A stretch of 33,090 nt of DNA from Syntrophus sp. PtaB.Bin001 (lineage in GTDB: Bacteria; Desulfobacterota; Syntrophia; Syntrophales; Syntrophaceae), in NCBI GenBank assembly GCA_002067815.1, contig MVQR01000002.1:1-33090 (forward strand). Direction: 5' to 3'. The translations under genes were made by a program, and so were the position numbers. Below the pieces are notes generated by a model. The model worked only from the letters and a program-made list of their open reading frames with translations, made no database searches and had not been told where the DNA came from. Positions 1-33,090 of the stretch are shown here, in pieces. Positions within the stretch are counted from its first letter, which is position 1. Each line of letters opens with the position of its first letter.

Positions 1-4
1 GAAT

Positions 5-1612
5 ATGGAAAAAAGTATCGCCGTTGTCGGGGCTGGATATTGGGGAAAGAACCTGGTTCGCAATTTTTCGCAACTCGGAGTTCTAAAGACGGTTTGTGAT
101 GCAGAGCCTCTCACCCGTGAGCAGATTGCGAAAGATTATCCGGAGGTGGAGGTTGCCGGGAATTTCAATTCTGTTCTTGCGGATGCAGACATTCAGGGAG
201 TCGTGATCGCCGCACCGGCAGCGCAGCATTTTCAGCTGACACGGGCGACTTTGCTGGCGGGAAAACACGCCTTTGTGGAAAAGCCCCTTTCGCTGACCTA
301 TGAGGAAGGCGAAGTTTTGGTGCGCCTTTCGGCGGACTGCGGCAGAACCCTCTTTGTGGGACACATTCTGAACTACCATCCGGCGGTCATCCGGCTTAAG
401 GAAATGATCAACGAAGGCAGCATCGGACGGATGCAGTATATCTATGCTCGGCGGCTGAGCCTGGGCAAGATCCGCAGGGAGGAGAACATCCTATGGTCCT
501 TTGCTCCTCATGACATTTCAATAATTCTGGGGCTTGTGGGTGAAGAACCCGTTTATGTCGATTCCGTGGGCAGCAACTTTCTCCATGCCCGGATTGCCGA
601 CGTAACCATGACCAACCTGAAATTCCCTTCCGGGATCGGGGCGCATATCTTTGTGAGCTGGCTTAATCCATTCAAGGAACAGCGCCTGGTTATCGTAGGC
701 AGTGAGGGCATGCTGGTGTTTGATGATACTCTCCCCCGGGAAGAAAAGCTTGTCCTTTATCCCCACACAATCAATTGGAAAGACGGAGCACCGGTGCCAG
801 TCAAGGCGGATAGTCAGGCCATTGATCTCACTTCGGTTTGGGAAGAGCCTCTGAAAGCGGAGTGCCGATCCTTTCTGGCTGCCATTGAGACGGGGCAACC
901 GCCGATTACCTCTGGAGAAGAGGGGCTGCGCGTCTTACGGATTTTAGAGATCAGCCAGCGTTCCCTGGAGGAAAAAGAGAAAGCCGCCGACCAGATATGG
1001 CTAGCGCCGGTTCCGCCGTCTGCCTCTTCCTTCTTTGCCCACCCCTCTGCGGTCATTGATGACGGTGTTTCCATCGGCGAGGGGACGAAGATCTGGCATT
1101 TTTCCCATGTCATGAAAGGGGCCAGTATCGGGGAGAAATGTAACATTGGGCAAAATGTGGTGGTGTCGCCGGAGGTGACCATTGGGAATGGCGTGAAAAT
1201 TCAAAACAATGTATCCGTTTATGAAGGAGTGACCCTGGAGGATGATGTCTTCTGCGGCCCTTCCATGGTCTTTACCAACGTCTATAATCCCCGTTCCCCC
1301 ATTCCCCGGATGAAGGAAGTCAGGTCCACCCTGGTACGAAAGGGCGCCAGCCTTGGGGCCAATTGTACGATCGTATGCGGGAACACCGTAGGCCAATACG
1401 CCTTTGTGGGAGCTGGCGCCGTGGTTAAGAAGGACGTGCCCGATTATGCCATGGTGGCGGGCAACCCGGCAAGGATCAAGGGGTGGATGTGTGTTTGTGG
1501 AAACCGGATTGATTTTCACGGTCATGAAGGAAAGTGTCGGGAGTGTGGGAAAGCTTACCGACTTGAAAAGGATGGCGAAGAGGGAAGCCTGAGTGCTTTT
1601 CCGGTTGAATAA
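5..1612 (+). CDS. Fused Gfo/Idh/MocA sugar dehydrogenase and hexapeptide N-acetyltransferase (WbpB/WlbA + WbpD/WlbB-like)
   Basis: A 535-residue protein with two enzymes in one chain. Residues 1 to about 330 are a Gfo/Idh/MocA oxidoreductase: the nucleotide-binding GAGYWG is at 9-14 and the family EKP motif at 92-94. Residues about 343-490 are a left-handed beta-helix acyltransferase of the WbpD/WlbB type, with isoleucine/valine-glycine hexapeptide repeats, KIWHFSHVM (362-370) and [11 protein letters not shown] near its end. The tail carries Cys496, Cys498, Cys511 and Cys514, which looks like a small zinc site. In the WbpA-B-E-D-I pathway these two activities oxidise C3 of UDP-GlcNAcA and acetylate the 3-amino group after transamination. 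The matching aminotransferase lies two genes downstream. The ATG at 5 fits the family N-terminus, but its ribosome binding site lies outside the window. The substrate is inferred. Confidence 0.88.
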
Positions 1613-1685
1613 ATGGCAACAGGAGATGTGTTGGCTCAAGAAAACATCGAATGGATAACAAGCTGAACAGACAGGAAGGGACAAT

Positions 1686-2678
1686 ATGAACATTGCTGGT
1701 AGTAAAATCCTGGTAATCGGTGGTGCAGGTCTCATCGGTTCTCATGTCGTTGAAGAACTTCTTAAAGAAGATGTTAAAGAAGTTGTCATCTATGATAACT
1801 TCTGTCGAGGTACTCGTGAAAACTTGGATGAAGCCCTGAAAGATTCCCGCTGCAGTATCTATGATGTCGGGGGAGACATCCTCCAGACGGACATCCTTGA
1901 TACCGCCATGAAAGGTGTGGATGCTGTTGTTCACCTTGCTGCCCTGTGGCTTCTCCAGTGCTACGAGTATCCGAGAGCAGCTTTTGATGTGAACATTCGG
2001 GGAACCTTTAATGTTCTTGAAGCCTGCGTGGCCAACGGGATTGAACGGCTGGTATACTCTTCTTCCGCTTCCGTTTACGGGGATGCTCTCACAGACGTCA
2101 TAGCCGAGGATCATCCCTATAACAATTGGACTTTCTACGGCGCCACGAAAATCGCCAGCGAACATATGTTCAAGGCCTATCATCGCCGTTACGGTCTAAA
2201 AGGCGTTGGCCTACGGTATATGAACGTTTATGGAGCGCGCCAGGACTATAAAGGTGCATACATCGCCGTAATGATGAAGATTCTGGATAATCTTGACAAA
2301 GGACTTCCTCCCGTTGTTTATGGAGATGGCAGTCAAGCCTATGATTTCATATATGTCAGCGATGTCGGGCGAGCCAACGTGTGCGCCCTTAAAAGCGAGG
2401 TTCCGTTCGGCTTTTACAATGTCGGGCGAGGCATAAAGACCTCCATCAAAGAGCTAACGGAAATACTCTTGAAAATTACGGCATCGGACATGGATATCCA
2501 ATACGAACCGGCAGGAATGACCTTCGTGACCAACAGGGTTGGCGATCCTGCCGCGGCAGAACGTGATCTGGGTTTCACTTGGAAAGTGGATCTGGAAGAA
2601 GGTTTGCGGCGGCTGGTTGATTGGCGAAAAACGAACATGGAAGCAGTAGAGCAACGGCGAAAGAAAGCCCAAAGTTGA
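1686..2678 (+). CDS. Extended SDR NAD-dependent nucleotide-sugar epimerase/dehydratase
   Basis: A 330-residue extended short-chain dehydrogenase. It shows the Rossmann glycine motif GGAGLIG (12-18), the SSSASVYG strand (125-132) with the catalytic Ser/Thr region, and YGATK (151-155) as the Tyr-x3-Lys pair. Length and motifs fit the GalE/WbpP/RmlB superfamily acting on UDP- or dTDP-sugars in the cytoplasm. The start at 1686 is supported by AGGAAGGG at 1673-1680, five bases upstream. It sits between the dehydrogenase/acetyltransferase fusion and the aminotransferase, yet the known WbpABEDI scheme has no step for such an SDR. It may make a different sugar or change the stereochemistry of the product. 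Whether it is a 4-epimerase, 4,6-dehydratase or reductase cannot be told from sequence reading alone. Confidence 0.85.
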   Translation: MNIAGSKILVIGGAGLIGSHVVEELLKEDVKEVVIYDNFCRGTRENLDEALKDSRCSIYDVGGDILQTDILDTAMKGVDAVVHLAALWLLQCYEYPRAAFDVNIRGTFNVLEACVANGIERLVYSSSASVYGDALTDVIAEDHPYNNWTFYGATKIASEHMFKAYHRRYGLKGVGLRYMNVYGARQDYKGAYIAVMMKILDNLDKGLPPVVYGDGSQAYDFIYVSDVGRANVCALKSEVPFGFYNVGRGIKTSIKELTEILLKITASDMDIQYEPAGMTFVTNRVGDPAAAERDLGFTWKVDLEEGLRRLVDWRKTNMEAVEQRRKKAQS

Positions 2679-2680
2679 TC

Positions 2681-2688
2681 AAGGGGGG
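2681..2688 (+). promoter_or_regulatory. Ribosome binding site that fixes the aminotransferase start
   Basis: AAGGGGGG lies seven bases before ATG 2696. An upstream in-frame ATG at 2621 would overlap the preceding gene by 58 bases and lacks such a site, so the shorter start is preferred. Confidence 0.65.
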
Positions 2689-2695
2689 TGCGAAG

Positions 2696-3832
2696 ATGCA
2701 ACGTTGTTCAGCAGGAAATGAGTTGTCAAGGCAAAAAATCCCTCTCATCAAACCCTACATAACTCAGGAAGTCAAGGACAAGGTCTGCGAAGTCTTGGAA
2801 AGTGGCTACTTGACTGAAGGTCCCGTAACCAAGGAGTTCGAAGAAGCCTTTAGGACCTACGTCGAATGCCGGCACGCCATTGCCGTCACATCCTGCACAA
2901 CCGGTCTGGAGATGGCCCTCCGGGTCATGAACATCGGCCCCGGCGATGAAGTAATCATTCCCGATTACACTTACCCGGCAACAGCCGATGTTGTTGCCAT
3001 CGTTGGCGCTGATACAGTAATCGTTGATGTTTCCAAGGATACCATGTTAATCGATTATGACGCTTTGGAACAGGCCATCACGCCCCGCACAAAAGCGGTT
3101 ATTCCAGTATCCATTTTCGGGAACCCCCTTGATTACGGCAGGCTCAATGCTATCAAAAAGAAGCATGGTATCGCCATAATCGAAGATGCTGCTTGCTCAA
3201 TCGGTGCCGAATACAAAGGGGGCAAAGTAGGAAGTTTCGCGGATATTTCAGTCTTCAGCCATCATCCCCGGAAATTTATCACGACCGGTGAAGGCGGCAT
3301 GATCACCACAAACAATCCGGAATGGGGCGCCTGGATGGATTCTTACAAGCACTTTGGCATGGGCTCCGTAACTGACAGGGAAGGCGTGGTGTTCTCGCGA
3401 ATAGGTACCAATTACAAGCTGAGCAACATCCTTGCCGCCGTTGGTCTGGTTCAGATGCGGCAGATAGACGAACTCTTAAACAAACGGACCGAACTGGCAG
3501 AGAAATACAAAGAGCTCCTTGCGGCCTTAGGTAACGCGCAGATTCCTCAAACGACTGCAGGGGGCAGACATTCTTACCAGTCATTCTGCATCTTTGTTGA
3601 GGATCGTGACCGAATTATGAAAAAAATGCGGGATAACGGCGTAGAGGTACAGATCGGCACGTACGCCCTTCACATGCATCCGGCTTTCGCCGAAAGTTCC
3701 CATATCATTCATCATGGATCTTTCGAGGGCAGCTGCTATGCTTTCGATCATTGCCTGACTCTTCCTCTGTACCATGAACTAACCGAAGACGACCAAAAAT
3801 ATGTTATTGATATGCTTCAGTCGTTTCTATGA
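2696..3832 (+). CDS. DegT/DnrJ/EryC1/StrS PLP-dependent sugar aminotransferase (WbpE/WlbC-like)
   Basis: A 378-residue fold-type I aminotransferase of the sugar-aminotransferase (DegT/DnrJ/EryC1/StrS) family. Visible motifs are the N-terminal GYLTEGPVTKEFE region, EDAACSIGAEYKG with the cofactor-nitrogen-binding Asp164, and HHPRKFITTGEGG with Lys193 as the predicted Schiff-base lysine. Family length is about 360-400 residues, so it is intact. The family moves an amino group from glutamate to a keto-sugar nucleotide. Beside a WbpB/WbpD-like fusion the likely substrate is UDP-3-keto-GlcNAcA, giving the 3-amino sugar (inference). The start at 2696 rests on the strong purine-rich site just upstream. 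Its stop overlaps the next gene start as ATGA, which implies translational coupling. Confidence 0.9.
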   Translation: MQRCSAGNELSRQKIPLIKPYITQEVKDKVCEVLESGYLTEGPVTKEFEEAFRTYVECRHAIAVTSCTTGLEMALRVMNIGPGDEVIIPDYTYPATADVVAIVGADTVIVDVSKDTMLIDYDALEQAITPRTKAVIPVSIFGNPLDYGRLNAIKKKHGIAIIEDAACSIGAEYKGGKVGSFADISVFSHHPRKFITTGEGGMITTNNPEWGAWMDSYKHFGMGSVTDREGVVFSRIGTNYKLSNILAAVGLVQMRQIDELLNKRTELAEKYKELLAALGNAQIPQTTAGGRHSYQSFCIFVEDRDRIMKKMRDNGVEVQIGTYALHMHPAFAESSHIIHHGSFEGSCYAFDHCLTLPLYHELTEDDQKYVIDMLQSFL

Positions 3833-4995
3833 TGAGTGATCGCTATAAATCTGTTTCTACCAAAAAAAATGCGCTCAAGGGCATAGCGCTATTCCTGGTG
3901 ATTCTTGCCGTATTTGCTTTTGGCGTAGGTGTTGGTCACAGGCACTGGCCTCCCTTTGAACAATTAAAACACTTAGATGTTATAAAGAATGTGTTTTCCG
4001 GAAGTTCAACTGCGAAGTCATCTACAGGGGAAGAAGAGCTTCTGCGACATGCCTTTACCGATCCCATAATTGATGGCGAAAAGCTTTTTCCGCCAATTAC
4101 GTCTGTGGATGGCATTTTTAAAGCGAACCAAAGCATCTTTATGGATGTCGGAGATTTTGATGATGCCTACAGGAAGATAAGAATTCTAGGTGCGGATTTC
4201 TTGAGTCTTAATGGCGGGAATACAAAAATTGTGCGGGTTCATTTTGCCCTTGCCGGCAAGGAATATGACGCATATGCATATTATTTGAGAGTGTTATCCA
4301 GCGGGCGAGAAAAAGCTGCCGCCTTGATTATTCCTGGCAGCGGACTCAATCAATCAAACGGTATTTTCAACCGTAACCCTAAAAATTACCACAACGGGAT
4401 AATGGATGCCCTGGAGGGAATGGGGGACATATTTGTCTTCATCAAACCCAACGAGGATATCCTTGCTTTTCATAATGGCCGTAAGAAACTCAATAATGAC
4501 TTCATTGTGAATTATCACTTAAATCATGGCTCTTCCTATTCTGCAAGTTACATAGTGCAGACGCTCGCGATGACAAAGTATTTGAAGAGCCGTTACGAAA
4601 AAACAATCATTGCTGGGCTTTCACAGGGTGGTACTGCGGTTCTTCTGAATGTGCTTCAATCTGAGCCGGACATTGCGATCGTGGCATCAGGCTACAGTGT
4701 AATTAATGAAAGGGCTGACTGGTCAGGTCTCGACCAGATCATTATTCCCGGATTGTATGCCAGTTGGACGGATCACGCCATGCTTGTGCGCAGAATCAGC
4801 AAATCCCGGACGCATTACCTTTTTACTTGGGGCAAACAGGAGACAGGAACTTACAAGATTGAGGCTGAAGAACAGCGTTCCTGCAGAATGTTTCAGAGAC
4901 TGCCGAATGTCAGGTGTGCCATTCACAACGGAGGGCACATCTTTCCTGTTAAAGAAATCAAGGCGTTTCTCATTGAAGAAAAAGGTAAAAAATAA
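3829..4995 (+). CDS. Membrane-anchored alpha/beta-hydrolase-like protein, function unknown
   Basis: A 388-residue protein with one hydrophobic segment at about 17-36 after a basic N-terminus. It is therefore probably anchored in the inner membrane with its main domain in the periplasm, although an uncleaved anchor facing the cytoplasm cannot be excluded. The domain carries IIPGSGLNQSNG (168-178), like an oxyanion-hole loop, GLSQGG (263-268) with Ser265 as a nucleophile-elbow serine, and HNGGHIFP with His370 as the likely catalytic histidine. This spacing fits the alpha/beta-hydrolase fold (esterase or peptidase-like). It overlaps the aminotransferase by four bases and abuts asnB with no gap, so it is part of the operon. 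It could deacylate or trim the glycan. No named family was recognised. Confidence 0.7.
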   Translation: MMSDRYKSVSTKKNALKGIALFLVILAVFAFGVGVGHRHWPPFEQLKHLDVIKNVFSGSSTAKSSTGEEELLRHAFTDPIIDGEKLFPPITSVDGIFKANQSIFMDVGDFDDAYRKIRILGADFLSLNGGNTKIVRVHFALAGKEYDAYAYYLRVLSSGREKAAALIIPGSGLNQSNGIFNRNPKNYHNGIMDALEGMGDIFVFIKPNEDILAFHNGRKKLNNDFIVNYHLNHGSSYSASYIVQTLAMTKYLKSRYEKTIIAGLSQGGTAVLLNVLQSEPDIAIVASGYSVINERADWSGLDQIIIPGLYASWTDHAMLVRRISKSRTHYLFTWGKQETGTYKIEAEEQRSCRMFQRLPNVRCAIHNGGHIFPVKEIKAFLIEEKGKK

Positions 4996-6882
4996 ATGTG
5001 TGGAATCGCAGGTATCTTCAATCTAAACGGTGAACCAGTTTCCCCGGTTATTCTTAGAAAGATGACTGATGTCATTACCCATCGGGGACCTGATGGCGAA
5101 GGTTTCTATACGGACAGATTCATCGGCCTGGGCCATCGGAGACTGGCCATCATAGATTTAACGTCCATGGGCCATCAGCCGATGGCAACAGCCCAAAATC
5201 AACTCATCATCACTTATAACGGCGAGGTCTATAACTTTCAAGAACTACGCACGGAACTGCAGACGCTGGGCCACCAGTTCCATTCCCAGTCGGATACGGA
5301 AGTCGTCCTTCATGCTTACAAGGAATGGGGTGAGAAGTGCCTGGCAAGATTCAATGGGCACTTCACCTTTGCCATATGGGACAGAAATAAGAAGGAATTG
5401 TTTCTTGCCCGGGACCGTTACGGGACCAAACCTCTCTACTACACCTTTGCCGGATCCTGTTTCATTTTTGCCTCGGAACAGAAGGCGATCCTCACTCACC
5501 CGGCAGTGAAAAGAGAAATCGACCTGGAAGCGCTCCTCGAATATTTTACCTTTCAGAATCTCTTTACCGACAAGACCTTGCTAAAAGGCATCAAACTTTT
5601 TCCCTCCGGCTGTTATGCTTATCTTCCCGTTGCCGCGACGAGCCATGAACTGCAACCGACGTGCTATTGGTCCTGGCACTTTTCCGAACCGGAACAGCCC
5701 CTTACGGAAAACGAATATGTCGAGGAACTAGATCGCCTTTTCCGCCAGGCCGTGAATCGCCAGCTGGTCAGTGACGTGGACGTGGGCGCCTATCTCAGCG
5801 GCGGCATGGATTCCGGATCCATTACGGCTATCGCTGCCCGGCAGCTCTCCTACATGAAGACCTTTACCTGTGGTTTTGACCTGCACACCGCGTCAGGGCT
5901 TGAACTGGCGTTCGATGAGCGGGAAAAAGCAGAATACATGTCCTACCTCTTCAAAACGGAGCATTACGAGATGGTCCTCAAGGCCGGAGACATGGAGCGT
6001 GTTCTACCCAAGCTTGCCTGGCATCTTGAAGAACCCCGCGTCGGCCAGAGTTATCCCAATTTTTATGCGGCTCAACTGGCATCAAAGTTCGTCAAAGTTG
6101 TTCTTTCCGGCGGCGGCGGCGATGAACTCTTCGGTGGTTACCCCTGGCGCTATTACAGAGCAGTGGATACCACTGACGATTTTGAACAGTACATAGATAA
6201 ATATTACCTTTACTGGCAGCGTCTCATCGACAACCGTCATGTTAGGGGGATTTTCTCGCCTGTCTGGGATCAGGTGAAACACGTTTGGACTCGTGATATA
6301 TTCCGGGATGTTTTTCTCAAGCACAATCACCAGTTGCAGAAACCGGAAGACTATGTCAACCATTCTCTGACATTTGAGACAAAAACCTTCCTGAAAGGTC
6401 TTTTACTGGTGGAGGATAAACTGAGTATGGCCCACGGCCTCGAGGTGCGATTGCCTTTCCTGGACAACGACCTTGTTGATTTTGCCGTGAAGGTTCCTGT
6501 TAAGCACAAGCTGATGAACCTGATGACTGCCTCACGCATCAATGAAAACGATCCGCGCCCCAAGCAGGATCTTTACTTCCAGCAGCACAGGGATGGAAAG
6601 ATTATCCTCCGTAAGGTCATGGAAAGATACATCCCCGAGGATATCACAAATGGTGTGAAACAGGGATTTTCTGCGCCGGATGCCACGTGGTTTAAAGGCG
6701 AAAGTATTGATTACGTCAAGAAAATAATCTTCAACAATAAATCCCGTATTTACGATTATTTCGACTCAAAAGCCATTCAAGAGCGGGTAAACGAACATCT
6801 TGAAGGAAAGATGAACAGGCGGCTTTTTATCTGGTCACTGCTCAATTTTGAGTGGTGGTGTAAATGTTTTCTCCGGGTGTGA
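4996..6882 (+). CDS. asnB: AsnB-type glutamine-hydrolysing amidotransferase (asparagine synthase family), copy 1
   Basis: A 628-residue two-domain protein. The N-terminal class II glutamine amidotransferase domain starts MCGIAGIF, with Cys2 as nucleophile after removal of Met1. The C-terminal ATP-pyrophosphatase domain carries SGGMDS at 268-273 and a later [14 protein letters not shown] stretch. Both active centres look intact. The family makes asparagine from aspartate, but homologues inside O-antigen loci (for example WbpS) are thought to amidate sugar carboxyls or otherwise modify sugars. Here it is the gene just before the acyltransferase and WbuX/HisH/HisF genes, so a sugar-modifying role is more likely than amino-acid supply (inference). 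The ATG at 4996 directly follows the previous stop and has AAAGGT upstream. Confidence 0.88.
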
Positions 6883-7397
6883 TCCTCAGAAAAATGAAAA
6901 TCCTTGTCGAATTAATACGGCTTTTTGAATATCTGCGGGACGATAAAAAAAAGAGATTTAATCGGGTGCTTCCTTTCGGAGATTATATCGTGGATCGTTG
7001 GGAAAAGGCGCGATATCTCGGCTTTGATGAAGGTTCAAGCATTTATGATAGCGCCCTTGTTTTCGGAGACGTGAAGGTTGGGAAAAACACTTGGATTGGC
7101 CCCTTCACTATCCTTGACGGTTCCGGTGGTCTACTTATAGGGCATAATTGTTCCATTTCCGCAGGTGTTCAGATCTATAGCCACGACAGTGTCAAATGGG
7201 CGATCAGCGGCGGAGCGCATGACTATGAGTATTGCCGGACAACGATAGAAGACAATTGTTATGTCGGTCCGAACACAATTATCGCAAAAGGGGTCGTAAT
7301 AGGCGCAGGCAGTATCGTTGGAGCCAATAGTTATGTGGATAAACCTTGGCCAAAAGGATCGAAAATTGCGGGTAATCCCGCCAAACTGATAGAGTGA
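6864..7397 (+). CDS. Hexapeptide-repeat (left-handed beta-helix) acyltransferase
   Basis: A 177-residue acyltransferase of the LbetaH class. Residues about 57-160 show repeated hexapeptide steps such as [21 protein letters not shown] and [20 protein letters not shown] contains His107, the probable catalytic histidine, and the protein ends in the typical IAGNPAKLI. The family uses acetyl-CoA or a similar donor to acylate a hydroxyl or amine on a sugar nucleotide. The start at 6864 overlaps asnB by 19 bases. ATG 6894 (residue 11) is an alternative that removes the overlap, and neither has a clear ribosome binding site. Its stop overlaps the next gene as GTGA. Position between asnB and wbuX suggests it prepares or finishes the same amidinated or amidated sugar (inference). 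Confidence 0.82.
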
Positions 7398-8575
7398 ACA
7401 TAACCATGTATCAAGGAAAAAATTTAAATAATATAAAAATATGCACTACATGCATTTATGATGCAACCATTCCGGGGATATCGTTTGATGAACAGGGGGT
7501 GTGCAATTACTGCCAGACCGTCAAGAGACTGAAAAAAGAATATGGAACGGGGACTCCCGACGGTGAAAAAAAATTAATGGAAATCATTGATCAGATAAAA
7601 AGGGAGGGGCAGGGCAAAAAGTACGACTGTGTTATCGGAGTCAGCGGGGGGACGGATTCATCCTTCATGGTTGTGAAGGCAATCGAATGGGGCTTGAGAC
7701 CTTTGGCCGCGCATTATGACAATACCTGGAACACGGCCATTGCGACACAAAATATCCGCAAGGTTTTGGCTAAGCTGCATGTTGATCTTTATACTCATGT
7801 TGTTGACAACAAGGAGGCGGATGACATTATCAGGGCCTTCTTCAAAGCAAGCGTGCCGGATCTGGATTGTGCAACAGATATCGCTCTTGCCGAGACGCTT
7901 TACCGGGCGGCAGATAAATACGGAGTGAAGTACATTCTTGAGGGACACTCCTTTGTCGCAGAAGGCATCTCTCCCCTTGGTACGCTCTATATGGATGGAA
8001 AATACATCAAATCGGTTCATCAAATGTTTGGTTCCATTCCCATGAAGACCTATCCGAATATGGATTTTACAGCTTTCATGAAGTGGACCGTGCTTAAACG
8101 AATCAAGAAGATCCGGCCTTTGTGGTACATCGGTTATTCAAAGGAAGCGGCCCAAAAGTATCTTGAAAAGGAATTCGGCTGGCTCTACTATGGCGGACAT
8201 CACTTGGAAAACAGAATTACTGCCTTTCATCACAGTTATTATAATCCGGTGAAATTCGGGATTGACAATCGAAACAACAGCCTTTCGGCAGTCGTTAGGA
8301 TGGGTGTGCTTTCAAGGGAAGAGGCGTTGAAAATTTATAGTGAACCACCCCACATGGAGCAGGAACTTCTGGACTACTTTAAGAAACGTCTAGGTCTTTC
8401 TGACGCGGAATTCGATCAAATCATGAGGCTTCCTTCCAAAACCTATAAAGACTATCCGACCTACAAAAGGCGATTTGAGCGGCTCCGTCCTTTTTTTTAT
8501 GTTCTTGCTAAAGCCAACCTTGTACCGATGAGTTTTTATATCAAGTACACTGCAAAAGACGGTATTCAGAAGTGA
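7394..8575 (+). CDS. wbuX: N-acetyl sugar amidotransferase (WbuX/WbpG/PseA family)
   Basis: A 393-residue protein of the N-acetyl sugar amidotransferase family. The N-terminus has two CxxC pairs (Cys17/Cys20 and Cys37/Cys40), likely binding zinc. They are followed by the PP-loop ATP-pyrophosphatase signature GVSGGTDSS (82-90), which adenylates the acetamido oxygen before nitrogen attack. With ammonia channelled from HisH through HisF, the family converts an acetamido group to acetamidino, as in ManNAc3NAmA (P. aeruginosa WbpG) or FucNAm-type sugars (E. coli Wbu). The two next genes supply exactly those partners. The start is GTG 7394 in a GTGA overlap with the previous stop; ATG 7406 is an alternative. 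The stop again overlaps the next gene as GTGA. Confidence 0.92.
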
Positions 8576-9183
8576 TTGCCATCGTTAACTATGGCCTCGG
8601 TAACCTTGGCTCTATCTTCAACATGCTGCGGAAAATAAGGGTGATGTCTCAAATCACCTCTGATCCTGAGGAAATAGCAAAAGCGCAGAAGATTATCCTT
8701 CCGGGAGTCGGTCATTTTGATCGGGCGATGGAAAGGATCGGTCAATCCGGATTGAGGGCGGTTCTCGATCAAAAGGCTTTAAGAGAAAAAGTTCCCATTC
8801 TCGGTATCTGTCTCGGCATGCAGCTTCTTACGAAGAATAGCGAAGAAGGAGAACTTCCAGGCCTGGGATGGATCCCCGCGAAAACGGTGCGTTTCCGTTT
8901 CCCGGGGGAATCGAACTTGAAAATCCCTCACATGGGATGGAATATGGTGCAACGAGCCACTCCAAGTCTTCTGACCGAGAATTTTGAACCTGAGCAGCGC
9001 TTTTATTTTGTCCATTCCTACCATGCACAGGTAGAGGAAGAAAAATATTCCATTCTGAAGACAGAATATGGTTATTTTTTTGATTCCGCTATTCAAAACG
9101 AAAACATTTTCGGCGTCCAGTTCCATCCAGAGAAAAGCCACCGTTTCGGAATGCGCCTTTTTGAAAACTTTGCAAAACTTTAG
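8572..9183 (+). CDS. hisH: HisH-like glutamine amidotransferase subunit (WbuY/HisH2) for sugar amidination
   Basis: A 203-residue class I (triad) glutamine amidotransferase. Cys80 sits in GICLGMQ, and His185 and Glu187 sit in QFHPEKSH. The N-terminus IVNYGLGNLGSIFNML is characteristic of HisH. In histidine synthesis HisH feeds ammonia to HisF. Placed between wbuX and a diverged HisF, this copy belongs to the acetamidino-forming complex, and no other his gene is present. Translation starts at GTG 8572, whose last two bases open the TGA stop of wbuX (GTGA overlap), suggesting tight translational coupling and matched amounts of the subunits. Length equals ordinary HisH, so the gene is intact. 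Confidence 0.93.
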   Translation: MIAIVNYGLGNLGSIFNMLRKIRVMSQITSDPEEIAKAQKIILPGVGHFDRAMERIGQSGLRAVLDQKALREKVPILGICLGMQLLTKNSEEGELPGLGWIPAKTVRFRFPGESNLKIPHMGWNMVQRATPSLLTENFEPEQRFYFVHSYHAQVEEEKYSILKTEYGYFFDSAIQNENIFGVQFHPEKSHRFGMRLFENFAKL

Positions 9184-9220
9184 AAGATGCTTCCTGACAC
9201 TTCATCTCTAACTGTTATAT

Positions 9221-9985
9221 ATGCTTAAAGTCCGCATCATTCCCTGCCTTCTTCTCCGGGATGAATCCCTCGTTAAAACCGTCCAATTTAAGAAATTCGG
9301 CTACATTGGCGATCCTGCCAACACTTGCCGGATCTTCAATGAACTCGAAGTGGATGAACTGGCGTTTCTGGACATTACGGCAAGTCGGGAAAAACGGAAA
9401 CCGAACTACAAAATCCTTCAGGAAATTGCCGACGAATGTTTCATGCCTCTTTCCTATGGCGGTGGCATCCGTAACTTGCAGGAGGCGGAACGCATTTTCA
9501 ACATCGGCTTTGAAAAGGTTGTCCTGAACACCTATCCCTTCGAGAATCCAGGAATCATTACCACACTTGCCAATGCTTTCGGCAGCCAGAGTGTGATCGT
9601 TGCCATTGATGTCAAAAAAAGTGTTTGGGGTAAATACCAGGCTTACAGCCTTTCCGGTACCGTCAACCAGAAGCGCAATCCGGTGGAGTGGGCGAAAGAG
9701 GTACAAGACCGGGGCGCCGGCGAAATCTTATTGACCGCCATAGATCATGAGGGCACATGGAAGGGATTTGATATCGCACTGACGGCACAGATTGCAGGTT
9801 CTGTCTCGATTCCTGTGATTGCAAACGGCGGAGCGGGCGCATTCCGGCACATCGGCGAGGTGGTTAAAAGCGGACACGCTTCTGCTGTAGCCCTCGGCAG
9901 CATGGTGGTTTATCAAAAACAGGGCATGGGGGTGCTGATAAATTTCCCGGATGAAAAGCAATTAACGTCAGTGATTGAGAGCTGA
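9221..9985 (+). CDS. hisF: HisF-like ammonia-channel subunit (WbuZ/AglZ/HisF2 family) of the sugar amidination complex
   Basis: A 254-residue TIM-barrel protein with clear HisF features: RIIPCL at the start, PLSYGGGIRN (75-84), VAIDVK (126-131), GAGEILLTAID and a late VIANGGAG phosphate-binding loop. At the position of catalytic Asp11 in histidine-pathway HisF (RIIACLD) this protein has Leu11, while the second catalytic aspartate is kept as Asp129. Loss of Asp11 fits the HisF2/WbuZ group, in which the barrel delivers ammonia but does not cyclise imidazole glycerol phosphate. It follows hisH after a 37-base gap without a strong ribosome binding site. It probably docks HisH at one face and passes ammonia to WbuX (inference from the family). 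Confidence 0.92.
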   Translation: MLKVRIIPCLLLRDESLVKTVQFKKFGYIGDPANTCRIFNELEVDELAFLDITASREKRKPNYKILQEIADECFMPLSYGGGIRNLQEAERIFNIGFEKVVLNTYPFENPGIITTLANAFGSQSVIVAIDVKKSVWGKYQAYSLSGTVNQKRNPVEWAKEVQDRGAGEILLTAIDHEGTWKGFDIALTAQIAGSVSIPVIANGGAGAFRHIGEVVKSGHASAVALGSMVVYQKQGMGVLINFPDEKQLTSVIES

Positions 9986-10014
9986 AGGGGCAGATTGATG
10001 GGTGACATGGATCA

Positions 10015-11214
10015 ATGAAAGTTGCATTTTTAGGAAACATGAACAACAACCATTTCGCAATGGCCCGATTTCTGAGAGACCGGGGAGTCGATGCGGAGGT
10101 CCTGTTGTTTGACAATGAAATTGCTCATTTTCACCCTTTGTCGGATACGTATGATTTGTCATACATGGATTTTTGCCGCCAACTCGTTTGGGGAAGCCTG
10201 GGAAGTGTCTTAAACACGCCCTGCGCGCAAATCAAAGAGGATTTGGCTTCCTATGATATTTTAATCGGCTGTGGGTTAGCTCCCGCATGGTGCAACAGGA
10301 TCGGGTTTCACCTGGATATCTTTGTTCCTTATGGAGATGATCTCTGGAAGGAGACTTTCTATCGGCTTGTCAATCCGGTCCGGATTGCTCAGTCCTGGAT
10401 GATGGTGCATTACCAGCGACGCGGGATACCGCAGAGCCGTGTTTTCCATATGGATTACACAAATGATCTATATGAAAGCCAGCACCGGAAGTATAAAGGC
10501 AATTCGGAACGGTGGTTCATGGGGCTGCCTATGGTTTACACGGGAATCTATAACCCGATCTCCGTACGGCAGTTGTCTGATAGGAGCCATTGGTGGTACG
10601 AATTTAAACGTTTCAGAGAACAATATGAGTTGATGGTTTTCCTGCATGTCCGTCACGTTTGGGGCGGTTCGCCTCATGACCCAAACCAGAAAGGAATAGA
10701 TAAACTGCTGCACGGCTGGGCGCTGTTTAAAAAGAAGCACCCCGCGATCAAGGCGGTGCTGGTCACATTGGAATACGGGAAGGATGTTCATAAATCGAAG
10801 AAGCTGATTCAGGAACTCGGCATTGCAGACTCGGTGGCTTGGATGCCGATGATGTATCGAAAAGACCTGATGGTAGGTCTTGCGATGGCGGATATTGCCT
10901 GCTCTGAATTTGCCAACAGTTGGATCTGCAGTGGCGTGCTTTATGAATCACTCGCCATGGGCAAGCCGATTCTGGCCTATCGGAACGATGACCTCTATAA
11001 AGACTACTATCCTGAGTTCTATCCCATTATGAATGCGAACGATCCCGAAGGCATTGCTGAGAGATTGAATGAGTATCTGGAGAGTCCAGCTGCTTTTAAA
11101 GCGATGGGTGAGCAGGGGCGCCAATGGTATGAGAAGTATATCGTTGAGGCTGTGATTGGAAAATATATGCGCTACATTGAAACCAGAGAAACACAGTGCA
11201 TTGCCGCTAAATGA
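10015..11214 (+). CDS. GT-B type glycosyltransferase (GT4-like), divergent
   Basis: A 399-residue protein that looks like a two-Rossmann GT-B glycosyltransferase. The N-terminus MKVAFLGNMNNNHFAMARFL resembles an acceptor-binding start. The C-terminal half has a donor-domain segment around GVLYESLAMGKPILAYR, matching the last part of the GT4 donor motif (E-x-x-A-x-G-x-P). The first glutamate of the usual E-x7-E is not at its normal place; the spacing is larger, with SEFANSWICSGVLYE. There is no signal peptide or membrane segment, so it probably acts on the cytoplasmic face and adds one sugar to the lipid-linked repeat unit. No good ribosome binding site is seen before ATG 10015. It overlaps the flippase gene by ATGA. 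Donor and acceptor are unknown. Confidence 0.75.
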   Translation: MKVAFLGNMNNNHFAMARFLRDRGVDAEVLLFDNEIAHFHPLSDTYDLSYMDFCRQLVWGSLGSVLNTPCAQIKEDLASYDILIGCGLAPAWCNRIGFHLDIFVPYGDDLWKETFYRLVNPVRIAQSWMMVHYQRRGIPQSRVFHMDYTNDLYESQHRKYKGNSERWFMGLPMVYTGIYNPISVRQLSDRSHWWYEFKRFREQYELMVFLHVRHVWGGSPHDPNQKGIDKLLHGWALFKKKHPAIKAVLVTLEYGKDVHKSKKLIQELGIADSVAWMPMMYRKDLMVGLAMADIACSEFANSWICSGVLYESLAMGKPILAYRNDDLYKDYYPEFYPIMNANDPEGIAERLNEYLESPAAFKAMGEQGRQWYEKYIVEAVIGKYMRYIETRETQCIAAK

Positions 11215-12716
11215 GAAAAGATTGCATCATTGACGATCCGAGCCGCCTGAATCTTCGTCAGCGCCTTCATTTCCTGGCAAAGGATTCGTTGCTCTATGGC
11301 ACTGCGGCTGCTTTAAACAAGGCATTTGCGCTGATAACCTTCCCGTTGCTGGCAAGGTATTTTTCGGTTGAAGACTACGGCGTCATTGATTACTTCAATA
11401 TTCTTGCTTCCTTGATGACCATTGTGTTTGTTTTTGGTCAGGACTCTGCGGTCGCCCGATTCTTTTATGAATATGCGGAGACGCCAAAGCGAAAACAAGT
11501 TATCTCACAGTCCATTGCCTTTCAGATTGCACTGCTGTTGCTATTTATTCCCCCGCTGTGGCTGATGTCAGAACAGATGGCTAGGCGGCTCTGCAGTGTG
11601 TCGGAAGCGAACACATTGCTGAAACTGGTACTCCTTCAGGTGCCGTTTCTGCTTTTTATCAATTTTTCGCAAAACATTCTCAAATGGACGTTTGCTCGGG
11701 CGCGGTTTCTTCTCATTTCCATCGGTTCGACGGTTTTTTCCTTGTTTGCCTTACTCGTGGGCATTGTCGTCTTTGGCCTGGGCCTGGTTGAGTTATTTGT
11801 CATCTACCTTGTCACAAGGGCGGTGTTTGGACTGCTCGGGCTATGGCTAATCCGTAATTGGTTGACTCTACCGAAGGACTGGCGCTTTTTAAGGGAAATG
11901 CTCCCTTTTGCGATACCCTACGGCGTGATCTGTGCCATCGGTGCGTTCATGCCGGCACTGGAACGGACATTCATTGTTCAGTATCTGGGGGATCGTGAGC
12001 TGGGACTTTATGCTGCCGGGACGAAGGTTGCCATGCTGATCGCTCTGCCTGTCCAGGCCTTTCAAGTGGCATGGGGACCATTCTCTCTGGCGATCCACAG
12101 GGAGGCAGATGCAGCGCAGACATACAATTGGGTGCTCAAGGTATTTGCGATCGGTATGTTTGCCCTAGTCATGATGCTCACAGTGGTTGCCGAAACCGTC
12201 ATTCAAATTTTGGCATCTGACCGTTACTCCGGTGCTTCGGTGGTGGTATTTCCCCTGGTGATGGGGTTGGCTGGTCAGGCTGTCGGATGGGTGACAGCAA
12301 TTGGAATTAATCTTTCGAAGAAAAGTTATCTCAACTTGTATTCCTATTTTGTGTTTATGGTGGTTTCTGCAATTGCTATTTATGGGCTGCTCCACGTTTT
12401 TGGCCTTGCCGGGGTAGCATGGGGTTCCATGCTTGGTTACCTAGCCAAGGCTGGAGTAGAAACCTGGCTGGCACAGCGGTCATATCCTTTGCCATGGGCG
12501 TTTTCGGGGGCAATCGGCATGGGAGTCATCACCATTGCTGTTGGTTTGGCAAGTCAGGCGCTTGCCTCGTCATTCAGCCATATGGTGGGAAACATAACAG
12601 CCGGCTTGGGGTTGATTGGGATTGTCTTCTTTGGTTGGGTGCATGTATTCAATCGGGATGAACGAGTACGGATCACTTCCTTTGTTTATCAACTCAGGAA
12701 AAAAGTCTGTGCTTAA
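11211..12716 (+). CDS. wzx: Wzx-type oligosaccharide flippase (MOP superfamily)
   Basis: A 501-residue, very hydrophobic protein with about 12-14 predicted membrane segments spread over its whole length after a short polar N-terminus. The segment YGTAAALNKAFALITFPLLA, followed by RYFSVEDYGVIDYFN, is the standard N-terminus of the polysaccharide transporter/Wzx group. The family flips undecaprenyl-pyrophosphate-linked repeat units to the periplasmic side of the inner membrane. The start at 11211 overlaps the previous stop as ATGA. Its presence says the polymer is made by the Wzx/Wzy route, although no Wzy was found in this window. A teichuronic or colanic-type exporter of the same superfamily is the alternative. 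Confidence 0.9.
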   Translation: MRKDCIIDDPSRLNLRQRLHFLAKDSLLYGTAAALNKAFALITFPLLARYFSVEDYGVIDYFNILASLMTIVFVFGQDSAVARFFYEYAETPKRKQVISQSIAFQIALLLLFIPPLWLMSEQMARRLCSVSEANTLLKLVLLQVPFLLFINFSQNILKWTFARARFLLISIGSTVFSLFALLVGIVVFGLGLVELFVIYLVTRAVFGLLGLWLIRNWLTLPKDWRFLREMLPFAIPYGVICAIGAFMPALERTFIVQYLGDRELGLYAAGTKVAMLIALPVQAFQVAWGPFSLAIHREADAAQTYNWVLKVFAIGMFALVMMLTVVAETVIQILASDRYSGASVVVFPLVMGLAGQAVGWVTAIGINLSKKSYLNLYSYFVFMVVSAIAIYGLLHVFGLAGVAWGSMLGYLAKAGVETWLAQRSYPLPWAFSGAIGMGVITIAVGLASQALASSFSHMVGNITAGLGLIGIVFFGWVHVFNRDERVRITSFVYQLRKKVCA

Positions 12717-12739
12717 AAGGTAAGGATCTAGCCGATACT

Positions 12740-14686
12740 ATGTGTGGCATTGCCGGTTTTTTTAATCCACGGGGGTTCTCGTCGGATTCTGCCAGTACAA
12801 TGATCCAAAGGATGGCCGATCGTCTTGCCCATCGCGGTCCAGACGACACCGGGGAGTGGGTTGATGGTGAAGCAGGCATTGCATTGGGGCACAGGAGATT
12901 GTCCATATTAGATCTCTCACTGGCTGGTCATCAACCCATGATTTCCAAATCCGGCAGTTTTGTGCTGATCTTCAATGGGGAAATCTATAATCACTTGGCA
13001 ATACGGAAGGAAATTGACGCCTTTGATACAGTAAGGTGGCATGGGCATTCCGACACGGAGACGCTGTTGGCAGGCTGTGACTGCTGGGGCATTGAAGCGA
13101 CCCTCAAGAAGACGGTCGGCATGTTTGCCCTTGCCGTATGGGACCGGAAGGAATGCGTGCTTACGTTAGCCCGGGATCGCATGGGCGAAAAGCCGCTTTA
13201 CTACGGGTGGCAGGGAGATACCTTCCTTTTTGGATCGGAGTTGAAAGCCTTGCGGGCACATCCGGCTTTTCGTGGGGGAATTAACCACAATGTGCTCGTG
13301 CCATACCTGCGACGAGGTTATATCCCGGCTCCATATTCAATATATCAGGGTATTTTTAAGCTGTTACCGGGGAACTACCTGCAAATTTCCGGACAGCAAA
13401 GCCCCGGACTCATGCCCGATCCCTTTCCTTACTGGTCCCTGCGACAGGTAGTCGAGTATGGTTTGGCTAATCCTTTCAATGGGACTGACGGGGAGGCGAT
13501 TAAGGAACTAGAGACTCTGCTGATGGATGCGGTATCTCTACAGAGCATTGCCGATGTGCCGCTGGGAGCGTTTCTTTCTGGCGGGATCGATTCCTCCCTG
13601 ATCGTAGCCTTAATGCAATCGCAGTCCATCCGCCCGATAAAGACCTTTACGATCGGTTTTGCCGAAAAAAAGTATAACGAGGCAGAGCATGCGAAGGCTG
13701 TTGCGAATTACTTAGGCACCGATCACACCGAACTCTACTTAACCCCGCAGGATGCAATGGCGGTAATTCCCGGATTGCCAACACTGTACGATGAACCGTT
13801 TGGGGATTCATCTCAGATCCCGACATTCCTGGTTTCACAAATGACACGGCGATATGTAAAGGTGGCTCTTTCCGGAGATGGGGGGGATGAACTGTTCGGA
13901 GGGTATAGTCGTTATGCACGTTCCCAGAAAATCTGGACTGTCTGCCAACACATGCCACTCTTGGGACGTCGTTGGCTTGCGGCCGGCATCCGTGCATTGC
14001 CGACTGGGGGAGTTAACCGCCTATTGGGGATGTTTTCCCCCGGACAAGACATTAAACCTCCAGGAGGAGATAAAGGCCTGGCGTTAGCCATGTTGTTGTC
14101 CACCGAGACAGCGGAACAATTTTATCAGGTAAAATCGTCACAATGGAAGAATCCGGATGACCTTGTAATCCATGGTACGGAACCCATGACTGTCACTAAT
14201 GATCCGTGCCAGCATCTCCACTGCGGAAATCTTCTCGATCGTATGATGTACATTGACGCAATGAGTTATCTGCCGGATGACATTTTGGTTAAAGTCGATC
14301 GTGCCGCCATGGGTGTCAGTCTGGAAACACGGGTGCCTATACTTGATCATCGTGTGGTTGCGTTCGCCTGGCAATTGCCGCAGCACCTGAAGGTGCAAAG
14401 TGGACAGAGTAAGTGGCTTCTTCGGCAGGTGTTGTATAGGCATGTGCCAAAATTATTACTGGATCGATCAAAGTCGGGATTTTCAGTGCCGGTGGATTAT
14501 TGGATACGCGGACCGTTACGGGAATGGGCCGAGGAGTTACTTGCAGAAGAAAAATTGAAGGCGGCCGGTTTTTTCCACCCCAAATTAATTAGAAAGTGTT
14601 GGAAACAGCATGTATCCGGCCAGGCAAACTGGAAAAATTGCTTATGGTCAGTGCTGTCACTTCAGGCATGGTTGGAAGAGCAATAG
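12740..14686 (+). CDS. asnB: AsnB-type glutamine-hydrolysing amidotransferase (asparagine synthase family), copy 2
   Basis: A 648-residue class II amidotransferase/ATP-pyrophosphatase fusion beginning MCGIAGFF, with Cys2 as the nucleophile. HRGPDDTGEW lies at 31-40, the ATP loop SGGIDSS at 280-286, and a later [15 protein letters not shown] segment. It is clearly diverged from the 4996 copy, with different loops and only family-level motifs shared, so it is not a recent duplication. Homologues of this kind are frequent in O-antigen and exopolysaccharide loci, where they are proposed to amidate uronic acids or modify sugars. The nearest ribosome-binding-like sequence (AAGGA) is 13-14 bases upstream, which is distant. 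It ends the tightly packed first block: a 137-base AT-rich gap follows. Confidence 0.88.
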   Translation: MCGIAGFFNPRGFSSDSASTMIQRMADRLAHRGPDDTGEWVDGEAGIALGHRRLSILDLSLAGHQPMISKSGSFVLIFNGEIYNHLAIRKEIDAFDTVRWHGHSDTETLLAGCDCWGIEATLKKTVGMFALAVWDRKECVLTLARDRMGEKPLYYGWQGDTFLFGSELKALRAHPAFRGGINHNVLVPYLRRGYIPAPYSIYQGIFKLLPGNYLQISGQQSPGLMPDPFPYWSLRQVVEYGLANPFNGTDGEAIKELETLLMDAVSLQSIADVPLGAFLSGGIDSSLIVALMQSQSIRPIKTFTIGFAEKKYNEAEHAKAVANYLGTDHTELYLTPQDAMAVIPGLPTLYDEPFGDSSQIPTFLVSQMTRRYVKVALSGDGGDELFGGYSRYARSQKIWTVCQHMPLLGRRWLAAGIRALPTGGVNRLLGMFSPGQDIKPPGGDKGLALAMLLSTETAEQFYQVKSSQWKNPDDLVIHGTEPMTVTNDPCQHLHCGNLLDRMMYIDAMSYLPDDILVKVDRAAMGVSLETRVPILDHRVVAFAWQLPQHLKVQSGQSKWLLRQVLYRHVPKLLLDRSKSGFSVPVDYWIRGPLREWAEELLAEEKLKAAGFFHPKLIRKCWKQHVSGQANWKNCLWSVLSLQAWLEEQ

Positions 14687-14823
14687 TAAATAAAACAGAT
14701 CAACCTTCGCATACAATTACAGCGGCCTATCTACGTGATGAGGTTTGAGCGACATTTAATTTCCATAGCAATAAGTTTTGTGCCCGATAATACTGTTCAA
14801 CGATATACCTGGACCAATGTGAT
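14687..14823 (+). other. AT-rich intergenic gap before the O-acylation pair
   Basis: A 137-base spacer with no open reading frame of note. It contains TTGAGC and TTGTGC-like hexamers and AT-rich stretches such as GATAATAC and GATATAC that could form a weak sigma-70 promoter. None has a convincing -35/-10 pair at 16-18 bases, so a promoter is possible but not shown. No terminator hairpin was recognised. Confidence 0.3.
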
Positions 14824-15906
14824 ATGGAAATGCATGTTGTAAAACCAAGACAGTGGATATTTGGGTTTATTTTTGCGTTCATTATTATTTGGGCTTTTTC
14901 AGCGTTGTTTGGGGACACGGTAATCACCTATACATGGTCTCCCGACTCTGGGACTTGGATCCGTCCGCCGGGAAGCATTCACAGGCACAGAAGTGAAGGT
15001 TGGGCAACATCATATTTCGGGAAATTGGATGTTCAAGGCATCAACGATATATCTAGGATAAAACTCCCAGCCATCGCCATATGGGGTGATTCCCATGTAG
15101 AAGCATTCCAGGTTGAACAGCAGAAAAAAATGCAAGAAGTACTAGTTGGTTTGTTGAAGGCAAATGGAATTAAGAACATTACGGCTTTTGGGATAGGCCA
15201 GTCCGGAGACTCAGTTGCAGATTACTATTTCAAAATACCACGTTACGAAAAAATATGCTCCACCATTATTGCTCATTACATTATTCTGACCGATTTCAAT
15301 GATGTTTTTCCAAATCAGCCACTTGTTGGACATGCGTCTTTTCAAGCAAATCCCCGGTATCAAATTGTTGACATTAAGGGCAAACCTGACCATTTGCGGA
15401 TCAGAGCATTTTTGAGAAAGTGGGGGCTGGATTTCGTATGGTTGTCAGCAGTAACAGTCATTAAGGACACGAGGCTGAGATTTTCCCCGGGGCCTTGTAA
15501 AGTAAGGTTAAAGAGCAGAGAAGTCGCCCATGACCAAGATCCTGAGAAAGCATTCTCATTCCTCCTGCGTGCGTTGAGAAATCAGACTACAAAGCCTATT
15601 ATTTTTGTTTACTGTCCATACGTACCTGCCATTGATGGTGGGAAAGTAAACTTTAATGATCAAAAGGTGAATATTATTCACGTATTCGCTCGAGAGTGTC
15701 GACGCAACGGAATTGATTTTATTGATTTGACGCAAGATTTTTACAGCTGCTATCGGGAGACAGGAACGTTTCCCCGTGGGTTTATTAATACTCGGCCATC
15801 GGAGGGGCATTTTAATGGCGCCGGTCACCGACTGATAGCAAAAGCAATATACAGAACTGCTTACCTATCCCCGAATGGGGTTTTTGATGATTTTCACACA
15901 AATTGA
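14824..15906 (+). CDS. Membrane-anchored SGNH-hydrolase-like protein, probable partner in glycan O-acylation
   Basis: A 360-residue protein with one hydrophobic segment at about 11-30 and an SGNH-type domain. GDSH at 88-91 holds the presumed nucleophile Ser90, TDFND (156-160) offers the block III asparagine, and GHFNGAGH (328-335) ends with the likely catalytic His335. The order fits the AlgJ/AlgX-like or DHHW-type proteins that finish acetyl transfer onto exported polysaccharides. It overlaps the MBOAT gene by up to 32 bases, the usual arrangement of such pairs. The domain is expected in the periplasm, taking acyl groups from the MBOAT protein (inference). ATG 14824 lacks a good ribosome binding site; ATG 14830 is an alternative. 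The gene is AT-richer than its neighbours. Confidence 0.75.
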   Translation: MEMHVVKPRQWIFGFIFAFIIIWAFSALFGDTVITYTWSPDSGTWIRPPGSIHRHRSEGWATSYFGKLDVQGINDISRIKLPAIAIWGDSHVEAFQVEQQKKMQEVLVGLLKANGIKNITAFGIGQSGDSVADYYFKIPRYEKICSTIIAHYIILTDFNDVFPNQPLVGHASFQANPRYQIVDIKGKPDHLRIRAFLRKWGLDFVWLSAVTVIKDTRLRFSPGPCKVRLKSREVAHDQDPEKAFSFLLRALRNQTTKPIIFVYCPYVPAIDGGKVNFNDQKVNIIHVFARECRRNGIDFIDLTQDFYSCYRETGTFPRGFINTRPSEGHFNGAGHRLIAKAIYRTAYLSPNGVFDDFHTN

Positions 15907-17299
15907 GTTTTTGCTGTTTTTCCTGCTACTTCTAGGTTGTCTGAGTGTAATCCGGGAAAACAGATACCGCAAGATCATTCTGCTGGCAGCCAGCTATTAC
16001 TTCTATGCATACTGGAATTGGCGGTTTCTAGGCCTTTTGTTTGTATCAACCTTTTCTGACTATCAGATTGGAAGGTACCTGTCAAAACTATCTACTCCCA
16101 GGCAACGCATATTGTTGATTGCTGCAAGTTTAGTGATCAACTTGAGCATCCTTTTTAGCTTCAAATATTGTAACTTTTTCGTGTCATCACTACAACATCT
16201 GCTCATACCTATTGGAATTCATGTGGGTACTTTATCTGTCATCCTGCCTCTTGGTATATCTTTTTACACTTTCAGAACCTTGAGCTACACAATTGACGTA
16301 TATCGCCGCAGAATAGAGCCATGCACAAGTTTGCTTGACTATGCATTATTCGTAAGTTTTTTCCCCACAATGGTTGCTGGTCCGATCGTAAGGGCTTCTG
16401 ATCTTCTACCACAATTTATGAACTCCGTTTCTTTAAGCTTTCGGACTATTTTGCTTGGCTTTAGATCATTCGTTATAGGATGTTTCTTGAAGGTTTTTGT
16501 TGCTGATGGAATCGCAACTTTCACCGATTATGTTTTTGGAAATGTCGCCGTTTTTAATTCGCTCACTATTTGGTTAGCTGCGATTGGCTATTCGATGCAA
16601 CTCTACTGTGATTTTGCCGGGTACTCGATGATGGCGATTGGCGTGGCAAAAGCAATCGGGTATGAAATCCCCGAGAATTTTAATTTCCCATATCTAAGTA
16701 AGAATATAGCAGAATTTTGGAGACGGTGGCATATTACATTATCTAAGTGGATTAGAGACTATGTATACATAAGTCTGGGAGGCAGTAGAAACGGTAATAT
16801 CCGAACTTCTATTAATATTTTGCTTACTATGAGTTTATGCGGGTTATGGCATGGAGCAGCCTGGACTTTTGTTTTTTGGGGATTGTTCCATGGATTGGCC
16901 TTGGTGCTTTATCATATCTGGACCGCAGTGAAGAACCACACAGAGACGAAAGGAGATGTGCAATCTAGTCTGTTTTGCGGTTTCTTTTGCCGAACAGCTA
17001 CTTTGTTAACCGTTGTTGTAGGCTGGGTCTTTTTTCGCGCTGACGGTTTTGATCGCGCTCTTGTCCTGTTCGGCAAGATGTTTTACCCGTCAGCTGGTTT
17101 TGGTTGGTATCATCCTTTTGTCTTGTTTGTCCTTTTTTCCTTTGCAATAATTCAGTTTGCAGAATTATCCCAGTTGGGAGCATTTCATCGGCTTCAATTG
17201 TCGGCTTGGTACACGCCATCTGTCATCTTCACCATGATTTGGCTTTGCATAGTATTCCATCCAAGAGAATTTACTCCCTTCATATACTCAAAATTCTGA
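15875..17299 (+). CDS. MBOAT family O-acyltransferase (AlgI/DltB-like)
   Basis: A 474-residue polytopic membrane protein with roughly 10-12 hydrophobic segments. It carries the MBOAT signatures PLGISFYTFRTLSY (125-138), FFPTMVAGPIVR (162-173), FWRRWHITLSKW (281-292) and CGLWHGAAWTFVFWG with the near-invariant His326. The family moves acetyl groups across or within the membrane to an acceptor, as AlgI does for alginate. With the SGNH-like protein upstream it should O-acetylate the surface glycan. ATG 15887 (MIFTQIEFLLFF) looks like the normal family N-terminus and has GGGG six bases upstream, so the true protein may be four residues shorter than the start given. Low GC sets this gene apart, for example about 37% in the 60 bases from 16741. 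Confidence 0.92.
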   Translation: MGFLMIFTQIEFLLFFLLLLGCLSVIRENRYRKIILLAASYYFYAYWNWRFLGLLFVSTFSDYQIGRYLSKLSTPRQRILLIAASLVINLSILFSFKYCNFFVSSLQHLLIPIGIHVGTLSVILPLGISFYTFRTLSYTIDVYRRRIEPCTSLLDYALFVSFFPTMVAGPIVRASDLLPQFMNSVSLSFRTILLGFRSFVIGCFLKVFVADGIATFTDYVFGNVAVFNSLTIWLAAIGYSMQLYCDFAGYSMMAIGVAKAIGYEIPENFNFPYLSKNIAEFWRRWHITLSKWIRDYVYISLGGSRNGNIRTSINILLTMSLCGLWHGAAWTFVFWGLFHGLALVLYHIWTAVKNHTETKGDVQSSLFCGFFCRTATLLTVVVGWVFFRADGFDRALVLFGKMFYPSAGFGWYHPFVLFVLFSFAIIQFAELSQLGAFHRLQLSAWYTPSVIFTMIWLCIVFHPREFTPFIYSKF

Positions 17300-17371
17300 A
17301 TAGTAACCATCTAACAAGTGTCGTAAAAAGGATCTCAACTTGATGAGTTGTGCACGTTTCTCGGTTAGTAC

Positions 17372-18502
17372 ATGAATCGCCCGAAGCTTCTCTATTTCGT
17401 AACGGAGGATTGGTATTTCTGCTCTCATCGCCTTCCGCTTGCTTTGGCAGCGCAAGATGCCGGATATGATGTGGCAGTAGTGACTCATGTGAATGAGCAT
17501 GGTGAAATTATCCGGCAGGCGGGTATTCGCCTCATTCCCTTTAACCTTTCGCGCCGGGGCATGAATCTGGTGTCAGAATTGGCTATGTTTGGTCAGCTTA
17601 TCAAACTTTATAACAATGAAAGACCGGATCTTGTTCACCATGTGGCAATGAAACCGGTGCTTTATGGTTCCCTTGCTGCTCGACTTGCAGGAGTACCGCG
17701 AGTAGTGAATGCGCTGGCCGGGTTAGGCTATATCTTTACTTCTGATCAATGGAGAGCACGCTTCTTGCGCCCCTTCATCAGGAACGCGTTCCGGGGGCTT
17801 TTGAACAGCAGCAGATCACGTTTGATATTACAAAATGATGATGATCGCGCCATGTTCATTGATAAAGGCATTATTCTTAGTGACGAGCGGATACGGCTTA
17901 TTAGGGGGTCTGGAGTAGATTCGGCTGTTTTCCTGCCAATGCCGGAGACTAAAGGAATTCCTCTAGTCATGTTGGCATCCCGCATGTTGTGGGATAAAGG
18001 GATCAAAGAATTCGTGGAAGCCGCCAAACAAATAAGAGATCGCGGTATAGAAGTGCGCTTTGTTTTGGTAGGGGACACTGACCCGCATAACCCCTCTGCG
18101 ATCCCGAATGAACAGTTGATTGCCTGGCATAAGGAAGGAGTAATTGAATGGTGGGGACGGCATGATGACATGCCGTCGGTTTTTGAACAATCGCATATCG
18201 TTTGCCTTCCTTCCTACCGTGAAGGACTGCCTAAGGTACTTCTTGAAGCGGCATCGTGCAGCCGACCAATAGTTACAACAGATACCCCTGGTTGCCGTGA
18301 GGTTGTCCGTCATGAAGAAAACGGTTTACTGGTACCCGTGCGCAGTACAATAGCGTTGACTAATGCACTTCAGCTCTTGATTGAAAACCCTGAGCTACGG
18401 AAAAAAATGGGAGCAAAGGGCCGGGAAATTGCGGTGAGTAAGTTCGCAGTGGAAAAGATTGTGGCAGAGACTTTGGCCGTTTACAGGGAACTGATCGGGT
18501 GA
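17372..18502 (+). CDS. GT4 family glycosyltransferase (PglA/CapM-like)
   Basis: A 376-residue GT-B glycosyltransferase. The N-terminal half reads as an acceptor domain with LYFVTEDWYFCSHRLPLA, and the donor domain contains YREGLPKVLLEAASCSRP, giving the E-x7-E pair at Glu284/Glu292. This is the GT4 pattern that uses a nucleotide sugar with retention of configuration. The start and overall type resemble PglA/CapM enzymes that add the second sugar to a lipid-linked 6-deoxy-HexNAc. It is directly followed by a PglC-like phosphoglycosyl transferase and then a PglE-like aminotransferase, which supports that reading (inference). No clear ribosome binding site precedes ATG 17372. It probably acts at the inner face of the cytoplasmic membrane. 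Confidence 0.87.
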   Translation: MNRPKLLYFVTEDWYFCSHRLPLALAAQDAGYDVAVVTHVNEHGEIIRQAGIRLIPFNLSRRGMNLVSELAMFGQLIKLYNNERPDLVHHVAMKPVLYGSLAARLAGVPRVVNALAGLGYIFTSDQWRARFLRPFIRNAFRGLLNSSRSRLILQNDDDRAMFIDKGIILSDERIRLIRGSGVDSAVFLPMPETKGIPLVMLASRMLWDKGIKEFVEAAKQIRDRGIEVRFVLVGDTDPHNPSAIPNEQLIAWHKEGVIEWWGRHDDMPSVFEQSHIVCLPSYREGLPKVLLEAASCSRPIVTTDTPGCREVVRHEENGLLVPVRSTIALTNALQLLIENPELRKKMGAKGREIAVSKFAVEKIVAETLAVYRELIG

Positions 18503-18574
18503 TGAAAGATATGATAACCAGTGCATCTTTTTCCTTCAAATCGATCAACTTTACAAAAAAAGCTTGAAGATTAA

Positions 18575-19171
18575 ATGACATACCGGCATCGCTTTATAAA
18601 GCGAACGTTTGATATTTTTCTTGCCTCCTTTACTCTGCTGATATTTTTCCCTATTATAATTCTGGCTTCCTTATGCATTAAATTGGGGGAAGGTGGGGAT
18701 ATCTTCTTTATTCAAGAACGCGTAGGCAAAGATGGAAAACTCTTTAATATTTACAAATTCCGTACTATGCGACAAAAACAAGATTCCACATCGACAGTTA
18801 CGGTTTCGGGAGACGCGAGAGTTACTACCATAGGGTCATTTTTACGGCGTTGGAAACTAGATGAATTGCCGCAATTATGGAATGTTGTTACAGGCGATAT
18901 GAGCTTTGTAGGACCGAGACCGGATGTTCCCGGTTATGCTGATTGCCTTTCCGGTGACGATCGGATTCTTTTGGCAATACGGCCTGGTATTACCGGACCC
19001 GCAACGCTGAAATACCGTAACGAGGAAGAACTTTTGGCGCAGCAAGATGATCCTGAGACGTTTAACCGTGAAGTTGTTTTTCCGGATAAAGTTAAAATCA
19101 ACAAAGAATATATAAAAAACTATGGATTTTTTAAGGATCTGAAATACATTTTGATGACTATTGTTAAATAG
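18575..19171 (+). CDS. Initiating phosphoglycosyl transferase, small monotopic type (PglC-like), copy 1
   Basis: A 198-residue monotopic phosphoglycosyl transferase. A single re-entrant hydrophobic helix (about 15-35) is followed by the catalytic domain with KFRTMRQ (61-67), the Asp96-Glu97 catalytic dyad in KLDELPQLWNV and GPRP at 113-116. Such enzymes move a phospho-sugar from a UDP-sugar to undecaprenyl phosphate and so start each repeat unit. The short length without extra N-terminal membrane domains fits the PglC subgroup, which prefers UDP-diNAc-bacillosamine and related 6-deoxy-HexNAc donors. A PglE-like aminotransferase lies next to it. A second, different enzyme of this class lies at 24305. 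It is separated by short gaps on both sides rather than overlaps. Confidence 0.92.
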   Translation: MTYRHRFIKRTFDIFLASFTLLIFFPIIILASLCIKLGEGGDIFFIQERVGKDGKLFNIYKFRTMRQKQDSTSTVTVSGDARVTTIGSFLRRWKLDELPQLWNVVTGDMSFVGPRPDVPGYADCLSGDDRILLAIRPGITGPATLKYRNEEELLAQQDDPETFNREVVFPDKVKINKEYIKNYGFFKDLKYILMTIVK

Positions 19172-19237
19172 GCAGAGTAAGTTTTGCGTTTAAAGCAATT
19201 TTACGGCGTAGGCGCCGACAAGAATTCTGAAAGTTAT

Positions 19238-19241
19238 GGAG
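19238..19241 (+). promoter_or_regulatory. Ribosome binding site favouring ATG 19251
   Basis: GGAG lies nine bases before ATG 19251 and inside the codons that would follow an alternative ATG at 19236. The later ATG is therefore the better start for the aminotransferase. Confidence 0.5.
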
Positions 19242-19250
19242 ATTTTTTTA

Positions 19251-20438
19251 ATGGATATTCCGATGCAGGCACGGACATTTCCTCCTTGGCCCTTTTTCTC
19301 GGCTGATGAAATAGATGCCGCGATGCATGTGCTCCGGTCCGGTCAGGTTAATTATTGGACAGGGGAGGAAGGGCGCTGTTTTGAGAGAGAGTTTGCCGAT
19401 TGGGTCGGCGTGTCACATGCCGTTGTGATGGCCAACGGGACCGTAGCCCTTGAAGCGGCTTTACACGCTCTTGGTATCGGTCCGGGTGATGAGGTCATTG
19501 TGACGGCGCGAACCTTCATCGCTTCGGCAAGCTGTGTGGTTCTGCAGGGGGCGAAACCGGTTTTTGCCGACGTCAACCGGAATAGTCAGGATATTTCCGG
19601 GGAATCGATTCGGAAGGTTTTATCTCCGAAGACAAGAGCCATTATCGCCGTCCATCTTGCCGGTTGGCCCTGTGATATGGATATAATTATGGACCTGGCC
19701 CGTCAGTATGATCTGAAAGTGATTGAGGATTGCGCCCAGGCCCACGGGGCGAGGTACAAAGGAAAACCGGTGGGGTCCTTCGGTCATGCCTCGGCATTTT
19801 CCTTCTGTCAGGATAAGATTATGACAACAGGTGGCGAAGGAGGGATGCTCCTGACCAATGACGACGACCTCTGGTCTCTGTCCTGGGCATATAAGGATCA
19901 CGGCAAGAATTACAAGAGCGTCTATAATAAAAAGCACCCACTGGGTTTCCGCTGGCTCCACGACAGTTTCGGGACGAATGGGCGTATGACGGAGATGCAG
20001 GCGGCCATCGGTCGTGTGCAAATGCGGAAGTTGACCAGTTGGGTTGAGATCCGTCGCCGGAACGCCGCAATTCTCACGGAAAGGTTTTCAAGACTGGAGG
20101 CCTTGCGCCTGACGATCCCACCGCCGGAAATTTTTCACTCCTATTATAAGTATTACGTTTTTGTCCGTCCGGAGAGATTGCAGTCGGGTTGGGATAGGGA
20201 CCGGATCATGAATCAGATTGCAGAAAAGGGCATCCCCTGCTTTAGCGGAAGTTGTAGTGAAGTTTACCTGGAAAAAGCATTTAAAGAAAGCGATTTCCAG
20301 CAGAAAGAACGGCTTCCCGTTGCGAGAGAACTCGGCGAGACCAGTCTGATGTTCCTCGTCCACCCTGGATTGAATTCGGAGAATATGTCTGTCGTGGCGG
20401 ATATTGTTGAGGACGTGATGATGGAAGCAAGCCGGTGA
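19251..20438 (+). CDS. DegT/DnrJ/EryC1/StrS sugar aminotransferase (PglE-like, 4-amino-6-deoxy sugar type)
   Basis: A 395-residue sugar aminotransferase of the DegT/DnrJ/EryC1/StrS family. It has ANGTVALEAAL (61-71) for cofactor phosphate, EDCAQAHGARYKG with Asp160, and FSFCQDKIMTTGGEGGM with Lys189 as the PLP lysine. The FCQDK-type lysine box and the linked PglC-like gene point to the group that aminates UDP-4-keto-6-deoxy-HexNAc to a 4-amino sugar (inference). The 4-keto substrate could come from the WbpM-like dehydratase at 24963. A PglD-type acetyltransferase, the usual next step, is not adjacent; the nearest hexapeptide acyltransferase is the 6864 gene. The start at 19251 rests on the GGAG just upstream; ATG 19236 would add five residues. 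It is not close to the 2696 aminotransferase in sequence. Confidence 0.87.
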   Translation: MDIPMQARTFPPWPFFSADEIDAAMHVLRSGQVNYWTGEEGRCFEREFADWVGVSHAVVMANGTVALEAALHALGIGPGDEVIVTARTFIASASCVVLQGAKPVFADVNRNSQDISGESIRKVLSPKTRAIIAVHLAGWPCDMDIIMDLARQYDLKVIEDCAQAHGARYKGKPVGSFGHASAFSFCQDKIMTTGGEGGMLLTNDDDLWSLSWAYKDHGKNYKSVYNKKHPLGFRWLHDSFGTNGRMTEMQAAIGRVQMRKLTSWVEIRRRNAAILTERFSRLEALRLTIPPPEIFHSYYKYYVFVRPERLQSGWDRDRIMNQIAEKGIPCFSGSCSEVYLEKAFKESDFQQKERLPVARELGETSLMFLVHPGLNSENMSVVADIVEDVMMEASR

Positions 20439-20753
20439 AATCTCCATTCACATGGAACCCAAGTTGTTCAAGTTCTGGAGGACCTCGGTCTGAAGGACAT
20501 CTGGTAGGTGGAAAGGGTGCAATATGGAGATAAAAGGTTTTTTGCTTTGTCAACGCTCCTATAGAGAGTCATGTTGTTTTTCACCAGCAATGGCCTCTCT
20601 GAATTTCCCTATATTTCCCTTCTCCTTATTCATTTTAACTTTACCCTGCAGTCGATTATGGATGAAAGTGGTTTTGCCCTTTTCACTTCTCTATAAACTG
20701 TTTTTTCCGGGGATATCGGTCTTCCTTCCTTTCAAAATAAGGTCATCGTCATC
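20439..20753 (+). other. 315-base intergenic stretch, probably non-coding or decayed
   Basis: No convincing gene is seen. One frame from about 20448 reads as a plausible protein tail (HGTQVVQVLEDLGLKDIW), then a stop, then another short stretch (VERVQYGDKRFFALSTLL) and a stop. This could be the relic of a lost gene or chance. An ATG at 20524 with 77 codons gives a cysteine/serine/phenylalanine-rich product with no recognisable fold and is not accepted as a gene. No terminator hairpin or clear promoter was found. Confidence 0.4.
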
Positions 20754-21851
20754 ATGACACGTAGGAGCGTACTGTTCATAATTCCAACTCTGACCGGTGG
20801 AGGTGCCCAAAGAGTCATCTTTACTTTGCTACGGCACTTGGATCGTGCACATTTTCATCTGACTTTAGCTGTTGTGGACATGCGTAATGCCGTTTATCGA
20901 GACGATGTACCAGCAGATGTGGAGCTTATAGAGCTTAAATGTTCCCGCGTCCGTTATGCCTTGCCGAAGATAATTCACCTGATCTGGCGGCGGCGGCCCG
21001 ATGTGGTATTTTCCACTCTTAGCCATTTAAATCTTGCTTTGGCTATAATGAGACCGCTGTTGCCAAATGGGATTTCTTATATGGCACGAGAAACCTCTAT
21101 TGTCAGTGAAGTCTTTCGAATGAATCATTATCCTGCTTGGCGGATTTGGGCCTATCGGCGGTTTTATGAAAAAAATAAAGTGATTTGCCAATCGCATGCT
21201 ATGTGCGAAGATCTCGTTAACCACTTCAACCTACCGTCGACGAAGGTAGTTGTGATTCATAACCCGCTAGATGTGGATCGTATAGAGTATTTAGCTGCGA
21301 TGCCGCTTGATGCAAAATTTACTGATCCAGTTCAACAGGGCCGCGATAAACCAATATCGCTAGTGGCTGCTGGTCGTTTAGTTAAGGTAAAGGGGTTTGA
21401 TCTATTGCTTGAAGCATTATCGTTATGCAAAAATAATAACTTATGGCTTACTCTTTTAGGAGATGGTCCACTGCGGACAGAGCTCGCAGGATTGGCCAGA
21501 ACATTGGGAATTGAAAACCGCATATGCTTTGCTGGCTTTCAGCAAAATCCATATCCCTTCTTTGCCCGGGCTGATGTCTTTATTATGAGTTCCCGCTTCG
21601 AGGGTTTTCCTAATGTGGTGCTTGAGGCATTGGCTTGCGGTACTCCTGTCATAGCCACACCGTCGCCCGGTGGGGTCAGGGAGATTCTAGAGGGAGTGGA
21701 CGGGTGTGTAATTGCAGAGGACGTTACCGCCGAAAGTTTGGCAATGGCCATTTCGCGTTTCAGGACAGGTGTGAGATTGCCACGTGCAGTGGTAGCCCCC
21801 TATGAAGTAGGGCGGATTGTGAATCTTTATGCAGAGGAACTGTCAAAGTGA
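20754..21851 (+). CDS. GT4 family glycosyltransferase
   Basis: A 365-residue GT-B enzyme of family GT4. The start FIIPTLTGGGAQRVIFTLLR is the usual glycine-rich acceptor-side loop, AAGRLVKVKGFDLLL (205-219) is the start of the donor domain, and SSRFEGFPNVVLEALACGTP gives Glu283 and Glu291 of the E-x7-E motif. No membrane segment or signal peptide is visible, so it should work on the cytoplasmic face on a lipid-linked acceptor. The sugar it transfers is unknown. Its stop overlaps the next glycosyltransferase as GTGA, so the two are probably translated together and act on successive linkages. It begins after a 315-base gap that lacks an obvious promoter. Confidence 0.9.
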   Translation: MTRRSVLFIIPTLTGGGAQRVIFTLLRHLDRAHFHLTLAVVDMRNAVYRDDVPADVELIELKCSRVRYALPKIIHLIWRRRPDVVFSTLSHLNLALAIMRPLLPNGISYMARETSIVSEVFRMNHYPAWRIWAYRRFYEKNKVICQSHAMCEDLVNHFNLPSTKVVVIHNPLDVDRIEYLAAMPLDAKFTDPVQQGRDKPISLVAAGRLVKVKGFDLLLEALSLCKNNNLWLTLLGDGPLRTELAGLARTLGIENRICFAGFQQNPYPFFARADVFIMSSRFEGFPNVVLEALACGTPVIATPSPGGVREILEGVDGCVIAEDVTAESLAMAISRFRTGVRLPRAVVAPYEVGRIVNLYAEELSK

Positions 21852-22993
21852 AAATTGTGCTTGTCATTACAGGGCTTTCTACGGGTGGCGCTGAAATGAT
21901 GTTGTTGAAAGTACTTGAACGCTTGAATCGACAACGCTTTTCACCTCATGTGATTTCATTGACAACTATGGGTGAGATCGGTTCACGTATTGTTGCCCTT
22001 GGTATTCCGGTTGAAGCGATTGGTATGAAGACTGGTGTCCCCTCTCCCTTGGGGTTTGCACGCCTGATTCGGTGCTTGCGTAAGTTGCGCCCGGATGTGG
22101 TGCATACCTGGATGTATCATGCCGACTTGCTGGGTGGACTGGCGGCAAGGTTGGCTGGTGTACGTTCTGTAGGATGGTGCATTCGTCATAGTAATTTTCT
22201 TCGAATCGGCAGTAAACGTTCAACGAAAATAGTGGTCATGATATGTTCACATCTATCCAGATGCATTCCGGATCTAATCCTTTGCTGTTCTGAAGTGGCC
22301 AGTAGAGTGCATTCCGGTATCGGCTATGCAGGTGAAAAAATGGTCGTAATTCCGAATGGATTTGATGTGTCTCGTTTCCAACCGAATTCTGCCGCCCGTT
22401 TGTCGGTGCGGAATGAGTTAGGGCTGTCAGTTGAAACACCGTTGGTAGGGATGATTGGCCGTTATGATCCGCAGAAGAATCACGCCGGATTTTTTGAAGC
22501 GGCTGGTTTGCTCCATCGCCGCTTACCGGATGTGCATTTTGTTCTTGCCGGCAAAGGGATAGGGAAAGAAAATCGTTATCTAAGCGATGCAATGAAAACC
22601 TTTGAGGTGGGGGAAGTGTTTCATCTGCTGGGACAACGGAACGACATTAATCGTCTGATGGCAGCTTTGGATGTGTTGGCGGTTTCTTCATCTTTTGGCG
22701 AAGCATTTCCTAATGTATTGGGTGAAGCAATGGCCTGTGGCGTGCCGTGCGCGGTTACTGATGTCGGAGATTCGGCTTATATTGTCGGTAAAACGGGGTG
22801 TGTAATAACATCGGGTGATATGAATGGTCTGGCGGCGGCGATAGAATCAATATTGACGCTTTCTTCAGATGAATGGTATTCACTCAGCGCAAAAGCGCGA
22901 GCGCGGGTGGTTGAACATTTCGAAATTGGCAAGGTAGTATGTCAGTATGAAGAATTTTACGAAGCTCTTGCAGCCTTGGGTGAGAGAAAATAG
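21848..22993 (+). CDS. GT4 family glycosyltransferase
   Basis: A 381-residue GT4-type enzyme. It has LVITGLSTGGAEMMLLKVLE near the N-terminus, VIPNGFDVSRF (167-177) at the linker, GMIGRYDPQKNHAGF (201-215) in the donor domain and SSFGEAFPNVLGEAMACG with the E-x7-E pair Glu285/Glu293. It starts at GTG 21848 in a four-base GTGA overlap with the preceding glycosyltransferase stop, which argues for re-initiation rather than independent translation. The similar start and order of motifs in both neighbours suggest the same sub-family, but loop sequences differ throughout. It is the last gene before the transposase relic, so it may end a transcription unit. Confidence 0.9.
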   Translation: MKIVLVITGLSTGGAEMMLLKVLERLNRQRFSPHVISLTTMGEIGSRIVALGIPVEAIGMKTGVPSPLGFARLIRCLRKLRPDVVHTWMYHADLLGGLAARLAGVRSVGWCIRHSNFLRIGSKRSTKIVVMICSHLSRCIPDLILCCSEVASRVHSGIGYAGEKMVVIPNGFDVSRFQPNSAARLSVRNELGLSVETPLVGMIGRYDPQKNHAGFFEAAGLLHRRLPDVHFVLAGKGIGKENRYLSDAMKTFEVGEVFHLLGQRNDINRLMAALDVLAVSSSFGEAFPNVLGEAMACGVPCAVTDVGDSAYIVGKTGCVITSGDMNGLAAAIESILTLSSDEWYSLSAKARARVVEHFEIGKVVCQYEEFYEALAALGERK

Positions 22994-23315
22994 CCTTTTG
23001 GCAGACTCTACCAATGAAATCTTAGATTGAAAATGCCAATGGTCAGCGTTTATCCGTTGGAGCATAAAATAATCTTCATTATCCGGTTTTTTCCTCGGGC
23101 GATGTCTTTTTCCCGATCAACATATTTCCGTGCATAAAAAAACTTGATCGTTGCCCTGTCATCTTCCGGAATATTTGTCCAGCCCATCTTGCCCCGGCAG
23201 GTCAACTCCGCAATCAAGCGAGCATCAAAAGCATCCGTTTTTACGCAGCTAAATGAACTTGCGGTGGAAAGGGCTATTTCCGAGACGGTTACCGTCTGTA
23301 GTAATTGCTGAAACT
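22994..23315 (+). other. 322-base gap holding a transposase relic
   Basis: No + strand gene is supported here. The middle and right parts carry the IS110-type remnant on the - strand (listed separately). The left 56 bases show nothing recognisable. The epimerase gene at 23316 has an upstream in-frame ATG at 23253, but that extension lies next to the relic and has no family counterpart. Confidence 0.5.
23050..23250 (-). pseudogene. IS110-family transposase fragment (decayed)
   Basis: Read on the - strand from about 23250 down to a stop at 23050-23052, about 66 codons are open. They contain CVKTDAFDARLIAEL, then NIPEDDRATIKFF, then VDREKDIARGKNRIMKIIL. This matches the order seen in the N-terminal catalytic domain of IS110-type transposases: VKTDRRDA-x-x-LA-x-L, a short G-containing spacer, V/IP-D/E, then an R-x-R...R-x-R/KNR-L...LL/IL-x-x-G helix. 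The true N-terminus and the whole C-terminal half are missing, and the frame ends soon after. A one-base shift would continue as LQRINADHWHFQSKIS, so a frameshift is possible. No inverted repeats or ends were found. It is a dead fragment. Confidence 0.6.
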
Positions 23316-24308
23316 ATGAAAGTCTTGATAACCGGCGGCACCGGCGCCATCGGGCCACGCGTCGTTGATGCAATGTACAAGGCCGGGTTCATGGTCCGTG
23401 TATTTTCTGCCGATCCACCTTTTCCCTGTCTATTTCCGGAAAGCACGGAGGTGGTAGTCGGCAATATAAATGATAAAGATGCTGTCCGGTCTTCTATGCA
23501 GGGTGTGGAAGCCGTCGTGCATATGGCTGCGTTACTGCACATAGTCAATCCTACACCGGAATTACGAGAAAAATACGAACAGGTTAATGTCAATGGTACA
23601 GCAACAGTCGTTGATGCTGCGATTAGAGAAGGAGTCGGACGTGTTGTCCTGTTCAGCACGATAGCGGTGTACGGCGAGGCAGGTGGACGGATTCTCAACG
23701 AGAAATCACTGACCCGCCCTGAAACATATTACGCCCGGACAAAGCTTGTTGCCGAAGGAATCGTATTGGATGCGAAGGGGCCGGACGGAAAAAAACTGGG
23801 GGTTGTGTTGCGCCTGGGGGCGGTTTACGGCTCCCGCATCAAGGGCAATTATGAGCGTTTGACAAAAGCCCTGGCGCGCAACAGGTTTGTCCCTGTGGGA
23901 AAGGGGTTTAATCGGCGGACGTTGGTTTACGACAAGGATGTCGGCAATGCGGCCGTGCTGGCGGTTTCTCATCCGGATGCGGCAGGCATGATCTTTAATG
24001 TAACCGATGGGACGTTTCATACGTTGAATGAGATTATCGAGTCCATTTGCTCGGCCCTTGGACGCAGGCCGCCGCTGCTCTCATTGCCTGTCGGTCCGAC
24101 GCGCGCCCTGATGGGGTTGATTGAGAAGGGATGCGGCGCCCTTGGTATAAAACCATTTGTTACACGGGGAATGCTTGACAAATATACCGAAGATATCGCC
24201 GTCGACGGCAGCCTTATTCAAAAAGAGCTGGGTTTTGTACCCCATTATGATTTAAAATCAGGATGGGAAGAGACGATCAAGGATTTACGGAAAGGTAAAG
24301 GAATTTGA
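23316..24308 (+). CDS. Extended SDR nucleotide-sugar reductase/epimerase (WbpV-like)
   Basis: A 330-residue SDR protein with GGTGAIG (7-13), FSTIAVYGE (113-121) and YARTK (139-143) as the catalytic Tyr-x3-Lys. It is followed at once by a phosphoglycosyl transferase and then a WbpM-like 4,6-dehydratase. In Pseudomonas loci WbpV/WbpM and the initiating transferase WbpL form such a set, making UDP-QuiNAc or UDP-FucNAc by 4-keto reduction and loading it onto the lipid carrier; the same role is inferred here. ATG 23316 begins directly with the Rossmann strand MKVLITGG and is preferred over ATG 23253, whose 21 extra residues lie next to transposon-derived DNA. Its stop overlaps the next gene as TTGA. 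Confidence 0.85.
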   Translation: MKVLITGGTGAIGPRVVDAMYKAGFMVRVFSADPPFPCLFPESTEVVVGNINDKDAVRSSMQGVEAVVHMAALLHIVNPTPELREKYEQVNVNGTATVVDAAIREGVGRVVLFSTIAVYGEAGGRILNEKSLTRPETYYARTKLVAEGIVLDAKGPDGKKLGVVLRLGAVYGSRIKGNYERLTKALARNRFVPVGKGFNRRTLVYDKDVGNAAVLAVSHPDAAGMIFNVTDGTFHTLNEIIESICSALGRRPPLLSLPVGPTRALMGLIEKGCGALGIKPFVTRGMLDKYTEDIAVDGSLIQKELGFVPHYDLKSGWEETIKDLRKGKGI

Positions 24309-24865
24309 AACGTCTCCTTGATTTTTGCCTTTCCCTGTTTTTGACGGCAATTCTGCTATTTCCCATGGTAGTTATCGCTCTGCTGGTAAGGCTTACTTCC
24401 AGAGGAGCGGCTCTGTACTGGTCGGATCGTGTCGGGGTGAACAACAGGATTTTCAGGATGCCGAAATTCAGGACAATGCGTACCGACACCCCGGCGGTTG
24501 CCACGCACCTGTTGAGCAATCCCGATGTGTATCTGACTCCGATCGGTTCCCTATTGCGGAAATCAAGCCTGGATGAGCTACCGCAATTATGGAGCGTTCT
24601 TAAGGGGGACATGAGTTTTGTGGGACCTCGGCCGGCCCTGTTCAATCAGGATGATCTTGTAGCCTTGAGAACGGAAAAGGGAGTTCATGTACTGATCCCG
24701 GGCATTACAGGCTGGGCGCAGATAAACGGCAGGGATGATATCCCTATACCTTTAAAGGTCGAATATGATAAATATTATCTGGAAAACAGATCGTTCTTCT
24801 TTGATATGAAAATATTGTGTTTGACCTTCTACAAAGTTATCCGGGCGAAAGATGTCAGTCATTGA
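24305..24865 (+). CDS. Initiating phosphoglycosyl transferase, small monotopic type, copy 2
   Basis: A 186-residue monotopic phosphoglycosyl transferase. The membrane helix is at about 8-29, KFRTMRTD at 54-61, the Asp90-Glu91 dyad in SLDELPQLWSVLKG and GPRP at 107-110, followed by PGITGWAQINGRDDIP. The last segment is typical of the EpsL/WcaJ-core type. It transfers a phospho-sugar to undecaprenyl phosphate at the inner membrane. It is only family-related to the 18575 enzyme: the loops differ and this one has GWAQINGR where the other has GPATLKYR. The start is TTG 24305 in a TTGA overlap with the SDR stop, with AAAGG-type sequence close upstream, so the pair is probably translationally coupled. 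Its likely donor is the product of the SDR/WbpM pair. Confidence 0.92.
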   Translation: MKRLLDFCLSLFLTAILLFPMVVIALLVRLTSRGAALYWSDRVGVNNRIFRMPKFRTMRTDTPAVATHLLSNPDVYLTPIGSLLRKSSLDELPQLWSVLKGDMSFVGPRPALFNQDDLVALRTEKGVHVLIPGITGWAQINGRDDIPIPLKVEYDKYYLENRSFFFDMKILCLTFYKVIRAKDVSH

Positions 24866-24866
24866 G

Positions 24867-24880
24867 CATAAGAAAAATAT
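24867..24880 (+). repeat. 14-base direct repeat, copy 1
   Basis: CATAAGAAAAATAT just after the phosphoglycosyl transferase stop. The identical 14-mer recurs 75 bases downstream at 24942-24955. Both lie in the AT-rich gap before the dehydratase gene. Confidence 0.7.
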
Positions 24881-24941
24881 GTTTAAACGTCCGTTGCAGT
24901 CAATATTATTAAGCAACTGGTAACAGTAGTAGTTATATCCA

Positions 24942-24955
24942 CATAAGAAAAATAT
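24942..24955 (+). repeat. 14-base direct repeat, copy 2
   Basis: Second exact copy of CATAAGAAAAATAT, ending seven bases before the dehydratase start codon. It occupies the place where a ribosome binding site would be expected, and no good one is seen. Confidence 0.7.
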
Positions 24956-24962
24956 AATTTGC

Positions 24963-26900
24963 ATGAACATGAATAGATTAATTCACCCAACGCCCAGAAA
25001 GCGGGTTTTGTTGTTTTTAATCGGAGACGTCCTCTCCATTTGCTTTTCTCTCTATCTTTCCTTTTTGGTACATTTCAACTTCAGTCAAACGGTTGATTAT
25101 GTCGTACTGCTGGAAAATGTGCTGCCGTTCTTTCTTGTCGTAAAACTGTTTTTCCTTGCATTGTTCCGGGGATATCGGATGACCTGGCGTTATGTGGGAG
25201 TGTCCGATTTAACCAATATCATGGCGGCGATCATGATTTCCAACTTAATTCTTATGGTTGCTAGTTTCCCCTTTCCAAATTTATTGCACATCCAGTTTCC
25301 CATCGAAGGCTATGTCAAGCGGATTTTCATCGTGGACGGTATCTTTTCTCTCTTCTTTATCGGTGGGTTAAGGATCGCCAAGCGGGTCTATCTGGAAGTC
25401 ATTCGAAAGAAGAACCCAGCTAGACAGGGTAAAAAAACATTAATCTTGGGAGCCGGGAATACCGGTGAGATGATTTTGCGGGATACGGTGCGACAACTTT
25501 TTTCTGATTTTTATCCTGTCGGCCTTCTGGATGATGATCCCCGTAAGTTGGGTACTTACATCCACGGCGTCAAGGTTCTGGGAAAAACGGATCAGCTTGA
25601 AAGCATGATAGCCGGAAACGAGATCGAGGCGGTCATTATTGCCATACCGTCTCTCAATCACAAGACGCTCAGGATTCTCTACGATTCAGCCAGAAGAGCA
25701 GGAGTGAAAACCATTAAATTCGTTCCACGGATCTATAATTACGAGCGGCCGGAAATCAATCTCAAAGCCCTTGACGATATAGCCATCGAAGACCTGATCG
25801 GGCGTCAGGCAATCAATGTCGATTATCAGAGTATCCGGGATTTTTTAACGGAAAAATCGATTCTGGTGACGGGCGCCGGAGGTTCCATTGGCTCGGAAAT
25901 AGTAACTCAGGTATGTTCTTTTCAACCTTCCTGTCTGATTTTGTTTGATATTGATGAAACGGAACTGCATAATTTGGGATTGAGGCTGCAGCGATTGTTC
26001 CCGGAGATAACGGACAAAATTAAATATGTGACGGGCGATGTCCGGGATTGGGGAAGGCTCCGTGAGGTATTCGGTGATTACAGCCCCCGGGTCGTTTTTC
26101 ACGCGGCGGCATATAAGCATGTTCCTATGATGGAGACCAACCCCAAAGAGGCCGTAAAAGTCAACATCTTTGGAACATACGCCCTTGCTCTGGCTTCCAG
26201 GAAATACGGCGTGGAGAAGTTCATCATGATTTCCACGGACAAGGCTGTCCGGCCGACCAGTGTAATGGGGGCGACCAAAAGAATGGCCGAGCACATCTGC
26301 CGGGCTTTCCAGGAAACAGCCGGTAATGGGGAAGACTGTAAATCAACGCAGTTTGTTTCAGTGCGCTTCGGCAACGTTCTGGGAAGCCGCGGAAGTGTTC
26401 TGCCTCTGTTTCTCGATCAGTTGAAGCACGGAGGACCGTTGACAGTTACGCATAAAGACATGAAACGCTACTTCATGACGATTCCGGAGGCGGTGTCTCT
26501 GGTGTTGCAGGCTTCGACGATGGGCAGCGGCGGCGAGGTCTTTGTCCTGGATATGGGTGAACCAGTCTATATTCTTGATGTCGCCGAGGAACTGGTTCGC
26601 CTTCATGGCCTTGAACCCCATAAGGACATTGAATTCGAGTTTACCGGTTTGCGACCGGGAGAGAAACTTTTTGAGGAAATCCTGACGGCCGAAGAAGGCA
26701 CTGTCGCCAGCAAACATGAAAAGGTTTTTATCGCCCGCAACAGTGAAAAATATACCTTGGAAGACTTGAATGTCATCCTGGAAGATTTCGACAAGCAGGT
26801 CAAATCCCTGGAACCGGGCAGCCACGAGGCCGTCAAGGCACTCCTGAAGAAGTATGTAAAGCATTATGAGGTTCCTGTAACCGGTGCAGAGAGCTCGTAA
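24963..26900 (+). CDS. WbpM/PglF/CapD-type membrane UDP-GlcNAc 4,6-dehydratase
   Basis: A 645-residue protein. The N-terminus has about four membrane segments (roughly 14-37, 47-68, 85-103 and 119-137). A first Rossmann domain has ILGAGNTGE (161-169), and a second, catalytic SDR domain has VTGAGGSIGSE (302-312), FHAAAYKHVP (379-388) and STDKAVRP (424-431). Where ordinary SDRs have Tyr-x3-Lys this protein has Met435-x3-Lys439 (MGATK), the altered Ser-Met-Lys triad known from WbpM and PglF. These enzymes convert UDP-GlcNAc to UDP-4-keto-6-deoxy-GlcNAc, the shared precursor of QuiNAc, FucNAc and bacillosamine. It could serve both the WbpV-like reductase nearby and the PglE-like aminotransferase at 19251. 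Length matches the family. The start lacks a good ribosome binding site. Confidence 0.93.
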   Translation: MNMNRLIHPTPRKRVLLFLIGDVLSICFSLYLSFLVHFNFSQTVDYVVLLENVLPFFLVVKLFFLALFRGYRMTWRYVGVSDLTNIMAAIMISNLILMVASFPFPNLLHIQFPIEGYVKRIFIVDGIFSLFFIGGLRIAKRVYLEVIRKKNPARQGKKTLILGAGNTGEMILRDTVRQLFSDFYPVGLLDDDPRKLGTYIHGVKVLGKTDQLESMIAGNEIEAVIIAIPSLNHKTLRILYDSARRAGVKTIKFVPRIYNYERPEINLKALDDIAIEDLIGRQAINVDYQSIRDFLTEKSILVTGAGGSIGSEIVTQVCSFQPSCLILFDIDETELHNLGLRLQRLFPEITDKIKYVTGDVRDWGRLREVFGDYSPRVVFHAAAYKHVPMMETNPKEAVKVNIFGTYALALASRKYGVEKFIMISTDKAVRPTSVMGATKRMAEHICRAFQETAGNGEDCKSTQFVSVRFGNVLGSRGSVLPLFLDQLKHGGPLTVTHKDMKRYFMTIPEAVSLVLQASTMGSGGEVFVLDMGEPVYILDVAEELVRLHGLEPHKDIEFEFTGLRPGEKLFEEILTAEEGTVASKHEKVFIARNSEKYTLEDLNVILEDFDKQVKSLEPGSHEAVKALLKKYVKHYEVPVTGAESS

Positions 26901-26912
26901 CTATTTTTCGTG

Positions 26913-26920
26913 AAGGAGGT
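26913..26920 (+). promoter_or_regulatory. Strong Shine-Dalgarno site defining a TTG start
   Basis: AAGGAGGT, a near-perfect anti-16S match, lies six bases before TTG 26927. No ATG or GTG in the right frame sits at a comparable distance, so this site makes TTG the most likely start of the 2-epimerase gene. Confidence 0.8.
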
Positions 26921-26926
26921 GCTTCA

Positions 26927-28159
26927 TTGAACGGAACCGCAAATAGCCATAAATGGATCCTGGTCGTCGGCGCCAGACCGAATTTCATGAAGATCGCCCC
27001 CCTGATGCGGGCCATTGGCTCATGCAATGAGAAGCGCGATATAAAGGTTAGGCCGTTTCTCGTTCATACGGGACAACATTACGATGCAAGCATGTCCGAT
27101 GCCTTTTTCCGGGATCTGCGGCTGCCGGAGCCGGACGTTCATCTGGGGGTCGGTTCGGGGAATCACGGCGAACAGACGGGTAAGGTATTGATTGAATTTG
27201 AAAAAATCCTGCTTCGTGAATGTCCCGAGCTGGTAATCGTGGTTGGGGATGTTAATTCCACACTGGCCTGCGCCCTTGCGGCCGTTAAACTGCACATTCC
27301 CGTAGCCCACGTGGAAGCCGGGCTGCGCAGTTTCGACCGGACCATGCCCGAGGAGATCAACCGGATCGTCACCGATGCCGTGTCCGATTATCTCTTCACC
27401 CCGTCGCCCGACGGAGATGAACATCTGCTCAACGAGGGAATTTCCCGGGAAAAGATCTTTCTCGTCGGCGATATTATGGTCGATAGTCTGTTGTTCAACC
27501 TGGAACAGGCGAAAGAAACGAGGATCCTGGCCAATCTGGGACTCGTCGATTCTCCGGCGGCTGCGGGAGACCACCCCCGGTCGATGCCCTACGCCCTGCT
27601 GACGCTCCATCGCCCGGCCAATGTCGATGACCGGGAAACTTTCAGCCGCATTCTGACAGGCCTGCTCGCAGTGGCGGCAAAGCTTCCCGTTATTTTCCCG
27701 CTGCACCCCCGGACCCGGAAGCAGGTGAACGCTTTCGGGCTGAACGACGCCTTTGTCTTCCACGGCGCCTTGCCTGTCGACTCTTCCCTGTACCTGGATG
27801 AGAAGGGATGGATTCCGAAAGTTCATTGTTTTGAACCCCTGGGTTATCTGGAATTCCTCAATCTCATGGCCCATGCGCAGGCGGTTCTCACGGATTCCGG
27901 AGGAATACAGGAAGAAACCACAGTCCTGAACATCCCCTGCATTACCCTGCGGGATTCGACGGAACGTCCCATCACCCTGACGGAAGGGACGAATGTCCTG
28001 GTCCATGATGATCCGCAAAAGATTGTGGCTGAGATGGACAAGGTCTTGGCGGGTCAAAGCCGCCGGGGAAAATGTCCCGATATCTGGGACGGTCATACCG
28101 CCGAACGGATTGTGGCAGTCCTCAATGAAAGATTGGGCTCCCGGTCGTCTGTTCCTTAG
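26927..28159 (+). CDS. wecB: Non-hydrolysing UDP-HexNAc 2-epimerase (WecB/WbpI family)
   Basis: A 410-residue GT-B-like epimerase. VVGARPNFMKIAPL (13-26) opens the N-terminal domain, followed by HTGQHYDASM, HVEAGLRSFDRTMPEEINR with the conserved acidic residues, HPRTRKQ and, in the C-terminal nucleotide-binding part, TDSGGIQEETTVL. The family inverts C2 of UDP-GlcNAc to give UDP-ManNAc. The WbpI branch does the same on UDP-GlcNAc(3NAc)A. With a WbpB/D/E-like set and WbuX in the same locus the WbpI activity is attractive, but the sequence read here does not separate the two. Start TTG 26927 is supported by AAGGAGGT six bases upstream. It lies 26 bases after the dehydratase stop and is followed by the 6-dehydrogenase gene. 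Confidence 0.92.
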   Translation: MNGTANSHKWILVVGARPNFMKIAPLMRAIGSCNEKRDIKVRPFLVHTGQHYDASMSDAFFRDLRLPEPDVHLGVGSGNHGEQTGKVLIEFEKILLRECPELVIVVGDVNSTLACALAAVKLHIPVAHVEAGLRSFDRTMPEEINRIVTDAVSDYLFTPSPDGDEHLLNEGISREKIFLVGDIMVDSLLFNLEQAKETRILANLGLVDSPAAAGDHPRSMPYALLTLHRPANVDDRETFSRILTGLLAVAAKLPVIFPLHPRTRKQVNAFGLNDAFVFHGALPVDSSLYLDEKGWIPKVHCFEPLGYLEFLNLMAHAQAVLTDSGGIQEETTVLNIPCITLRDSTERPITLTEGTNVLVHDDPQKIVAEMDKVLAGQSRRGKCPDIWDGHTAERIVAVLNERLGSRSSVP

Positions 28160-28239
28160 TATTTTCAGAAGCGGCAGCGTTGCTGGACGCCTGCCTGTAT
28201 TAAATGAGCAGTCAATCTTAACGCAGAAAGGAATGTCTT

Positions 28240-29883
28240 ATGAGTGAACAGTTGATGTCCGTCAGTCCCAGCGGCGAGAGCTTTGCGCTTCCCGTTCCGG
28301 AGGATTACCCCGGTGAGTTTGAACGGCTGAAACAGATAGTACAGGAGCAGCATTCCATGGGACGGGAAATCGTCGTCGTCATGGGGCTTGGTTTTGTGGG
28401 GGCCGTAATGGCCGGAGTCGTGGCTGACGCCGTCGATAAAGGGACGGGAACCCCCAACAAATTTGTTATCGGCATGCAGAGGCCTTCGGTACGGTCTTTC
28501 TGGAAGATTCCCCTGTTTAATCGGGGGATCGTCCCTGTGGAGGCGGAAGATCCGGAGGTTGCCCCGCTGATCCGTCGTTGCGTTACCGAGAAGAAGACCC
28601 TGATGGCCACCTTTACCGATGATGCGTTGTCACTGGCCGATGTGGTTGTGGTTGATGTGCAGTGCGACTACTTCAAGGAAATTTTGGGGGACGTCAGAAT
28701 GGGTTATGCCGAGATTGCCGCCCTGGAAGAGAGCCTGAAGATTCTCGGGGAGAAGATCCAGCCGCAATGCCTGGTCTTGATAGAAACGACCGTTCCTCCC
28801 GGCACCACGGAGTACATTGCCTATCCCATCGTCAAGAAGGCCTTTGAGCGGCGCGGCCTTACTGACGCCGAGCCGCTTTTGGCTCATTCCTTCGAGCGGG
28901 TGATGCCCGGCCGGGAATATGTGTCGTCCATCCGGGATTTCTGGCGGGTTTGCAGCGGCGTTAACGATACCGCCAGGAAGCTGGTAACTCAATTCCTTTC
29001 CGGTATATTGAATGTGGAAAAATTTCCCCTGACCGTTTTAGACCGGCCCATTGAAAGCGAGACGTGCAAGATCGTGGAAAACTCCTTCCGGGCGACCCTT
29101 CTTGCCTTTTTGGATGAATGGAGCGTTTTTGCCGAGCGCAACGGTGTCGATCTCATCAAGGTCATCCAGGCGATCAAGATGCGTCCCACCCATTCGAACA
29201 TGATCTTTCCCGGTCCCGGCATCGGCGGCTATTGCCTTCCCAAAGACGGCGGACTGGGAGTATGGGCCTACCGGACCCTGATGGGCTTCGATGATGATAT
29301 CTTCAAGTTGACGCCCATGGCCATCGACATCAACGACACGCGGGCGCTCCATGCCGCCGAACTGGTGCGCGATGCCCTGCGCAATATGGGCAAGATCGTT
29401 GCCGCTTCGAAAATTGCCGTTCTCGGCGCGTCTTATCGGGAGGATGTGGGCGATACCCGCTACAGCGGTTCGGAGATGCTGGTCCGCAAACTGACGGAGA
29501 TGGGTGGGGAGATCTCCGTGCATGATCCCTATGTCCAGCACTGGTGGGAATTTGAAAAGCAGGATACGTATCCCGCGACGGGCCATTCCTGGTCAAGATT
29601 TTTCCGCAACCAGGAAAAACTGACAGAACTGCGCATTCAGCCGGATTTGAGCGAGGTTTTGAAAGGCGCCGATGCAGTGGTCCTGGCTGTTCGTCACAAG
29701 GCTTACCTGGGTCTTGACCCTGATGATCTGTTGAGTATGGTAAAGAAACCTTTTGCCGTGGTGGATTGTTTCGGCATTCTGAACGATGACAATATTCGCC
29801 GCTTTCTTTTCCTCGGCTGTGAGGTCAAAGGATTGGGGCGCGGTCACATCAAGCGGCTCAAGGATCAGGTGAGAAGTCGATGA
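28240..29883 (+). CDS. UDP-sugar 6-dehydrogenase family (WbpA/WecC-like), extended form
   Basis: A 547-residue member of the UDP-glucose/GDP-mannose dehydrogenase family. The NAD-binding loop is GLGFVG (49-54), the middle domain contains [14 protein letters not shown] (272-285), and [12 protein letters not shown] holds the catalytic Cys332. A C-terminal substrate-binding domain starts near [18 protein letters not shown]. The family oxidises C6 of a UDP-sugar twice to a uronic acid. It is about 100 residues longer than common WecC/WbpA enzymes: there are roughly 43 residues before the Rossmann strand and extra sequence in both halves. Start ATG 28240 has AAAGGAA six bases upstream. ATG 28357 with AGGAG nine bases upstream is a possible internal start. 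Its stop overlaps the next gene as ATGA. The substrate is likely UDP-GlcNAc or UDP-ManNAc (inference). Confidence 0.87.
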
Positions 29884-30938
29884 GAAAGATTCTAGTCACC
29901 GGCGCCGCCGGTTTCATCGGATTTCATCTGGCCGGCAGGCTGCTGGCAGCCGGAAATCAAGTAATAGGTCTTGACAATCTTAGTGACTATTACGATGTTC
30001 GGTTGAAAGAGGCCCGGCTTGCCCGACTGATGTCCCTGAACAACTTCCGGTTTCTCAGAATGGGATTGGAAGAACGGGAGAAACTGCTACGCCTCTTTGC
30101 TGAAGAAAAATTCGATGTGGTGGTCAATCTAGCGGCCCAGGCCGGTGTGCGCTATTCCCTTGTCAATCCCTATGCTTATATAGACAGTAATATTGTCGGT
30201 TTTATTAATATCCTTGAAGGATGCCGCCATCATGGCGTGCAGCATTTGGTTTTTGCCTCCTCAAGTTCCGTTTACGGCGCCAACACCAAGATGCCCTTTT
30301 CCGTGCATCACAACGTGGATCATCCCGTTTCCCTCTATGCGGCAACAAAGAAGGCCAATGAATTGATGGCACATTCTTATGCAAGCCTTTACAACATACC
30401 TTGTACCGGTCTGCGCTTTTTTACCGTTTACGGTCCCTGGGGACGCCCGGACATGGCTCTGTTCCTCTTTACAAAGGCGATTCTCGAAGGCCGGTCGATT
30501 GATGTCTTCAACCACGGCAGAATGCAGCGGGATTTTACCTTCATCGAGGATATCGTTGAAGGGGTGGTTCGAGTAATTGACCGGATTCCGCAGGCGAATC
30601 CGCTCTGGGATGGCGCCAGTCCTGATCCCGGGACCAGTTATGCGCCGTACAGGATTTACAACATCGGCAACAACCACCCGGTGGAACTGATGCGTTTCAT
30701 CGAGGTGTTGGAGGATTGTTTGGGAAAAAAGGCTGAGAAAAATCTACTGCCTCTTCAGGCCGGCGATGTGCCAGCCACGTATGCCGATGTCGACGACCTG
30801 GTCCGGGATGTAGGCTTTCAGCCGGCAACCACTATTGAAGAGGGCCTTCGCCGTTTTGTGGATTGGTACCGGGAATATTACTCAAATGGTGAAATTCAGG
30901 ATTCGGTTCCCGTAAGTTTAAATGAGTCACGGAGGTAA
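29880..30938 (+). CDS. UDP-glucuronate 4-epimerase-like SDR (LspL/GAE type)
   Basis: A 352-residue extended SDR with [15 protein letters not shown] (7-21), [20 protein letters not shown] (85-104), FASSSSVYG (125-133) and [11 protein letters not shown] with the Tyr153/Lys157 pair. The AQAGVRYS...NPYAYIDSN and [17 protein letters not shown] segments are hallmarks of the UDP-glucuronic acid 4-epimerase group, which interconverts UDP-GlcA and UDP-GalA. It directly follows the 6-dehydrogenase with an ATGA overlap, so it probably acts on that enzyme's uronic acid product. If so, the dehydrogenase or epimerase may be broader than the names imply (GlcA versus HexNAcA). RmlA follows three bases after its stop. 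Length is standard, and no oddities were seen. Confidence 0.88.
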
Positions 30939-30941
30939 AAG

Positions 30942-31820
30942 ATGATCGAGAAGGGAATCATTCTGGCGGGCGGATCCGGGACGCGCCTTTATCCGTTGAC
31001 CCAGGCTGTCAGTAAACAGCTTATGCCGGTTTACGATAAACCCATGATTTACTACCCCCTGTGCACGCTGATGCTTGCCGGGATCAACGATATTCTGGTG
31101 ATCACCACCCCGCAGGATCAGCCGCTGTTCCAATCCCAGTTGCGCGACGGAAGCCAGTGGGGCATCCGGATCGAATATGCGGTGCAACCCAATCCCGACG
31201 GGCTGGCTCAGGCTTTTATCATCGGCAGAGAATTTATCGCCGGCGATCCTTGTGCTTTAATTTTGGGCGATAACATCTTTTTCGGACACGGATTGGTGGA
31301 TAAATTGGAGGCTGCTGCAGTGCAGACGAGCGGAGCCACGGTTTTTGCCTACTGGGTGAAAGATCCGGAAAAATACGGCGTCGTGGAATTTGACAAAGAG
31401 GGGCGCGCCGTCAGTCTTGAGGAAAAACCCCAGCAGCCGAGGTCCAATTATGCCGTGACTGGGCTGTATTTCTATGATGAACAGGTCGTAGATTTTGCCC
31501 TGGGACTGAAACCATCCGCACGAGGGGAACTGGAAATTACCGATCTGAATCGGTGTTATCTCGAACGCAATCAGTTGCGGGTGGAAACTCTGGGGCGGGG
31601 GTTTGCCTGGCTGGATACCGGTTCGCACGAATCGCTTTTGCAGGCATCCAATTTCGTGGAGACCATCGAAGAGAGGCAGGGGCTCAAGATCTCCTGTCCG
31701 GAAGAAATCGCATACCGCAGAGGCTATATAACCAGTGAAAAGCTGTTGAAATTGGCCCAGCCCCTGGCTAAAAATCAATACGGAGAATACCTGATCAAAA
31801 TTGCCAATCATGAGAGGTAG
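30942..31820 (+). CDS. rfbA: Glucose-1-phosphate thymidylyltransferase RmlA
   Basis: A 292-residue nucleotidyltransferase. [16 protein letters not shown] (5-20) is the nucleotide-binding signature and [17 protein letters not shown] (24-40) the sugar-phosphate site. DNIFFGHGL and [19 protein letters not shown] follow, which are the normal RmlA landmarks. It makes dTDP-glucose from glucose 1-phosphate and dTTP, the first step to dTDP-L-rhamnose and other dTDP-deoxysugars. The length equals RmlA of other bacteria. The start is well supported by GGAGG at 30931-30935, six bases upstream, overlapping the end of the preceding gene. It is followed three bases after its stop by rfbC, but neither rfbB nor rfbD is in the window. 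Confidence 0.96.
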
Positions 31821-31823
31821 GAT

Positions 31824-32369
31824 ATGCCCTTTTCCTTCACCCCCCTTTCTCTTCCTGAGGTCATTCTCGTCGAACCGGGGATTTTTCCCGATCACCGGGG
31901 ATTGTTTTTTGAATTCTTCAAGGCCTCGGAGTTTGTGAAAGCCGGCCTGCCGGCCCATTTCCCCCAGGACAATTTTTCTTTTTCAAAAAAAGATGTGCTT
32001 CGCGGACTGCACTACCAGAAACATCCCAAAGCACAGGGGAAATTGGTTTCTGTCCTTAAAGGAAGAGTCTGGGATGTGACCGTTGATATCCGCAGACAAT
32101 CGCCGACCTTCCTGAAATGGACTTCAGTGGAACTTAATGACCGGAACCATGCGATGCTTTACATCCCACCCGGATTTGCCCACGGATTCGTGGCTTTGAC
32201 CGATGACGTTCACTTACTTTATAAGTGCACTAGCGAATATGATCAGCAAGCTGATGCCGGCGTTTGCTGGGATGATCCTGAGATCGGCATTCCCTGGCCC
32301 GTTAAACATCCGATCCTCTCGGAAAAGGATCGAGCCCTCCCTGCCGTCAATTATGCCGAAGTGTTCTGA
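31824..32369 (+). CDS. rfbC: dTDP-4-dehydrorhamnose 3,5-epimerase RmlC
   Basis: A 181-residue cupin. FPDHRGLFFEFF (21-32), QDNFSFSKKDVLRGLHYQ (48-65) with catalytic His63, WDVTVDIRRQSPTF and IPPGFAHGFVALTDDVHLLYKCT with Tyr133 are the family landmarks. It epimerises C3 and C5 of dTDP-4-keto-6-deoxyglucose in the rhamnose pathway. AGAGGTAGG just before the ATG is a good ribosome binding site. It is the last gene of the + strand cluster, with its end facing the end of the PilZ gene 15 bases away. RmlB and RmlD needed to complete the pathway must lie outside the window if dTDP-rhamnose is the product. Confidence 0.95.
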   Translation: MPFSFTPLSLPEVILVEPGIFPDHRGLFFEFFKASEFVKAGLPAHFPQDNFSFSKKDVLRGLHYQKHPKAQGKLVSVLKGRVWDVTVDIRRQSPTFLKWTSVELNDRNHAMLYIPPGFAHGFVALTDDVHLLYKCTSEYDQQADAGVCWDDPEIGIPWPVKHPILSEKDRALPAVNYAEVF

Positions 32370-32384
32370 TGTTGTCCCATTTGA

Positions 32385-33080
32385 TCAATCGGAAATAATC
32401 TTCCCTGCCGAGATTAACTGCCTCTGAATCATCAGCATCTTCTTTCCCAGGAAATACTCCACTTCCTTATCAATAAGCACGAACCTGGCCGATACATTCT
32501 CCAGATTGTGAATGTAACCGACAGTCTCAACCGGATTGCTGATTCTGACGATCTGTCCGTCGATATTGAAGGTCCTTCCCTCGAACATCAGCGATAAGGC
32601 GACTTTGCCGTATTCCAAGGGCGGTTCCGTCTTGGGATGGCTGAACTGGACGCCGCCGATGGAGATGTTGATCAGGTTGACCTTTTCGCCGTTTGCCAGG
32701 AGCGTAACCTCACTGTTGACTGTTGGTTTCACACGGTAATGCATCCGCAGATTGATGCCTGCCGGTTCCCCTTCCTGTTTCAGAACAAAGGCCGGTACAA
32801 TGCTTGATGCGGAAAGCGGGTACTCCTTGATAAGTTCTACAAGAATGGCCCGAAACCCAACCCGGATCACCTTTTTTTTATCCGTTTTTTCTCTTGCGGC
32901 AATAAGGTAGCTGGCGTTGATCTTGGCGCCGATATGTCTGCCGTAAAGGGGCGGAGACGTCTGGGAGATGATATACAACCGGTCCATGACATCATAGACC
33001 ATGGCCTTTCTCGCGACGACCCGGCCATTTTGCAAGTCGGCTTCTAGGACAATATCGAGCCTTGATCCTGCTCCTCTCAT
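32385..33080 (-). CDS. PilZ-domain protein (probable cyclic di-GMP receptor), possibly 5' truncated
   Basis: A 231-residue product read on the - strand. Residues about 1-100 look like the beta-rich N-terminal domain that precedes PilZ in YcgR-like proteins. Residues about 110-225 form the PilZ domain, with Arg112-x3-Arg116 (RMHYR) and NISIGG (138-143), which match the cyclic di-GMP-binding RxxxR and D/NxSxxG motifs. ATG 33080 is only ten bases from the window edge and the frame stays open to that edge, so the true start may lie further upstream. It converges with the polysaccharide operon. A PilZ protein next to a glycan locus could link cyclic di-GMP to surface or motility behaviour, but no direct functional tie is visible. 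Confidence 0.85.
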   Translation of the reverse strand: MRGAGSRLDIVLEADLQNGRVVARKAMVYDVMDRLYIISQTSPPLYGRHIGAKINASYLIAAREKTDKKKVIRVGFRAILVELIKEYPLSASSIVPAFVLKQEGEPAGINLRMHYRVKPTVNSEVTLLANGEKVNLINISIGGVQFSHPKTEPPLEYGKVALSLMFEGRTFNIDGQIVRISNPVETVGYIHNLENVSARFVLIDKEVEYFLGKKMLMIQRQLISAGKIISD

Positions 33081-33090
33081 GGAAAGTCTT

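Follow-up and report, generated by a model that had tools for sequence, protein, structure and literature searches.

A hydrolase-type gene inside a sugar cassette

The DNA analysed here (the window, 33,090 nucleotides of a Syntrophus sp. contig) opens with five genes on the forward strand. The first (5..1612) encodes a Gfo/Idh/MocA dehydrogenase fused to a WlbB-like hexapeptide acetyltransferase, the second (1686..2678) an SDR nucleotide-sugar epimerase/dehydratase, and the third (2621..3832, the ATG at 2696 being its likelier start) a DegT/WbpE-type sugar aminotransferase. They are followed by the gene under study (3829..4995), which is intact, begins with ATG and encodes an anchored alpha/beta-hydrolase-type protein of 388 residues, and by a gene for an AsnB-type amidotransferase (AsnB1, WbpS-like; 4996..6882). 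The four neighbours of the hydrolase are 67%, 84%, 77% and 78% identical, in that order, to proteins encoded at L003, the locus that also carries the hydrolase ortholog. At the upstream junction the aminotransferase stop codon (TGA, 3830-3832) shares bases with the hydrolase start in an ATGA sequence, a 4-bp overlap, and at the downstream junction the TAA (4993-4995) adjoins the AsnB ATG at 4996 with no gap. The initial annotation had described the gene as locked into an operon by these junctions, and that description was borne out.

The acetyltransferase part of the fusion (residues 345-520) was of the WlbB/WbpD type, matching PDB entry 3mqg with an E value of 1.1e-68; this entry, WlbB, is listed as a lipopolysaccharide biosynthesis acetyltransferase. 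The aminotransferase matched WbpE (3nu7) at 3.8e-45 and scored better against other sugar aminotransferases. The best NCBIfam model for AsnB1 was TIGR03108, at 464.1 bits and thus below its cut-off of 816.9; the protein is therefore termed WbpS-like and not a TIGR03108 member, and it exceeded the general asparagine synthase cut-off (457 vs. 267.1 bits). Judged from sequence, the five-gene block probably represents a Wbp-type 2,3-diacetamido-uronamide cassette, the product of which would be a 2,3-diacetamido-hexuronamide built by the MocA-acetyltransferase fusion (MocA-LbH), the SDR, DegT and AsnB.

The Wbp/WbpS (Wbp/Vim) uronamide pathway, in which WbpB is the MocA-type dehydrogenase, is represented by Porphyromonas gingivalis PGN_1234, P. 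aeruginosa WbpS and E. coli O121 WbqG. In the available portion of the study by Veith et al. (PMC7468200), WbpS is assigned to the TIGR03108 family, this TIGR03108-like protein is needed in P. gingivalis to convert the Wbp sugar to the uronamide, and asnB (wbpS) lies downstream of wbpE and wzx. In common with the window, the pathway has the MocA-type dehydrogenase class, a DegT aminotransferase, a WlbB/WbpD-type acetyltransferase, an AsnB of the TIGR03108 kind and, according to that study, the location of asnB near wbpE (PMC7468200). The window differs in the fusion of the MocA dehydrogenase to the acetyltransferase and in the anchored hydrolase that follows DegT and precedes AsnB; the main text of that paper does not use the word "hydrolase" (PMC7468200).

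The same enzyme classes also occur in cluster B of the Sphingomonas cell-associated polysaccharide, where the available portion of the report (PMC11340318) names an exosortase-type amidotransferase, a PLP aminotransferase, a WxcM acetyltransferase, an MviM dehydrogenase and an SDR, together with WbuX, HisF2 and HisH. No alpha/beta hydrolase is among the insertion-hit genes listed in that portion (PMC11340318). In the window, genes for acetamidino modification (WbuX, HisH and AglZ/HisF2) were found at 7394-9985, with scores above the NCBIfam cut-offs.

Anchor, candidate active site and predicted fold

A Kyte-Doolittle profile of the hydrolase placed a membrane helix, the N-terminal anchor, at codons 18-36 (3880..3936). 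The best 19-residue mean was 2.60, at residue 18, and no second membrane helix was evident, the mean being at most 1.17 past residue 70. The net charge is +4 on the N-terminal side of the helix and +1 on the C-terminal side, and this small difference suggests an N-in/C-out topology with a periplasmic domain. The helix is followed by a juxtamembrane segment, HRHWPPFEQLKHLD (3937..3978, codons 37-50); this segment and the last part of the helix recur in an isochorismatase-domain protein described below.

The candidate nucleophile, Ser265 (4621..4623), lies in the sequence GLSQGG directly after predicted strand 5. It occupies a G-x-S-x-G nucleophile elbow (G263-L-S265-Q-G267), and G-x-S-Q-G is present in both the window protein and its ortholog. 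His370 (4936..4938, in NGGHIFP), directly after predicted strand 8, is the candidate base, and Glu338 (4840..4842, in WGKQE), directly after predicted strand 7, is by its position the candidate acid. Asp is commoner than Glu as the catalytic acid in this fold. All three residues are conserved in the single ortholog. Also invariant there is PGSG (codons 169-172, 4333..4344), a possible oxyanion-hole loop after strand 3 of a low-confidence model. The anchor, the GLSQGG sequence with Ser265 and the late His370 had been pointed out in the initial annotation and were all present; the catalytic acid, for which it had recommended inspection of a predicted structure, has a candidate in Glu338, subject to the low confidence of that model.

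The hydrolase scored below the curated Pfam cut-offs for both FSH1 (13.5 bits, cut-off 21) and Esterase (12.9 bits, cut-off 22), and therefore no named subfamily is claimed. No family was matched in NCBIfam (E <= 0.1) or PHROGs, phmmer against all PDB chains gave no match at E <= 1, CsaC included, and a PDB search with the hydrolase profile returned chance matches only. The ortholog had no Pfam match either. A profile made from the two sequences (A1) matched an ordinary Hydrolase_4 protein (L005) at the nucleophile-elbow region. At the curated cut-offs, the gene indeed stands outside the families usual for O-antigen loci, as had been noted earlier, and no match to a housekeeping hydrolase family was found.

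The XrtA/PEP-CTERM hydrolases (TIGR03101 hydr2_PEP and TIGR03100) are alpha/beta hydrolases of exopolysaccharide loci with an AsnB-type amidotransferase. The window protein did not fall within TIGR03101, no TIGR03101 member scored above the cut-off among 155 genomes of the class, and exosortase (PF09721) had no match in the genome from which the window derives, which is 93% complete. The genome with the hydrolase ortholog encodes an exosortase (G079:C178:12456-13217, in L162; PF09721, 184 bits) about 25 kb from that ortholog on the same contig, and the other four genomes with the cassette gave no PF09721 match.

The full-length structural model was unusable (pLDDT 37). The model of the domain, residues 118-388, had a mean pLDDT of 46, with values of 60-78 across most of the final 90 residues, and at this mean confidence it displayed the order strand-Ser-helix ... 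strand-Glu-helix-strand-His-helix that the alpha/beta-hydrolase fold requires. The top Foldseek rows for the domain model were mostly alpha/beta-hydrolase esterases and peptidases (best E 2.3e-3, with no match below 1e-3). The best VIA-align 2 match had a Z score of 7.4 and an rmsd of 3.7 over 131, and according to the tool a Z below 8 may reflect merely a common arrangement. Most of the VIA-align 2 matches were again alpha/beta hydrolases, and a few were other alpha/beta folds such as GTPases. An alpha/beta-hydrolase fold is likely from these models.

The structural matches raise the possibility that the protein is an acyltransferase built on an alpha/beta-hydrolase scaffold, in which Ser265 would be acylated by a donor and hand the acyl group on to the sugar. 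According to the available portion of its description (PMC7501274), CsaC (6yuv) is such an enzyme, an O-acetyltransferase of the Neisseria meningitidis A capsule locus that has the same kind of fold and a Ser-Asp-His triad. CsaC chains were within the Foldseek top 20 (6yuv at rank 10, E 0.03), and the MBOAT and SGNH-like proteins of the window could bring acyl groups across the membrane for a transferase of this type. However, these Foldseek scores are weak, esterases rank equal or higher, and the PDB sequence search did not recover CsaC. CsaC uses acetyl-CoA and Asp, whereas the window hydrolase has a candidate Glu, a membrane anchor and no detectable sequence similarity to it, and its domain would lie in the periplasm, away from acetyl-CoA. 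Moreover, tblastn matched neither MBOAT nor SGNH in the searched region of the ortholog locus. A CsaC-like transferase is considered unlikely.

Ortholog, distribution and cassettes without the hydrolase

A single ortholog of the hydrolase was found, in a MAG from Lake Pavin (G079; L003:10001-11173), with 68% identity overall and 73% over residues 118-388. No other was detected in searches that covered 149 relatives, 155 class genomes, a 395-genome phylum sample, GTDB species contigs, viral contigs, plasmids and phages. Both bearers are MAG-like draft genomes. A weak match in the phylum sample (L006) was judged from its own sequence to be due to chance, and a plasmid match (E 0.07) was dropped, as it fell within a giant gene that is annotated as an SDR and neighbours a non-ribosomal peptide synthetase. 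The divergence of the two hydrolase genes (dN 0.20, dS 0.69, NG86) is typical of purifying selection, and this codon divergence, together with the intact ortholog in the same gene order, excludes a chance open reading frame.

When 27 window genes were compared by tblastn (E <= 1e-5) with the ortholog locus (L053, L003 and L054, about 43 kb of G079:C178), the two loci had five colinear genes in common: the MocA-acetyltransferase fusion, SDR, DegT, the hydrolase and AsnB1. Outside this block the matches were at paralogue level (at most 43%, e.g. 41% for Epimerase_2), and the edges of the block are sharp. WbuX, HisH, HisF2, SGNH and MBOAT had no match in the searched region. Their absence weakens a link with MBOAT/SGNH and favours the cassette sugar as the substrate. 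Of the two neighbourhood associations for which the initial annotation had proposed a survey, that with AsnB held, as AsnB adjoins the hydrolase in both loci, and that with WbuX failed, WbuX being present in one of the two. The hydrolase is tied to the Wbp/AsnB cassette and not to MBOAT/SGNH.

The same comparison bears on the proposal, made in the initial annotation, that the enzyme is a de-O-acetylase counteracting the MBOAT/SGNH pair. The window does encode an MBOAT and a GDSL/SGNH-like protein (14824-17299), and the hydrolase is esterase-like in its sub-threshold Pfam scores and in the Foldseek and VIA-align results. However, neither partner was matched in L003, L053, L054 or in other AsnB loci, and within the window the hydrolase belongs to the DegT/AsnB cassette and is 9.8 kb away from MBOAT/SGNH. 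This role is very unlikely.

AsnB1 orthologs with more than 72% identity were present in 5 of the 155 class genomes. SDR, DegT and AsnB1 occur in order in all five, and the MocA gene was seen in four; in the fifth (G012) the contig ends just upstream. The hydrolase is absent from three of the five cassettes, where the gaps between DegT and AsnB1 are 11-12, 2 and 4 bp. These hydrolase-free cassettes identify the gene as an accessory insert, and they speak against a required step of quality control, a role that had been suggested initially for the hydrolase. The accessory distribution and the membrane anchoring would also fit a hydrolase that recycles lipid intermediates or precursors and leaves no lasting mark on the polymer. 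Searches of Pfam, NCBIfam and PDB sequences, however, linked the protein to no enzyme family of this kind, and a recycling function is decidedly improbable.

One of the AsnB1 orthologs (L095:10655-12532, G008) starts MSAISGIF in place of MCGIAGIF and has NGALYN instead of NGEVYN. It lacks the Cys that acts as glutaminase nucleophile but is otherwise intact (73% identity), so its nitrogen may come from ammonia or from some other source.

At the DNA level, the two hydrolase bearers share 76-77% identity over the 3' end of the DegT gene (codons 241-367), vs. 63-66% between either of them and G012, and in both bearers DegT ends in MLQSFL followed by ATGA. This closer 3' end and the shared MLQSFL/ATGA junction would fit a transfer in which the DegT end and the hydrolase moved as one piece. 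In the 5' half of DegT, G079 is about equally close to G012 and to the genome of the window. The SDR and AsnB sequences did not make the two bearers nearest relatives, and the concatenated tree did not unite them (support of 77 for the alternative), and so gain, loss and transfer can be neither separated nor counted. The hydrolase showed lower synonymous divergence; its G+C content is also lower (43-45%) and may be a partial cause, and therefore the insertion was not dated from divergence.

A shared anchor beside AsnB and the proposed role

In a protein search of the class, the hydrolase anchor unexpectedly matched the N-terminus of a protein from another genome of the order, G153 (47% over 32 residues, E 2.6e-4). 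This protein (L048:305-1255) has an isochorismatase domain (E 8.1e-8), and its gene lies directly after an AsnB gene, of which the 3' end (75 codons; PF00733, 1.9e-8) is present at the contig edge. The contig carries glycan genes, as judged by reading the translations. The first 75 residues of the isochorismatase-domain protein scored 89 against the window anchor, and the next best score was 40 among 100 ORFs with an N-terminal helix from AsnB loci. None of 5000 block shuffles reached 89, and the same result (0/5000) was obtained for the part after the helix. The anchor motif is G-[VI]-G-V-G-x(3)-W-P-P-[FY].

The anchor search of the class gave matches at E <= 1 in 77 of 155 genomes, and below 0.015 only in the genome of the window, G079 and G153. 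A subset of the weaker matches was inspected and consisted of chance frames and ordinary helices that lack the motif. The searches of 155 class, 390 phylum-sample and 389 other-class genomes yielded no additional carrier, and plasmids gave nothing convincing with the anchor peptide (E >= 4). The two anchors are homologous, so the same anchor is combined with hydrolases of two unrelated types, each next to an AsnB gene; with three proteins in all, this amounts to a lead and falls short of a rule. A survey covered 74 AsnB ORFs in 69 loci, drawn from the matches of the AsnB1 search of the class, and yielded 116 same-strand neighbours of at least 150 residues within 250 bp, and 15 of these had a single N-terminal hydrophobic segment; several looked by eye like glycosyltransferases and are hence artefacts. 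No general pattern of anchored hydrolases beside AsnB was seen among the 74 ORFs and no enrichment is claimed; the AsnB neighbour in L048 was not among the flagged rows.

The position of both anchored protein kinds next to an AsnB gene, and their descent from unrelated nucleophilic-hydrolase types, would suit an enzyme that, as amidase or transamidase, attacks the primary carboxamide placed on the uronic acid by AsnB, either removing it or exchanging it for another amine. The alpha/beta-hydrolase and isochorismatase superfamilies each include amidases. However, there are three anchored proteins in all, AsnB1 is kept in the hydrolase-free cassettes, and no general rule emerged across the surveyed AsnB ORFs, which leaves such an activity quite improbable. 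That the shared anchor carries interchangeable, unrelated nucleophilic hydrolases beside AsnB, all acting on the AsnB-made carboxamide, is likewise a long shot. As carboxamide editing, it would involve amide formation in the cytoplasm followed by stripping in the periplasm; as transamidation, the carboxamide would serve as an activated acyl group and another amine would be attached to the exported polysaccharide. If proteins with this anchor act at a common site, one step in the making of amidated glycans may be carried out by hydrolases of two unrelated types. No description of such a shared step in amidated bacterial glycan synthesis was found in searches of the open-licence literature.

The reading tentatively preferred, and given slightly less than an even chance, is that of a tailoring acyl hydrolase which faces the periplasm, acts on the cassette sugar and is optional. 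The Ser265-Glu338-His370 triad would form an acyl-enzyme, and the hydrolase would remove an acyl group, bound as ester or amide, from an exported glycan unit containing the cassette sugar. The bond cut could be an O-acyl ester, an N-acyl linkage or the C6 carboxamide. The step would be optional, the slot between DegT and AsnB1 being filled in some cassettes and empty in others. Along with the model-predicted fold, this reading takes in a presumed periplasmic side, a putative sugar, a probable acyl chemistry and a likely substrate, the last of these chosen because of gene order alone. A glycan lyase-like trimming enzyme, also suggested initially, found no support. A rare orphan enzyme would thus plug into a sugar cassette that is itself well defined, and the natural cassettes with and without it offer a clean comparison of polysaccharides.

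Other proteins with N-terminal hydrophobic segments were noticed near AsnB genes. Within the window, the GDSL/SGNH-like protein (14824-15906) has such a segment, and its gene begins 137 bp after the second AsnB gene and overlaps the MBOAT gene; it is another anchored hydrolase beside an AsnB. In G032, a protein of 259 residues with an N-terminal hydrophobic helix (L068:2406-3185) is encoded upstream of an AsnB gene, from which it is separated by about 390 bp and with which it shares the strand; it scored 21.4 bits for a transglutaminase core, just under the threshold of 23. Furthermore, in three genomes the gene immediately upstream of AsnB codes for a calcineurin-like phosphoesterase with a hydrophobic N-terminal segment (L136:2488-3921, L145:2543-4039 and L148:1337-2770).
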